Source: Candidatus Cacconaster stercorequi (GTDB lineage Bacteria > Bacillota > Clostridia > Oscillospirales > Oscillospiraceae). Taken from it: a stretch of DNA of 64,000 nucleotides. The position numbers were made by a program, and so were the translations under genes. Positions 1-64,000 of the stretch are shown here, in pieces. Every line of letters begins with the position of its first letter. Position 1 is the stretch's first letter. The DNA is taken from contig JAGHUH010000025.1 of the NCBI GenBank assembly GCA_018064925.1, positions 47,847-111,846 of the forward strand, read 5' to 3'. A model generated the notes under the pieces. It ran no database searches. It was not told the DNA's origin and saw only the letters and a list, made by a program, of their open reading frames with translations.

Positions 1-96
1 AGCCTGTTCTTCCCGTCCGCTGCGTACCAGTAATTGGTTTAACACCGACACCAGAATACCGATCGCTGCTATTTTGAAAATCAGATCTACATCCAT
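1..96 (-). CDS. spoIIIAC: Stage III sporulation protein AC (partial, continues past window start)
   Basis: Reverse complement from 96 reads MDVDLIFKIAAIGILVSVLNQLLVRSGREEQA; directly downstream of spoIIIAB. Confidence 0.85.
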   Translation of the reverse strand, partial: MDVDLIFKIAAIGILVSVLNQLLVRSGREEQA

Positions 97-112
97 TGTT
101 GTTCCTCTCTTG

Positions 113-592
113 TCATATCAGAAGAATGATCAGCATTCCCGCGGCAGAAAACACCACCGTCAGGTGCAGTTTTTCCTCCTGCCGCTGCTTTGCGTGCAAT
201 TCCTCGTGCAGCTTATGCAGATGTTCTGCCGCCATATTCAGATTGCCCATGATGCGTTTTTCGTCGCCGCATAGCTCCGTATTTTGCAGGCACTCCCGCG
301 CCTCCTGCATTTTAAGTGCGGCAAAGGCGGACTGCCAGGCATCCTGCAGCGGAATTTCCAGACGCAATCCATCGGAAACTGCCGCAAAATAGGCTCCGCA
401 CAGGGGACGTTTTGCCTGTTGGGCAATAATATCCGGCAGCATTTGGCGCTTCCAGCGAATACCGGTCTCCATGTCCCGCAGTGCCGCTTCCAGTTCGCCA
501 AGCAATCGCAATGTGCGCCGTCTGCTTCGCACATCTGCCGCCGCGATCCACACACTGCCGCTCAAAATCATCACAATGCCAAGTGCCCTCAT
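113..592 (-). CDS. spoIIIAB: Stage III sporulation protein AB
   Basis: ORF 113..628; likely start MRALGIVM at 592 gives an ATGA overlap with spoIIIAA; SpoIIIAB-like sequence and synteny. Confidence 0.88.
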   Translation of the reverse strand: MRALGIVMILSGSVWIAAADVRSRRRTLRLLGELEAALRDMETGIRWKRQMLPDIIAQQAKRPLCGAYFAAVSDGLRLEIPLQDAWQSAFAALKMQEARECLQNTELCGDEKRIMGNLNMAAEHLHKLHEELHAKQRQEEKLHLTVVFSAAGMLIILLI

Positions 593-1539
593 AGCCGCTC
601 CGTTTGATATGTTCGCGCTCCGCCACATTTCTGAATGGTGATCGTTTTTTCAAAGACTCGCATCTCCAGTAATCGGTGAAATAGCGGCTTTTGCTCCAAT
701 TCGCGGCGATCTGCGGCGTGTATGGTGGCCAACAGCTTCACGCCGCAGTTGGCGGCCTGCTCCATGGCTATCAGATCTTCTCCGGAGGTAATCTCATCCA
801 CAGCAATGATTTGTGGATTAACCCCGCGCAGAAGCATCGGAATTGCTACCGCTTTCGGACAGGCATCCAGCACATCGGTATGGCAGCCCACCGATAATTG
901 CGGCTGTCCCCGATACATGGCCGCCACCTCGCCTCGCTCATCCGCCAAGGCCACCCGATGGGCGCTCACATCTTCCGACCCGTCGGAGAGCAGCCGCACC
1001 ATATCCCGCAGCAGCGTCGTTTTCCCCAATCCCGGCGGCGCCAGAATGAGTGAGCTGACAAAGTGTCCGCCCTCAAATATCTGTGCGGCAAGGTTGTCGG
1101 CAAGTCCGATTTTCTCCCGTCCGATGCGGATGACTGCTGATGAATAGTCCCTCATCTCCGTATTGGCCCCATTTCGCACCACCGCCGTGCCGCATAAGCC
1201 GATGCGGAATCCCCCCTCCGCTGAGAGATAACCCCTGCGGATGGTTTCGCTGAACGCATAGCGGGAATAACCGGTAACAGCATCGCATAACTGCTCAAGA
1301 TCCGTCTGTGTCACGGCGTCCCCGTGCCTTTCAGCCATGATTTCCCCCTCCGGCAGCAGAATGGTCATTGCCTGTCCCACACGCAGCCGTAATTCCTCTG
1401 CCGCGGCCTTTTGCCAATCCGGCACCTGCATCGCTGCCCTCCGCCGCCCAGGCGGCAGGAGCGCAGCCGCCTGCTCATAGCGGGCGATGGCGTAGGATTT
1501 CTTCACTTTTTTCGCCTCTCTCACAGTGTGATAGTCCAC
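589..1539 (-). CDS. spoIIIAA: Stage III sporulation protein AA (ATPase)
   Basis: 316 aa; Walker A LAPPGLGKTTLLRD; synteny with spoIIIAB/AC. Confidence 0.93.
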   Translation of the reverse strand: MDYHTVREAKKVKKSYAIARYEQAAALLPPGRRRAAMQVPDWQKAAAEELRLRVGQAMTILLPEGEIMAERHGDAVTQTDLEQLCDAVTGYSRYAFSETIRRGYLSAEGGFRIGLCGTAVVRNGANTEMRDYSSAVIRIGREKIGLADNLAAQIFEGGHFVSSLILAPPGLGKTTLLRDMVRLLSDGSEDVSAHRVALADERGEVAAMYRGQPQLSVGCHTDVLDACPKAVAIPMLLRGVNPQIIAVDEITSGEDLIAMEQAANCGVKLLATIHAADRRELEQKPLFHRLLEMRVFEKTITIQKCGGARTYQTERL

Positions 1540-1567
1540 TATATGGCACCTTGTCCCCCGGTATGCA

Positions 1568-1605
1568 TAAAAAAATAAGACGGGAGGATTTCTCCTCTCG
1601 TCTTG
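1568..1605 (-). terminator. Intrinsic terminator of the DUF4364 gene
   Basis: Hairpin AAGACGAGAGGAGAAATCCTCCCGTCTT followed by ATTTTTTTAT on minus strand. Confidence 0.85.
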
Positions 1606-1618
1606 CGCATGATATCAT

Positions 1619-2149
1619 TCAGTTGTTTGTCGGTGCATACAGCACGGACAGCATATCCGTATAGACCTGCTCCGGATTTTTGCGAAACCGATTTGCCAGA
1701 TCATTGGCCATTGCCTCTGTGGCAACCATAAGCTCCAGATGCATCAGGTTGTCCAAATCGTCGTTGAGCGACAGTTCCACGGTATAGGTGCCGTTTTCGC
1801 GGCGGCTGATTCTGGCACGCACCTGCGCCTGACGCAGCAATTCCTTATTGCACGCGGCAATCTTTTTGTCCGCCCGCATACGAACAGAGTACGGCAGACT
1901 GGTTTCGCAGATGGCGCTGTTGCGCAGTCCTTTGGCGGTAATGGCGTAGCAATCGTCTTCTGTCATGCGCAGATGTTCGGTTTTCACCAGATCGTTCAGG
2001 CAAACGGAAAATGCAAAATAGTCGATCCCGTCATCGCACATGGTCAGATCCTGCATCCCTGCCAAAGGCAGTGGTTGGGCAACGCGGGCAGCAATATACA
2101 AAATCAAGAACTTGATCTCCAACTCATCCCGGATAAAACCATTTCCCAT
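1619..2149 (-). CDS. DUF4364 family protein
   Basis: MGNGFIRDELEIKFLILYIAARVAQPLPLAGMQDLTM...; likely start at 2149 within ORF 1619..2218. Confidence 0.8.
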   Translation of the reverse strand: MGNGFIRDELEIKFLILYIAARVAQPLPLAGMQDLTMCDDGIDYFAFSVCLNDLVKTEHLRMTEDDCYAITAKGLRNSAICETSLPYSVRMRADKKIAACNKELLRQAQVRARISRRENGTYTVELSLNDDLDNLMHLELMVATEAMANDLANRFRKNPEQVYTDMLSVLYAPTNN

Positions 2150-2302
2150 ATCATTACCCTCCTTTACTGTTTGTATTATAAAGAAAAATTCTTCTTTTGT
2201 ACAGGCTTCTTTTTGCAAAAATGGCCAAAGAATACATTGCGGCTTTTGGCAATTTTTGATATGATAAAAAAGTAAGCTTTCACGGAAAGAGAGGATTATC
2301 TC

Positions 2303-3355
2303 ATGAAAAAATGGATTGCACTTCTGATGTCAATGCTGATGCTGCTTGCCTGCTGTGTCGGCTGTGGTGCAAAAAAGCCGGAAGAACCCGCTCAGGAGCC
2401 CGTAGCAGAAAAAGCGATACCGACCCCGAAACCGGAACCGGTCGTCGTTCCCAATCCCCTGACCGGTGAGCCGCTTAATAATGCGGATGCAGTCAATAAC
2501 CGTCCTGTAGCCGTTATGCTGAACAATATCCACTACGCCATGCCGCAGCACGGTGTTTCCGATGCGGACATGATTTTTGAGTTCAATGTAGAGGGCGGTA
2601 TCACGCGCATGGTGGGCTTCTTCCAGGAGCCGGACAAGGTCGGCACCATCGGCTCCGTTCGCAGTGCCCGTCCCTGCTTCGTGGAAACCGTTCTGGGTAT
2701 GGATGCCTTTTATGCACATTGCGGCGGCAGTCAGGAAGCACTGAATATGATTTATAATCTGGGCATTGATGATCTGAACGCCACCGAGGGTGTGTTCTGG
2801 CGCGATGCGGAGCGTGCCAAAACCATGGACTACGAGCACACGCTGATGACCTCCGGTGAAAATCTGGCCAATTACATTGCCGGCAGTGATTGGCGCCTCC
2901 AGCACAACGCCGATTACGAGTACCCCATTACTTATGTAGAAGATGGTACCCCTGCCAATGGAACGGACGCCAATCATGTCGCCGTGCGTTTTTCCAACTA
3001 CAAAACCGGCACATTTGATTATAACGCCAAAAATGGAAAGTACATGATCGGTCAGTATGACAGTGAGTATATCGACGGCAACACTGGCAATCAGGTCGGT
3101 GTGACCAATCTGCTGGTTCTGCGCACCACAGTTTATGACAGCGGCGACAGTAAGGGCCACATGGTCATTGATCTGCAGGGCTCCGGCGACGGTATGTTCT
3201 TCTGCGGCGGCAAGGCCATAGAGATCAACTGGGAAAAAGCAGAGATGTCCGATCCCTTTACTTACTATCTCACCGACGGTACACCGCTGTCTCTGGGCGT
3301 GGGGCACACCTATGTCTGCGTGATTGCCAATGACGCAGATGTCACCGTGGAATAG
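2303..3355 (+). CDS. DUF3048 domain-containing lipoprotein (YerB-like)
   Basis: 350 aa; signal peptide; NRPVAVMLNN...GVSDADMIFEFNVEGGITRM typical of DUF3048. Confidence 0.87.
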   Translation: MKKWIALLMSMLMLLACCVGCGAKKPEEPAQEPVAEKAIPTPKPEPVVVPNPLTGEPLNNADAVNNRPVAVMLNNIHYAMPQHGVSDADMIFEFNVEGGITRMVGFFQEPDKVGTIGSVRSARPCFVETVLGMDAFYAHCGGSQEALNMIYNLGIDDLNATEGVFWRDAERAKTMDYEHTLMTSGENLANYIAGSDWRLQHNADYEYPITYVEDGTPANGTDANHVAVRFSNYKTGTFDYNAKNGKYMIGQYDSEYIDGNTGNQVGVTNLLVLRTTVYDSGDSKGHMVIDLQGSGDGMFFCGGKAIEINWEKAEMSDPFTYYLTDGTPLSLGVGHTYVCVIANDADVTVE

Positions 3356-3370
3356 CCCTCTCATAATCAA

Positions 3371-3403
3371 CAAAAAAGTCCCACCAAATCGGTGGGACTT
3401 TTT
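3371..3403. terminator. Intrinsic terminator between convergent genes
   Basis: AAAAAAGTCCCACCAAATCGGTGGGACTTTTTC. Confidence 0.9.
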
Positions 3404-3408
3404 CAATT

Positions 3409-4242
3409 TTAGTGGCAGGCGCAGTAGTTGCGGGTGCTGACATAATCCTTTGGCATTTCCACCGTATTGGGCGGAAAGAATTCATTCACCGGAAACGCCA
3501 CATTCTTAAACAGACCGCAAGGATCCTCCTGATCGCCGCCGGAGCACTCCGTCTGCGGTACGCAGTAATCATACACCGGGATCAAAAGCTGTGTTTCCCG
3601 CTCCAGACGCACCAAAGAGAACTGACCCAGTGTGACATAGTAGCGGCGGGCACCGTCGTTAAAAAGCAGGTTTTGCGAAAAACTGCCGGCAATAAAGGAC
3701 GGAATCTCCGTCAGGCAGTTGTCACAGCACGGTGTTCTGCAATCGTCCACGATGCGGGTATCCAGCACGATGGGGTCCACCGCCTCCACCACCGCCGTGG
3801 GCAGATTGGTGCGCATCCGTCCGGGAATATCCAGTTCCTCGATTCGGGTATCCGAGGAGAAGATCTTGGCATTTCCCTCGCTGCCGAACAGAATGCAGCG
3901 CTTATCGAATACGCACAGTCCCTCCACCTCGCAATAGCGCGGTGTTCCCGTGCAGACCTGCAGCGTTACGCGGTAGAAAAATCGCATATCAATGGAGTAA
4001 AAGCCTCTGTTGAATGTGACCGGCTCCACATCGGTATAGACATACAAAAGCTCTGCGGTACCGCCCTTGATCATCTGGCAGGATGCCAGCGTTTCCTGTG
4101 CCGTGGCCGTGGGATAAAACCGCAGATCCTCGACGCAATCTTTATCCCGGCAGCTGTCAAAGATCTTTCTGGTATGAATGCAGACCGACTCGCGGATGCT
4201 GCTCAGATCACAGACCGGACCCGGTACGCTGTTTTCAGCCAT
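3409..4242 (-). CDS. Cysteine-rich conserved hypothetical protein
   Basis: 277 aa; AGGAGG RBS; SIRESVCIHTRKIFDSCRDKDCVEDLRFYPT N-terminus; many Cys; ends CACH. Confidence 0.75.
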   Translation of the reverse strand: MAENSVPGPVCDLSSIRESVCIHTRKIFDSCRDKDCVEDLRFYPTATAQETLASCQMIKGGTAELLYVYTDVEPVTFNRGFYSIDMRFFYRVTLQVCTGTPRYCEVEGLCVFDKRCILFGSEGNAKIFSSDTRIEELDIPGRMRTNLPTAVVEAVDPIVLDTRIVDDCRTPCCDNCLTEIPSFIAGSFSQNLLFNDGARRYYVTLGQFSLVRLERETQLLIPVYDYCVPQTECSGGDQEDPCGLFKNVAFPVNEFFPPNTVEMPKDYVSTRNYCACH

Positions 4243-4399
4243 TTCAATAACCTCCTGTTAAGTACTGAAAGAAGATTTCTTTCAATACAATCTATGCCGG
4301 AGGTCATTATGTGTGATAAATGCTCTCTAATACTGTAAATTATTATTACTTTACAATATTTAAAATAATTGATATATATAGATTTAACACTACCGTTCC

Positions 4400-5503
4400 T
4401 CACAGAAAATATCCCACCGTCAGCAAAACCGCCAGCAGGGAAAAATTCACCAGCAGAAACTTCCCAAGAAAGCGCTTGGTATCCGCGCTTTCGGCATGGG
4501 AATACAGCTTCAGGCTAATCAAGCTGGCAAGACTGGCCACCGGCGTACCCAATCCGCCGATATCCACACCCAGCAGCAACCCCTTGGCGTTATCCGTAAA
4601 GCCGGATAGTAAAATTGCCGCCGGCACATTGCTGATGATCTGGCTAACACCTGCTCCCAGCAGCATTTCATGCCCGGACAGCAAGCGGCGCAGAAGCTGA
4701 TTGACTGTGTCGATGCGCGCCAGATTGCCGGCAAACACGAAGAAGCACACAAAGGTCAGCAGCAGTAAAAAGTCACCCTTCAGCAAAATCCGCCGCTCGT
4801 AGACCAACAGCACCGCCACAATGATGGCCAGCATAATAGGCCAATCCATGACACGCAATACCACCAACATACACACTGCAAACAGCAGCAGATAGAGCAG
4901 TAGTGCTTTTCGATCCAGCGTGGGTTTTTCGCCCAGAAAAACAGAGATTTTCCCAGTAGGCAAACGCAGGCAGAGCAGGCCGATCAAAATCCCGGAAATC
5001 AGCCAGATGGGGACCGTGGCTTTCAGGAATGTTCCCATGCTCATATTAAAATAAGAGTACAGATACAGATTTTGCGGATTGCCGACAGGGGTCAGCATAC
5101 TGCCCAGATTGGCGGCTACCGTCTGCAAAACCACCACCCACGCCAGCTCGTTGGTCTGGTTGGCAAGGCCCATCACCACCACGCTGAACGGAACAAAGGT
5201 CAGAAGCGCCACATCATTGGTCACCAGCATGGCACTGACAAAACACAACGCCACCAGCACAACGCCCATGGTGCGTACATTCCCCGAACGGCTGCACAGC
5301 CAGTGCGCCAATGCGCTGAACATTCCGGCGCCACGCAGACCGGCTACCACAACGATCAAGCAATACAGCAGCGCCAGCGTGCGAAAATCAATATATCCCC
5401 AATAAGCGCTGTCCGGACGCACCCAAAAGCAGCTGATGACCGCCGCCAGAAACGCAATGCAAAGCGTGATCTCACGCTTAATAAAGTCCTTAATTCGTGC
5501 CAT
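4400..5503 (-). CDS. SLC13/ArsB-like anion permease
   Basis: 367 aa; multiple TM segments; LLTFVPFSVVVMG, LGSMLTPVGNPQNLYL motifs of the ion-transporter superfamily. Confidence 0.82.
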   Translation of the reverse strand: MARIKDFIKREITLCIAFLAAVISCFWVRPDSAYWGYIDFRTLALLYCLIVVVAGLRGAGMFSALAHWLCSRSGNVRTMGVVLVALCFVSAMLVTNDVALLTFVPFSVVVMGLANQTNELAWVVVLQTVAANLGSMLTPVGNPQNLYLYSYFNMSMGTFLKATVPIWLISGILIGLLCLRLPTGKISVFLGEKPTLDRKALLLYLLLFAVCMLVVLRVMDWPIMLAIIVAVLLVYERRILLKGDFLLLLTFVCFFVFAGNLARIDTVNQLLRRLLSGHEMLLGAGVSQIISNVPAAILLSGFTDNAKGLLLGVDIGGLGTPVASLASLISLKLYSHAESADTKRFLGKFLLVNFSLLAVLLTVGYFL

Positions 5504-5601
5504 ATCTCTCTCGTCTTCTCCCTTTTTCGGCCGTTTTCATGACCATACCGTCACAGTATACGCCTGTCATAGCTTCGGCGCAAGTGCCATTTTCCCGATA
5601 T

Positions 5602-5642
5602 AAAAAAGATCACCGACTTACAAAAGGTCGATGATCTTTTTT
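5602..5642 (-). terminator. Putative intrinsic terminator after the atypical def
   Basis: AAAAAAGATCAxCGAC / GTCGATGATCTTTTTT inverted repeat. Confidence 0.7.
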
Positions 5643-5643
5643 C

Positions 5644-6054
5644 TTATATCAATATACCGTTGCAGTGGTCGATCTCGTGCTGAATGATCTGTGCCGGCCA
5701 ATCCCGGAAGGTTTTCAGGCGTACCTGAAACTGTTCGTTCTGATAGCGCACCTTGATGCTGCGGTAGCGTTTGGTTTTGCGCTTGCCGCTGAGAGACAGG
5801 CAGCCCTCCTCTGCCTCGTAGGGTTGAGCACACTTGATGATTTCGGGGTTGAACATGGTCATATAGCTGCCCTCATTGTCAAATACAATGATGCGACGGC
5901 TGACGCCGATCATATTGGCCGCCATCCCCACACAGCCGTCGGCGTGAGCAATCAGCGTATCCAGCAGATCCTGCGCCGTGTCAAGATCCTCCGTTGTCGC
6001 GGGAAGCGACGGCTGCGCCAGAAAAACGGGATCGCGCATAATGGGCTTTATCAT
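5644..6054 (-). CDS. def: Peptide deformylase-like protein (atypical motif I)
   Basis: From start MIKPIMRD at 6054 (ATGA overlap with dnaE): CVGMAANMIGV, EEGCLS, QHEIDHCNG. Confidence 0.87.
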   Translation of the reverse strand: MIKPIMRDPVFLAQPSLPATTEDLDTAQDLLDTLIAHADGCVGMAANMIGVSRRIIVFDNEGSYMTMFNPEIIKCAQPYEAEEGCLSLSGKRKTKRYRSIKVRYQNEQFQVRLKTFRDWPAQIIQHEIDHCNGILI

Positions 6055-9000
6055 GTTTTTTTCTCCTTTACAACCACATTTTCCTCTCCCAGCCATTCTT
6101 GACATTCGCGGATCAGAGCAGGATGGTTCAGACAATGGGTACCCAGCAGCTTGCCGGTATCTGTAATACGAATCTTTACCGGGGTCTCACCCTCGAACAT
6201 GGTCATCACCAACTTGATGTGAGCAAATGCCTTGCTGTCCACGCTGTCAAAGCGCAGATAAATGGTGGTTTCCGGTGTTTTCGGCTTTTCAATCTCCCCC
6301 ACCTCATGCTGGTGCAAAGGATAGATGCTGTCGCACATGATCTGCGGTGGTTTTTCATCTCGCACGGACAGTCTGCCCTTCACCACCACCGGCATATTCA
6401 CCTGCATATAACTGCCGCACTGATCAATGCAGCGGCTGAAGCAGAGAAGCTCCATAGAGGCAACCTCATCCTCTACCATCACATATGCCATAAGAGAGTT
6501 GTTTTTAGTGGTGCGAGTCTTGCTGGAGGTTACCACACCGGCGATAGTAATATTCTGCCCGTCAGCAAAGTGAGTGGGGCCGTTTTCAGCAGCAAAGTCC
6601 TCCAAAATGGCGTTGATGGGAACGGCGCCAACCCGACGGGCGGCCTTGCGATAGTCCGTCATAGGATGGCCGCTTAAATACAGGCCGGTGGTCTCCTTCT
6701 CCATGCTCATGCGTTCTGCCGCCGAGTATTCCGGAATATCCGGCAGCTCAATCTGCGCACCAGAGGAATTGCCGGCAGCGGCAGCCATACCGAAAAAGTC
6801 AAGCTGCCCCTCCACATTTGTCTTGCGGCTGGAAGCAATGCTGTCCAGGACCTTTTCGTAGACCTTTATCAGTTGGGAGCGTTTGGCGCCCAGACTGTCA
6901 AATGCGCCGCTGCGGATCAGATTTTCCACCGCACGCTTGTTCATATCGGCGCAGTCATACATCCGCTGGCAGAAATCCTGAAATGCGGTAAACTCTCCCC
7001 CGTTCTCCCGTTCACGAACCAGCGCCTGAATAAAGCCGCGGCCGATATTCTTAATGGCCACCAGACCGAAGCGAATCCCGTCCTCCTCTACTGTAAAGCG
7101 ATCATAGGAACGATTAACATCCGGCGGCAGCAACGCGATCCGGCATTCCTTGCACTCGGCAATATAGCCGGCCACCTTGTCGGAGTTACCCAGCACACTG
7201 GTCAATAGTGCTGCCATGTACTCCCGAGTAAAGTGACACTTGAAATATGCCGTCTGATAGGCCACCACCGCATAGGACACGGCGTGCGCCTTGTTGAACG
7301 CATAGTTGGCGAAATCGTAGATCTCATCGAAAATGGATTGCGCCACTTCCTCCGGAATACCGTTGGCGGCACAGCCGGCAATATTTCGCGCAGGATCGCC
7401 GTGCAAAAAGGCCTCCCGCTCGCGCTCAACATCCTTGACTTTCTTTTTGGACATGGCGCGGCGCACCATATCCGCCTGTCCCAATGAATAGCCTGCCAAC
7501 TCCTGAAAGATTTTAATGACCTGCTCCTGATAGACGATACAGCCATAGGTGCCGGACAGAATGGGGATCAGGGACGGATGCTTATAGGTCACCAGCTTGG
7601 GGTCATGCTTGCTGGCAATAAACTTGGGGATAGACTCCATGGGGCCAGGACGGTACAGGGCGATGATGGCGGTGATGTCCTCAATGCTCTGGGGCTTAAG
7701 GCCGGTACACACGCCGGTCATGCCGGTGGACTCCATCTGGAAAACGCCGGAGGTTTTACCTTGCGACAGCATCTCATACACCGCCGGATCGTCCATGGGA
7801 ATATTCTCCAGACGGAAATCCGGATGCTCCTTTTGCAGCATCTGCACCGCATCATCCAGTACTGTCAGATTGCGCAGCCCCAGGAAGTCCATCTTCAAAA
7901 GACCCAATTCCTCCAGCGTAGTCATCACATACTGGCAGACGATGGAGTCATCGTTTCGCGCCAGAGGCACATATTCATACACCGGGCGCTTGGTGATCAC
8001 TACACCGGCGGCATGGGTGGAGGCATGGCGGGGCATTCCCTCCAATGCTTTTGCCATGTCGATGAGCTTTTTGACCTTCCCATCCGCTTCATAGAGGTCG
8101 CTGAGCTGTTTACTCAATTTCAGCGCATCATTCAGCGTGATGTGCAGTGCCGTGGGTACCAGCTTGGCCACGGCATCCACCTCAGCATAGGGCATATTCA
8201 ACGCCCGTCCCACATCGCGGATGGCGGCTCTGGCCGCCATGGTACCGAAGGTAACGATCTGCGCCACATGGTCGTCCCCGTACTTCCGGCGCACATAGTC
8301 CACCACCTCGCCGCGGCGGGTATCGCCAAAGTCCATATCAATATCGGGCATGGACACGCGCTCGGGGTTCAGAAAACGCTCAAAGTACAGCGAATACGCC
8401 ATGGGGTCGATGTCCGTAATATGCAGGCAATAGGACACCATGGAGCCGGCGGCACTGCCGCGTCCCGGCCCCACGGGGATGCCAACGCTCTTGGCATAGC
8501 GGACAAAATCGGAAACAATGAGAAAATAGTCCGTAAAGCCCATTTTCTCGATCATATTCAATTCATAGGTAAGCTGTTGACGGTAGCTCTCCTTTTCTGC
8601 GCCGTAGCGCTCGGCAAAGCCCTCCTCACACAGCTTATGGAGATAGGTGGGCGAATCATAGCCCGGCGGAAGCTGAAATTCCGGCAGATGGTACTTGCCG
8701 AAGGTGAACTCCAGCTGACAGCGGTCGGCAATGCGCTGTGTGTTCTCAATAGCCTCCGGATAGGCCGCAAACAACTCCTCCATCTCCTCGGTCGAGCGAA
8801 GATAGAAGTTCTGCGGCTCATAGCGCATTCGGTTTTCATCATCCACCGTCTTGCCGGTCTGGATGCACAAAAGGACATCATGGCTCTCGGCGTCCTCACG
8901 GCGCAGATAGTGGGCATCGTTGGTGCAGACCAGCGGGATACCCGTTTCGTTATGTAAACGAAGCAGTTCCCGGTTCACCAGCGTCTGTTCCCGGATGCCG

Positions 9001-9530
9001 TGATCCTGCAGCTCCAGATAGAAGTTGCCCTCCCCCAGAATGCTCTGCATCTCCAACGCATAGTCCTTTGCGCCGTCATAGTCGCCGTTCATCAGCCGCT
9101 TGGGGATCTCGCCTGCCAGACAGGCACTCAAACCGATGAGCCCCTGGTTGTGTTCGCGCAACAAATCAAGGTCTATGCGGGGCTTGATGTAAAAGCCCTC
9201 CACATAGGCCTGCGATACCAGATAGCTCAGGTTGCGGTAGCCCGTCTCATTTTGGCACAGCAGCACCAGATGGCGCGACTCACGATCCAGCTCGTGAATC
9301 TTGTCGAACCGGGTGCGCGGCGCCACATAGACCTCACAGCCGATGACAGGATGAATCCCCTCCGCCTTGCAGGCACGATAAAAGTCGATGACGCCGTACA
9401 TGACGCCGTGGTCTGTGATGGCCACGGCGTTCTGCCCCATCTCCTTCACCAGCTTGGGCAGGTCACGGATGCGGCAGGCACCGTCCAGGAGACTATATTC
9501 CGTATGCACATGGAGGTGGACAAACGACAT
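6051..9530 (-). CDS. dnaE: DNA polymerase III subunit alpha
   Basis: 1159 aa; PHP domain FVHLHVHTEYSLLDGACRI; PGRGSAAGSMVSYCL; PDIDMDF. Confidence 0.97.
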   Translation of the reverse strand: MSFVHLHVHTEYSLLDGACRIRDLPKLVKEMGQNAVAITDHGVMYGVIDFYRACKAEGIHPVIGCEVYVAPRTRFDKIHELDRESRHLVLLCQNETGYRNLSYLVSQAYVEGFYIKPRIDLDLLREHNQGLIGLSACLAGEIPKRLMNGDYDGAKDYALEMQSILGEGNFYLELQDHGIREQTLVNRELLRLHNETGIPLVCTNDAHYLRREDAESHDVLLCIQTGKTVDDENRMRYEPQNFYLRSTEEMEELFAAYPEAIENTQRIADRCQLEFTFGKYHLPEFQLPPGYDSPTYLHKLCEEGFAERYGAEKESYRQQLTYELNMIEKMGFTDYFLIVSDFVRYAKSVGIPVGPGRGSAAGSMVSYCLHITDIDPMAYSLYFERFLNPERVSMPDIDMDFGDTRRGEVVDYVRRKYGDDHVAQIVTFGTMAARAAIRDVGRALNMPYAEVDAVAKLVPTALHITLNDALKLSKQLSDLYEADGKVKKLIDMAKALEGMPRHASTHAAGVVITKRPVYEYVPLARNDDSIVCQYVMTTLEELGLLKMDFLGLRNLTVLDDAVQMLQKEHPDFRLENIPMDDPAVYEMLSQGKTSGVFQMESTGMTGVCTGLKPQSIEDITAIIALYRPGPMESIPKFIASKHDPKLVTYKHPSLIPILSGTYGCIVYQEQVIKIFQELAGYSLGQADMVRRAMSKKKVKDVEREREAFLHGDPARNIAGCAANGIPEEVAQSIFDEIYDFANYAFNKAHAVSYAVVAYQTAYFKCHFTREYMAALLTSVLGNSDKVAGYIAECKECRIALLPPDVNRSYDRFTVEEDGIRFGLVAIKNIGRGFIQALVRERENGGEFTAFQDFCQRMYDCADMNKRAVENLIRSGAFDSLGAKRSQLIKVYEKVLDSIASSRKTNVEGQLDFFGMAAAAGNSSGAQIELPDIPEYSAAERMSMEKETTGLYLSGHPMTDYRKAARRVGAVPINAILEDFAAENGPTHFADGQNITIAGVVTSSKTRTTKNNSLMAYVMVEDEVASMELLCFSRCIDQCGSYMQVNMPVVVKGRLSVRDEKPPQIMCDSIYPLHQHEVGEIEKPKTPETTIYLRFDSVDSKAFAHIKLVMTMFEGETPVKIRITDTGKLLGTHCLNHPALIRECQEWLGEENVVVKEKKT

Positions 9531-9533
9531 TGC

Positions 9534-9977
9534 TTACGCCTCTTTCAATTCATCAAGATAGTCGCACAAAAGCTCCACGGCGGTGCCGATCATGGTGCCG
9601 CAATGGTCGCCGTGCATCAATTCCTCGGCAATGGGTGTACCGTGAATGTCCTTTACAGCTAAAAGCTCGCGGCAGTTGAGATAACCAAACTGATCACGGA
9701 AGCGATCCACCATTCCCTTGGTCAGGCCGACGCTGCGCTTCTTGCTGACACCGTCCGTGGCGGGATACTGGGTGCCCAGTACAGCAATGGCGCCGCTGAG
9801 CGCGCCGCAGATACTGCCGCAGCGCATTCCGCCGCCGAAGCCGGTGGCAATGCCAAGGCACTGTTCCTCGGTCAGACCCGTCAAATCCTGAAACGCCAGC
9901 AGGACACTCTGCCCGCAGTTATTTCCCTTTTTATGGCTGTGCATGGCGATTTCCACGCGTTCTCTCTTGGTCATCAT
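9534..9977 (-). CDS. C_GCAxxG_C_C family putative redox protein
   Basis: NCGQSVLLAF...CLGIATGFGGGMRCGSICGALSGA; conserved Cys pattern. Confidence 0.85.
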   Translation of the reverse strand: MMTKRERVEIAMHSHKKGNNCGQSVLLAFQDLTGLTEEQCLGIATGFGGGMRCGSICGALSGAIAVLGTQYPATDGVSKKRSVGLTKGMVDRFRDQFGYLNCRELLAVKDIHGTPIAEELMHGDHCGTMIGTAVELLCDYLDELKEA

Positions 9978-10870
9978 TTTTTTGCTTCCTCCATTATTTT
10001 TCTCATTCGATGGTTCATACAGGACTTGCTCACCGGCGGATCACATCGCTCTGCCAACTGCTGCAGGGATAATTCCGGATGCTCCATCCGTAAGTATGCC
10101 GTCTGCCGCAGCTTCTCCGGCAGCAGATCCAGCCGTCCGCTGTGCCGCAGGGATTCAATAGCGCCCATTTGCTCCTGTGCTGCGTCCAGCGTTTTATTCA
10201 CATTGGCGATGTCACAATTCATGGCGCGGTTAGCACCGTTGCGGATCTCCTTGTCCACCTTGGCTGTCATAATATCCATGGCTGCCGCCGGCGCGCCGAT
10301 GGTGGTCAGGAAATCCTCGATATGCTCGGACTGCTTAAAATAGGTCACGCTGTTGCCGCCCCGCATGACGCTGTGGGGCAGAAATCCCATCTCCGTCAGC
10401 AGTGCCGACAGCTCCCGGCTGGCCTGTCCGTGGGAGGTCACCAACTCCAGATGGTATCGTTTCTCCGGATCGGTCACACTGCCGCCGGACAGGAAAACGC
10501 CGCGCAGGAATGAGGTGCGGCAGCACTCGTCCTCCAATATGCCGAAGTTCACATGCAACGCCATGACCTGTCTGGGATCATAGCCCAGCTGATTGATGAT
10601 TTTTGCCAGCTTTTCCGGCGAAGTGATCTGAAAGATCTTCTTTCCGCTGTCCTCCTCCGGCAAACGGTCAAATTTCAATGAAAATGCCCTTTGAAACAGG
10701 CGGGGCAAACGGGCGGCAAACTCCGGATTTTCCGTGATGATACGCACTTCACGGGGCGTAAAAGTATTACAGTACAGCAGTACGCCGTAGGCCTCTGCCC
10801 GGGCACAGCACAAGCGCTGTACCGGAGTGCGGCACAACTCACTTTTTGCTTTATAGGCAAACGATTGCAT
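9974..10870 (-). CDS. whiA: DNA-binding protein WhiA
   Basis: 298 aa; CCRTSFLRGVFLSGGSVTDPEKRYHLE, C-terminal HTH; synteny with yvcK/rapZ. Confidence 0.95.
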   Translation of the reverse strand: MQSFAYKAKSELCRTPVQRLCCARAEAYGVLLYCNTFTPREVRIITENPEFAARLPRLFQRAFSLKFDRLPEEDSGKKIFQITSPEKLAKIINQLGYDPRQVMALHVNFGILEDECCRTSFLRGVFLSGGSVTDPEKRYHLELVTSHGQASRELSALLTEMGFLPHSVMRGGNSVTYFKQSEHIEDFLTTIGAPAAAMDIMTAKVDKEIRNGANRAMNCDIANVNKTLDAAQEQMGAIESLRHSGRLDLLPEKLRQTAYLRMEHPELSLQQLAERCDPPVSKSCMNHRMRKIMEEAKK

Positions 10871-10882
10871 ATCGCTTCCCTC

Positions 10883-11944
10883 CTATCGCTCCACTCTGTT
10901 CTTTGTGATACTGCGTGGAGAACGCTCCACCACGCGGATATTGCGCTGCAGATGAAGTTCAATCAGTTCCCGCGCCAGATGCCCGGGATTGTGCCGCACC
11001 AGACCGTTCTCCACAGTGGCCAGAGGGCGGTTAATCACCTCCACGCCCATCCGCTCACAGGCATCCTGATCGCAAAGCAGGATTTCCGCGCCCTTTTCGG
11101 CGTAGCGCCGGACAATATTCCAGGAAATAGGAGCCGAATTCACCAGGCAGACATCCAGCAACCGACTGTCTGCATGATCCAGCAATGCCTTCACATGGTC
11201 AGAAACGGTATAGCCCTCCGTTTCGCCCTCCTGCGTCATGATGTTGCAGGCATAGACCTTCAGTGCAGACGAAGCGCAGATCTCCTCGGCAATCCCCTCC
11301 ACCAACAGGTTGGGGATAATGCTGGTATACAGACTTCCCGGCGCCAGAACGATCATCTCCGCATCGCGGATGGCCTCCAACGCCGCAGGCAGCGCCTTCG
11401 GTGCATTGGGCAGCAGGTGGATGCGGCGAATGCGGCAATTCTGCTCCTGTTTGCACTGAGCGATCTGTGTTTCGCCAATCACCCGGGCACCGTTTTCAAA
11501 TTCTGCTTCCAACGCGATATCCTCATTGGTCACCGGCAGCACGCGCCCTGTAATGGCCAAAACCTGACTTAAACTCTCCACTGCCGCATCAAAGCTGGGA
11601 AGGATGCCGTTCAGCGCCGCTAAAAACAGGTTGCCAAAGCTCTGACCGGCCAGCGTACCATCGGAAAAGCGGTACTGCATCAGCTGACTCATCAGCGGCT
11701 CGGCGTTGGCCAGCGCCACAAGGCAGTTGCGAATATCGCCCGGCGGCAGCATACCCAGATCCTGACGCAGTATGCCGCTGCCGCCGCCATCATCCGCCAC
11801 CGTAACAATGGCGGTGATATTCCGGGTGTACATCTTCAGCCCGCGCAGCAATGTGGAAAGTCCCGTGCCGCCGCCAATGGCAACGACGCGCGGGCCGCGC
11901 TCGGGCGAAACTTGATACAGATAAGGTTCCATAATATCCCTCAT
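10883..11944 (-). CDS. yvcK: Gluconeogenesis factor YvcK/CofD-like
   Basis: VVAIGGGTGLSTLLRGLK, TVADDGGGSGILRQDLGMLPPGDIRNCL. Confidence 0.95.
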   Translation of the reverse strand: MRDIMEPYLYQVSPERGPRVVAIGGGTGLSTLLRGLKMYTRNITAIVTVADDGGGSGILRQDLGMLPPGDIRNCLVALANAEPLMSQLMQYRFSDGTLAGQSFGNLFLAALNGILPSFDAAVESLSQVLAITGRVLPVTNEDIALEAEFENGARVIGETQIAQCKQEQNCRIRRIHLLPNAPKALPAALEAIRDAEMIVLAPGSLYTSIIPNLLVEGIAEEICASSALKVYACNIMTQEGETEGYTVSDHVKALLDHADSRLLDVCLVNSAPISWNIVRRYAEKGAEILLCDQDACERMGVEVINRPLATVENGLVRHNPGHLARELIELHLQRNIRVVERSPRSITKNRVER

Positions 11945-12802
11945 TTATCGGGAGATATCCCGATGATTCTCCGTTACCTGATACCCTTCCGTCGTGATAT
12001 ATTCTGCCAGCTTATGCGCCACGGCCACACTGCGATGATGACCGCCGGTACAGCCCACGGCGATGACCAGCACGGTCTTTCCCTCCTCGCTGTAAAGCGG
12101 CAGCAGAAACGACAGCATCTTTTTCAGCTGATCCATAAACTCATTGGTCTGCTGGAAGCCGAAGACAAAATCCTGCACCTCCGGATCCAGACCGGTTTTG
12201 TGCTTCAGCTCTGCCACATAGTAAGGGTTGGGCATAAAGCGCACATCGAACACCAGATCGGCCTCGATGGGAATGCCATGCTTAAAGCCAAAGGACATCA
12301 CATTGACATTCAGTCCCTGCCGGTCGCTAATACTGCCGAACAAATTCAGCAGCTCGCTGCGCAGCTTGGCAGTGGAAAACGAGGTACTGTCCAGCACAAA
12401 GTCCGCATGGTCACGCACCGGCTGCATCAGCTCGCGTTCCTTCAGCACAGCCTGCTCCATCCCCATGCCGCCGGCAGACAGCGGATGCATCCGCCGTGTT
12501 TCCTTGTAGCGGTTGATGATGGTCTGGGTGGATGCCTCCAGAAACAGCATCCGGCAATTGACGCCGCTGTCCTTCAAGCGCTCCAGCGTGCCGATCAGCT
12601 TGTCAAACGGCTCGCCGGCGCGAACATCGTAGACCAGTGCCACACGATCGTAGCGTCCGCTGGAGGCGGCACAGAAATCCGCAAATTTGATCATCATATC
12701 CACCGGCAAATTATCCACAATATAATAGCCGATATCCTCCAAAAATGAGGCAGCTTTGCTCTTTCCGGCTCCGGAAAGTCCGGAAATAATCAGAATTTCC
12801 AT
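11945..12802 (-). CDS. rapZ: RNase adapter RapZ / YvcJ nucleotide-binding protein
   Basis: IISGLSGAGKSKAASFLEDIGYYIVDNLP; IAVGCTGGHHRSVAVA. Confidence 0.95.
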   Translation of the reverse strand: MEILIISGLSGAGKSKAASFLEDIGYYIVDNLPVDMMIKFADFCAASSGRYDRVALVYDVRAGEPFDKLIGTLERLKDSGVNCRMLFLEASTQTIINRYKETRRMHPLSAGGMGMEQAVLKERELMQPVRDHADFVLDSTSFSTAKLRSELLNLFGSISDRQGLNVNVMSFGFKHGIPIEADLVFDVRFMPNPYYVAELKHKTGLDPEVQDFVFGFQQTNEFMDQLKKMLSFLLPLYSEEGKTVLVIAVGCTGGHHRSVAVAHKLAEYITTEGYQVTENHRDISR

Positions 12803-12816
12803 AAGATCCTCTCACC

Positions 12817-13749
12817 TTACCGAATGATTTTCACTTCCGGCTCCAATTGTACGCCGTGTGTCTTCATTACCTCTTGCTGTACCTTGGCGATCAGCGCCGT
12901 AACATCGGCAAATGTGGCGCCGCCGCGGTTAATCACAAAGCCGGCGTGCTTCTCGGAAACCTGTGCGCCGCCTATCGTCAGACCCTTCAGACCCGTCTGA
13001 TCGATCAGCGTACCGGCAAAGTAACCGGTAGGACGCTTAAAGGTGCTGCCGGCACTGGGCCACTCCAGCGGCTGACTAGCCTTTCGTCTGGCCATCAGCT
13101 CATCCATCTTGGCGCGGACCTCCGCGCTGTCGCCGGGTGACAGGCGGAATACAGCATACAGCACCACGGCATCAGGATGGTCACTGAGCAAGCTGTGACG
13201 GTAACCAAAGTCCATCTCCGCACCGGTCAGACGCTTAATTCCCTCATCGGGAAACAATACGGCAACCGAAGTAACCACCTGTTTCATTTCACCGCCATAA
13301 GCGCCGGCGTTCATGCATACGGCGCCGCCCACACTGCCGGGAATACCATGGGCAAATTCCAGACCTGTCAGGCTCTGTGCGCAGGCAAAGTTGGCCAGCT
13401 TTGCCAACGATACGCCGGCATCCGCCACAATTTCATTTTCACCCTCACCCAATTCCAGACGCGCCATATCGCGGGTATTGATCACCAAACGATCCAGTCC
13501 CTCATCGCAGACCAGCAAATTGGTACCGTTGCCGATTACCAAAGGCCGTGCGCAGCATTCTGCTGCGAAATTCACCAGCAGTACCATCTGCTCTGCCGTT
13601 TTGGGAAATGCCATTCTCCGTGCCGGGCCGCCAATGCGGAACGAGGTGTGTCGCGCCATTGGCACATCCTTCTCCACCGTCAGATCCGGCAGGTATTCTT
13701 CTATCTTCTGATCCAGACTCTCATACCAGAGCATAAGTTTCTCCTCCAC
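12817..13749 (-). CDS. murB: UDP-N-acetylenolpyruvoylglucosamine reductase
   Basis: HTSFRIGGPA, GIPGSVGGAVCMNAGAYGGEM, AGSTFKRP. Confidence 0.96.
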   Translation of the reverse strand: MEEKLMLWYESLDQKIEEYLPDLTVEKDVPMARHTSFRIGGPARRMAFPKTAEQMVLLVNFAAECCARPLVIGNGTNLLVCDEGLDRLVINTRDMARLELGEGENEIVADAGVSLAKLANFACAQSLTGLEFAHGIPGSVGGAVCMNAGAYGGEMKQVVTSVAVLFPDEGIKRLTGAEMDFGYRHSLLSDHPDAVVLYAVFRLSPGDSAEVRAKMDELMARRKASQPLEWPSAGSTFKRPTGYFAGTLIDQTGLKGLTIGGAQVSEKHAGFVINRGGATFADVTALIAKVQQEVMKTHGVQLEPEVKIIR

Positions 13750-13758
13750 TTCATTCCG

Positions 13759-14724
13759 TCAGATCATGCGGCGCTTCTTGCCCAGAAACGCGGCACCAAT
13801 CATTCCGGCCTGTGTTCCCAATTCCGCCCTCACGATCCGCGTCATCTTGTCACGGTTGCACGGAATGCTTTCCCGCTGGACGATCTCACGCAGCGGAAAC
13901 AACAGTTGCTCATCCTTTTCATTGCTGACACCGCCGCCGATAGCCAGCATATCGGGTTGAAAAATATTGATTACATTCACAATACCTGTGGCCAGATAGT
14001 CGATGTATGTATCGCATACCCGCTGTCCCACAGGATCGCCCCGTCTGGCCGCCATAAATGCCGACTGACCGGATACATGGCCGTCGTGTTCCCTGATTAC
14101 GCAGCCGAGAATACTATCAGGATGCTCCTCCATTGCCTGCGCGGTCAGGCGTTTCAGTGCGCTGGCTGAGGCATACCGTTCCCAACAGCCGCGGCGTCCG
14201 CAAGGACATGGCTCACCGTGATAAACGATGCTCATGTGTCCCACCTCTCCGGCCATGCCGTTGGCGCCATGATAGATTTTTCCGTTGTGGATAATTCCGG
14301 CGCCAATACCTGTTCCCAGCGTAATGGTCACAAAGCGTTTGCTTCCCCGACCGGCACCGGCATAGTATTCGCCCAGCGCGGCACAGTTAGCATCATTTTC
14401 CACATACAGCGGCATATCCATCTGCTGATGCCAAAGACGGCGAATCGGCACATCCCGCAGCGGCAGATTACAAGTATACAGAATCATGCCGCGGCGAATT
14501 TCCACCACACCCGGCACGCCGATTCCCACAGACGCAATCTGATCCAGCGGAATACCTGCCATCTGAGAAAGCTCCTGCGTCATTTGTGCCAGTGCAGAAA
14601 CCAGTCCTTCCTGATTTTCAATCTGCGCAATTTTCATTTTTGTAGTGGCCAGTACCGTGCTCTGTTCATCAATCAAACCGGCTTTCAGATTTGTGCCGCC
14701 GATATCAATTCCGATATAGTTCAT
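13759..14724 (-). CDS. ROK family glucokinase-like protein
   Basis: GIDIGGTNLKAGL; CPCGRRGCWERYAS zinc motif. Confidence 0.92.
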   Translation of the reverse strand: MNYIGIDIGGTNLKAGLIDEQSTVLATTKMKIAQIENQEGLVSALAQMTQELSQMAGIPLDQIASVGIGVPGVVEIRRGMILYTCNLPLRDVPIRRLWHQQMDMPLYVENDANCAALGEYYAGAGRGSKRFVTITLGTGIGAGIIHNGKIYHGANGMAGEVGHMSIVYHGEPCPCGRRGCWERYASASALKRLTAQAMEEHPDSILGCVIREHDGHVSGQSAFMAARRGDPVGQRVCDTYIDYLATGIVNVINIFQPDMLAIGGGVSNEKDEQLLFPLREIVQRESIPCNRDKMTRIVRAELGTQAGMIGAAFLGKKRRMI

Positions 14725-15686
14725 CCCTGTTCTCCATCACTCCCCATAGCGGCCAGTTCATCCACATGCTGGTCAAAGCGGCTGATAAAATCCTCCGCCG
14801 GATTGTAGCCGCCCATCATCTGGCGATTTTTCATGGTGGCAATCTCCACGATGCCCGCCAGATTTCGACCGGGTCGCACCGGGATCGTTACATAGGGCAG
14901 CGCAATATCAAAAATCCGATATTTTTCATGATCCAAGCCAAGACGGTCATAGAACTTACCGTCCTGCCATTGTTCCAGTTGGATCACCAAATCAATCTGC
15001 GTTTCAAACTGCACGGCACCCATACCAAACAGTTTCTGCACATCGATCACGCCTACGCCGCGGATCTCAATGAAATGGCGGATGATCTCCGGCGCGGAAC
15101 CATACAGCGCACCTGCCACCTGGCGAATATCCACCGCATCATCTGCCACCAGACGATGGCCGCGCTTCAGAAGCTCAATGGCCGTTTCGCTTTTGCCGAC
15201 ACCGGAATCGCCCAAAATCAGTACACCCTGACCGTAAATATTCATCAGTACGCCGTGGCGACTGATCTGCGGCGCCAGCTTTCGGCTTAAGTATCCAATA
15301 ATCTTGCTGGTCAGATCCACCGTTTTGTAGTCAGCGCGCAAAATAGTGCGTCCGTGCTTTTCCGCCAGCTCCAGAATTTCCGGAAATACCTCGATCTTGC
15401 GAGAGATGATCAGTGCCGGCATTTCGTAACTCAACAGATGATCCAACACCCGGCGGCGCTGCTCAAATGGCATGGTGGTCAGATACATCATCTCGGCCCG
15501 CCCCAGCACCTGCAGGCGCTTTGGTTCAAAATAGTCATAGAACCCCACTAACTGCAGCGCCGGACGGTTTACATCTGAAATGGTAATGACACAGGTATCG
15601 TAATTATGACCTTTATGCAGAACCTCCAGATGAAATTCCTCCACCAGATTGCTGAGCTTTGCGGGGTTAATTTTTACTCGATCCAT
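14721..15686 (-). CDS. hprK: HPr kinase/phosphorylase
   Basis: GVLILGDSGVGKSETAIELLKRGHRLVADDAV; C-terminal HprK signature region. Confidence 0.96.
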   Translation of the reverse strand: MDRVKINPAKLSNLVEEFHLEVLHKGHNYDTCVITISDVNRPALQLVGFYDYFEPKRLQVLGRAEMMYLTTMPFEQRRRVLDHLLSYEMPALIISRKIEVFPEILELAEKHGRTILRADYKTVDLTSKIIGYLSRKLAPQISRHGVLMNIYGQGVLILGDSGVGKSETAIELLKRGHRLVADDAVDIRQVAGALYGSAPEIIRHFIEIRGVGVIDVQKLFGMGAVQFETQIDLVIQLEQWQDGKFYDRLGLDHEKYRIFDIALPYVTIPVRPGRNLAGIVEIATMKNRQMMGGYNPAEDFISRFDQHVDELAAMGSDGEQG

Positions 15687-15898
15687 GTATATTCTCCTTC
15701 TGCTGTTGCAGACAGCATATCACCTAACATTTTACACTTTATTATATCTTATTTATTAGCTTTTCGCAATACTTTCCGCGCCGTACAATTTTTTCATTTT
15801 TTTGTCAAATTGTACTTGCATTTTCCTTCCATATCTGTTATGATATCAGATGCTTGCGAAAGTGAGCAGTATGTTATCACAGCAAGGAGGTGCAACGG

Positions 15899-16087
15899 AT
15901 GGCAAAGTGCGAATTCTGCGACAAGGGCATGACCTTCGGTATCAAGGTTTCCCATTCCCACAGACGATCCAATCGTCCCTGGAAGCCCAATGTAAAGCGT
16001 GTGAAGGCAATCATCAATGGTACGCCTCGCCATGTATATGTTTGTACCCGGTGCCTGCGTTCCGGTAAAGTTACCCGCGCAATCTAA
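15899..16087 (+). CDS. rpmB: 50S ribosomal protein L28 (zinc-ribbon form)
   Basis: MAKCEFCDKGMTFGIKVSHSHRRSNRPWKPN...VCTRCLRSGKV; AAGGAGG RBS. Confidence 0.96.
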   Translation: MAKCEFCDKGMTFGIKVSHSHRRSNRPWKPNVKRVKAIINGTPRHVYVCTRCLRSGKVTRAI

Positions 16088-16097
16088 ACTTGGACAA

Positions 16098-16132
16098 GCA
16101 AAAGCCCTGCTCTATTGAGCAGGGCTTTTTAC
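16098..16132 (+). terminator. rpmB terminator
   Basis: AAAAGCCCTGCTCTATTGAGCAGGGCTTTTT. Confidence 0.92.
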
Positions 16133-16148
16133 ATCGCCCTATCATGTT

Positions 16149-16187
16149 GAAAAGAGCTGCTTCTTGTCGGAAGCAGCTCTCTTTTGT
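16149..16187 (-). terminator. pcrA terminator
   Basis: AGAGCTGCTTC/GAAGCAGCTCT hairpin with flanking A/T tracts. Confidence 0.85.
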
Positions 16188-16200
16188 AGGAAGTATTCGC

Positions 16201-18651
16201 TTATTCTTTCGTTAAATGCGCACCTGCCGCCTTCAGCATCAGCTTCTTGGTGCCCACTTGGTCAAATGCTACTTCGATCAGCGCATCGCCGCCCATAGGC
16301 CGCACGCTCAGCACCATGCCCTGTCCGAATGCTTTATGGCGCACGCTGTCACCGGGCTGCAGATGCAAAAGCTGTGTCGGTGCAGTGGATGTCCGCACGC
16401 CTCCGGCAGCAGCCAGCGGTTTCTTTTTCTCTGTCGGACGAGTGGACGAATAGCCGGCACGCACCTGACTGCCATAACCGCCGTACGAGGGTGCATTTCC
16501 CCATCCATCGTTCCATTCGGATTCCGGTATTTTCGGTTCTGGCTTGCCCAGCCACTCCATATTTCCCTCCGGAATTTCCTCCAGAAAACGAGATGGCATC
16601 GCCGGTGTGGTACGACCGAACAGCATACGCTGTCGGGCATTGGTCATGGTCAGCTTCTCTTTGGCGCGGGTCATGGCAACATAGCAAAGCCGCCGCTCCT
16701 CCTCCATCTCCTCGTCATCGCCCATGGCACGGTTGCCGGGAAACAAGCCATCCTCCATGCCAACCACATATACCTGCGGAAACTCCAACCCCTTGGCCGC
16801 GTGCATCGTCATCATAGTCACGCAGTTATCACTATCGGATGCATCGTCCAGATCCGTATACAGGGCGATCTCGTCCAGAAATCCGGCCAGTGTGGGGTTA
16901 TCCGGATCGTTTTCCAGAAACGCCAGAATGCTGGAGGTCAGCTCCTGCACATTCTCCAGACGACCACGACTCTCCATGTCGTTCTTTTCCTGCAGCATTG
17001 CCACATAACCGGTGCGCTCGCACACCAGCTCATAAAACGCCACCAGCTCCATTTCGCCGGATTTCGCCCGTAATTCTTCGATCATATCTGTAAAGGTTTT
17101 CAGCTTGCCAGATGCGTTTTTAAGCTCGATATAGCGATTTGCTTCGCGGCAAATATCATACAGCGTCTTTCCGCTGGCTGTTGCCAATTGTTGCGCTTTA
17201 TCCAATGTAGCTGCACCGATCTTCCGCGACGGTACATTGATAATACGCCGCAATCGCAGATTATCCGTAGGGTTATTGATGACACAGAGATATGCCAGCA
17301 TATCCTTCACTTCGGCACGGTCAAAAAACTTCATGCCGCCGATGATCCGATACGGCACACCGTTGCGCTTAAAGGCATATTCCAACGCATTGGATTGGGC
17401 ATTCATGCGATAGAGAATTGCGTGATCCCGCCAATTCGCACCACGACGATAGTTCATCATGATTTGTCCAACCACAAAATTGGCCTCATCACTTTCATTA
17501 AAAGTGGTCTTGACCGTGACCTTCTCGCCACTTCCGTTCTCCGTCCAAAGCGTTTTGCCCTTGCGACCCCGATTGTTGCGGATCACTGTATTGGCCGCGT
17601 CCAAAATGTTTTGCGTAGAGCGATAATTCTGCTCCAAGCGAATGGTTCGCGCCCCGGTATACTGCTTTTCAAAGTTCAAAATGTTTTCTATATTTGCGCC
17701 GCGGAAACGATAAATACTCTGATCATCATCGCCTACCACGCAGATATTTTTGCGGCCGCCGGCCAAGAGGCTTGCCAACAGATATTGCAGATGGTTCGTA
17801 TCCTGATACTCGTCAATCAACACATAGCGAAACTTTCGCTGATAGTATTCCCGGGTCTCCTGACTGCTCTGAAGCAAATCCACTGTATGTAAAATGATAT
17901 CATCGAAGTCCAGCGCATTGGCATCACGCAGTTTTTTATTGTAAAGTGAATAAACTTTACCTATTCTGATTTTACGCCAATCTCCGTTCCTTTCCCAGAG
18001 TGCAGTAAACTCCTCCGGCGACTGCATATCATCCTTTGCCCGGGAAATAACGGAAATGATCTCCCGCACCGGAAATGTCTTCTCCTCCAGACCCAATTCT
18101 TTGAGAATATCCTTAATGACGCGCTTGCTGTCATCGGTATCATAGATGGTAAAGTCTCTGGAAAAACCGATTTTATCAATATCACGCCGCAGAATCCGAA
18201 CGCATGCAGAATGGAATGTGGATGCCCATACATCGCGTGCGGCCTCCGGCCCCAACATCCGCTCCAAACGCTCTTTTAGTTCATTGGCCGCCTTGTTGGT
18301 AAATGTAATCGCCAACACCTCCCACGGGCGTGCCGGCTCTACCGCGCACAGGTATTCTGCCAACGGTTTCTGCTCCGGATCCGGATACTGAACATACTGT
18401 TCCAGAAATTCTACCTCGTCAATAGAAACGGAAACGGGAATTTCGTCCGTGTCGCTGCCGCGTCCATAGCGCAGCAGATTGGCTACGCGGTTGATCAGAA
18501 CCGTTGTCTTGCCGGAGCCGGCACCTGCCAGCAATAGAAGCGGTCCCTCTGTACATAGAACCGCCTCCTGCTGCCGTGCATTCAGATGGCCGTAGTCGGC
18601 AGCAATTACCCGGCGTCTTGCCTGAATAAAGCGTTTTTCCAAATCGTTCAT
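16201..18651 (-). CDS. pcrA: ATP-dependent DNA helicase PcrA/UvrD
   Basis: 816 aa; LLLAGAGSGKTTVLINR, DEYQDTN, VGDDDQSIYRFRGA. Confidence 0.96.
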   Translation of the reverse strand: MNDLEKRFIQARRRVIAADYGHLNARQQEAVLCTEGPLLLLAGAGSGKTTVLINRVANLLRYGRGSDTDEIPVSVSIDEVEFLEQYVQYPDPEQKPLAEYLCAVEPARPWEVLAITFTNKAANELKERLERMLGPEAARDVWASTFHSACVRILRRDIDKIGFSRDFTIYDTDDSKRVIKDILKELGLEEKTFPVREIISVISRAKDDMQSPEEFTALWERNGDWRKIRIGKVYSLYNKKLRDANALDFDDIILHTVDLLQSSQETREYYQRKFRYVLIDEYQDTNHLQYLLASLLAGGRKNICVVGDDDQSIYRFRGANIENILNFEKQYTGARTIRLEQNYRSTQNILDAANTVIRNNRGRKGKTLWTENGSGEKVTVKTTFNESDEANFVVGQIMMNYRRGANWRDHAILYRMNAQSNALEYAFKRNGVPYRIIGGMKFFDRAEVKDMLAYLCVINNPTDNLRLRRIINVPSRKIGAATLDKAQQLATASGKTLYDICREANRYIELKNASGKLKTFTDMIEELRAKSGEMELVAFYELVCERTGYVAMLQEKNDMESRGRLENVQELTSSILAFLENDPDNPTLAGFLDEIALYTDLDDASDSDNCVTMMTMHAAKGLEFPQVYVVGMEDGLFPGNRAMGDDEEMEEERRLCYVAMTRAKEKLTMTNARQRMLFGRTTPAMPSRFLEEIPEGNMEWLGKPEPKIPESEWNDGWGNAPSYGGYGSQVRAGYSSTRPTEKKKPLAAAGGVRTSTAPTQLLHLQPGDSVRHKAFGQGMVLSVRPMGGDALIEVAFDQVGTKKLMLKAAGAHLTKE

Positions 18652-18689
18652 AGCGTCCTCTTCCCTGCGAAATAAAAAATCTTGCCCCC

Positions 18690-18718
18690 ATTTTAATACA
18701 GATTTTTCTTTCGGTCAA
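18690..18718 (-). promoter_or_regulatory. Sigma-A type promoter for pcrA
   Basis: Minus strand TTGACC-N17-TAAAAT. Confidence 0.75.
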
Positions 18719-18758
18719 CCACCTTCAAAAAATAATGGAATTTTTGTTCGATTTTCTA

Positions 18759-18787
18759 TTGACAGAAACAATTGTTCGATTTATAAT
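18759..18787 (+). promoter_or_regulatory. Consensus sigma-A promoter of the microprotein/radical-SAM operon
   Basis: TTGACA (18759-18764)-N17-TATAAT (18782-18787). Confidence 0.9.
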
Positions 18788-18807
18788 GTGCATAGAACAA
18801 AGGTTCC
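18765..18807 (+). promoter_or_regulatory. Two candidate LexA (SOS) operators
   Basis: GAAACAATTGTTCG (18765-18778, inside promoter spacer) and AGAACAAAGGTTCC (18794-18807) each match CGAAC-N4-GTTCG at 8/10 positions. Confidence 0.65.
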
Positions 18808-18823
18808 ACAGGAGGTAACTGAT

Positions 18824-18937
18824 ATGACTACTTTTGGCTTTTGCATGATTCTGCTTGGCGCAAGCGCTGTGTCCGCTAACCTGATGCGTCTGTTTGATCG
18901 GCTGGATCGCCCCCAACCCAAGCGCCGCGCAGCGTAA
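18824..18937 (+). CDS. Putative 37-aa membrane microprotein (not in ORF track)
   Basis: AGGAGG RBS; MTTFGFCMILLGASAVSANLMRLFDRLDRPQPKRRAA; 6 nt before the radical-SAM gene start; hydrophobic N-terminal half, basic C-terminus. Confidence 0.65.
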   Translation: MTTFGFCMILLGASAVSANLMRLFDRLDRPQPKRRAA

Positions 18938-18943
18938 CCCGAT

Positions 18944-20212
18944 ATGGAGTTGCTGGACAAGCTGGCTGTTCTGACCGACGCTGCCAAGTATGATGCAGCC
19001 TGCACCTCCAGTGGCGTACGGCGCGGTTTTCAGCCCGGTAAGATCGGAAACACTACGTCTTCTATTGCCGGATGCTGCCACAGCTTTTCAGCAGATGGGC
19101 GTTGTATTACGCTGTTGAAGGTATTGCTGACCAATTGCTGCGTCTACGATTGCAAGTATTGCGTCAATCGCCGTTCCAACGATACACGGCGTGCAAGCTT
19201 TACGCCAAAGGAACTGGCCGACCTGACAATTGGGTTTTATCGTCGCAACTATATTGAAGGACTTTTTCTGTCCTCCGGTGTGCTGCGCAATCCCGACTAT
19301 ACCACCGAGCAGATGATTTGCTGCCTGCGTATTTTGCGGCAGAAATATGGCTTTAACGGGTATATCCACGCAAAAGCAATTCCCGGTACATCGCCGGAAT
19401 TGGTACAGCAATTGGGCCTGTTGGCGGATCGTCTCAGTGTGAACATTGAACTGCCATCTGAACAGGGATTGCAGACATTGGCACCGGATAAAAACAAACG
19501 GGCAATTTTTGCCCCCATGAGGCAGATTCGAGATCAGACACGGCAGAGCACGGAAGAACTCACCAAATACAAGCATACCCCATCCTTTGCCCCTGCCGGA
19601 CAGAGTACCCAATTGATTGTAGGCGCCACGGCAGACTCTGATTGGCATATACTGCATTTGACAGAATCGCTGTATGACCGCTATCAGCTCAAGCGCGTAT
19701 TTTATTCAGCTTATGTGCCGGTGGTAGAAAATACACTGCTTCCCTCTTTAGATACCAAGCCTCCGCTCCTGCGGGAACACCGGCTCTATCAGGCCGATTG
19801 GCTGCTTCGTTTTTATGGTTTTCGCGCCAATGAACTGCTGGATGAACGGCATCCGGATTTTAACCCGTTACTGGATCCGAAATGCCACTGGGCATTGAAC
19901 CATCCAGAATTTTTCCCTGTAGAAATTATGCGGGCCGACTACGAAACTCTACTGCGTGTCCCCGGAATCGGGCCTATCAGCGCAAGGCGCATTATTTCCG
20001 CCCGCCGTGTTAGTCATTTGCGGCATGAGGATCTGAAAAAACTGGGCGTTGTTCTTAAGCGTGCCCAATATTTTGTTACTTGCTGCGGTAAAATGCGCAG
20101 CGGTCTGCAGTTTTCCGACACCACGCTGGTACAGCAGTTGGAAGCCGTAGAGCGTGGACAACTGCCTTCCGGTGAAATGCAGCAATTGTCCCTTTTTGAT
20201 ACTGTGGGGTGA
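18944..20212 (+). CDS. Putative DNA modification/repair radical SAM protein (TIGR03916-like)
   Basis: 422 aa; NCCVYDCKYCVNRRSND (CxxxCxxC); C-terminal HhH VPGIGPISARRI. Confidence 0.9.
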   Translation: MELLDKLAVLTDAAKYDAACTSSGVRRGFQPGKIGNTTSSIAGCCHSFSADGRCITLLKVLLTNCCVYDCKYCVNRRSNDTRRASFTPKELADLTIGFYRRNYIEGLFLSSGVLRNPDYTTEQMICCLRILRQKYGFNGYIHAKAIPGTSPELVQQLGLLADRLSVNIELPSEQGLQTLAPDKNKRAIFAPMRQIRDQTRQSTEELTKYKHTPSFAPAGQSTQLIVGATADSDWHILHLTESLYDRYQLKRVFYSAYVPVVENTLLPSLDTKPPLLREHRLYQADWLLRFYGFRANELLDERHPDFNPLLDPKCHWALNHPEFFPVEIMRADYETLLRVPGIGPISARRIISARRVSHLRHEDLKKLGVVLKRAQYFVTCCGKMRSGLQFSDTTLVQQLEAVERGQLPSGEMQQLSLFDTVG

Positions 20213-21060
20213 ATTATATGCAGGATGTCATCTTTCAATATGACGGGACATTTGACGGCTTTCTGTGTTGTGTATTTGAAAGCTATGTATATAAAGAATT
20301 CCCCATCGCCTTTTATAGCGATGAGGAATGTTTTTCCCTGTATGAAGTCCGGTCTGTCATTACCTGCAGCAAACACGCGCAGCGCGTTTACCGGAGCTTG
20401 GTCAAAATATCAAGGCGAGCTGCCGGACTTATACGGCGGGCATTTCTGACCTGTATGGACGATAAAGAGCTGCATCTTTATGCCTTTATACGAAAGTTAT
20501 ACGCAGAGGGTCCCGCTTTTATGAAATGTCAGGCCGATGAGGTGTATCTACCGATCTGTCGGGCGGTTCGCCATCTGAATGGCGAGCTGGAAAAGCTGAG
20601 AGGTTTCATTCGGTTTTCAATATATGACGGTGTTCTCGGTGCGGAAATCGAACCCAAAAACCGCGTTTTGCCTCTTTTGCGCAGTCATTTCTGTAATCGT
20701 TATGCCAACGAAGCGTTTTTCATCTATGACCGTACGCACAAGGAACTGCTGCTGTACCACAATGGGCGCTCCCGCATTGTGTCGGTAGATCATCTGCGCC
20801 TGTCGCTTCCCGGCGAGGAAGAACTTTTGTACCGCCGACTGTGGAAGTGTTTTTACGAAACAATTGCCATCAAGGAACGATATAATCCACGATGCCAAAA
20901 TACATTTCTGCCAAATCGCTATCGTGGCACCATGACGGAGTTTCTGCCGACAGATTATGAAGTGCAGCAATCGCTGGTCACCTCTCCTCCAGCATCTCTC
21001 GCAATCGCGCCAACCCCTTTCGCTCAAGCCGAGATACCTGTACCTGAGATACATGAATGA
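20209..21060 (+). CDS. TIGR03915-like putative DNA metabolism/repair protein
   Basis: 283 aa; partner of the upstream radical SAM gene; FQYDGTFDGFLCCVFESY start; GTG 20209 or ATG 20218. Confidence 0.87.
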   Translation: MNYMQDVIFQYDGTFDGFLCCVFESYVYKEFPIAFYSDEECFSLYEVRSVITCSKHAQRVYRSLVKISRRAAGLIRRAFLTCMDDKELHLYAFIRKLYAEGPAFMKCQADEVYLPICRAVRHLNGELEKLRGFIRFSIYDGVLGAEIEPKNRVLPLLRSHFCNRYANEAFFIYDRTHKELLLYHNGRSRIVSVDHLRLSLPGEEELLYRRLWKCFYETIAIKERYNPRCQNTFLPNRYRGTMTEFLPTDYEVQQSLVTSPPASLAIAPTPFAQAEIPVPEIHE

Positions 21061-21685
21061 TCCGCGCGGTCTGCTCCTGCGTTAAGCCTTTAAAAAATCG
21101 AAGCAATATCGTCATTTTCTCGCGCTCCGGCAAAGTCTCTATGGCTTCGCGGAGCGCTATTTTTTCTACCAATTGTTCTTCCGGTCCGTCTGTTCCAATC
21201 GTGGACTCCAGTGTCAATCCCTCGGCAGTTTCCTGCTGCAAAGATTCCGGGGCACCGGTGGCCAATTCTATGCTGGCAATCTCCTCTACACACATTCCCG
21301 TTTCGGCAGACAATTCCGATAATCGTGGCTCTCTCCCCAACCGGCTGCGCAATTTTTCGCGGGTACTCCACAGGGTTTGCCCCTTTTCCTTTATTGTACG
21401 CCCCACTTTAATTGCTCCGTCATCTCGCAGAAAACGGCGTATTTCTCCTGAAATTTTCGGTACCGCGTATGTAGAAAACTGTGTTCCATATGTAATGTCG
21501 AACCCCTTTACAGCTTTGATAAGTCCAATGCATCCAAGCTGATATAGATCATCAATTTCTACACCACAGCCATAGTATCGCTTTACGATAGACCAGATTA
21601 GTCCCGCGTTCTCTGTCAATATCTGCTGGCAGGCCACATCATCTCCGTCCTGGGCACGATCCAGCAGGGCAAACAATTCACTCAT
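20978..21685 (-). CDS. sigF: RNA polymerase sporulation sigma factor SigF
   Basis: 235 aa sigma-70 family; directly after spoIIAB. Confidence 0.93.
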   Translation of the reverse strand: MSELFALLDRAQDGDDVACQQILTENAGLIWSIVKRYYGCGVEIDDLYQLGCIGLIKAVKGFDITYGTQFSTYAVPKISGEIRRFLRDDGAIKVGRTIKEKGQTLWSTREKLRSRLGREPRLSELSAETGMCVEEIASIELATGAPESLQQETAEGLTLESTIGTDGPEEQLVEKIALREAIETLPEREKMTILLRFFKGLTQEQTARIIHVSQVQVSRLERKGLARLREMLEER

Positions 21686-22128
21686 CGTTTTCCGTTGAGC
21701 CGCATGGCAATTCGCTTGCGCATGGTGACCATTGTCCCCTTACCCGGCACGGATTTTATGTACAGTCGATCCATAAAGCTTTCCATGATGGTAAACCCCA
21801 TACCGCTGCGCTCTCCGCCTCCGGTAGTAAATAACGGCTCGCGGGCCTGTTCGATGTTTTCAATACCACAGCCCCAATCCCGCACGGAAATTTCCAGCTC
21901 ATTGTTGTCCAAAATCTTCATCTTCATAACGACCTTTCCCAGCTTTTCGGGATAGGCATGAACAATTGCGTTTGTCACAGCTTCGCTAACAGCCGTTTTA
22001 ATATCTCCAAGCTCGTCCAGTGTGGGGTCTAGCTGTGCAGCAAAACCGGATGCCGCAATACGCGCAAAGCTTTCATTGCTGCTGCGGCTTAAAAATTCCA
22101 GCGTAACATAGTTTTCTGCTCGTTTCAT
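21682..22128 (-). CDS. spoIIAB: Anti-sigma F factor SpoIIAB
   Basis: GHKL kinase; AVSEAVTNAIVHAY, RDWGCGIENI. Confidence 0.95.
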   Translation of the reverse strand: MKRAENYVTLEFLSRSSNESFARIAASGFAAQLDPTLDELGDIKTAVSEAVTNAIVHAYPEKLGKVVMKMKILDNNELEISVRDWGCGIENIEQAREPLFTTGGGERSGMGFTIMESFMDRLYIKSVPGKGTMVTMRKRIAMRLNGKR

Positions 22129-22142
22129 ATATAGCTTCCTCC

Positions 22143-22448
22143 TTACTCAATCTCTACCAAGCGCGAAATTCCTGCTGCCTCAAAAACTTTTCGCGGCTGT
22201 GCATTTACCTTCTGCAGCACCAGACAGCCACCCAACTCACGCATTCGTTGCCGCATTCGAATCACCACGGCGATACCAGAACTGTCCATGAATGTTACAT
22301 CCTTAAAATCCAATATCATCTTCAGCGGTAGAGCGATTTCTATTTCCTGTTCCAATCGGCTCATCAATCCTTTTGCGCTGTGATGATCTAACTCACCTTT
22401 TAACTGGACGGTCAGGCACCGGTCATTGCTAATAGCTGCTATTTTCAT
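22143..22448 (-). CDS. spoIIAA: Anti-sigma F factor antagonist SpoIIAA
   Basis: STAS domain; MKIAAISNDRCLTVQLKGELDHH...FMDSSGIAVVI; likely start 22448. Confidence 0.94.
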   Translation of the reverse strand: MKIAAISNDRCLTVQLKGELDHHSAKGLMSRLEQEIEIALPLKMILDFKDVTFMDSSGIAVVIRMRQRMRELGGCLVLQKVNAQPRKVFEAAGISRLVEIE

Positions 22449-22470
22449 ACATATTTCTCCCTGTTGGTAA

Positions 22471-22508
22471 AAAATAATCACCGCAGATCAATGATCTACG
22501 GTGATTAT
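22471..22508 (-). terminator. valS terminator
   Basis: Minus strand AATCACCGTAGATCATTGATCTGCGGTGATTATTTTTT. Confidence 0.85.
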
Positions 22509-22559
22509 ATCGTAAGTTATATTCGCTTTCTGTCGAAAGGCGCCCGGTATTCGTGAAAA

Positions 22560-25193
22560 TCAGCCCTTCATGGCAGCGGCGGATTCCTCCAACTTTGCAA
22601 TCAGTGCACGAGCCTTTTCGGCACGCTCACGCTCGGCATTAACAACCGCTTCAGGTGCCTTGGAGATAAATGCCTCATTGCTGAGTTTCTTTTCAATGCG
22701 TGCCAAATTCTCGACGGCCTTTGCCTTTTCCTTTTCGATACGGGCAAGCTCCTTCTCGAAATCCACCAACTCGCTCAACGGCAGATAGACATTGGCATCA
22801 TGGGTGACAACCGTGACCATTCCCGTCAGATCCGTGGGGGCTTCGGTGGTAACAGTTACCTCACTGGCATACGCCATACGGGTGATGAAGTGCTTGCCCT
22901 CCTCATAGTTCTCAGGCTTGGCGGTAACGATAATCATCTTCGCCTTCTTGGAGGGGGGAACATTCATCTCGGCGCGACGGGCACGGACTGCGGAAATGGC
23001 ATCCTTCACGGCCTCCATCGCATCTTCCTCTTCCGCGAAGTTCATGCTCTCCTGATATTCAGGCCACTTGGCTTTGATCAGGAAATCGCCCTCGTGAGGC
23101 AGTGCCTGCCAAATCTCTTCCGTGATAAACGGCATATAGGGATGCAGCAGCTCCAAAATCCGCAGCAGGACATAGCACAGGACATTTTCAGCCGCCAGCT
23201 TCGCCTTCTGATCCTCACCGTTGAGACGGGTCTTGGTCAGTTCGATATACCAATCGCAATAGGTATCCCAGATAAAGTCATAGATCTTGGCAGAAGCCAC
23301 GCCCAGCTCGTATGCCTCCATATTTTCGGTGACTTCCTTGATGAGGACATTCAGCTTGCTGAGCACCCACTTATCCTCAAGCTCCAGCTTGTCAGGTAAC
23401 TCCACCTTGTCGATGGTCAGGTTCATCATCACAAAGCGGCTGGCGTTCCAAATCTTGTTGGCAAAGTTGCGCATGGCCTCACATTTTTCCACAAAGAAAC
23501 GCATATCGTTACCGGGGCTGTTGCCGGTGATTAGGTTGAAGCGCAGCGCATCGGCACCGTAGTTATCAGCCATTTCCAGCGGATCCACACCATTGCCCAA
23601 GGACTTGGACATCTTGCGGCCCTTGTCATCACGCACCAGACCGTGGATCAATACGGTCTTGAATGGCTCTTTCTTCATCTGCTCCATGCCGGAGAAGATC
23701 ATGCGAGCCACCCAGAAGAAGATAATATCGTATCCGGTCACCAACACAGAAGTAGGATACCAGTAGTTCAGATCTGGAGCATCCAGATCTGGCCAACCCA
23801 TAGTGGAGAAGGGCCACAGCGCCGAAGAGAACCAAGTATCCAGCACATCCTCTTCACGGGTCAAATGCTCACAGCCGCACTTTTCGCACTTGGTGGGGTC
23901 TTGGCGGCTGACATTGATATGACCGCACTCGTCACAGTACCAGGCGGGAATCTGATGACCCCACCAGAGCTGACGGGAAATGCACCAGTCATGGACATTC
24001 TCCATCCAATTGATATAGGTCTTGGTGAAACGCTCGGGCACAAATTTAATGGTGCCATCCTTCACCACGCGGATGGCCTCCTTGGCCAGAGGCTCCATCT
24101 TCACAAACCACTGGGCAGAGATCAAGGGCTCCACATCGTTGTGACAGCGATAGCAGGTACCCACATTATGGGAGTAATCCTCGGTCTTAATCAGATATCC
24201 CTCAGCTTCCAGATCAGCCACGATGGCCTTGCGGCACTCATAGCGATCCATTCCCTCGTATTTGCCGCCGTTCTCGTTAATAGTACCGTCATCTGCGATC
24301 ACGCGGATGACCTCCAGATTGTGGCGCAGACCCACCTCAAAGTCGTTGGGATCGTGAGCAGGGGTCATCTTCACGGCGCCGGTACCGAAACCGATCTCGC
24401 AGTATTCATCGCCGACGATGGGAATCTCGCGGTTCATGATGGGCAGAATACAGGTTTTTCCAATAAATTGCTTCAGATTTTCGTCCTCGGGGTTTACAGC
24501 CACGCCGGTATCGCCCATCATGGTTTCGGGACGGGTGGTGGCAATGATGATATCGCCGCTGCCATCGGTCAGCGGATAGCGGACATACCACAGATGGCCT
24601 GGTTTGTCGGTGTATTCCACCTCTGCATCCGAAAGGGCAGTCAGGCAGTGGGGACACCAGTTGATGATGCGGCTGCCCTTGTAAATCAAGCCCTTGTCAT
24701 ACAGCTCGCAGAAGGTCTCGCGGACGGCCTTGGAGCAGCCCTCGTCCATTGTAAAGCGGTCGCGGCTCCAATCGCAGCTGGCGCCCATCTTTTTCTGCTG
24801 CTCTACGATACGGCTACCAAACTTTTCCTTCCACGCCCACACACGCTCCAGAAATTTCTCGCGGCCCAGATCGTAGCGCGTCAAACCCTCGTTCTTGCGC
24901 AGATCCTCTTCCACCTTGATCTGGGTGGCAATGCCAGCGTGGTCACTGCCGGGCAGCCACAATGCCTCGTAACCCTGCATTCTTTTGAAACGGGTCAGGA
25001 TATCCTGCAGCGTGCAGTCCAATGCGTGACCCATGTGCAGTTGGCCGGTCACATTGGGTGGCGGCATGACGATGGAAAACGGTTTTTTATCAGGATTGGG
25101 CGCGGCGCTGAAACAGCCATTGTCCATCCACATCTGGTAAATTCGGGATTCCACATCCCGGGGGTCATACACCTTCGGTAATTCTTTCAGCAT
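22560..25193 (-). CDS. valS: Valine--tRNA ligase
   Basis: Start MLKELPKVYDPRDVESRIYQMW at 25193; PPPNVTGQLHMGHAL; KMSKSLGNGVDP. Confidence 0.97.
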   Translation of the reverse strand: MLKELPKVYDPRDVESRIYQMWMDNGCFSAAPNPDKKPFSIVMPPPNVTGQLHMGHALDCTLQDILTRFKRMQGYEALWLPGSDHAGIATQIKVEEDLRKNEGLTRYDLGREKFLERVWAWKEKFGSRIVEQQKKMGASCDWSRDRFTMDEGCSKAVRETFCELYDKGLIYKGSRIINWCPHCLTALSDAEVEYTDKPGHLWYVRYPLTDGSGDIIIATTRPETMMGDTGVAVNPEDENLKQFIGKTCILPIMNREIPIVGDEYCEIGFGTGAVKMTPAHDPNDFEVGLRHNLEVIRVIADDGTINENGGKYEGMDRYECRKAIVADLEAEGYLIKTEDYSHNVGTCYRCHNDVEPLISAQWFVKMEPLAKEAIRVVKDGTIKFVPERFTKTYINWMENVHDWCISRQLWWGHQIPAWYCDECGHINVSRQDPTKCEKCGCEHLTREEDVLDTWFSSALWPFSTMGWPDLDAPDLNYWYPTSVLVTGYDIIFFWVARMIFSGMEQMKKEPFKTVLIHGLVRDDKGRKMSKSLGNGVDPLEMADNYGADALRFNLITGNSPGNDMRFFVEKCEAMRNFANKIWNASRFVMMNLTIDKVELPDKLELEDKWVLSKLNVLIKEVTENMEAYELGVASAKIYDFIWDTYCDWYIELTKTRLNGEDQKAKLAAENVLCYVLLRILELLHPYMPFITEEIWQALPHEGDFLIKAKWPEYQESMNFAEEEDAMEAVKDAISAVRARRAEMNVPPSKKAKMIIVTAKPENYEEGKHFITRMAYASEVTVTTEAPTDLTGMVTVVTHDANVYLPLSELVDFEKELARIEKEKAKAVENLARIEKKLSNEAFISKAPEAVVNAERERAEKARALIAKLEESAAAMKG

Positions 25194-25228
25194 ATTGCTT
25201 CTCCTTTTCGAGTATTTGGCAAAACAAG

Positions 25229-25505
25229 TATAAAAAAAGCCGCTCCGTTCTGCCATTGCAAAACAGGGCGAACAAAAGTCCGTGGTACCACCTGTATTCG
25301 GGAAAATCCCGCACTCTACCGATACAATCATATCGCGCCCCGATAACGGAGGGCACACCGTTGCCGCCTACTGATTTTCTGTTCAGCGCAAAGCTCCGGG
25401 ACGACTTTGGCGGCGCTTCACGGGAGCTTACACCAACCGCTCCCTCTCTTTGCATCCATCTTCCGCCTACTGCTTCCCATCATCGCTGTTTTCCTATGGC
25501 GATAG
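25229..25505 (-). ncRNA. T-box riboswitch upstream of valS
   Basis: Minus strand: TTGACA-N17-TATACT promoter, AGAGAG and GGTTGGTGTAAGC stem I elements, AGGTGGTACCACGG T-box motif, terminator hairpin ending TTTTTTT. Confidence 0.92.
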
Positions 25506-25641
25506 TATAATATACCAAAAAGAAATTGTCAAGGTTTTGCCATAGGTGCCTCTATATTTTCGTATGTAATTTGCCATTGCTGCCTCCCGCCTCTTTTTCT
25601 CCCGCTATGAACTTCTAACCTTTCTATTACCGCGAGAAAAC

Positions 25642-25676
25642 GATAAAACGCTCCGAAGCAATCGGAGCGTTTTATC
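25642..25676 (-). terminator. Terminator after barstar gene
   Basis: GATAAAACGCTCCG-N7-CGGAGCGTTTTATC perfect 14-bp stem. Confidence 0.85.
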
Positions 25677-25935
25677 ATTCTACGCTTATTGTCAGATTGT
25701 CATTCTCTGCGGCGGCATCGCGCATCACCCGCAACAGACGGTCGGCATAATGCTGGTCTGACCATGCGTCCCAGTTTCGCAGCGTCAGTTCCGTTTCCTC
25801 ACAAAGGTCACCCAGACAATCGTACAGTGCATCTAAATTGCGGCCGTACCATTCCGGAAACGCCAATTCGCGGCTCAGGGTATTATGCAACGAGGTGCGA
25901 TCCAGTACTGCGCCGTCTAAAACTACCTGTTTCAT
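25675..25935 (-). CDS. Barstar family ribonuclease inhibitor
   Basis: 86 aa; LSRELAFPEWYGRNLDALYDCL. Confidence 0.93.
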   Translation of the reverse strand: MKQVVLDGAVLDRTSLHNTLSRELAFPEWYGRNLDALYDCLGDLCEETELTLRNWDAWSDQHYADRLLRVMRDAAAENDNLTISVE

Positions 25936-26510
25936 CCGTCTACCTCCCCATAGAGCAATTCAAAGGACTTATAATGATCCCCCGTATAGAAAATCAGGCC
26001 ATCATTGGAAAACACAATTCGCTTTGTGCCGCGGGAGTTCTTCCCCTTTGTGCCGATATCGCATTCCGTATAGCTTCGACCGTTGGCCTCTGGCAAGAGT
26101 CCCTCATAGTTGCCGAAATGACTGCCGCCGATACAGCAGCCGGGCGCGTAGGGCTCCAATGACCCACCGCTCCAGCCCTTGCTCTGGGCCTCTTTTTTGC
26201 TGATAAAGTTGCGCGGCAGATGACCGTACACATGGATATACAGCGCAACATCCTCCTTGGAATAGTAGTATGCGCCCTCGTCCGGTTTTTCCTGTGATTG
26301 TCTGGTTTTTCCTTTGTCCTGCTGATCAGCTTGAAGGTCACTCTGCTGTGCGTCTGTCTGATGGTCATCTTCGGAATCAACCATCTCCCAACTTTCCTGT
26401 TCTGCGCTCTCGCTGTCATCCACCACTGGCAGAGAGGTAGTCGCTCCGCAGGATATCAGACACAGCGCCAGAATCAAGGCCAACAGCATCGCCGCAATTT
26501 TCTTCATCAT
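25932..26510 (-). CDS. Barnase-family ribonuclease, predicted lipoprotein
   Basis: LPRNFISKKEAQSKGW...GRSYTECDIG...RGTKRIVFSNDGLIFYTGDHYKSF; lipobox LISC. Confidence 0.93.
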   Translation of the reverse strand: MMKKIAAMLLALILALCLISCGATTSLPVVDDSESAEQESWEMVDSEDDHQTDAQQSDLQADQQDKGKTRQSQEKPDEGAYYYSKEDVALYIHVYGHLPRNFISKKEAQSKGWSGGSLEPYAPGCCIGGSHFGNYEGLLPEANGRSYTECDIGTKGKNSRGTKRIVFSNDGLIFYTGDHYKSFELLYGEVDG

Positions 26511-26535
26511 TTTCTTTCCGCCTTTCTTAAGTTCG

Positions 26536-26571
26536 AAAAGCCGGACGCCGCAGGTTACGGCATCCGGCTTT
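26536..26571 (-). terminator. Terminator after CoA-transferase 1
   Basis: AAAGCCGGATGCCG/CGGCGTCCGGCTTTT inverted repeat. Confidence 0.82.
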
Positions 26572-26578
26572 GATCCAT

Positions 26579-27937
26579 TCAGCGCTTGTTGGAGCGAATC
26601 CAGAGTCCCTGTTTTTCCGCATTTGCGATCAGCTCATCACGGAACATGGGATGCGCCACGGAAATCAGCTTTTCAGCGCGCTGCCATGTGCTGCAGCCCA
26701 TGAGATTAACGCCGCCATATTCGGTAACGATATAGTACGCCTGACTTCTGGGGTCGGTAACCACATCGCCCAACTGCAAGGTGGGATTGATGCGGGATCT
26801 CATATTCCCCTCCTTATCCTTGAAAGCAGAGGTCAGGCAGATAAATGCCTTACCGCCGCGGGACACAGCCGCGCCGTCCAGAAAGTCCAGTTGGCCGCCG
26901 GTGCCGCTAATCTGACGGGTACCGGAGGTCTCGGCGCAGATCTGACCGTACAGATCCACGGAAATGCAGTTGTTGACGGAAACAAAGTTATCAATTTTTC
27001 CCACAGTTGCTGGATTGTTGCAGTAGCCAATAGGATATGTCACAACACCGGGATTTTCACGCACCCAGTCATAAAGATCCTGCGAACCCAGCGCCAAACC
27101 AAACACGCTCTTATAGCGGTCGATGTTCTTCATGCGGTTGGTAATTTTACCCGCCTTATACATATCCAGATAGGAGTCGCACAGCATCTCGGTGTGGATG
27201 CCCAAGTCACGCAGGTCGGACTTTGCGATCATCTGTCCCACAGCATTGGGCAGACCGCCGATACCAAGCTGCAGCGTGGAGCCGTCGCACATATTCTGTA
27301 CCACATACTCTGCAATCTTCTCCTCTGCCTCGGTGGCGGCCGGCGCGCCGATATTAATAATGGGGCCGTGCTCGCCCTCCACGATCATATCCACATCGTC
27401 AATATGGATACATTCATCCAGTCCACCGTACACCCACGGCAGGTTTTCATTGACCTCCACAATCACCACATCTGCCTTATCCAGCGTGGCGCGGGATGCT
27501 GTATTGCTGAGAGAGAAGTTGAAATAGCCGTGCTCATTCATGGGGGTAACGCTGATCATGGCCACATTGACCGTCAGGAAATGCTCATAGTAAAAGCCCA
27601 GATTGCGGAACACCATGGGGATAAAATTGCAAAGGCCCTTGTCGCAGAGCTTGCGCTCGTATCCGCTCATGTGCCAGCTATTATAGATAAAATGCTCACG
27701 GGTCGGATCGCATTCCACCATCTGGATGGGACTCATGATCAGATAACCGCGGATTTTAACATCGAAAAGTTCTTCTTTTCTCTTGGCAATGGCGGCATCC
27801 ATCAGTTGAGGGAACCCGGCACCCATGGAAATATCAATCCAGTCACCGCTCTTGACCACGGCAGCTGCCTGCTCCGGCGTACGGAGCTTGCGCTGATATT
27901 CAGATGTATAATTAAAGGGTACTGCCATATTTACCAT
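26579..27937 (-). CDS. Acetyl-CoA hydrolase/transferase family CoA-transferase (paralogue 1)
   Basis: 452 aa; [45 protein letters not shown]. Confidence 0.92.
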   Translation of the reverse strand: MVNMAVPFNYTSEYQRKLRTPEQAAAVVKSGDWIDISMGAGFPQLMDAAIAKRKEELFDVKIRGYLIMSPIQMVECDPTREHFIYNSWHMSGYERKLCDKGLCNFIPMVFRNLGFYYEHFLTVNVAMISVTPMNEHGYFNFSLSNTASRATLDKADVVIVEVNENLPWVYGGLDECIHIDDVDMIVEGEHGPIINIGAPAATEAEEKIAEYVVQNMCDGSTLQLGIGGLPNAVGQMIAKSDLRDLGIHTEMLCDSYLDMYKAGKITNRMKNIDRYKSVFGLALGSQDLYDWVRENPGVVTYPIGYCNNPATVGKIDNFVSVNNCISVDLYGQICAETSGTRQISGTGGQLDFLDGAAVSRGGKAFICLTSAFKDKEGNMRSRINPTLQLGDVVTDPRSQAYYIVTEYGGVNLMGCSTWQRAEKLISVAHPMFRDELIANAEKQGLWIRSNKR

Positions 27938-28037
27938 TCTCCTTGCGTGTTGATATTCTTTGTGATGCTATTTTCACATATTAATTTTATCGCATTCTAA
28001 TATTGATGTCAACCACAACCGGAATCGGATCGGTATA

Positions 28038-28075
28038 CAAAAAGATGGGACAACCGAAGTTGCCCCATCTTTTTT
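28038..28075 (-). terminator. nifJ terminator
   Basis: AAAAAGATGGGGCAACTTCGGTTGTCCCATCTTTTT. Confidence 0.9.
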
Positions 28076-28108
28076 CATATCATACAGTTTTGATCAACCG
28101 GAAACCGA

Positions 28109-31100
28109 TTAGTCCTCGCTGCGGCGCTTGTAGTACTCGTACTTTGCCTTTGCACCGGCCTCGGCCTCAGCGAACAGCGTCTTGGCGTTGTCGGGGAAGC
28201 TCAGCTCCAGAGAGGCGTAGCGAACTTCGCCCTTCATGAAGTCATACAGAGGCATGCTGGGCTCCTTGGAGTCCAGAGTGAACTTCTTGGTCTCGGGATT
28301 GTAGCGATACAGATTCCAGTAACCGGAGTTGACAGCGTCCTTCATCTCCTGCTGGACATTGTTCATGCCCTTCTTGATACCGTGGTTGATGCAGGGAGCG
28401 TAGCAGATGACGATGGAGGGACCCTTATGAGCTTCGGCTTCCTTGATGGCCTTGATGAGCTGGTTGGGGTTGGCACCCATGCAGCACTGAGCGACATAGA
28501 CATTGTCATAGGTCATCATCAGCATACCCAGATCCTTCTTCTTGGTCTTCTTACCGGCTGCCTGGAACTGTGCCACGGCGCCGACAGGAGTAGCCTTGGA
28601 GGACTGGCCACCGGTGTTGGAATAGACCTCGGTATCCACCAGCAGGACATTGACATCCTCGCCCATGGCGAAGACATGATCCAGACCGCCGTAGCCGATG
28701 TCGTATGCCCAGCCGTCGCCGCCGTACATCCACATGGTCTTCTTGCTCAGGTCGTTCTTGCGCTTCATGATCTCGTCCACGAACTTCTGCTCGTCAGCGT
28801 TGAACTTACCGTTCTCCAGAGCAGCAACCAGAGCCTTGGTGGCCTCGGTGGAAGCATCCAGATCCTCGTAGGTCTCGAACCACTTGGCGATGGCTGCCTT
28901 CACAGCGGCATCGTTGGTGATGGCATCCAGACCGCGGACATACTCGGTAACGGCAGCGCGCAGCTGCTTGACAGCCAGGCACATACCATAGGAGAATTCA
29001 GCGTTGTTCTCGAACAGGGAGTTGGACCATGCGGGGCCCTTGCCTTCCTTGTTCTTGCAGTAAGGTACGCAAGGCATAGCGGCGCCCCAAGCCTGGGTAC
29101 AACCGGTAGCGTTTGCCAGGTACATCTTATCACCGAACATCTGGGTCAGCAGCTTCACATAGGGAGTCTCACCGCAGCCGGCGCAGGCGCCGTTGAACTC
29201 AACCAGGGGCTGACGGAACTGGCTGCCCTTCAGGGTGAACTTGTCGATCTTATCGTACTTGTCGGACAGGTTCATCACATAGTTCCAGTTGGTCTGATCC
29301 AGAGAGACCTCGTGTGCGGGCACCATCTTCAGGGCCTTGCCGGTCTTGGGGCAGGAGGAAACGCAGCTGCCGCAGGAGGTGCAGTCCAGCGTGGAAACGC
29401 CCATGGTGAACTTCAGGCCCTTCAGTGCGGGACCCTTGGCATCCACCAGCTCCATGCCGGCGGGAGCATTAGCAGCCTCTTCCTCGTTCAGCAGGAAGGG
29501 ACGGATCACAGCGTGGGGGCAGACGAAGGAGCACATATTGCACTGCAGGCACTCGTTCTTGTCCCAAACGGGCAGATGGGTGGCAATGCCGCGCTTCTCA
29601 TAGCGGGAGGTACCCAGAGGCATGGTACCGTCTTCCATACCCTTGAAGGCGGAAACAGGCAGATCATCACCCTTCTGGGCATTGATGGGAACCAGAATGT
29701 TCTTGATGATGTCGGGTACATTCTCGGGAGCGGGCTGGATAGCAGCGCCGGACAGATTCTTCCAGCTATCCTTGACGGTAACTTCCTTGACAGCGTTGAT
29801 ACCGGCGTCAACAGCGGCAATGTTCATGTTGACAACCTTGTCGCCCTTCAGAGCGTAGGTCTTCTTCACAGCAGCCTTCATGTGCTCCACAGCATCCTCA
29901 ACGGGGATGACCTTGGCCAGCTTGAAGAAGGCAGCCTGCAGCACCATGTTGGAGCGGTTACCCAGACCGATGGCCTGAGATTCCTTGTTGGCGTCGATGA
30001 TGAAGAACTTGATGTTGTTCTCAGCAATGTACTTCAGGATATCACCGGGCATCTTCTGCTCCAGCTCGTCCTCACTCCACTCGCAGTTCAGCAGGAAGGA
30101 GCCATTAGGCTTCAGCTCGGAGATAATGTCATATTTGGTCAGGTAGCTCTGATTGTGGCAGGCCACGAAATCAGCGTTGCTGACATAGTAGGTGGAGGAA
30201 ATGGGCTTCTTACCGAAGCGCAGATGGCTCTTGGTGATACCGAAGGACTTCTTGGTATCATACTCAAAGTAAGCCTGGCAGTACATATCGGTATTGTTGC
30301 CGATGATCTTGATGGAGTTCTTGTTGGCGCCGACGGTACCATCGCTGCCCAGACCCCAGAACTTGCAGGCGATGGTGCCTTCGGGCTCGGTCAGCAGCGT
30401 CTCGCCGATGGGCAGGGACAGGTTGGTCACATCATCGTTGATACCGATGGTGAAATGATTCTTGGGCTCAGCAAGCAGCAGGTTGTCGAACACGGCCTTG
30501 ATCTGTGCGGGAGTGGTATCCTTGGAGCTGAGGCCATAACGACCGGCAAAGATCTCGGGACGGTTGGCGTCGTTGATGTAAGCAGCGCAGATATCCTCGT
30601 ACAGAGGCTCACCGATGGAGCCGATCTCCTTGACACGGTCGAGAACAGCAATCTTCTTGACGGTCTTGGGGATAGCGGCCAGCAGATGCTTGGCGGAGAA
30701 GGGGCGGAACAGGTGGACCTGCAGGAAGCCGACCTTCTCACCGCGGTCGTTCAGGTACTTGATGGTCTCCTGAATGGTACCGGTGACAGAGCCCATGGCG
30801 ATGATGACACGGTCAGCATCGGGAGCACCATAGTAGTTGAACAGATGATACTCACGGCCGGTCAGCTTGCTGATCTGACCCATGTAATCCTCGACGATAT
30901 CGGGCAGCTCGTCGTAAGCCGTGTTGTTTGCCTCACGCAGCTGGAAGTAGATATCGGGGTTATCAACCAGAGAACGCATGCGGGGATCTTCGGGGTTCAG
31001 CGCGTTGGCGCGGAACTTGGCCAGAGCGTCATAGTCGACCATCTTGGCGAAATCAGCATAGTCGATTGCCTCGACCTTCTGGATCTCGTGGCTGGTACGG

Positions 31101-31621
31101 AAACCGTCAAAGAAGTGCATGAAGGGAATGCGGGCCTTGATGGCGGACAGATGTGCCACGCCGGCCAGATCCATGATCTCCTGCACGCTGCCGGAGTTCA
31201 GCATGGCAAAACCGGTCTGGCGGCAGTTCATGACATCGGAATGGTCACCGAAGATGGAGAAAGCGTGGGTACCGACGGTACGGGATGCAACGTGAAGCAC
31301 GCCGGGCAGACGCTCACCGGAGATACGGTGCAGGGTGGGGATCATCAGCATCAGGCCCTGAGATGCGGTGAAGGAAGTGGCCAGTGCGCCGGCTTCCAGA
31401 ACACCGTGGCAGGCGCCGCAGGCACCGGCTTCGGACTGCATCTCAACCAGACGGACGGTCTGGCCGAAGATGTTCTTCTTGCCATTGGCAGACCAGGCAT
31501 CAGCATGCTCAGCCATGGGAGAAGACGGGGTGATCGGATAGATTGCTGCGACTTCGGAGAACGCATACGCCACGTATGCGGCAGCTTCGTTACCATCGCA
31601 GATCTTAATGATCTTGCTCAT
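28109..31621 (-). CDS. nifJ: Pyruvate:ferredoxin (flavodoxin) oxidoreductase
   Basis: Start MSKIIKICDGNEAAAYVAYAFSEVAAIYPITPSSPMAEHAD at 31621; two 4Fe-4S motifs CxxCxxCxxxC. Confidence 0.97.
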   Translation of the reverse strand: MSKIIKICDGNEAAAYVAYAFSEVAAIYPITPSSPMAEHADAWSANGKKNIFGQTVRLVEMQSEAGACGACHGVLEAGALATSFTASQGLMLMIPTLHRISGERLPGVLHVASRTVGTHAFSIFGDHSDVMNCRQTGFAMLNSGSVQEIMDLAGVAHLSAIKARIPFMHFFDGFRTSHEIQKVEAIDYADFAKMVDYDALAKFRANALNPEDPRMRSLVDNPDIYFQLREANNTAYDELPDIVEDYMGQISKLTGREYHLFNYYGAPDADRVIIAMGSVTGTIQETIKYLNDRGEKVGFLQVHLFRPFSAKHLLAAIPKTVKKIAVLDRVKEIGSIGEPLYEDICAAYINDANRPEIFAGRYGLSSKDTTPAQIKAVFDNLLLAEPKNHFTIGINDDVTNLSLPIGETLLTEPEGTIACKFWGLGSDGTVGANKNSIKIIGNNTDMYCQAYFEYDTKKSFGITKSHLRFGKKPISSTYYVSNADFVACHNQSYLTKYDIISELKPNGSFLLNCEWSEDELEQKMPGDILKYIAENNIKFFIIDANKESQAIGLGNRSNMVLQAAFFKLAKVIPVEDAVEHMKAAVKKTYALKGDKVVNMNIAAVDAGINAVKEVTVKDSWKNLSGAAIQPAPENVPDIIKNILVPINAQKGDDLPVSAFKGMEDGTMPLGTSRYEKRGIATHLPVWDKNECLQCNMCSFVCPHAVIRPFLLNEEEAANAPAGMELVDAKGPALKGLKFTMGVSTLDCTSCGSCVSSCPKTGKALKMVPAHEVSLDQTNWNYVMNLSDKYDKIDKFTLKGSQFRQPLVEFNGACAGCGETPYVKLLTQMFGDKMYLANATGCTQAWGAAMPCVPYCKNKEGKGPAWSNSLFENNAEFSYGMCLAVKQLRAAVTEYVRGLDAITNDAAVKAAIAKWFETYEDLDASTEATKALVAALENGKFNADEQKFVDEIMKRKNDLSKKTMWMYGGDGWAYDIGYGGLDHVFAMGEDVNVLLVDTEVYSNTGGQSSKATPVGAVAQFQAAGKKTKKKDLGMLMMTYDNVYVAQCCMGANPNQLIKAIKEAEAHKGPSIVICYAPCINHGIKKGMNNVQQEMKDAVNSGYWNLYRYNPETKKFTLDSKEPSMPLYDFMKGEVRYASLELSFPDNAKTLFAEAEAGAKAKYEYYKRRSED

Positions 31622-31865
31622 TTTCTTTTTCCTCCTCAAAAATATACAATTTGAAAAACTGTACTATGAAAAAATGAAATTCTTCATTTTCGCAACACTA
31701 TAATTGTAACATTTTTTATTTAAAAGTCAATTCTTCTTTCTTTTTTGACAGCATTTGTTGTTTTAATCCCATAAATGCAGGAATATTGTTAAATTATTTC
31801 CTCTAAATAAACGCACAATGCCCCCTTATTCACATCAGGAAACCTCGCGCGTTTATTTCTGTAAG

Positions 31866-33842
31866 TTAATCCTGTAAAAGTGCCAAAAATTCTTCTTCTG
31901 ACAGCACGGGAATATTCAATTCCTGTGCTTTGCGCAGCTTGCTGCCGGCACCCGGCCCGGCCACTACATAGGTGGTTTTCTTCGACACACTGCCCGATGC
32001 CTTTCCGCCGCGCTTTTCGATCATCTCTCCCGCTTCTTCCCGGGTAAATTTCTCCAATGCACCGGTCAGGACGAAGGTCATACCGGCAAATCTGCTATCA
32101 ACCTTTTCCTCTTTACACACCATGTTAACGCCGGCATTTTTTAGTCTTTCGATCAGATCCTGCGATTGAGGACTTTCCATCCAGCACCGAATATAGTCCG
32201 CCGTGATACCGCCCACATCGTCGATGGCGGTCAGTTCTTCTACCGACGCCTGTGCAAATGCATCGAAGGTACCGAAATGGCTGGCCAGCACCTTGGCGGC
32301 CTTGTCACCTACCTGCCGGATACCCAACGCATTGATCAGCCGCCACAAATCGTTCTCTTTGGATGCGGCAATTGCCTTCACCGCATTCTGCGCAGACTTT
32401 TCACCCATGCGCTCCAACTGTGCGATATCCTGCGCGCGCAGATCGTAGAGGTCGGCGGCTGTCTGTACCAAGCCGTTCTCAATGAGCTGATTCATTACAG
32501 CCGGTCCCAAGCCGTCTATGTCCATCGCATTGCGGGAGGCAAAATGGGTCAGGTTTCGCAGCCGCTGTGCCGGACACTCCGCGCCCGTGCAGCGAACAGC
32601 CGCGCCGTCCTCGTCCCGGCTGACGGGAGCGCCGCACACCGGGCAGACCGGCGGCAGATAATACGGCTCGGTGCCCTCCGGACGATCTTCCTTCACCACG
32701 CCCAGAATTTCGGGGATGATCTCCCCCGCCTTCTGTACAATTACTGTGTCACCGATGCGAATATCCTTTTCGGTGATGAAATCCTGATTATGCAGCGTGG
32801 CATAGGTGACAGTCGTGCCTGCCAGACGCACTGGTTCCAGCTCTGCTTTTGGTGTCAATACGCCGGTACGCCCCACCTGTACCACAATGTTTTTCAAGCG
32901 GGACGCTTTCTTCTCCGGCGGGTACTTATAGGCAATGGCCCACCGAGGGCACTTGGCTGTGCTGCCTAATATTTCACGATCTGACAAGTTATTTAACTTT
33001 ACAACCGTGCCGTCCATATCGAACGGAAAATCCATGCGCTCGTCATTGAGTCGAGCAATTTCCGCAAGGATCTCCCCCGCCGATTGCAGACAGCGGTTGG
33101 GGATGACCTTAAATTGCTGGGAGCGCAGATACGCCAGCGTTTCATCGTGGCTTGCAAACTCCCGGCCCTCGGCCAATTGCAAATTGAAAACGGCAATATC
33201 CAGTCGGCGCTGTGCGGCAATCTTGGGATCCTTCTGCCGCAGGGAGCCGGCCGCCGCATTGCGTGGATTGGCCATCAAGGGCTTTCCCTCGATCTCCAGC
33301 ATGGCGTTGATCTCATCAAAGACACTGCGGGCCATATAGACCTCACCACGCACGATCAGCCGCGGGAGCTTTTCCGGCAGCACCATGGGAATGGAGCGGA
33401 TGGTGCGGAGATTTTCCGTCACATCCTCCCCTACCCGTCCGTCACCGCGGGTGGCACCCTGATAAAAGATGCCGTTGCGGTATTCCAGCGCCACGGACAG
33501 GCCGTCCACCTTCGGCTCAATGCTGTATGCGGCATCGGGCACTTCTTGTGCCACCTTCTCCAAAAATTCCGCAACCTCTTCCCCGTTGAACACATCCTGT
33601 AAGCTCTCCAGCGGCACGGGATGCGTCACCTTCTCGAACTGGCTCAGCGTCTCGCCGCCCACACGTTGGGTAGGAGAATCCGGCGTGATCTCCTCCGGAT
33701 GCTCCTTCTCCAGCTCCTCCAGACGGCGCAGCATATGGTCATATTCATAGTCGGAAATGGTGGGATCGTCCAGTACATAATAGCGATAGCCGTGGGCATT
33801 TAATGTGTCGCGCAGCTCCTTCATTTCTTCCCGGTAGTCCAT
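31866..33842 (-). CDS. ligA: NAD-dependent DNA ligase
   Basis: SIEPKVDGLSVALEYRNG; zinc finger CPVCGAPV...CTGAECPAQ; C-terminal BRCT. Confidence 0.97.
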   Translation of the reverse strand: MDYREEMKELRDTLNAHGYRYYVLDDPTISDYEYDHMLRRLEELEKEHPEEITPDSPTQRVGGETLSQFEKVTHPVPLESLQDVFNGEEVAEFLEKVAQEVPDAAYSIEPKVDGLSVALEYRNGIFYQGATRGDGRVGEDVTENLRTIRSIPMVLPEKLPRLIVRGEVYMARSVFDEINAMLEIEGKPLMANPRNAAAGSLRQKDPKIAAQRRLDIAVFNLQLAEGREFASHDETLAYLRSQQFKVIPNRCLQSAGEILAEIARLNDERMDFPFDMDGTVVKLNNLSDREILGSTAKCPRWAIAYKYPPEKKASRLKNIVVQVGRTGVLTPKAELEPVRLAGTTVTYATLHNQDFITEKDIRIGDTVIVQKAGEIIPEILGVVKEDRPEGTEPYYLPPVCPVCGAPVSRDEDGAAVRCTGAECPAQRLRNLTHFASRNAMDIDGLGPAVMNQLIENGLVQTAADLYDLRAQDIAQLERMGEKSAQNAVKAIAASKENDLWRLINALGIRQVGDKAAKVLASHFGTFDAFAQASVEELTAIDDVGGITADYIRCWMESPQSQDLIERLKNAGVNMVCKEEKVDSRFAGMTFVLTGALEKFTREEAGEMIEKRGGKASGSVSKKTTYVVAGPGAGSKLRKAQELNIPVLSEEEFLALLQD

Positions 33843-33855
33843 TCTCTCCACCTCG

Positions 33856-34566
33856 TCATCCGTTGTTCATAATATAATCTTCTGCATACTGCTCCGTTTC
33901 ATCCGGAACGGTACTGAAATTGGTGTAGTTCTCCGGCACGCTGCCTACAATGACGGTTTCCGCCACGGCGATCTCATTTTTTACCTCCGTAGACGCAGTA
34001 AAGCCCGGCAGCAGGATGCTCATATAGACATTCACATCCAGCAGCACCTGATGCTTTGTCTGATTGATGCCGGCAGACATAAACGCATTGCGGAAGCTGC
34101 ACTGCGTGGAGCCCACCGCCTGCATCCGTATCCGAATAGACGGCCCGCGACCTGCCAGCAGACTGGAACCGGTCAGCGATCCCACCGGAATACTCAGTTC
34201 GCTGGTGGAGACCTCCGACAGCCGCTGGAGTATTTCATCGGAAATGGTGGTCTGCAGCCGGTTAAATTCCGCCATGTTACTGTAAAGTGCCGTCACGCGC
34301 CCCTGCTCATCCTTTTCAAAACGGATCATGGCACCATAATTGATCTCACCGCGATCCACCGCATCGTTCACAGCAGCCGCCACGATGCGGTTGACCGTGT
34401 TGGACACGCGTGCCGTGGCCATACTGGTGATGATGGGCTTCATGTGGATCACCGCCACGGCGCACAGCGCCGCCAGAGCGGAGAACAGCACCAAGCCCCA
34501 GATCATCATCCGCTGCCGAAGCGACAGGCGCACATAGCGCAGTCTCCCCAATTCATACACCCCCAT
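33856..34566 (-). CDS. yunB: Sporulation protein YunB
   Basis: MGVYELGRLRYVRLSLRQRMM; single TM plus YunB-like domain; ORF extends to 34659 but 34566 start avoids murD overlap. Confidence 0.87.
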   Translation of the reverse strand: MGVYELGRLRYVRLSLRQRMMIWGLVLFSALAALCAVAVIHMKPIITSMATARVSNTVNRIVAAAVNDAVDRGEINYGAMIRFEKDEQGRVTALYSNMAEFNRLQTTISDEILQRLSEVSTSELSIPVGSLTGSSLLAGRGPSIRIRMQAVGSTQCSFRNAFMSAGINQTKHQVLLDVNVYMSILLPGFTASTEVKNEIAVAETVIVGSVPENYTNFSTVPDETEQYAEDYIMNNG

Positions 34567-34588
34567 GGGAGTATATGCGGGTGGTCTC

Positions 34589-35977
34589 TTATTCTTCCCA
34601 GCTATTGACAATGGCCTTGAAGGTCTTGCCGCGCTCCATAAAGTTCTTAAACTGGTCAAATGCCGCGCAGGCCGGCGAAAGTGTTACCACATCGCCCTCC
34701 TCCGCCATATCGCGAGCCATTTCCACAGCGGCTTTAAACGGCGTCACATCAATGATCTCCGGCTTACCGACTTCATAACCGGGTGCCTGCTCCACGGCAG
34801 CACGGATCTTGTCTGCCGTGGCGCCGCACAGCACCATCAGCTTCACATGCTCCACAACCTCGGGACCAAGCACATCAAAGGGGATATGCTTATCATAGCC
34901 GCCGGCAATGAGGATCACCTTTTCCTTAAAGGAACGCAGACCGGCAATGGTGCGGCTGGGGCTGGATGCGATGGAATCGTTATAAAATCGCACACCGTGA
35001 TAGGTACGCACCAGCTCGATACGATGCTCCACGCCGCCGAATTCTCGGGCAAACTTCAAAATCACGCTGTCCGGCACCAAACCGTCCACAGCGGCGATGG
35101 CCGCCATGTAGTTCTCCACATTGTGTACGCCGGGGATCTTGATATCACCGGTATGCATAATCTCGCGCTCGCGGCCATCACGGCGGATCATAATGGCATC
35201 GCCCCGCAGGAATACGCCGTTTTCCGGCTCTTCCTTGCGGCTGAAATACAGCGCAGTATCCACCGCACGCTCTGCCTGATGGCGGGTGATCTCATTGTCC
35301 AGATTGAAAACGGCAATATCGCCCGGCTTCTGATGGCGGAAGATATTTTCCTTGGCTGCTACATATTCTTCCATGCCGTGGTGCATATCCAGATGGTTGG
35401 GCGCCAGATTGGTGATGACGGCGATATGGGGCGAGCACTGCATGGTCATCAGCTGAAAACTGGACAGCTCCAGCACTGCATAATCCGAGGCCTTCATTTC
35501 GCCGGCCTCGCACAGCAGCGGATGGCCGATATTGCCGCCCACATACACGGTGCTGCCTGCCGCCTTCAAAAGCTCGGCAATGATCGTTGTTGTGGTGGTC
35601 TTGCCATCAGAGCCGGTCACCGCAATGATAGGACAGGGACAGACCGCAAAGAACACTTCCATCTCGCTGGTCAGGATACTCCCCTGCTCCACCGCCTTCA
35701 AAAGCTGCGGCACATCGGGACGCAGACCCGGCGTACGGAAAATGATATCCTGGCAAAGGCCCTCCAGATAATCCTCACCAAGCTTCAGCACAACGCCCAT
35801 GCTCTCCAGATGAGACGCCATCTCCTCGCCCAGTGCCGCGCGGTCACGCTTGTCACAGGCGGTCACGGCGATCTTCTCGCGGGCCAGCAGTTCAATCAGC
35901 GGCGTGTTGCTGACGCCAATACCAATGACTGCCACGGTTTTATTTCTAATAGAGTCCAGATAATTTTGCAAAGTCAT
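34589..35977 (-). CDS. murD: UDP-N-acetylmuramoylalanine--D-glutamate ligase
   Basis: VTGSDGKTTTTTIIAELLK; NYMAAIAAV; YNDSIASSPSRTIAGL. Confidence 0.97.
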   Translation of the reverse strand: MTLQNYLDSIRNKTVAVIGIGVSNTPLIELLAREKIAVTACDKRDRAALGEEMASHLESMGVVLKLGEDYLEGLCQDIIFRTPGLRPDVPQLLKAVEQGSILTSEMEVFFAVCPCPIIAVTGSDGKTTTTTIIAELLKAAGSTVYVGGNIGHPLLCEAGEMKASDYAVLELSSFQLMTMQCSPHIAVITNLAPNHLDMHHGMEEYVAAKENIFRHQKPGDIAVFNLDNEITRHQAERAVDTALYFSRKEEPENGVFLRGDAIMIRRDGREREIMHTGDIKIPGVHNVENYMAAIAAVDGLVPDSVILKFAREFGGVEHRIELVRTYHGVRFYNDSIASSPSRTIAGLRSFKEKVILIAGGYDKHIPFDVLGPEVVEHVKLMVLCGATADKIRAAVEQAPGYEVGKPEIIDVTPFKAAVEMARDMAEEGDVVTLSPACAAFDQFKNFMERGKTFKAIVNSWEE

Positions 35978-36085
35978 AAAGACCCCTCCTTATATATTAC
36001 ACGATAAGTAATTTCTAACTAAACTAGTATACCGCACTTTTTCTTTCAGTTCAATCAGTTTTCCTGATTTGTCATCCCATTATCG

Positions 36086-36114
36086 TTGACTTTCCCCGAA
36101 ACATTTTGTAAAAT
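36086..36114 (+). promoter_or_regulatory. rnpB promoter
   Basis: TTGACT-N17-TAAAAT just upstream of RNase P RNA. Confidence 0.75.
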
Positions 36115-36120
36115 AGAACT

Positions 36121-36471
36121 TGCGAGCAAATCAGACAGTCGCGGGGACAAGGCGAAAGCCTGTCCATGAGGAAAGTCCGGGCTCCACAGGGCAAGGATAA
36201 CGGGTAACGCCCGCCGAAGGCGACTTCAGGAAAAGTGCAACAGAGATATACCGCTTGAAACGCTTTGCATTTCAAGTAAGGGTGGAAAGGCGAGGTAAGA
36301 GCTCACCCGTCGGCTGGGAACAGTCCGACGCTGTAAACTCTATCCGGAGCAACACCGGTATGGGGACATACGGTTGGCCCGACCGTCCCCGGGGTGGCTT
36401 GATCGCAGCGGCAACACTGCGGCTAGATAGATGACTGTCAAGACAGAACCCGGCTTACAGATTTACTCGTA
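36121..36471 (+). ncRNA. rnpB: RNase P RNA
   Basis: GAGGAAAGTCCGGGCTCCACAGGGCAAGGATAACGGGTAACGCCCG...AGATAGATGACTGTC..ACAGAACCCGGCTTAC; P1 ends pair (GAGCAAATC/GATTTACTC). Confidence 0.95.
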
Positions 36472-36480
36472 CCTTATACG

Positions 36481-36515
36481 ACAGCAGCAGCGCCATACGC
36501 TGCTGCTGTCCTTTT
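36481..36515 (+). terminator. rnpB terminator
   Basis: ACAGCAGCAGCG-CCATA-CGCTGCTGCTGTCCTTTT. Confidence 0.8.
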
Positions 36516-36681
36516 GCTATTTTGCCACATTTGTGCAATTTTCACAAATTGTATATACCAATTTCATCATTATTTGTTCCAAAAACTTCTTTACATTACC
36601 ACGCTAAAGTGTTAGTATATTAAACAGTTAAGTAAGCAGTGCATCTGCGGCAAAGACAAAATTACTATGGAGGAAAAAACA

Positions 36682-37467
36682 ATGAAAAAGATTTTGTGTC
36701 TGGTGCTGGCTCTGGTCATGGCGCTGTGCCTTGTGGCATGCGGTAGCGGTAGTAATGAAAAGACCTTCATCATGGGTATCGACCCCGAGTATCCCCCCTT
36801 CAGCTACATGGGCGAGGTTGGTGAGTACACCGGCTTTGATGTCGAGGTCTGCAAGGCCGCCTGCGAGGAGCTGGGCTGGAAGTTTGAAGTATTCGGCGTG
36901 AACTGGGACAACAAGCTGGTGCAGCTGGATGCCGGTGAATGCGATTGCGTATGGTCCGGCATGACCATCCTGGACAGCATGACCGATGCCGGTTATGTCA
37001 TCTCCGCTCCCTACTACGATAACACCCAGGTCATCATGGTCAAGGAAGGCAGCGATATCAAGTCCTCCGCTGACCTGAAGGGCAAGACCGTGGCCGTTCA
37101 GTTGGGCACCTCCGGCGAGTCTCTGCTGGCTGAGGACGGCGATCTGGCCGACCTGTCTGCCACCTTTGGCGAGCTGGTCACCTGCGACAGCTTCCTGAAG
37201 TGCTTCACCGAGCTGGATGGCAAGGCAGTGGATGCCGTGTTCGTTGACAAGCCCGTGGCTGAGTCCTATGCCGCCAAGAATGCCGGCTTCACCGTAATCG
37301 ACGAAAATCTGGGCGCCGAGCAGTACGGTATCGCTTTCCGCTCCGGTGATGCTGAAATGTGCCAGCAGATGGAGGACGCTGTGGCCAAGCTGGTGGAGAA
37401 CGGCACCTATGCCAAGATTGCCGAGAATTATCCCGACATCGTCAACAACCTGCTGTTCCTGAAATAA
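36682..37467 (+). CDS. Amino acid ABC transporter substrate-binding lipoprotein
   Basis: MKKILCLVLALVMALCLVACGSGSNEKTFIMGIDPEYPPFSYMG; SBP family 3. Confidence 0.93.
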   Translation: MKKILCLVLALVMALCLVACGSGSNEKTFIMGIDPEYPPFSYMGEVGEYTGFDVEVCKAACEELGWKFEVFGVNWDNKLVQLDAGECDCVWSGMTILDSMTDAGYVISAPYYDNTQVIMVKEGSDIKSSADLKGKTVAVQLGTSGESLLAEDGDLADLSATFGELVTCDSFLKCFTELDGKAVDAVFVDKPVAESYAAKNAGFTVIDENLGAEQYGIAFRSGDAEMCQQMEDAVAKLVENGTYAKIAENYPDIVNNLLFLK

Positions 37468-37548
37468 GGACAATACATCTGAATTTCCCACTTCCCGGAA
37501 GCGCATAAGTGCTTCCGGGATTGTGTGCGTAAGAGTTGAGGAAAACAT

Positions 37549-38196
37549 ATGACTTTAATGACAATGATTATGAAAATGAGCGAGGGTTTCACAAGAACCT
37601 GCGCGATTTTCTTTCTGACTTTGATATTCTCTCTGCCGCTTGGTATGATCGTGGCGCTGCTGCGCATGAGCAAAAATAATATCGTGTCCAATGTGACCCG
37701 CTTTATTATTTCCGTTTTGCGCGGTACACCCTTGATGCTGCAATTGCTGGCGGTAACTTACGGCCCCCTCTACCTGTTTGGCTGGTCCGTTTCCCGCAAC
37801 AAGCTCATCCCTGTGGTGATTGCTTTCGCCATCAACTACGCGGCTTATTTCGCGGAGATCTACCGCGGCGGCATCGAATCCATGCCGGTGGGACAGTATG
37901 AGGCAGCTGAGGTGCTGGGCTACACCAAGTCCCAGACATTCATACACATCATTCTCCCTCAGGTGGTCAAGCGGATCATGCCCAGTATCACCAACGAGGT
38001 GGTCACATTGGTGAAGGACACCTCTCTGGCGTTCACGGTTTCCTATATGGAGATGTTCACCATCGGTAAGCAGATTGCCAACTCCGAAACCAGCTTCACG
38101 CCGTTCCTTGTTGCCGGTATTTTCTATTTCGTATTCAATGCTATCGTTGACTTCGTCATGGGAAAGATCGAAAAGCGCATGGACTATTATAAATAA
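37549..38196 (+). CDS. Amino acid ABC transporter permease
   Basis: FIISVLRGTPLMLQLL; YFAEIYRGGIESMPVGQYEAAEVLGYT. Confidence 0.95.
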   Translation: MTLMTMIMKMSEGFTRTCAIFFLTLIFSLPLGMIVALLRMSKNNIVSNVTRFIISVLRGTPLMLQLLAVTYGPLYLFGWSVSRNKLIPVVIAFAINYAAYFAEIYRGGIESMPVGQYEAAEVLGYTKSQTFIHIILPQVVKRIMPSITNEVVTLVKDTSLAFTVSYMEMFTIGKQIANSETSFTPFLVAGIFYFVFNAIVDFVMGKIEKRMDYYK

Positions 38197-38208
38197 GGAG
38201 GTGCCGTC

Positions 38209-38979
38209 ATGAAACTGTTTGAAATGAATCATGTGCAGAAAAGCTTTCATAACAACACGCTGCATGTTCTCAAAGACATCAACATCAGTGTGAACGAGGG
38301 CGAAGTTGTCGCCATCATCGGCCCCTCCGGCAGCGGTAAATCCACCCTGCTGCGCTGCGCGACTCTTCTGGAAACCATGGATGGCGGTGATTTGATCTAC
38401 ATGGATCAGTACGCTGCCCGGAACGATGAAAACGGCAACTCCGTATACGGCGATAAGGCGCAGCTCAAAAAGGTACGAAGCTGCTTCGGTCTTGTCTTCC
38501 AGAATTTTAACCTCTTCCCCCACTACTCCGTGCTGAAAAACCTGACCGATGCACAGACGCTTGTGCTGGGCCGCAGCAAAGAAGACGCCACCAAACGCGC
38601 CATGGAGCTGCTGGAAAAGATGGGACTGGCCAGCAAGGCAGGTGCCTATCCCTGCGAGCTTTCCGGCGGTCAGCAGCAGCGTGTGGCTATCGCCCGGGCA
38701 TTGGCTATGGACCCGCAAATTCTGTTCTTTGACGAGCCGACCTCCGCGCTGGATCCCGAGCTGACCGGTGAGATTCTCAAGGTCATCCGCCAGTTGGCAG
38801 AGGAAAACATGACCATGGTCATTGTGACCCATGAGATGTCTTTTGCCCGTGATGTTGCCGACCGCGTCATTTTTATGGACGGCGGTGTCATCGTGGAGCA
38901 GGGAGATCCCAAAGAGGTCATCAACAACCCCAAGGAAGAGCGTACCCGTCAGTTCCTCTCCCGCTTCTCCAACAACTAA
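38209..38979 (+). CDS. Amino acid ABC transporter ATP-binding protein
   Basis: GPSGSGKSTLLRC; LSGGQQQRVAIARAL; FDEPTSALDPE. Confidence 0.96.
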   Translation: MKLFEMNHVQKSFHNNTLHVLKDINISVNEGEVVAIIGPSGSGKSTLLRCATLLETMDGGDLIYMDQYAARNDENGNSVYGDKAQLKKVRSCFGLVFQNFNLFPHYSVLKNLTDAQTLVLGRSKEDATKRAMELLEKMGLASKAGAYPCELSGGQQQRVAIARALAMDPQILFFDEPTSALDPELTGEILKVIRQLAEENMTMVIVTHEMSFARDVADRVIFMDGGVIVEQGDPKEVINNPKEERTRQFLSRFSNN

Positions 38980-38995
38980 ATTTCTCCATATTGTC

Positions 38996-39025
38996 AAAGG
39001 CCACCCGATTGGGTGGCCTTTTTTC
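38996..39025. terminator. Bidirectional terminator between convergent genes
   Basis: AAAGGCCACCCGATTGGGTGGCCTTTTTT. Confidence 0.9.
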
Positions 39026-40517
39026 ATCGTATTTTTGGAATTAAGAGCATCTTCCCTGCCGCTTCTTCTGTCAAATCATTGACACTGCGGATCAGCTCCT
39101 CATCGGTTCGATACTGCTTGGCAATATCCCACAGCGTTTCACCCGGCTCCATTCTCCGCATCACTACCGAGGGCATTTTCTCCCGGGTATCGTCCTCTAC
39201 CAGTTTCGCATTGATGATGGTGCTCATCTTTTTTTTTCTGCAGGAGCACAGTAGAAACTCTACCGGCAGGCGGATCTCACAGCTTCCGCCGCTCATGCGC
39301 TGCATCATCTGTCCGCAGTCGGGCCAACAGTTTTCAGGTGCCGTATCCACGGTCGCGGATGCCTCCATCGTGCGCTCCGTTGTCATAGGTGCGCCGCTCT
39401 CATCCAAATACAGTACCTTCATCCTTACCGTGGTGCGCAAGGCCGTACGATCTCCGTCACTGCCCATCATGATCTGCCCACAATCCGCCTGTGTCACATA
39501 GCAAAGCGGTGCGGCACTGCCGAATTCAAATTTCTGCGTCAACTCCTGCCGCGCATACTCCCTTCGATAATCCGCAGTAATCGGCAGTACTGCCCTGTCA
39601 GTCTGCGTTTTGCCGATGGTGCTGTAAAGATCGGCAATATGGCGTACCCGCCGCTTTTCTCGAACAAATATCGTCAGCAGAATGCGTGCCGTTACGCCAA
39701 AGCCGTTGCCGCCATCCGTTCGTATGACCCGCAGTTCGCTTTCCTGTAATTGCGGATACACATCAAACGCCGCGTCCTCCGGTCGGTCTATGCCATCAAG
39801 GATCTGTGAAAACGGTATCGTAGTCTCATAAGTACACAGCGGCTGTCCCTCGGCACGGTACAGCACAGACAGCGCTGCCTCGCCCTTTACCACCAGCTTA
39901 CTGCCAAGGTGTCGGCACTCCGCAATACGCAGATGCATCCCATCCAGCAGCAGATCATCCGGAGCAGGCTGTGTGGTGTCCAACATGATTTCCTGCGTAT
40001 AGGGAAATTCGCGCTCTGTCACTTCGGTGAGCAGTTCCGCTTCCCATTCCTCCCGGCGGACACGGATCTCCGGATCTGCCCCGACGCAGTACCGCCCTCT
40101 CTGGGGCAGATATCCCGTTGCCGTCAGCTCCGGCATTACACGCACATAAACCTTGCGGGATGTCACCGCCTTCACCTCACACAGCAGCAGTCTGCTGTTG
40201 ATACAAACGGTCTTGCACGCAGCCAGTCGTTTATCCTCCAATTGGCAGGAAAACGGCACTGGCATCACCAGAGCACGCACACCGGCACTCTCCTCGGAGG
40301 TATACAGCACGCGAACCTTTACCGCACCGCTGACAGTGATCCGGCCGTCGGACAGCTTCTTCTCCCGCAGGATCACCTGCCCTACGGCGTCCACGATGCG
40401 TGCCATGTCCGGGCAATATTCCGGAATCGCCGTTTCCATCGTTTCCTCCTGCGCGGCAGATATGGCAGCTGTTTCATCAAACCACGACAGGTCTTCAAAT
40501 TGTAATCCTAATTCCAT
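39024..40517 (-). CDS. SPOCS (DUF3794) domain + LysM protein, SipL-like
   Basis: Start MELGLQFEDLSW at 40517; repeated SPOCS-like segments; C-terminal LysM EPGETLWDIAKQYRTDEELIRSVNDL. Confidence 0.88.
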   Translation of the reverse strand: MELGLQFEDLSWFDETAAISAAQEETMETAIPEYCPDMARIVDAVGQVILREKKLSDGRITVSGAVKVRVLYTSEESAGVRALVMPVPFSCQLEDKRLAACKTVCINSRLLLCEVKAVTSRKVYVRVMPELTATGYLPQRGRYCVGADPEIRVRREEWEAELLTEVTEREFPYTQEIMLDTTQPAPDDLLLDGMHLRIAECRHLGSKLVVKGEAALSVLYRAEGQPLCTYETTIPFSQILDGIDRPEDAAFDVYPQLQESELRVIRTDGGNGFGVTARILLTIFVREKRRVRHIADLYSTIGKTQTDRAVLPITADYRREYARQELTQKFEFGSAAPLCYVTQADCGQIMMGSDGDRTALRTTVRMKVLYLDESGAPMTTERTMEASATVDTAPENCWPDCGQMMQRMSGGSCEIRLPVEFLLCSCRKKKMSTIINAKLVEDDTREKMPSVVMRRMEPGETLWDIAKQYRTDEELIRSVNDLTEEAAGKMLLIPKIR

Positions 40518-40575
40518 CGCTTTAAGCCCTCTCATTCTTCAACGCTGTCACAAATTTATGAGAGGGCCGTTTTTT

Positions 40576-40650
40576 TTATTCGTGAATTCCGAAGATTGCT
40601 CCCAAAAGTCCGCGCAAGATCTTTGGTGCTTTCCACACAACGATTTTCAT
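40576..40650 (-). CDS. spoVM: Stage V sporulation protein SpoVM homologue (24 aa; not in ORF track)
   Basis: MKIVVWKAPKILRGLLGAIFGIHE behind AGGAGG RBS; aligns with B. subtilis MKFYTIKLPKFLGGIVRAMLGSFRKD including Pro9; rsgA-side synteny. Confidence 0.88.
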   Translation of the reverse strand: MKIVVWKAPKILRGLLGAIFGIHE

Positions 40651-40656
40651 GGCAAA

Positions 40657-40815
40657 TTACCTCCTATCTTTCAAGCAAACAATACCGCAGGCGATCAGCA
40701 GAAAGGCCACCAAAAACATCAATATGCCCACCGGAAAAATGGCGGCAACCAAAATGCCAAGCCCCAATCCCAGAGCACATACGCCTATGATCGCAGCGCA
40801 GTTCCCCCTTTTCAT
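40657..40815 (-). CDS. Small hydrophobic protein, 52 aa (not in ORF track)
   Basis: GGAGGGGG RBS; MKRGNCAAIIGVCALGLGLGILVAAIFPVGILMFLVAFLLIACGIVCLKDRR; its final Arg-Arg-stop codons overlap the spoVM RBS. Confidence 0.72.
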   Translation of the reverse strand: MKRGNCAAIIGVCALGLGLGILVAAIFPVGILMFLVAFLLIACGIVCLKDRR

Positions 40816-40851
40816 CTCGCCCCCTCCTCTGTCTTATTCTATGCAGACAAA

Positions 40852-40884
40852 CAAAAAACGGGAGCGGATGATCCGCTCCCGTCG
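40852..40884 (-). terminator. rsgA terminator
   Basis: ACGGGAGCGGATGATCCGCTCCCGT with T-tract on minus strand. Confidence 0.9.
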
Positions 40885-40890
40885 GGTATT

Positions 40891-41772
40891 TTATTTTCGT
40901 TCCCATTCTTTTAGGGATTTCAGCTCTTCGTGCATCCGCAGATAACTGCGATGGCGGCTGACAGGAATCTTCCCTTCCTTTACTGCTTTCAGCACAGCGC
41001 AGCCCTTTTCCTTCACATGGCTGCAGCCCACAAACCGACAGTCGTCCAGATACGATGCAAACTCCGGAAAGGTTTCCGGCAGATGCTGCTTCAGTTCCAG
41101 ATCCAGTTCTTCTGCGTCAAAGGAGGAAAAGCCCGGCGTGTCGATTACCCAGGTATCTGCACCCAGCGAAAACATCTCCACATGGCGGGTGGTGTGACGC
41201 CCGCGGCCCAGCGCCCTGCTGACCTCACCCACCGGCAGGTCAAATTGCGGCTCCAAGGCATTGAGAATGCTGGATTTTCCAACACCGGAGTTTCCGGTAA
41301 AGGCATTCAGCTTTCCGGCAATTGCGCAACGCAGTTCTTCCATTCCCTCGCCGGTTGCGGCACTGACACGCACAACCGGTATGGCAGAGGCACGGTAAAT
41401 CTCATATAGCTCGTCCGCCGGGTCCAAATCACATTTATTCAGTACCAGCAGTACCCGGCAATCCTTCAGTGCAGCAATGGCGGAAATGCGGTCGATCAGA
41501 TACGGGTCGGTTACCGGAATGGCTGCGGATGCAATCACCACCAACTGGTCAATATTGGCGGCGGAGGGGCGGGAAAATACATTTCTCCGCTCCTCGATGG
41601 TTTCCACAAAACCCTCACCATTTCCCAGCTCCCGCACCTGCACCCAGTCGCCCACCAGAGGACTCGTTCCCTCCCTGCGAAACTTTCCCCGAGCACGGCA
41701 CTGCAGCACCTCCGAGCCGATATTCACATAGTAAAAGCCGCTGAGTGCTTTTTCAATTCTTCCTCTGCTCAC
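40891..41772 (-). CDS. rsgA: Ribosome small subunit-dependent GTPase A
   Basis: FTGNSGVGKSSILNAL; circularly permuted GTPase; zinc-binding CRFVGCSHVKEKGC. Confidence 0.95.
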   Translation of the reverse strand: MSRGRIEKALSGFYYVNIGSEVLQCRARGKFRREGTSPLVGDWVQVRELGNGEGFVETIEERRNVFSRPSAANIDQLVVIASAAIPVTDPYLIDRISAIAALKDCRVLLVLNKCDLDPADELYEIYRASAIPVVRVSAATGEGMEELRCAIAGKLNAFTGNSGVGKSSILNALEPQFDLPVGEVSRALGRGRHTTRHVEMFSLGADTWVIDTPGFSSFDAEELDLELKQHLPETFPEFASYLDDCRFVGCSHVKEKGCAVLKAVKEGKIPVSRHRSYLRMHEELKSLKEWERK

Positions 41773-43982
41773 TGGAAATACACCGTCTTAGCCGCAGATT
41801 CCGTTCGGAACTGATCACCGGTCTCGGGATCCGGTTCATCCAGCTTGCAGGTAAAGTATGCTTCCACAACAGAGCTGGTATCCTGATCACCATAAACTGT
41901 ACAGGAAACCTTCTCGCCGCCGGCACCATTATCGTGGCCGATTTCCTCCCCATCCTGAATGAAGCTGATCTCTACATTGCCTTCAAAATCACTTGGAATG
42001 GTGAAGGACACATCTTTACTGACGGTTTTGACCGGCTCAGGGCCCTTACTGACGGTAAAGCAAATAGATGTACCTTCCTCAACCTCAGAAGATGCCGAAA
42101 TGCTTTGGTCAATAACCTTGCCTTCCTTTGCGTCGCTATATTCATAGTCACTTTCGCCAACACGCAAGCCGAGAGATTCTGCCTTTTGTGCCGCCGCATC
42201 GACATTCATACCCAAAAAATTAGGAACAGTTACCGGTATTTCCTCGGGACCCTTACTGACTGTGAAAGTAATAGAAGTCCCCTCTTTCACCGTAGAGTCA
42301 GTGGAAATACTCTGACCAATAACCTGGCCTTCTTCTGCATCACTATATTCGTATCTGCTTTCACCAACACTTAATCCCAGAGATTCTGCCTGATTGACAG
42401 CCGAGTCGATACCCATGCCGATAAAGCTCGGAACGGTCACAGGTTTCTCTTCGGGGCCTTTGCTGCAGATAAGTGTCACGGTGGCCCCTTCCTTCACAGT
42501 CTCACCTTCTCCGGGTGATACATCCATTACCTGACCGGCCTTGTATTCTTCGGAATACTCTTCCTGCACCTGAATATCCAGATTCAAATCCAGCTCCTTC
42601 AGCGTAACCTTGGCATTTTCCAGATCCATACCGATCACCTCGGGAACCGGTGCTTTCCTCTCCTCTGCACAGATAATCACCGTGATGACCAAATTGTTCT
42701 TTCTGCTGCGTCCGCTTTCCGGATTCTGTTCAATAATCTGGCCGGGCTTAAATTTCTCATCCACGCGGCTGCCGCCGACCTCGATTTTGAAAATATCCTT
42801 GATTTCAGGCATGGCCATAGCTTCCTCGTATGTCTTGCCGATCACATTCGGCACCACATGGCTCTTCCCGCCATCCGCATTGAATCCACCGAAAATCAGC
42901 TTGAATATTACAAAGACCAGCAGCATTGCCACAGCAAAGCCGCCGATAATCACTGCCGTGCGTTTTTTGTTCTGCTTCGCTTCCTCTTCGTCCCAGTCTT
43001 CTTCCTCTTTCGGCTCTGCTTTTTTCTTACTCTTCTTTGCGCTGTTGGCAGCGATGGCCGCGTTCACCTCTGCAGTGGCAATAGGCTGCGTTGGCTCACC
43101 ATCTACCGGGGTAGCCAGATCCGCACGAATGTAGGTCATATCCACACCTGGGTCTCTACGGAATTTTTCCAGATCTTCCAACATCTCATCAGCAGAAGCA
43201 TACCGCTTGTCGGCATTGGGATTCATTGCCTTCATGGTAATCAGCTCCATCGCCTCGGGAAGCGCCGGATCAATATCCCGGGGGTTCAGCGGAATGGAAC
43301 TCAAATGCTGAATGGCTACGGATACGGCGCTGTCGCCCTCAAAGGGCAGACGGCCTGTGAGCATCTCATAAAGCACCACGCCGGCGGAATAAATATCGCT
43401 GCGGGCATCAGTACGGTCGCCGCGTGCCTGTTCCGGAGAGATGTAATGTACGCTGCCCAGTGCCTCCTGGGTCAGGGTCTGACTGGCATTGGCCAGACAG
43501 GCAATGCCAAAGTCAGCCACCTTCACGCTTCCGTCGCGCAGTACCATAATGTTCTGGGGCTTGATATCGCGGTGAATGATCCCACGGCTGTGGGCGTGGC
43601 TCAAGCCGCGCATGATCTGCGTGATAAAGTGCAGCGCCTCGCGCCAATCCATCTTGCCGCGGCGCTCCATGTACTGCTTCAAAGTAATGCCGTCAATGAG
43701 CTCCATGACAATATACTCCGTCTCACCGCTGCGGGACACATCGTAAACGGACACGATGTTGGCATGGGACAGTTGAGCAACGGCCTGGGACTCATCGCGG
43801 AAACGGCGGCGAAATTCCGCATCCTCCGCCAGATCGCTCTTGAGGATTTTAACCGCCACCAGGCGATTCAAACGATGGCATTTAGCCTTATAGACATTGG
43901 CCATGCCGCCGCTGCCGATCTGTTCCAGAATTTCATAACGATTATCCAATAATTTACCGATATACTGGTCCATATATGTCAT
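41769..43982 (-). CDS. pknB: PASTA domain-containing Ser/Thr protein kinase
   Basis: IHRDIKPQNIMV; TM segment; four PASTA repeats plus extra C-terminal domain. Confidence 0.95.
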   Translation of the reverse strand: MTYMDQYIGKLLDNRYEILEQIGSGGMANVYKAKCHRLNRLVAVKILKSDLAEDAEFRRRFRDESQAVAQLSHANIVSVYDVSRSGETEYIVMELIDGITLKQYMERRGKMDWREALHFITQIMRGLSHAHSRGIIHRDIKPQNIMVLRDGSVKVADFGIACLANASQTLTQEALGSVHYISPEQARGDRTDARSDIYSAGVVLYEMLTGRLPFEGDSAVSVAIQHLSSIPLNPRDIDPALPEAMELITMKAMNPNADKRYASADEMLEDLEKFRRDPGVDMTYIRADLATPVDGEPTQPIATAEVNAAIAANSAKKSKKKAEPKEEEDWDEEEAKQNKKRTAVIIGGFAVAMLLVFVIFKLIFGGFNADGGKSHVVPNVIGKTYEEAMAMPEIKDIFKIEVGGSRVDEKFKPGQIIEQNPESGRSRKNNLVITVIICAEERKAPVPEVIGMDLENAKVTLKELDLNLDIQVQEEYSEEYKAGQVMDVSPGEGETVKEGATVTLICSKGPEEKPVTVPSFIGMGIDSAVNQAESLGLSVGESRYEYSDAEEGQVIGQSISTDSTVKEGTSITFTVSKGPEEIPVTVPNFLGMNVDAAAQKAESLGLRVGESDYEYSDAKEGKVIDQSISASSEVEEGTSICFTVSKGPEPVKTVSKDVSFTIPSDFEGNVEISFIQDGEEIGHDNGAGGEKVSCTVYGDQDTSSVVEAYFTCKLDEPDPETGDQFRTESAAKTVYFQ

Positions 43983-43987
43983 CTCCT

Positions 43988-44719
43988 TCAGATGTTCATC
44001 ATCAAAACAGCCGTGATATTATCCGGTGCACCGCGATCCTTCGCCACACTCAACAGCCGGCTCAAACAGCCGTCCAAATCATTGCTGTGGATCACTTCAA
44101 ATAATATCTCCTGATCCGATACGGTATTCACCAATCCGTCGGAACAAAGCAGCAAAAACTCCCCTTTGCTCCAGAGGATCGGAAAACCATCCATTCGGAC
44201 GCTCTCATCCGGCCCCAATGCCCGGGTGATCAGATTACGCTGTGGATGGTGTCTGGCTTCCTCCGGCGTCAGTTCTCCACGCTCGACCATGTTCTCAACC
44301 AATGAATGATCCCGGGTTATCTGCCGGATTCCGCCGCGCGAAATCAGATAGGCGCGGCTGTCGCCCACATTGCAGACCATTGCCAGATCATCCCGCGCAA
44401 TGACTGCCACCAGCGTGGTACCCATGCACTCATACGAGGGATCCTCTTCCGCAGCTTCATGAATGGCCTCATTCGCCTGCGAAACGCTGAAAGACGCCAC
44501 CTGCTCTATCTGGGAAGCTGTCATATCCTTCTTCAGAAGGGATCGCATTTCTTTCATAAAAGTCTCAACCGCGATCCCGCTGGCAACCTGACCACCGTTG
44601 GTACCGCCCATCCCATCGCATACAACGCAAACGGTGTAGCTGTCCATGGTCTGCACGGAATAGGCATCCTGATTTTCCTGACGGACCAGACCGGTATCGG
44701 TCATGCCCCATATCCTCAT
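43988..44719 (-). CDS. prpC: PP2C-type Stp1/PrpC protein phosphatase
   Basis: GLVRQENQDAYSV; CDGMGGTNGGQVAS; GDSRAYLI; GAPDNITAVL. Confidence 0.95.
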   Translation of the reverse strand: MRIWGMTDTGLVRQENQDAYSVQTMDSYTVCVVCDGMGGTNGGQVASGIAVETFMKEMRSLLKKDMTASQIEQVASFSVSQANEAIHEAAEEDPSYECMGTTLVAVIARDDLAMVCNVGDSRAYLISRGGIRQITRDHSLVENMVERGELTPEEARHHPQRNLITRALGPDESVRMDGFPILWSKGEFLLLCSDGLVNTVSDQEILFEVIHSNDLDGCLSRLLSVAKDRGAPDNITAVLMMNI

Positions 44720-45756
44720 TGGGGGGTTCCCCCTTTCTGCTCCTCCATGGCTTTGCGTCGCAGCTGGCCGCAGGAGGCATCAATATCTCCGCCCAGACTT
44801 CGCCGCACTGTGGCGGTGATGCCGTGGGTTTCCAATCGTTTTTGAAACGCCGCAACGCGGCGGCTGGGTTTGAACGGGCTCTCCACCACATCATTCAGCG
44901 GAATCAGATTGACATGACCCGGCATCCCCCGCAGCCGCTTGGCAATCAGATCCGCCTGCCAGTCGTGGTCGTTGACGCCATCAATCATGGCGTATTCAAA
45001 CGAAATGCGCCGTCCCGTTTTCTTAAAGTAGCGATGGCAGGCGGCAAACAACTCCTCCACATCGTATGCCCTGTTTATCGGCATGATCTTTGAACGGGTC
45101 TCGCTGTCCGGCGCGTGCAATGACACCGAGAGTGTCAATTGCAAGTTCAGATCGGCCAGATAGTCGATCTCCGGCACTACACCGCAGGTGGACAGACTGA
45201 TATGCCGCATTCCGATATGCATGCCATCGGGGTGGTTGATAAGCTCCAGAAACCGCAAAACCGTGTCACGGTTATCCAGCGGCTCACCAATCCCCATCAG
45301 CACGATGTTGGATATCTCTCTTCCAGAATCCAACTGCGTAAAAAGCACCTGATCGAGCATTTCCGAAGGTGTTAAGTCTCTCACCTTGCCAGCTATTGTG
45401 GATGCACAGAAAGCGCATCCCATCCGGCAGCCGACCTGCGAGGATATGCACACGGTGTTGCCGTGGTGGTACTGCATCAAAACCGTTTCAATACAGTTGC
45501 CGTCTCGAAGCTTCCACAGGTATTTTATCGTGCCATCCAGCTTGGAAACCTGCTTGCGCTCCACCACGGGGACAGTCATCTCGCATTGCTCTGCCAACTT
45601 CTGCCGCAGGGACTTGGGCAGGTTGCTCATTTCTTCAAAGGAGGTCACACCGCGGTGCAGCCATGTAAAAATCTGCTTGCCGCGAAAGGCCGGCTCCCCC
45701 ATTTCCCGGAGCAGAGCCGTGATCTCCTCAATTGTCATGGATTTGATATCAATCAT
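44716..45756 (-). CDS. rlmN: 23S rRNA (adenine(2503)-C(2))-methyltransferase
   Basis: CISSQVGCRMGCAFCAS radical SAM motif; likely start MIDIKSMTIEEI at 45756. Confidence 0.96.
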   Translation of the reverse strand: MIDIKSMTIEEITALLREMGEPAFRGKQIFTWLHRGVTSFEEMSNLPKSLRQKLAEQCEMTVPVVERKQVSKLDGTIKYLWKLRDGNCIETVLMQYHHGNTVCISSQVGCRMGCAFCASTIAGKVRDLTPSEMLDQVLFTQLDSGREISNIVLMGIGEPLDNRDTVLRFLELINHPDGMHIGMRHISLSTCGVVPEIDYLADLNLQLTLSVSLHAPDSETRSKIMPINRAYDVEELFAACHRYFKKTGRRISFEYAMIDGVNDHDWQADLIAKRLRGMPGHVNLIPLNDVVESPFKPSRRVAAFQKRLETHGITATVRRSLGGDIDASCGQLRRKAMEEQKGGTPQ

Positions 45757-47101
45757 GGTTTTCCTCAATTCTGCGCATACGGCAGATATAAAATCCATCT
45801 GTGCCGAACCGTTGCGGCCACAGTGTCAGGTGGCCTGCTCTCGGCCCAATGGGCAGCGGCAATTCAAAGCGTTCCAATTGAAATTCCGGATGCCGTGCCA
45901 GAAATTCTTCAGTCACGCCCTCGTTTTCCTCCGGCAACACCGTGCAGGTGGAGTAAATCAATACGCCGCCGGGACGCACATAGGTGGCCGCATTTTCCAA
46001 AATAGCCCGCTGCACCTCCGGCAACCGCGCCAGCTCTTTCGGATTTTTATATCGAATATCCGGTTTTTTCCGAATAATACCCAAGCCACTACATGGTACA
46101 TCTGCCACCACCAAGTCCGCCTGCTTTTCCCAGACAGCGTGGTGCTCCCTGCCGTCGGCCTGCTGACTGCGCACACTGTGGATCCCCAGCCGCTGTGCGC
46201 TGTTTTCCAACAGCTTCAGCTTATGAGGGTGAATATCGCAGGCCAAAATCTGACCGCGATCTCCCATATCAATTGCCAGTGAAAAGGACTTGCCGCCGGG
46301 AGCCGCGCATACATCCAGCACGCGATCCGTAGGTTGGGGCGATGCCACCAGCGCTACCAGACGCGCCGCCGCATCCTGCACCATAAATCTCCCCTGGCGG
46401 AATGCGGGCAGCCGTTCCAGATCTCCTGTACCGGACACCTCAAAGCAACCCGGCAGCCACGAATGGGCCGTTACCGCTACGCCGCTGCGCGTCAACTCCG
46501 CCTCCAGCTCCTCCGGCGTATTCTTCAGAAGGTTTGTCTGGATGTTGGTGGGGACGATTTCATTGTTCATGCGGAGATAGGCCTCCGCCTCCTCATCACC
46601 CAGAATATCCAGCAGCCGCCGCACCAGCCATTCCGGATGGCTGTATCGCACAGACAAATACGATGCCCGTGTTCCGCCCGGTAATGCCGGCATATTCATC
46701 CAATTCGTCACAAACTTTCGCAGCACGGCATTCACCATGCCGGAGGCCTTTGGTCTGCCGTAACGGCGGGTCATCTCCACCGCCTCGTTTACTGCGGCGC
46801 GATGGGGGATCTTATCCATAAACAGGATCTGATAGCCGCCGATCCGCAGGATGTTCCGGATGACAGGCTCCAGTTTTTCCGCCTTCTGCGTACAGTAGCA
46901 GCTGATATAATAATCCAGCAGCATCTTATTCTGAATGACACCGTAGCAGATGCGCGTGGCCAGGGCGGCATCGCGGCTGTCCAGCTTATTTTTGGCGATG
47001 GTACGCTTCAATCCGCCGTCAGACCATGCATTGGCCTTGTCCATCTGCATCAATACCTCCAGCGCCGTATCACGGGCAGAGGATTTTTTTATCTCGCTCA
47101 T
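45749..47101 (-). CDS. rsmB: 16S rRNA (cytosine(967)-C(5))-methyltransferase
   Basis: LDVCAAPGGKSF; DVPCSGLGIIRKKPDIRY; STCTVLPEENE. Confidence 0.95.
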   Translation of the reverse strand: MSEIKKSSARDTALEVLMQMDKANAWSDGGLKRTIAKNKLDSRDAALATRICYGVIQNKMLLDYYISCYCTQKAEKLEPVIRNILRIGGYQILFMDKIPHRAAVNEAVEMTRRYGRPKASGMVNAVLRKFVTNWMNMPALPGGTRASYLSVRYSHPEWLVRRLLDILGDEEAEAYLRMNNEIVPTNIQTNLLKNTPEELEAELTRSGVAVTAHSWLPGCFEVSGTGDLERLPAFRQGRFMVQDAAARLVALVASPQPTDRVLDVCAAPGGKSFSLAIDMGDRGQILACDIHPHKLKLLENSAQRLGIHSVRSQQADGREHHAVWEKQADLVVADVPCSGLGIIRKKPDIRYKNPKELARLPEVQRAILENAATYVRPGGVLIYSTCTVLPEENEGVTEEFLARHPEFQLERFELPLPIGPRAGHLTLWPQRFGTDGFYICRMRRIEENHD

Positions 47102-48018
47102 AAATCAACCTGTACCGGGTGGCCCGCCAGATAGGCACTGGCCGCCATACGCTTTCCGCCCTCTGCTTGCAGCTCTAAAATGCGCAGAGAGCGCCCATCA
47201 CCGCAGGCAAATTCGATTCCCTTCTTATTGGCCGCAACGATTTTGCCGGGTGCGGCATCGGTTTCACCGCCCACAGCGGTCTTATATACTTTGATGTTTT
47301 TTCCTGCGATCTGCGTCAGGGCACAGGGCCACGGAATCAGGCCGCGCACCTGATTGTGGATTTCCAGCGCACTTTTCGTCCAGTCAATGGGCGAAAGCGT
47401 CTTGTCCAGCATGGGGGCATAGGTATAGGCGCTGTGATCCTGCGCCGTTCGTGTGGCGGTGCCGTTTTTCAGCATCTCCACCGTTTCCGCCAATGCCTGG
47501 GCACTCAACTCCGCCAGACGCTGCGTCAGAGTCAGGGCATCCTCGTCGGGATCAATATCCGTCTGCAGGCAATGGATGATATCGCCGGCATCCAACTCCT
47601 TGGCCATATACATAATGGTCACACCGGTGCGCTTGTCACCGTTGAGCACCGCCCAGTTAATGGGGGCTGCACCGCGATACTTGGGCAGCACCGAGGAATG
47701 CACATTGATGGAGCCGTAAGGCGGCGTGTTCAGAATATCCTCCGGCAAAATCTTACCGTAGGCCGCCACCACGATCAGCTCCGGCTGCAGCTCCTGCACG
47801 ATTCCAAGCGCGGTGCCATCGCGCATTTTCACCGGCTGATACACGGTGAGATTCTGGCTGAGGGCATACTCCTTCACGGGAGAAAATGCCATCTTGTGGC
47901 CGCGGTTTTTGGGCTTATCCGGCTGGGTAAACACGCCGCAGATCTCGTGGCCATCCTCCACCAGACGCTTCAGGGACGCCACGGCAAAATCCGGCGTACC
48001 CATAAACAGAATTCGCAT
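47098..48018 (-). CDS. fmt: Methionyl-tRNA formyltransferase
   Basis: RILFMGTPDFAVASL; VHSSVLPKYRGAAPINWAVLNGD. Confidence 0.97.
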   Translation of the reverse strand: MRILFMGTPDFAVASLKRLVEDGHEICGVFTQPDKPKNRGHKMAFSPVKEYALSQNLTVYQPVKMRDGTALGIVQELQPELIVVAAYGKILPEDILNTPPYGSINVHSSVLPKYRGAAPINWAVLNGDKRTGVTIMYMAKELDAGDIIHCLQTDIDPDEDALTLTQRLAELSAQALAETVEMLKNGTATRTAQDHSAYTYAPMLDKTLSPIDWTKSALEIHNQVRGLIPWPCALTQIAGKNIKVYKTAVGGETDAAPGKIVAANKKGIEFACGDGRSLRILELQAEGGKRMAASAYLAGHPVQVDL

Positions 48019-48053
48019 GAATCTTCATTCCTTTCTCTGTGAGAAGGAACACA

Positions 48054-48554
48054 TTACTGTTCTTCCTCTTCCTGCTGGCGGATATATTCCTCCAGCTCTT
48101 CTTCCGTGAGCAGATGGTCGGTGTGCTCCACAAACAGGTGTCCATCCAGATGCTCGATCTCATGGCAGAAGCATCGGGCGGTCAGACCCTCGTCCTCTAC
48201 CTCAAAAAAGTCGCCGTTGCGATCCTGCGCGCGAACGCGCACCACATTGGGGCGGCTGACAAAGCCGTACTTTCCGGGCACACTCAGGCAGCCCTCCAAA
48301 CCGTCCTGACGACCTGCGGTCTTGATGATCTCGGGATTGATGAGTTCGATGATCTCGTCGTCTTCATTCATCACCACGCACGCTCTGCGCAGAATACCTA
48401 CCTGCGGTGCTGCCAGACCCACGCCGCCGGACTCCACCAGCGTTTCGGTCATATCGTCCAACAGCATATGCAGACGCACGTTGAAATCCGTCACCGGGCG
48501 GCAGACCTTGGTCAGGCACTCGTCGCCCTGCAGTACAATTTTTCGTAAAGCCAT
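48054..48554 (-). CDS. def: Peptide deformylase (canonical)
   Basis: GVGLAAPQVG, EGCLSVPG, CHEIEHLDG. Confidence 0.96.
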   Translation of the reverse strand: MALRKIVLQGDECLTKVCRPVTDFNVRLHMLLDDMTETLVESGGVGLAAPQVGILRRACVVMNEDDEIIELINPEIIKTAGRQDGLEGCLSVPGKYGFVSRPNVVRVRAQDRNGDFFEVEDEGLTARCFCHEIEHLDGHLFVEHTDHLLTEEELEEYIRQQEEEEQ

Positions 48555-48571
48555 TTGATAATCCTCTCTTG

Positions 48572-50989
48572 TTAATCCATTCGATTGCAGTCTGTGTATA
48601 TATTCATGTGCCGGTTTTCTTTCCGCCGGGCAAATTCCTTCATAAAGCTGCTCAGCAGATCCCGGAATATCTTCTCGTTCTTTCCGATGACCGTGATGCG
48701 ATAGCGGTAGCGGTTATTCACCTTCACCACCGGGGACGGTGCCGGGCCCAGAACTTCCAGTTCCAGCGCCGCATAGGGTGGCTGTTTCGCCGCCGCACGA
48801 AGACTTTCCGCCACCTCACGGCAGGCACGGCGCACCTGCTCCTCCTCACCACCGGTAACGGTGATCATAAACTGATCGGCAAAGGGTGGGTCACGGCGCA
48901 AACGCCGCAGGCGAATTTCTCCCTGATAAAAGTGATCGTAATCCTGCTGCGCCGCCGCCTGGATAACATCGTTTTCCGGGGTGTAGGTCTGGATAACTGC
49001 CCGTCCGGCTTTTTCACCTCGCCCGGCGCGGCCCACCACCTGCGTCAGTAAGCTGAAGGTCCGCTCCGACGCCCGGTAATGATCCACATACAGCGACAGA
49101 TCTGCCGCCAGCACACCTACCAGCGTCACATTTTCAAAGTCCAATCCCTTGGCCACCATCTGGGTACCCAGTAAAATCGGAATTTTTTTTGTTTCAAAGG
49201 TTTTCAGCAGCTTTTCATGTCCCTCGCCAACCGTGTCCGCATCCATCCGCAAAACCGGCGTGTCAGGAAACAGCTCATGTAGCTCCTCCTCCACCTTCTG
49301 CGTACCGATGCCGATATGCTTCAGATATCCGCCGCAATCCGGACAGGTTTCCGACGCTTTCTCGGAATGACCGCAGTAGTGGCACATCATCCGCCCGTTG
49401 GCCGAATGATAGGTCAGATATACGCTGCATCGGGGGCACTGCGGCACATAGCCGCAGTTGGGACACAGCAGTTGACGGCTGCTTCCCCGGCGATTTAAAA
49501 ACAAAATGCTCTGCTCGCCGTGTTCGATATTCTGCCTCAGTTCTTCATATAGCGCACGGCTGATGCAGCCCATGTTGCCGCTGCGCAGCTCATGGCGCAT
49601 ATCCGCCACCACCACCCGCGGCAACCGCTTTTCGTTATAGCGCCGGCGCAGCAGGGCAAGCTGATATGCCCCATTTTCGGCATAATATGCCGTCTCTACT
49701 GTGGGAGTTGCGCTGCCCAGCAAAAGTCGGGCGCCCTCCTGCACACAGCGATACTTGGCAATGTCCCGGGCATGATAGCGCGGAGAATTTTCCGATTCGT
49801 AGGAGTTCTCCTGCTCCTCGTCCAATACGATCAGGCCGATATCATTGAGCGGTGCAAATACTGCGCTGCGGGTGCCCAGCACAATGCGTGCCTCACCCCG
49901 GCGGATGCGCTTCCATTGATCGTAGCGCTCCGTCATGCGCAGTGCGCTGTGCAGCAGGGCCACCTCGTCCCCAAAATAAGCCACAAAACGCGCCATCATC
50001 TGGGGTGTCAGCGCAATCTCCGGCACCAAAATCATCACCGTTTTCCCGCGCTGCAGAAGCTCCTGCGCCAGACGGATATACACCTGGGTCTTTCCGCTGC
50101 CGGTAACGCCCTGCAGCAGCGTGACACCGGGCTCCGGCGTCTGGGTCAATACCTGTTCATAGACCTGCTGCTGCTCCTCATTGAGCGTGATGGGCTCTGC
50201 CGCCGCGGAATAATCCCGGGTCGAAATGCGATAGGTCTCCTGCTCGCGCAGCGTGATGATCCCCGCCTTTTCCAGATTGCGCAGCGCCGCACGGCTCACG
50301 CCGGTAAAGTAGCACAGCTCATGGACAGCGGTCTCGCCGAATTGGTGCAGAAACGCCACCGCATCATACTGACGGGGTGCGGATTTCTTTTTCCGCTCCA
50401 TCTGCTCCAACGCGCCGTCTGCTGCAAGTGAGGCAAACTGCACCGTCTTATCCTGTACGCGGCGGTTTCCCTCCACCGCTTGCGATACGATTCCGCGCTT
50501 CTTCAAATCTGCCAGCAGCTGCGGCACTTCTTCGCCGCAGATCTCCTGCAGTTCGTCACTCTCCCGGTCACCTTCTTGCAAAACGCGGCACACAGCCGCC
50601 TCCTGCTCGGTCAGCGCAGACCAATCCACGGACTTGCTCAACTGCCACAGCTCCCGGTAGCGATACCACACTGCCGCCGGCAAAATGGTGCGGATGGCAT
50701 CGTAGAAGGTACAGAAATATCTCTGACGCATCCAAAGTGCCAGCTTGATCTCCTTTTCCGTGATCAGTGGCTCGGCATCCAGCACCGAGCGGACACTCTT
50801 CAACGGCTTTTCCGGCACACCGCGCCGCAGTCCCAAAATCACTGCCTCCGATATACGGTTTCCGCGTCCGAAGGGTAACAGCACGCGACAGCCCACCGCC
50901 ACAATCAGTTCATCCGGTACCACATAATCATAGGGTTTGTCAATGGCGTAGGTGGCTGCCGCCACGGCAACCTTTGCAATCTGCGGCAC
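48572..50989 (-). CDS. priA: Primosomal protein N' (PriA helicase)
   Basis: VTGSGKTQVYI; DEEQENSY; zinc-binding CPNCGYVPQCPRCSVYLTYH. Confidence 0.96.
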   Translation of the reverse strand: MPQIAKVAVAAATYAIDKPYDYVVPDELIVAVGCRVLLPFGRGNRISEAVILGLRRGVPEKPLKSVRSVLDAEPLITEKEIKLALWMRQRYFCTFYDAIRTILPAAVWYRYRELWQLSKSVDWSALTEQEAAVCRVLQEGDRESDELQEICGEEVPQLLADLKKRGIVSQAVEGNRRVQDKTVQFASLAADGALEQMERKKKSAPRQYDAVAFLHQFGETAVHELCYFTGVSRAALRNLEKAGIITLREQETYRISTRDYSAAAEPITLNEEQQQVYEQVLTQTPEPGVTLLQGVTGSGKTQVYIRLAQELLQRGKTVMILVPEIALTPQMMARFVAYFGDEVALLHSALRMTERYDQWKRIRRGEARIVLGTRSAVFAPLNDIGLIVLDEEQENSYESENSPRYHARDIAKYRCVQEGARLLLGSATPTVETAYYAENGAYQLALLRRRYNEKRLPRVVVADMRHELRSGNMGCISRALYEELRQNIEHGEQSILFLNRRGSSRQLLCPNCGYVPQCPRCSVYLTYHSANGRMMCHYCGHSEKASETCPDCGGYLKHIGIGTQKVEEELHELFPDTPVLRMDADTVGEGHEKLLKTFETKKIPILLGTQMVAKGLDFENVTLVGVLAADLSLYVDHYRASERTFSLLTQVVGRAGRGEKAGRAVIQTYTPENDVIQAAAQQDYDHFYQGEIRLRRLRRDPPFADQFMITVTGGEEEQVRRACREVAESLRAAAKQPPYAALELEVLGPAPSPVVKVNNRYRYRITVIGKNEKIFRDLLSSFMKEFARRKENRHMNIYTDCNRMD

Positions 50990-51021
50990 GACAATCCCTC
51001 CTCTTTTTTGCCTATACTTCC

Positions 51022-51252
51022 TTATTCGTCAGCGATGGTGGTATTGATAGAGTTGGCGTCAAAGTTGCCCTCGGCCACTTCGTTGATTGCCAGCGTAACC
51101 GGCTTCTCCGTCAGGTGTTCGCCGGTCGTTTCAGCAGCTTCTGCAATCTGGCGAGCGCGGCGTGCCACCACATTCACCATCATGTAACGGTTGGGCACAT
51201 ACTCGGTCAGCTTGTTCATAGCGGGATACAGCATCATAATAATCGTCTCCAA
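51022..51252 (-). CDS. rpoZ: DNA-directed RNA polymerase subunit omega
   Basis: 76 aa; MNKLTEYVPNRYMMVNVVARRARQIAE; between gmk and priA. Confidence 0.92.
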   Translation of the reverse strand: METIIMMLYPAMNKLTEYVPNRYMMVNVVARRARQIAEAAETTGEHLTEKPVTLAINEVAEGNFDANSINTTIADE

Positions 51253-51266
51253 TCTATTCTAAAAAT

Positions 51267-51869
51267 TCATTTTGTTTCCATAATCATGCTCATGCGCTCG
51301 GTAGGTTTGCAATGCTCGGCGCACAAAATAGCTTCCAGCTCCGCAACGGCTTTTTCCACCGTGTCATTGATCACAAAGTAATCGTAGCTGTCAGCCGTCT
51401 GCAACTCCACCTTAGCGCGCAGCAGGCGCTTCTGCACTTTTTCAGGGGTGTCAGTCCCTCTGGCGGTCAGGCGGCGCTCCAGTTCGGTCCAGGACGGCGG
51501 TGCAATAAAAATACGCACCGTTTCCGGACGCTTTTCGCATACCTGCTTGGCGCCCTGAATTTCAATGTCCAGAATCACATCGCGGCCGGCGTCCATGGCT
51601 TCGTCCACATACTTCTTGGGCGTGCCGTAAAAGTTGCCTACATACTCGGCATACTCTAAAAATGCGTCTTCTTCGATCATTTTCCGAAACGCATCCGCTC
51701 CGATGAAGTGGTAATGCACACCGTTTACCTCACCCTCGCGGGGTGCGCGCGTCGTAGCCGACACGGAAAAATACAGGTTGTCGTGCTTCTGGAACAACGC
51801 ATTCAGCACTGTGCTCTTACCGACACCGGACGGGCCGGAAACGATGAATGTTTTTCCTCTTATGGTCAA
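51267..51869 (-). CDS. gmk: Guanylate kinase
   Basis: FIVSGPSGVGKSTVLNAL; SVSATTRAPREGEVNGVHYHF. Confidence 0.97.
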   Translation of the reverse strand: MTIRGKTFIVSGPSGVGKSTVLNALFQKHDNLYFSVSATTRAPREGEVNGVHYHFIGADAFRKMIEEDAFLEYAEYVGNFYGTPKKYVDEAMDAGRDVILDIEIQGAKQVCEKRPETVRIFIAPPSWTELERRLTARGTDTPEKVQKRLLRAKVELQTADSYDYFVINDTVEKAVAELEAILCAEHCKPTERMSMIMETK

Positions 51870-51872
51870 AAT

Positions 51873-52136
51873 TTATCCCTCTTCCTCTGTAAAGTCCTCT
51901 ACCTTTAACCCCAGCCTGGGAGCCATCTTTTCTGTGGATAATGCCGACAGCACCACATGATCGCTGTCCATGATCAGCACCGACGCCGTTTTGCGGCCAT
52001 AGGTGGCGTCAATCAGCATTCCGCGGTCGCGGGATTCCTGAATCAGGCGCTTGATAGGCGCGCTGTCAGGGCTGACAATGGAAATCAGACGCTCCGCAGA
52101 CACCAGATTGCCGAACCCAATGTTTATCAAGTGCAT
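51873..52136 (-). CDS. remA: RemA/DUF370 extracellular matrix regulator family
   Basis: [31 protein letters not shown]. Confidence 0.93.
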
Positions 52137-52149
52137 CGTCTTCCACCTC

Positions 52150-53028
52150 TTATTCGATGTTCTGTACCTGTTCTCGAATCTTCTCGACCTCAGCCTTCAT
52201 ATTCACCACATCCTGCGCAATGGACAGATCATTGCACTTGGAGCCGATGGTGTTGCATTCGCGATTGACCTCCTGGATCAGGAAATCCAGCTTGCGGCCA
52301 ACGGGCTGTTCGCTGCACAGCATGGTGCGAAGCTGCGCGATGTGACTGCGCAGACGCACCGTTTCCTCGTCCACGGCGATTTTATCGGCGAAGATTGCCG
52401 CCTCGGTCAAAATCCGCCCCTCGTCGATGGTAGTGGACTGCAGCACCTCGCGCATTTTATTCTCCAGACGCTCGCGATAGGCCGCCACCGTCTGTGGTGA
52501 GCGCTCCTCCACCTTGCCTACAACCGTCTCGATGGTATCCACGCGGCCGCCGATATCCTCGGCCATCTTTTCGCCCTCGATGCTGCGCATCTCATTATAG
52601 GCGGCAAGCGCCTTGTCCAATACCCGGCAAATATCCGCCGACACGGACTCAAGATCCTCTTCTGCCTTGGTAACAGACAGTTCATCGGGGAATTTTGCCA
52701 ACACCGCGGGCGTCACCTCGCCCTCCAGCGCAAATGTCGTTTTTAACTGCATCAGCGCCTCGTAATAGCCGCGGGCCAATGGCTCGTTAACTGCCACAAC
52801 GGATACATCTGCCGCGGTGGTATCAATGGTCACGAACACATCCACCTTGCCGCGGGAAATGGCCTTTTGCACATGGCCTTTGATGGCGTCCTCTGCGAAA
52901 ATGTAGGTGCGGGGCATCTTTACCGTGCAGTCTAAATAGCGATTATTGACGCTGCGTACCTCCACGGTAATATCGCGATCCTGCAGCGTTTCACGCGCCC
53001 GCCCGTAGCCAGTCATACTCTTGATCAC
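52150..53028 (-). CDS. YicC family endoribonuclease-like protein
   Basis: [32 protein letters not shown]-terminal [15 protein letters not shown]. Confidence 0.95.
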
Positions 53029-53063
53029 TATGCCTGTCCTCCTTCTCTATCGTAAAAAGCAAA

Positions 53064-53708
53064 TTAACAACAACACATATAGCCGCCGCCACCGCTGCAC
53101 ATACTGCAGCACATCAAGATGCTGCAGATCCGCAGGCAGTTGGCGCTGGCACACTCGCCGGTAGCCATACTTCCGTAACCATCGGGGCGATACGCCGTCT
53201 GACGACCTTCCGCCACATCCAGCGCCTGCTGGTATTCCCGATTATCCGGATCCATCTGCACCGCCGTTTCATAATAGCGTTTTGCCTCATCCAACCAGCC
53301 ACGCTGAAAACAAATCACACCCTTCAAGAAGTTCCACTCTGCATTGTGATCGGTGCTAGCATTCAGCAATTCCTCTGCTAAATTCAGGTCTCTTTGTGCG
53401 ATGGCAACACGCACCCGCTGGAAGCCACTTGCCCCGTAGCCATATCCGGCTGTAGAATTGCCGTAACCATAACCGGAATAGCCGCCGGTCTGATGGCTGC
53501 CGGTCTGATAGCTGCCGTTTTTCCGCTGGGATTGGATCGCCTCGTAGGCCTCGTTGATTTCCTTCATGCGCTCCTGCGCCAGATCTGCCAGTGGATTATC
53601 ATGATAGTTATCCGGATGGTACTTGCGCGCCAGATTTCGATAGGCCTTCTTGACCTCCTCGTCAGTGGCGGTGCTGGGTACACCCAGAACTTGATAGGGA
53701 TCTTTCAT
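53064..53708 (-). CDS. J-domain protein with TPR-like region and Cys-rich tail
   Basis: KDPYQVLGVPSTATDEEVKKAYRNLARKYHPDN; tail CLRICSILMCCSMCSGGGGYMCCC. Confidence 0.92.
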   Translation of the reverse strand: MKDPYQVLGVPSTATDEEVKKAYRNLARKYHPDNYHDNPLADLAQERMKEINEAYEAIQSQRKNGSYQTGSHQTGGYSGYGYGNSTAGYGYGASGFQRVRVAIAQRDLNLAEELLNASTDHNAEWNFLKGVICFQRGWLDEAKRYYETAVQMDPDNREYQQALDVAEGRQTAYRPDGYGSMATGECASANCLRICSILMCCSMCSGGGGYMCCC

Positions 53709-53709
53709 A

Positions 53710-54603
53710 TCAGGCTCCTGCCTTTCGTGTAGGGTTGTCTTTTTTGGGTCGTCTGCGGAAGGTGCCGTCCAATACGGCTGTGCCTACCACATACAAACCC
53801 TGATATACTGTGCTGCGGATAATGTTCGTCCAGACACCGAAGTCCGCCAATTCAAACGCCGCCGCCATCATGCGAATGGATTGATCCATGGTCCGTGCCA
53901 GTGCCCGGCGGCTCTCCTCCGTCAGCACGCCATCGGTGTGTTCATAGCGCAATGCCAGAGGGTTATAGTTCCCGGATTTCAAATCCTTTTTCAGATCGTC
54001 CGCCGCATCTGCCAGATAAATCCAGCGCCCCAGATGATAAAGCATCTGCTGCAGCACCCGGCGATGCACAGAATTCTCCACTGAATCTGCCGCACCGGCA
54101 AGCAAACGGGCAAAAGTGTCCGCCGGTCGGTCAATAGACAGGCATTGCTCTTGCTCCAATTGCGCAAGCTCCTGCAAATGCTCTGCCGTCCGATGGTCGA
54201 ACATCGGCTGGCGCTTCTTCGCTTTTTGATAGGCCCGACGCAGCAGACGGCTTAAAAGGCGGTATTTTAAGCTGCCCCAAAAGCCGTGATCCGTCACGCC
54301 GTCGCGCAATTGCCACCAGGTGAGAATGACGCTGTAATCCGCCGCGGTATCTAACGCATCAGAGCATCCCATACACGGCCGCTTTTTCAGCGGATGTACC
54401 GCGCATCGCTTTGCATCGCAATCACACACGGCGCCGCCGCTCAGCAGCATGGCCAGCATCACAAGATCGTAATTCAGGATGAACCGCGATAGCTGTCCAT
54501 AGCGCCGTTTCAGCGTGTGGCACAAGCCGCAGTAGACGGCCTGAAACCGCTGGCGGTCTTCTTCTGTCAGCTTTTCCTGTGCCGGTCGTACATATCCGAA
54601 CAT
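53710..54603 (-). CDS. DUF5685-like family protein
   Basis: MFGYVRPAQEKLTEEDRQRFQAVYCGLCHTLKRRYG; YLADAADDLKKDLKSGNYNPL. Confidence 0.8.
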   Translation of the reverse strand: MFGYVRPAQEKLTEEDRQRFQAVYCGLCHTLKRRYGQLSRFILNYDLVMLAMLLSGGAVCDCDAKRCAVHPLKKRPCMGCSDALDTAADYSVILTWWQLRDGVTDHGFWGSLKYRLLSRLLRRAYQKAKKRQPMFDHRTAEHLQELAQLEQEQCLSIDRPADTFARLLAGAADSVENSVHRRVLQQMLYHLGRWIYLADAADDLKKDLKSGNYNPLALRYEHTDGVLTEESRRALARTMDQSIRMMAAAFELADFGVWTNIIRSTVYQGLYVVGTAVLDGTFRRRPKKDNPTRKAGA

Positions 54604-55007
54604 CAGAACAGGCGCAACACCGTGTATGTCATGATTTCCTTGCGCTTGGCATAGCGGTCATATAGCACACTGGGAATAAACGCCGCGGCTGCCGCCGCAA
54701 TGGCGATGACATAGCGCACGCTCTCACTGAGGCTCGGAGTCAGAAAATAACCCAGCAGGAAGAAGATGACCGGCAGTACATACACCAGTACCACAACGCC
54801 CAGAAGTTTTTTCGTGCTGCTCTCCACCACTACCTTGTCACCCGGCTGTGCGCCGGCGGTATCCTTTGCCCTGGCGTGGATGGCCGCACCGGTCATGCCG
54901 CAACCGGCACACTCCTCACAATCGTGACCGCAGGCGGATTTGCGAGGCACGGAGATCTCCACAAAGCCGCCGCCCAAAATCTTTTCAACTGTCGCAATCT
55001 GCGTCAT
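54603..55007 (-). CDS. RseC-like SoxR-reducing system protein
   Basis: 134 aa; CGHDCEECAGCGM; two TM helices. Confidence 0.85.
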   Translation of the reverse strand: MTQIATVEKILGGGFVEISVPRKSACGHDCEECAGCGMTGAAIHARAKDTAGAQPGDKVVVESSTKKLLGVVVLVYVLPVIFFLLGYFLTPSLSESVRYVIAIAAAAAAFIPSVLYDRYAKRKEIMTYTVLRLF

Positions 55008-55034
55008 AGTATAAACATCCTTTCCGAAGTGATC

Positions 55035-56414
55035 TTAATTTTCCGTTTCGGTGTCAGGCGGTGTACTTTCCGTCGTTTCGGGAACTGCTTCCCCGGTGCT
55101 TTCTTCCGTTTTCCCGGTATTCGTTTCGGAATCTGCCGCCGTAGTATCTCCATTGCTTTCTTTGGCAGTCGTTTCCGCTGCTGTTTTGGTCACATTCACG
55201 ATGACCTGATACTTTCCCTTGATACCCACATCTTTGACACCGGGAATTTTCACCGAAACGGCTACCGTGTTCAGTCCCTCATCCGTAACGCCGCTCAAGT
55301 CGGCAATAATCTGAACATCCCGCTCCTTTACTTTGTTCAGTTCCTTGGTCAGTCCGCGCAGCGTCACATCCAGCGAAGTGGTTTCCAGTTCCGCGTCAAA
55401 ACCCTTGGGAATTTTTTCGCAGGTAATCCGATCCACGGTAAATGTTTTTTCCGTCACACCACTGACCACAATGGTCACCATGGCCTCGTCCGTATCATCC
55501 GCCAGCACAATACCATCCGGCACAGGGATCTTATATGTCAAGCTCTGCGTCTCCTGCAGATCCTGCAGGTAGATCGTATCCAGAACGATCTCGGAAATCT
55601 TGTCCAGCGTCTCCCTTTCGCCGCTCAGTTTGACGGTGTTGGGAGAGATATTATACTTCACCTGATCCAATGTGGAGCCGGTAGCTTCCTTGAACTGAAT
55701 TTTCAGCGGAACCTCCTTCATCGTTGTTACAGGCAGCGTTGCCTGAATTAAGTTCACATCAGCCCGAATATGATTGTTGGTAACCATAACATCATTATAG
55801 TCATACAACACATATTCCATCGTCTGGATTTCTGTGCTCTCCACCCCGGATACATCCATTTTGACTTTTGCGTAGCTGATATTCAGCAAATCATCGCGCT
55901 GTCCACGCAGCACCAGTTCCTCGGGATCCAGCTTTAATGTACCGGCAAAATATCCCTTGGCCACATCACCGGTCACTTCACATTTTACCGGTATAGTCTT
56001 GGTATTCAACTCGCCGACCGTTACAGTAATAGAAAATGCACTGGCATCTTCCACATGGATGGAGTTGCGGGAAATATTGTCCGGATAATAGATCTGATAA
56101 GTCAGGCTCTGCACGCCGACCTCGTTGATCCCGCTCACATCCGCTACAATGCGGATCTGCGAGCTGTCGTCCAGCTTAAACAATTCCTTTCGCGGTGCTT
56201 TCAGTTTCAGATCCACGGTCGTATCATAACCGGACAGCAGCATCAGCCCTTTGTCGGCCAACACCGTATTTTCATTGGAGAATTCCACCGGAATATCACG
56301 CACCCAGGTTGCCACCTCCGGTGCCTTCTCAATATCAACATAAAGCCAGATTGCAATGGCAATCAGGATCGACAGCACGATGCGCATTGCCTTTTTGCTG
56401 TTAATTTTCTCCAT
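55035..56414 (-). CDS. cdaR: YbbR domain protein, CdaR-like
   Basis: N-terminal TM; repeated YbbR-like domains; overlaps cdaA. Confidence 0.88.
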   Translation of the reverse strand: MEKINSKKAMRIVLSILIAIAIWLYVDIEKAPEVATWVRDIPVEFSNENTVLADKGLMLLSGYDTTVDLKLKAPRKELFKLDDSSQIRIVADVSGINEVGVQSLTYQIYYPDNISRNSIHVEDASAFSITVTVGELNTKTIPVKCEVTGDVAKGYFAGTLKLDPEELVLRGQRDDLLNISYAKVKMDVSGVESTEIQTMEYVLYDYNDVMVTNNHIRADVNLIQATLPVTTMKEVPLKIQFKEATGSTLDQVKYNISPNTVKLSGERETLDKISEIVLDTIYLQDLQETQSLTYKIPVPDGIVLADDTDEAMVTIVVSGVTEKTFTVDRITCEKIPKGFDAELETTSLDVTLRGLTKELNKVKERDVQIIADLSGVTDEGLNTVAVSVKIPGVKDVGIKGKYQVIVNVTKTAAETTAKESNGDTTAADSETNTGKTEESTGEAVPETTESTPPDTETEN

Positions 56415-57282
56415 TGTCGTCTCCTTTTACGCCCTTACGCAGCATTTCCAGCAAACCGGTACGGGAATTTTCCTCTTCCTCGGAGGGCATCAGTTCATTG
56501 CGCAGCAGCGTGGACAATGTTTCCGGCATCAAGTGGCGCTTCAGCATTCCACCGATAGCCACGGAGATGGAACCGGTTTCCTCTGAAACAATCACCACCA
56601 CAGCATCGGAATTTTCACTCATGCCGATCCCTGCGCGATGGCGCATACCCAAATCGCGGCTCAGATTGACATTTTTGCTCAGCGGCAGCATACAGCCCGC
56701 TGCCAGAACTCGTCCGTGACGCACGATAACAGCACCATCGTGCATGGGGGCTTTTACAAAGAAAATATTTTTCAGCAGTTCGCTGGATACTGATGCGTCC
56801 AGCATTGTACCGCTGAGCACCAGATCATTCAACTGAATCTTCCGTTCAAATACGATCAGCACGCCTGTCCGCGTCTTGGACATTTCGGTGCAGGCCATCA
56901 CCGTCTGGTCAATGGCCCGCTCCAGTTCCGTTGCCTGCTGCTCCGGGGTAAAAATCCGCAGCAGATTGATGTTTTTGCTGCCCACTTTTTCCAGGATCTG
57001 TCGGATTTCCGGCTGAAAAAGAATGATCAATGCCAAGACGCCCCATTCCACCAGATGCCCCAGAATATAGTTGACGCCATGCAGCTGCAGCACCGAGGAC
57101 AGGCCCAATGCCAGCAATATAATCGCTACGCCTTTCAGAATACTCTCTGCGCGGGTACTCTTTACCAGCGACAGCAGCTTATACACCAGATAGGCAATAA
57201 TGGCAACATCCAGCACATTCGTCGGGCGAATCAGCGTAAGATATTTCCAGATATTTTGCAGTACAAGCAAGACAGAATTCAT
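56401..57282 (-). CDS. cdaA: Diadenylate cyclase CdaA
   Basis: DAC domain: MHDGAVIVRHGRVLAAGCMLPLS; LGMRHRAGIGMSE. Confidence 0.96.
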   Translation of the reverse strand: MNSVLLVLQNIWKYLTLIRPTNVLDVAIIAYLVYKLLSLVKSTRAESILKGVAIILLALGLSSVLQLHGVNYILGHLVEWGVLALIILFQPEIRQILEKVGSKNINLLRIFTPEQQATELERAIDQTVMACTEMSKTRTGVLIVFERKIQLNDLVLSGTMLDASVSSELLKNIFFVKAPMHDGAVIVRHGRVLAAGCMLPLSKNVNLSRDLGMRHRAGIGMSENSDAVVVIVSEETGSISVAIGGMLKRHLMPETLSTLLRNELMPSEEEENSRTGLLEMLRKGVKGDDNGEN

Positions 57283-57428
57283 TTTCTGATCCTTTCATTT
57301 CTCCGCATTTGTCGTTTGGCAGACGATAATAATGCTCACTTTAGCGTTCGCTTTTTCTGCCATATGCGCATAACAATAGATAATACTATTATATAAAAAA
57401 TACTAGGAAATTGCAACAAAAAATGTGA

Positions 57429-58565
57429 TTAAAATCCTACATTTTCACGAATCATTCTCTCCAGCACGACAGCAAAATGATCCACCTGTCCTTTGGTTGT
57501 GAATGCCGACGGGCTCACTCGCACCGTTCCGGTTTCCAGTGTACCTGCCGTGCGATGCGCCAGAGGTGCGCACTGCAGACCCGATCGCACAGCGATTCCA
57601 TTCTGTGCCAACGCCTCGCCGATCTCCTCGCAATCTCTTCCATTCACGGTGAATGACAGTACACCGGTCTGATTTTGAAACTCTTTGTCGGCAAAAACAT
57701 TCACGCCGGGTAATTTCTCAAGCCGCCGCGCTGCATAAGCTGCCATGTTTTTTTCATGTCCAGCGATGGTATACAGACCTGTCCGGCGTACGAAGCGCAA
57801 TCCTTCCAAAAGTCCGGCAATCCCCGGCATATTATGAGTTCCGGCCTCCAGCTGATCCGGCAAAAAGTCCGGCATCTCCTGTTGGAGCGAAGCGCTGCCG
57901 GTTCCTCCCTCCAACAAACTGATCGCCTGATGATTGCAGAGCAGCAATCCCGTCCCCTGCGGGCCATACAGTCCCTTGTGCCCGGGCATCGCCACGAAGG
58001 CAGCGTCCCACTGCTTCAGTTCCACTGGCAGAACACCTGCCGACTGCGATGCATCCACAATCAGCGGTACGCCGTGGCTGCGGCACAATCTCGCAATTTG
58101 CTCCACCGGCTGTACACAGCCGAATACATTGGACACATGGCTACAGATGGCCACATCCGCCCCCAGTGCCAATGCCTCCGCAAAGCCGGACAGTGTTTTT
58201 TCCGGATGAAACAGCGGCGCATCTGCCACCAGGATTTCCACATTGGAAATTCCGTGCAGCGGGCGGGTGACAGCATTGTGCTCGTAACCGGAAATCACCA
58301 CTCTGCTGCCCGGACGCACCAGCGTCTTGATGGCAATGTTCAGCCCGTGGGTGGCGTTAAAAGTAAATACTACCTGCTCCGGCGACGGCACATCAAATAG
58401 CTCCGCCGCTTCACTGCGGCAGCGATATGCTGTTTCCTCTGCCAGATGCGAAGCCGGATAGCTCCCCCGCCCCGGCGAACTCATGGTTCCGGCGGCTCGC
58501 GCCATGGCACGCCGCACTGCTTCCGGTTTTTGTAGCGTTGTGGCAGCGGAATCCAGATAGATCAT
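57429..58565 (-). CDS. Class V aminotransferase / cysteine desulfurase family
   Basis: MIYLDSAATTLQKPEAVRRAM; PGHKGLYGPQGTGLL; RSGLQCAPLAH; start 58565. Confidence 0.92.
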   Translation of the reverse strand: MIYLDSAATTLQKPEAVRRAMARAAGTMSSPGRGSYPASHLAEETAYRCRSEAAELFDVPSPEQVVFTFNATHGLNIAIKTLVRPGSRVVISGYEHNAVTRPLHGISNVEILVADAPLFHPEKTLSGFAEALALGADVAICSHVSNVFGCVQPVEQIARLCRSHGVPLIVDASQSAGVLPVELKQWDAAFVAMPGHKGLYGPQGTGLLLCNHQAISLLEGGTGSASLQQEMPDFLPDQLEAGTHNMPGIAGLLEGLRFVRRTGLYTIAGHEKNMAAYAARRLEKLPGVNVFADKEFQNQTGVLSFTVNGRDCEEIGEALAQNGIAVRSGLQCAPLAHRTAGTLETGTVRVSPSAFTTKGQVDHFAVVLERMIRENVGF

Positions 58566-58813
58566 TGCCCCACCTCCCGATATACACCCTCTTCCCTGTG
58601 AAATATATGAAACGGCTGCAGCGCTGCTGTCCGCAGACATTGCCGCGCCGTATCAAACTGTTCTCCCCGAATCCGCACCGCATAGCTGCATCCCCGGTCA
58701 GTCAACCCCACCGGAGCGCGAAGCATACTCGTGCGAATCCCGCACTGTTCCAGAACCCGGGACATTCGCTGTGCTTGGGTAATGGAACGCGCAACGAAAA
58801 GATAATCGTCCAT
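58562..58813 (-). CDS. DUF3343 putative Se/S carrier-like protein
   Basis: MDDYLFVARSITQAQRMSRVLEQCGIRTSMLRAPVGLTDRGCSYAVRI. Confidence 0.85.
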   Translation of the reverse strand: MDDYLFVARSITQAQRMSRVLEQCGIRTSMLRAPVGLTDRGCSYAVRIRGEQFDTARQCLRTAALQPFHIFHREEGVYREVGQ

Positions 58814-58863
58814 GGTACTCCTCCTCACAGGGTCATCCTATGTAAATACACGGCAAAAGGTGC

Positions 58864-58899
58864 AAAAAAAGTGCCTGACCACAAGGATCAAACACTTTT
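58864..58899 (-). terminator. Terminator downstream of ispF
   Basis: GTGTTTGATC-N-GGTCAGGCAC with T-tract on minus strand. Confidence 0.8.
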
Positions 58900-58918
58900 C
58901 GACGGTATTCTTTTGTGT

Positions 58919-59410
58919 TCAGCGGTCGGTTGCTTTCTCCAACAGCGCCACGGCGTGAGCCGCCATGCCAAGTCCCTCACCGGTGAAACCCAAATGCTCC
59001 TCGGTGGTGGCTTTAACGCCCACCTGCTCCACCGATACGCCCAGTGTGCGCGCCAGGTTTTCCCGCATCGCTTTGCGGTAGGGTGCCACCTTCGGTGCCT
59101 GCGCAATCAGCGTGGCATCAATGTTCACCACCTGCCAACCGTTTTCTGCCAGCTTGGTCGCCACCTGTTCCAGCAGCAGCAAGCTGGAAATATCCAGAAA
59201 CGCCGCATCGTGATCCGGGAACAGACAGCCGATATCATCCAGACCGGCGGCACCCAGCAGCGCATCCATAATGGCGTGTGTCAGCACATCCGCATCGGAA
59301 TGGCCGTCCAGCCCGCGGTCATACGAAATTCTGACACCGCCCAAAATCAGATCACGCCCCTGAACCAGACGGTGTACATCATAACCGTGTCCAATTCTCA
59401 ACTTTGTCAT
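58919..59410 (-). CDS. ispF: 2-C-methyl-D-erythritol 2,4-cyclodiphosphate synthase
   Basis: RIGHGYDVHRLVQGRDLILGGVRI; GHSDADVLTHAIMDALLGA. Confidence 0.96.
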   Translation of the reverse strand: MTKLRIGHGYDVHRLVQGRDLILGGVRISYDRGLDGHSDADVLTHAIMDALLGAAGLDDIGCLFPDHDAAFLDISSLLLLEQVATKLAENGWQVVNIDATLIAQAPKVAPYRKAMRENLARTLGVSVEQVGVKATTEEHLGFTGEGLGMAAHAVALLEKATDR

Positions 59411-59414
59411 GTCA

Positions 59415-60146
59415 TTATCCTCTGTTTTTCAAAATAGCCTCCGCAATCACCAAGTCAATCGGTGTGGTAATTTTTATATTTTCCGGGTTTCCAGTTGTCA
59501 AGTAAACTTGCTTGCCAAGGCGCTCTACTGCGGCACAATCGTCAGTTACACCTGCGCCATTCTGCAGCACCCCCTGCAAAGCAGCTTTCAGAATACTGCT
59601 CTGGAAAACCTGAGGCGTCTGCACAGCGTACAGCGTAGTGCGATCCGGCGTGGCGGTAATCAAACCCGTTTCATCCGCCACCTTGATGGTGTCCGTTACC
59701 GGTACGGCGGGGGCAGCCGCATAGGTCTGGCAGGCAAAGCGGATCACCTCGTCAAACTCCGCAGGGATCACCAGCGGACGGGCTCCGTCATGAACAGCCA
59801 ATAGCTCCGCTTTGGGACTCGTTTCCATGGCGGCAGCCAGAACCGATTCCGTTCGGGTGGCTCCTCCTTTTACCACGCGCACCGGCTTTCGCAGTTTGGC
59901 ACGGCTGCACAGATCCGCTACCTCCAGCAGTAGTTCCGCCTGCGCCGCCACAATGATCTCGTCCACCAATTCCGTCTGATCAATGGCACGCAGCGTATGC
60001 ATCAGCACCGGCATCCCGGCCAGAGCGCTGAACAGCTTATTTTCACCGCCCATACGAGTCGATGATCCGGCAGCCGGAACGATGGCAGCACAGAACGGCC
60101 GGCACTGATCCTGAACTTTTTTGACTTTATTCCAAAATTTGCCCAT
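59415..60146 (-). CDS. ispD: 2-C-methyl-D-erythritol 4-phosphate cytidylyltransferase
   Basis: AAIVPAAGSSTRMGGENKLFSAL; VHDGARPLV; TDDCAAVERLG. Confidence 0.95.
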   Translation of the reverse strand: MGKFWNKVKKVQDQCRPFCAAIVPAAGSSTRMGGENKLFSALAGMPVLMHTLRAIDQTELVDEIIVAAQAELLLEVADLCSRAKLRKPVRVVKGGATRTESVLAAAMETSPKAELLAVHDGARPLVIPAEFDEVIRFACQTYAAAPAVPVTDTIKVADETGLITATPDRTTLYAVQTPQVFQSSILKAALQGVLQNGAGVTDDCAAVERLGKQVYLTTGNPENIKITTPIDLVIAEAILKNRG

Positions 60147-60350
60147 TACACTTCAACCTCCGCTAACATCGTTTTCTGGATCCCCTGCTTCCGAACATAG
60201 TTTTTTGCCACGACGAATGGCTCGAAGAATGTGATGGAATATTCTTCCGTATCTCCGTTAAATCCATACGCAATCTGGTTCAAAATGTTTATTTCTTTTT
60301 TATTATAGTGGTTTCTCCTCTCCTTTTCAAGAAAAACAGAGCGCAAAAAA

Positions 60351-60378
60351 GAAAAAGCGGTCTTAAGACCGCTTTTTC
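60351..60378. terminator. Bidirectional terminator
   Basis: GAAAAAGCGGTCTTAAGACCGCTTTTTC palindrome. Confidence 0.88.
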
Positions 60379-60395
60379 AAATGGATGAATTTCAA

Positions 60396-61739
60396 TTAGC
60401 GCTTGTTGCTGGGCAGCCAGATCTTCTGGGCCTCGGCGGCCTTAATCAGTTCCTCACGGAAGTCGGGGTGAGCAATGCCGATCAGCAGCTCAGCGCGCTC
60501 CCAAGTGGTCTTACCCTTCAGGTTGACCATGCCGTACTCAGTAACGATGTACTGCACGCAGGAACGAGGATCGGTAGCGATAGCACCGGGAGTCAGGGTG
60601 GGAACGATACGGCTCTTCACGGAGCCATCCTTGCCCTTAACGGTGGAGGACATGCAGATGAAGCTCTTGCCGCCCTTGGACTGGTAAGCGCCCATCACGA
60701 AGTCCAGCTGACCGCCGGTACCGGAAATGTGCTTCAGACCGGCAGACTCAGCGTTGACCTGACCGAACAGGTCCATATCAATGGCGTTATTAATGGAGAT
60801 GAAGTTATCCAGCTGGGACACAACATGAACATCGTTGGTATAGTCCACGGGAGCACCCAGAACATCGGGATTGCGATTGATGTAGTCATACAGCTTCTGG
60901 GAACCTGCTGCGAAAGCATAGACCTGACGGCCCTTATCCAGGTTCTTGCACTTACCGGACAGCTTACCGGCCATAGCCATATCCACAAAACCGTCCACAT
61001 ACATCTCGGTATGAACACCCAGATCCTTCAGATCGGACTCAGCGATCATGGAGCCAACAGCGTTGGGCATACCGCCGATACCCAGCTGCAGGCAAGCGCC
61101 GTTGGGGATCTGCTCGGCAATGATCTTGGCAACAGCCTTATCCACATCGGTGGGAGGTGCGCCGGCGCCCATAGCAGCTACGGGAGGATTGTCGCCTTCC
61201 ACGACGAAGTCAACATCCTTAATGTTGATCTCGGTGCCATTCAGACCGAAGCACCAGGGCATATTCTCGTTGACCTCAACAATGATGGTCTTGGCAGCGT
61301 CCAGCATGTCAGCCAGATGAGAAGCAGACAGGCCGAAGTTGAAGTTACCAAACTCATCCATGGGGGTAACCTGGATCATAGCAACATCAACCTTGGTGTT
61401 GCCATCGCGATAGAAACGAGGCAGTTCGGAATAACGCAGGGGGCTGAAGAAACCCATGCCCTTGGCAATGACCTTGCGGTCCACGCCGCTGCAATGCCAG
61501 GAGTTCCAGGTGAAGTGCTCACCAGCATCCTCTGCCTTGCAGATCTCGGGCATCCACATGGTAACGCCGCCGCGAACCTGAACACCCTTCAGTTCATTCT
61601 GGCGAGCAGCCAGAGCCTTATCCAGAGCAACAGGATGGTTGCAGCACCAACCATAGTCGACCCAATCGCCATTCTTGACGACCTTGACTGCTTCTTCAGC
61701 AGTACGCAGCTTCTGCTGATACATTTCTTTAACAGACAT
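60396..61739 (-). CDS. Butyryl-CoA:acetate / 4-hydroxybutyrate CoA-transferase-like (paralogue 2)
   Basis: Start [44 protein letters not shown] at 61739; [39 protein letters not shown]. Confidence 0.92.
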
Positions 61740-61974
61740 GAAAACTCCTCCATTTATTAAAAATGATTTAATACACTCCTCAAAATGCATTTTGTTAATT
61801 TTACCACAATCCAGTGCAAAATGACAGATACTATCTTTATAAATCACAAAAATCAGAGATTTGACCAATTCTATGCAACCATTTCTATGCATTTTGTCAA
61901 TGTTTTTACGCCGCAACACACACCCCGACTGCTAAAAAGCAGTCGGGGTGTGCGCTGATTATGAATTTTTTATT

Positions 61975-62745
61975 TTACTCCTGCGGGCAGATGGCAAAGC
62001 ATCTTGCCGGGAATCCGCTGCCGTCCTTCAGCTTGGGGAATGTGCAGAAGATCACAGCGCCTACCGGCGGGCACTGATCCAGATTGCGCATCACCTCGAT
62101 CTGGATACGATCGGTAGACAGGATATACTGCTCACCGGGATAGGGATACGAACCCTCTGCCGTGGTCACGAAGCCGGGATCGGTATCGGCCGGTTCATGG
62201 CCGATAGCGCCGATATTCCGCTCCTCCACCAGCCAGCGGATCGCATCTACTGCCCAGCCAGGATAGTGCGGTACATCATTTTCATCGGGATTATCCAGAT
62301 TGGACTTCTTGTACCAATCGGAACGGAAAGCCACAAATGCGCCCTCGGGAATACGACCGTATTCCGCCTCCCACTTCTGCAGTTCCTCGATGGTCATCAT
62401 AAAATCGGGATTTGCAGCACATTCAGCGGAACGATCCACCACAACCAGCGGATACACCAATTCCTTCAATTCGATCTGCGACATATCACGGCCGCCGGGA
62501 ATGAAATGCACCGGTACATCGACATGGGTGCCGTACTGGCTGGCCACGCTGCACTGGAAGCAGCGCATGGGTGCCAGCTTATCCTCCGGGGTACCGTCGG
62601 CATAGTCAAAGAGTACATCAGCCTGGAAGGGCTTGAAACCGTACCAGTGCGGCGTTTCGGGGCTCAACTCATGGGTCAGCTCCACCCACTTATATTTGGG
62701 GGATTTCCATTCGCTCAATTGATTCCAAAGTGTCAAATTCGCCAT
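61975..62745 (-). CDS. Cyclase family protein (kynurenine formamidase-like)
   Basis: VELTHELSPETPHWYGF; YGTHVDVPVHFIPGGRDM. Confidence 0.88.
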   Translation of the reverse strand: MANLTLWNQLSEWKSPKYKWVELTHELSPETPHWYGFKPFQADVLFDYADGTPEDKLAPMRCFQCSVASQYGTHVDVPVHFIPGGRDMSQIELKELVYPLVVVDRSAECAANPDFMMTIEELQKWEAEYGRIPEGAFVAFRSDWYKKSNLDNPDENDVPHYPGWAVDAIRWLVEERNIGAIGHEPADTDPGFVTTAEGSYPYPGEQYILSTDRIQIEVMRNLDQCPPVGAVIFCTFPKLKDGSGFPARCFAICPQE

Positions 62746-62866
62746 TGTTACTCCTCCTTCTATCACGCGCCAACTGTCCTTGTGTTGTGTTCAACTGTCT
62801 TTAGTATAGCATATTCCTTCAAATAATACAAGTGGCAACTACACCAAAGCGCCCCTGTCTAAGCGC

Positions 62867-62904
62867 CAAAAAAGGTCGGCACCCAAAGGTGCCGACCTTT
62901 TTAT
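62867..62904 (-). terminator. Terminator of the S1-domain gene
   Basis: AAAGGTCGGCACCCAAAGGTGCCGACCTTTTT. Confidence 0.9.
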
Positions 62905-62923
62905 TCTTGATTATCAGCTGAAA

Positions 62924-64000
62924 TTACTCAGCGTCCTCCTCGACTTCCTCGCTGTTGTTCAGCAGAGCGCGGATGGACAGAGAGATCTTCTGCTTCTCTT
63001 CATCCACAGCGGTGATCTTGGCATCAACGATCTGACCCTCGGACAGAACATCACCGGGCTTCTCGATACGGCGATCAGCAATCTGGGAGATGTGGATCAG
63101 GCCATCCACACCGGGAACGACCTCGGCGAAAGCACCGAAGGTCATCAGCTTCACGATGCGCACGGAAGCGACATCGCCAACCTGATAGGTCTCCATGAAC
63201 TTGTCCCAAGGATTGCAGGAACGATCCTTGACACCCAGAGAGATCTTATGCTTCTCGGCATCAAAAGCGATGACATACACATCCAGCGTATCGCCCACGG
63301 AGCAGACCTCAGCGGGATTCTTGATGCGGGACCAAGACAGCTCGGAGATATGTACCATACCGTCCACGCCGCCGATGTCAACAAACACACCGTAGGAAGT
63401 CATAGACTTCACGGTACCGGTGTAACGCTTACCGACTTCGATGTTGTTCCAGATCTCAGCCTGAGCAGCCTGACGAGCCTCGTAAGCCACGGCACGGATA
63501 GAACCGACCACGCGGCGGCGGGCACGATTGACCTCAGTAATACGCATGGACACGGTCTGACCGATCATCTCGCTCAGATCAGCGCCACGGGGCTGACCGC
63601 TCTGGGAAGCGGGGATAAACACGCGCAGACCCTTAACATTGGCAACGATACCGCCCTTGTTCTCCTCGGTGATCTTGCCTTCCACGGTAACCTTGTTCTC
63701 GCGGGCATCTTCGATATCTTCCCAAACCTTCACGGCGTCCAGACGCTTCTTGGACAGCTTAGCATAGCCATCCACATCATTGACGCGGATCACGAACAGC
63801 TCGATCTCGTCGCCGACTTTGACAACATCCTCGGGCTTCACATTGGGATCGGCAGACAGCTCTTCCACATCAATATAGCCAGCCTGCTTGCAGCCCAGAT
63901 CAACCTGCACCTCGGTGGGACCGATTGCAGTCACAATACCGGTTACCTTCTCTCCTGTATTTAAAGTCTTAAAAGATTTTTCCAGCATTTCTTCGAAGCT
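62924..64000 (-). CDS. 30S ribosomal protein S1-like, four S1 domains; 5' end outside window, possibly IspH-S1 fusion
   Basis: SFEEMLEKSFKTLNTGEKVTGIVTAIGPTEVQVDLG...; reading frame open to the window edge at 64000. Confidence 0.9.
   Translation of the reverse strand, partial: SFEEMLEKSFKTLNTGEKVTGIVTAIGPTEVQVDLGCKQAGYIDVEELSADPNVKPEDVVKVGDEIELFVIRVNDVDGYAKLSKKRLDAVKVWEDIEDARENKVTVEGKITEENKGGIVANVKGLRVFIPASQSGQPRGADLSEMIGQTVSMRITEVNRARRRVVGSIRAVAYEARQAAQAEIWNNIEVGKRYTGTVKSMTSYGVFVDIGGVDGMVHISELSWSRIKNPAEVCSVGDTLDVYVIAFDAEKHKISLGVKDRSCNPWDKFMETYQVGDVASVRIVKLMTFGAFAEVVPGVDGLIHISQIADRRIEKPGDVLSEGQIVDAKITAVDEEKQKISLSIRALLNNSEEVEEDAE

Follow-up and report, generated by a model that had tools for sequence, protein, structure and literature searches.

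The window analysed here, a stretch of 64,000 nucleotides from Candidatus Cacconaster stercorequi, contains a putative repair operon headed by a very small open reading frame (ORF) and transcribed divergently from a helicase gene. Its features are as follows:

16201–18651, minus strand: PcrA/UvrD-type helicase gene, divergent, using the same intergenic region as the operon
18738–18749, no strand assigned: LexA-type box 1, GAATTTTTGTTC, one mismatch to GAACN4GTTC
18759–18787, plus strand: promoter TTGACA-17-TATAAT, perfect (12/12), with the same layout at 34 loci
18766–18777, no strand assigned: LexA-type box 2, AAACAATTGTTC, within the −35/−10 spacer
18795–18806, no strand assigned: LexA-type box 3, GAACAAAGGTTC, exact, between the −10 element and the Shine-Dalgarno sequence
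18810–18815, plus strand: Shine-Dalgarno sequence AGGAGG of the microprotein
18824–18937, plus strand: microprotein ORF, MTTFGFCMILLGASAVSANLMRLFDRLDRPQPKRRAA, 37 aa plus TAA, first cistron
18944–20212, plus strand: TIGR03916 radical SAM gene, 422 aa, starting 6 nt past the microprotein stop
20209–21060, plus strand: TIGR03915/DUF4130 putative DNA repair protein gene, overlapping the radical SAM stop codon; its start is uncertain (GTG 20209 or ATG 20218)

The 422-aa radical SAM protein matches TIGR03916 with 649 bits (cut-off 343.5) and the product of the third gene matches TIGR03915/DUF4130 with 192 bits (cut-off 112). PMC3765255 discusses DUF4130 as an enzyme with a predicted role in mutagenesis and links it to SplB-like radical SAM proteins and to uracil DNA glycosylases; no mention of TIGR03916 by accession was found in the literature searched. 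For the microprotein, an in-frame GTG at 18788 (49 aa) was rejected as the start codon, as homology begins at the ATG, the AGGAGG suits the ATG, and relatives carry different residues or stops upstream of it.

The microprotein was present in 27 of 31 genomes of the same genus (E 1e-12 to 3e-5), and its ATG start is common to these relatives. The non-carriers (G013, G015, G023 and G027), some of them incomplete assemblies, coincide with the four genomes in which no TIGR03916 gene was found. In the microprotein frame, pN/pS was 0.48–0.53 (bootstrap 95% 0.43–0.63; 28 sequences), compared with 1.07 and 1.63 in the two other frames, which contain stops in 28/28 and 15/28 sequences. Variability at codon positions 1, 2 and 3 was 0.24, 0.16 and 0.43. 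Constraint was strongest at the N terminus (pN/pS 0.23), intermediate in the segment LMRLxDRLDxP (0.47) and weakest in the basic tail (0.80), and Gly12 was invariant across all alignments. Selection on the protein is therefore moderate overall and weak in the tail. A chance ORF at 18824–18937 is ruled out by same-genus conservation together with coding selection. Overall, these comparisons indicate that the 37-residue ORF is a real, previously unannotated protein gene of some gut bacteria. An earlier note, made from this DNA alone, had proposed just such an unannotated microprotein, had suggested a dN/dS-type check and had named lack of frame conservation among relatives as what would speak against it; the frame is conserved and evolves as a coding frame, so this main claim, a real and overlooked gene, was right, whereas the note's interpretation as a whole is partly supported.

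We next consider the form of the product. Its hydrophobic window spans residues 6–24. Across family members, the best 19-residue Kyte-Doolittle (KD) mean is 1.5–2.3, the octanol energy is −3.9 to −12.9 kcal/mol and the tail carries net positive charge. AlphaFold2 gives a single helix at residues 2–28 (mean pLDDT 82) followed by a loose tail. The microprotein is thus predicted to be a single-pass membrane protein with its N terminus outside and, because of the positive-inside rule, its basic tail in the cytoplasm, in line with the one hydrophobic segment and basic tail described earlier. A conserved charged juxtamembrane segment would also lie on the cytoplasmic side. The microprotein had no match in Pfam, NCBIfam, PHROGs, PADLOC or PDB, and the first gene of this repair operon has accordingly been missed by standard family libraries.

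The promoter carries an SOS-type signature. Using GAACN4GTTC with one mismatch allowed as the box definition, we counted 2.76 LexA-type boxes per promoter in 34 microprotein promoters of 90 nt each, compared with 0.045 in shuffled sequences, and 32 of the 34 had at least two. The usual positions are −86, −58 and −29 from the microprotein start codon, which places the three boxes ∼28–29 bp apart and the middle one within the −35/−10 spacer. In nearly all genomes of the same genus that were read, a GAACN4GTT box is conserved in the lexA promoter. The exact sequence GAACN4GTTCG occurs at only two sites elsewhere in the organism's own genome, a low number because the local boxes are GAACN4GTTC and its one-mismatch forms. 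These patterns point to probable LexA binding at the microprotein promoter and agree with the proposal that the microprotein is the first gene of a putative LexA operon. LexA-type boxes were also found 5′ of TIGR03916 in many species that have no microprotein, among them Paenibacillus, Pelosinus and Pelotomaculum, mostly 23–60 nt upstream. The CAC3343-CAC3344 pair of Clostridium acetobutylicum is likewise a predicted LexA operon (PMC3828012). From these boxes and this pair, LexA control of TIGR03916 appears to be older than the microprotein. Box 1 lies just 5′ of the promoter predicted for the divergent pcrA gene (region 18690–18749), and pcrA might share the SOS control.

To compare translation starts, we took as Shine-Dalgarno energy that of the most stable duplex which the 20 nt preceding the start codon can form with the 16S anti-Shine-Dalgarno sequence. 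Microprotein starts had a mean of −11.9 kcal/mol (27 loci). At radical SAM starts, the mean was −3.3 kcal/mol where the microprotein is present (27 loci) and −11.9 kcal/mol where it is absent (46 loci). The same difference separates sister clades, with −12.8 kcal/mol (weakest −9.3) without the microprotein and −4.3 kcal/mol (strongest −6.7) with it. The contrast between radical SAM starts with and without the microprotein has p = 1.4e-11 when relatedness is ignored, and it corresponds to about two independent evolutionary events. Only one radical SAM start of the microprotein set, at locus L092, had a value below −10; on our reading of the sequence, this arises because a GTGATC stretch pairs with bases beyond the CCUCC core and does not reflect a Shine-Dalgarno sequence. 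The distance from the microprotein stop to the radical SAM start is 1–21 nt, mostly 3–12 nt. Its frame is not constant, and on this ground we reject the idea that the microprotein extends, or is fused to, the N terminus of the radical SAM protein. Promoter, boxes and Shine-Dalgarno sequence lie at similar distances from the first start codon whether or not the microprotein is present, so the microprotein sits between the Shine-Dalgarno sequence and the enzyme gene. RNA around the radical SAM start was not clearly more closed with the microprotein (unpaired probability 0.41) than without it (0.37), and we infer coupling from the missing Shine-Dalgarno sequence and the short gap alone. Together, these data make it very probable that radical SAM synthesis is coupled to that of the microprotein, which took over the translation entry point. 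Termination-reinitiation would be the simplest reading of this arrangement.

ORF-11 of integron attI1 is a known inert leader of this kind: a short ORF with a good Shine-Dalgarno sequence, translationally coupled to a gene without one directly 3′ of it, in which amino-acid changes matter little (PMC8876359). A pure leader cistron, giving translation entry and coupling to the repair gene while its peptide is inert, would explain why the radical SAM gene has no Shine-Dalgarno sequence wherever the ORF is present, and the microprotein, with a good site of its own and a stop close to a start lacking one, resembles ORF-11 in this respect. However, ORF-11 encodes a non-functional peptide of 11 aa (PMC8876359), whereas the microprotein is under selection at the protein level (pN/pS ∼0.5), retains Gly12 and an LMRLIDRLDxP motif, and has homologues in mobile elements away from TIGR03916. 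Its amino-acid sequence evidently matters, which makes an inert leader very unlikely.

We then examined how the gene is distributed. By profile search, 28 of the 401 genomes from the taxonomic family, spread over 5 of 106 genera, carried the microprotein family; of 341 genomes across the class, only the organism's own had it. Carriers include Oscillibacter valericigenes An860 as well as Oscillibacter and Dysosmobacter metagenome-assembled genomes (MAGs). Many of the related loci come from the same assemblies as the numbered same-genus genomes and are not independent samples. On a quick tree of 80 TIGR03916 proteins, presence of the microprotein required two changes, compared with 25.7–25.9 in shuffles. 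A single gain at the root of an Oscillospiraceae clade of 51 rows, followed by a single loss in a subclade of 18 rows, would fit this pattern, and the quick tree also leaves room for two gains. The 18 loci without the microprotein keep the radical SAM gene, which there has its own Shine-Dalgarno sequence.

The earlier note had also suggested that the peptide might tether the repair proteins to the membrane. A role in tethering the radical SAM and DUF4130 proteins to the membrane, or in regulating them, would fit the strict operon linkage, nearly all chromosomal best matches inspected lying directly 5′ of TIGR03916, as well as the predicted cytoplasmic position of the conserved charged juxtamembrane segment. 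Enzyme and peptide nevertheless each occur without the other, the enzyme in the 18-locus clade and the peptide in prophages and mobile elements, and for this reason we regard tethering as weakened and rather improbable.

The relatives away from TIGR03916 were found by profile search with E values of 1e-17 to 5e-4, in the same few genera only; the weakest may be look-alikes. They lie in the following settings:

L238:10994–11104: homologue in an element with terminase, repressor and integrase
L239:9829–9972 and L240 near 9626: adjoining a 90-aa phage protein that matches RecE-associated PHROGs
L241 near 9983: adjoining a phage protein of the same RecE-associated type, by likeness
L270, L275 and L278: early regions 5′ of DnaB-like or single-strand-annealing-like genes, judged by eye
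L279: homologue or look-alike in the early region of a prophage or mobile element
L272: copy 5′ of a large methylase-like gene
L273 and L281: copies near WYL-type regulators, judged by eye

These copies share a hydrophobic stretch with a central Gly, followed by a short amphipathic segment that ends in an acidic residue, usually with Pro and basic residues. L273 and L274 are variants whose tail is acidic (for example, MNAFAMFFAILGVSYVSWLIMKLIIWIDDADEPG...), and a gene resembling WYL-type regulators lies near one of the two. A shortened copy of ∼29 aa is present in two same-genus genomes (L242:198–296 in G003:C24, and L271 in G014:C36), 5′ of two paired genes, one of which resembles an 8-amino-7-oxononanoate synthase type enzyme and the other a short-chain dehydrogenase. 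As copies exist away from TIGR03916, the peptide itself, and not only its ORF, probably has a function, for which these mobile relatives are the best evidence.

Such settings could also mean that the microprotein is a phage-derived accessory protein, acting in superinfection exclusion or in host modification at prophage induction, that the chromosome acquired and has since retained under the control of LexA. This origin is favoured by the location of homologues in prophages and integrase-bearing elements, within regions of early or replication-recombination type. Some of the elements hold terminase, integrase or tail-protein genes, and homologues stand beside a RecE-associated phage protein or upstream of the DnaB-like and annealing-like genes. 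However, every genus in which a mobile copy was found also carries the chromosomal gene, and the chromosomal copy follows the enzyme tree with its two changes. A scan of IMG/VR with the patterns used gave no relative, the peptide was not found at the IMG/VR loci around the neighbouring 91-aa phage protein, and a phage-type query of INPHARED gave matches only at E of at least 3. On balance, we consider capture from a phage unlikely.

Overall, these data suggest a model in which DNA damage would lead to LexA cleavage and transcription of the microprotein, TIGR03916 and TIGR03915/DUF4130 genes as one operon. Ribosomes would enter at the microprotein's AGGAGG, translate the peptide and terminate, then reinitiate 6 nt further on at the gene for the radical SAM repair enzyme, whose start lacks a ribosome-binding site. 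Once inserted in the membrane, with the uncharged N terminus facing outwards and the basic tail facing the cytoplasm, the peptide would act there in its own right; most likely, it would bind a polytopic partner and thereby slow division during repair. Gene reality, SOS control and coupling, taken together and leaving division delay aside, appear likely from the comparative sequence evidence. Division delay, which the earlier note had also raised, is our leading guess by analogy, held tentatively and at less than even probability: none of the computed analyses points the microprotein to the division machinery. It is the most economical shared function because small inhibitors of SOS and phage origin are known and the mobile relatives occupy early-type regions; temperate phages carry small division inhibitors, lambda Kil being an example (PMC3961180). 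More doubtful, although still conceivable, is a wider reading in which one peptide family common to prophages and the Oscillospiraceae SOS repair operon was inserted between the LexA promoter and the radical SAM gene, and halts division or phage growth. If such a shared effector existed, each burst of repair enzyme would obligatorily co-produce a membrane effector in coupled amounts.

SOS-induced membrane microproteins are known singly, mostly through genetics. This one was found by comparative genomics, shows clear gain and loss, is very probably tied by translation to a repair enzyme and connects an SOS gene of the host with prophage genes belonging to one family with it; coupling, gain and loss, and mobile-element relatives all go beyond the earlier note. 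Its single start codon offers a simple genetic separation of the role of the peptide from that of coupling.

Among known SOS proteins, SulA is a soluble, RecA-related inhibitor of FtsZ and a poor analogue, though it had been proposed as one, of a 37-aa hydrophobic helix without a family match. By sequence, the microprotein shares no recognisable family with known division inhibitors. The CAC3343-CAC3344 operon of C. acetobutylicum differs in that it is described as two genes, with no microprotein reported. DinQ and TisB of Escherichia coli are SOS-controlled single-pass microproteins of similar size, and DinQ, a LexA-controlled peptide of 27 aa, depolarises the membrane when overproduced (PMC3567139). 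A membrane-active peptide of this kind, lowering membrane potential and ATP and so slowing the cell during SOS, would suit the size, single hydrophobic helix and SOS-type control seen here. Yet DinQ is under antisense RNA control (PMC3567139) and is not described as the leader of a repair-gene operon, a position in which each induction would yield toxic peptide along with enzyme. The polar, conserved DRLDxP segment rather suggests a protein partner, and we judge a TisB/DinQ-like activity distinctly unlikely.

YneA, SosA and ChiZ are SOS-induced single-pass membrane proteins of Gram-positive bacteria, and the microprotein resembles them, by sequence and prediction, in LexA-type control and a single transmembrane segment. 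In Bacillus subtilis YneA, the transmembrane segment contacts FtsW TM7, but inhibition needs the external LysM domain, and the transmembrane segment alone does not block division (PMC13396833). As the microprotein lacks a LysM domain (it matched neither Pfam nor NCBIfam), a mechanism like that of YneA is not implied. The microprotein is also not beside lexA, as yneA is, and no YneA-like gene was seen in the lexA neighbourhoods of the genus (L192–L208 and L211), so that the genus may lack a division inhibitor of the classical Gram-positive SOS type or encode it at another site. SidA of Caulobacter is a 29-aa SOS-induced inner-membrane division inhibitor that binds FtsW (PMC4211646); it has no known coupling to a repair enzyme. 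By description, SidA and the microprotein are both very small, with a single hydrophobic segment and SOS-type control. The SidA/YneA analogy drawn earlier thus holds, by sequence and prediction, in the SOS-type control and the single-pass form.
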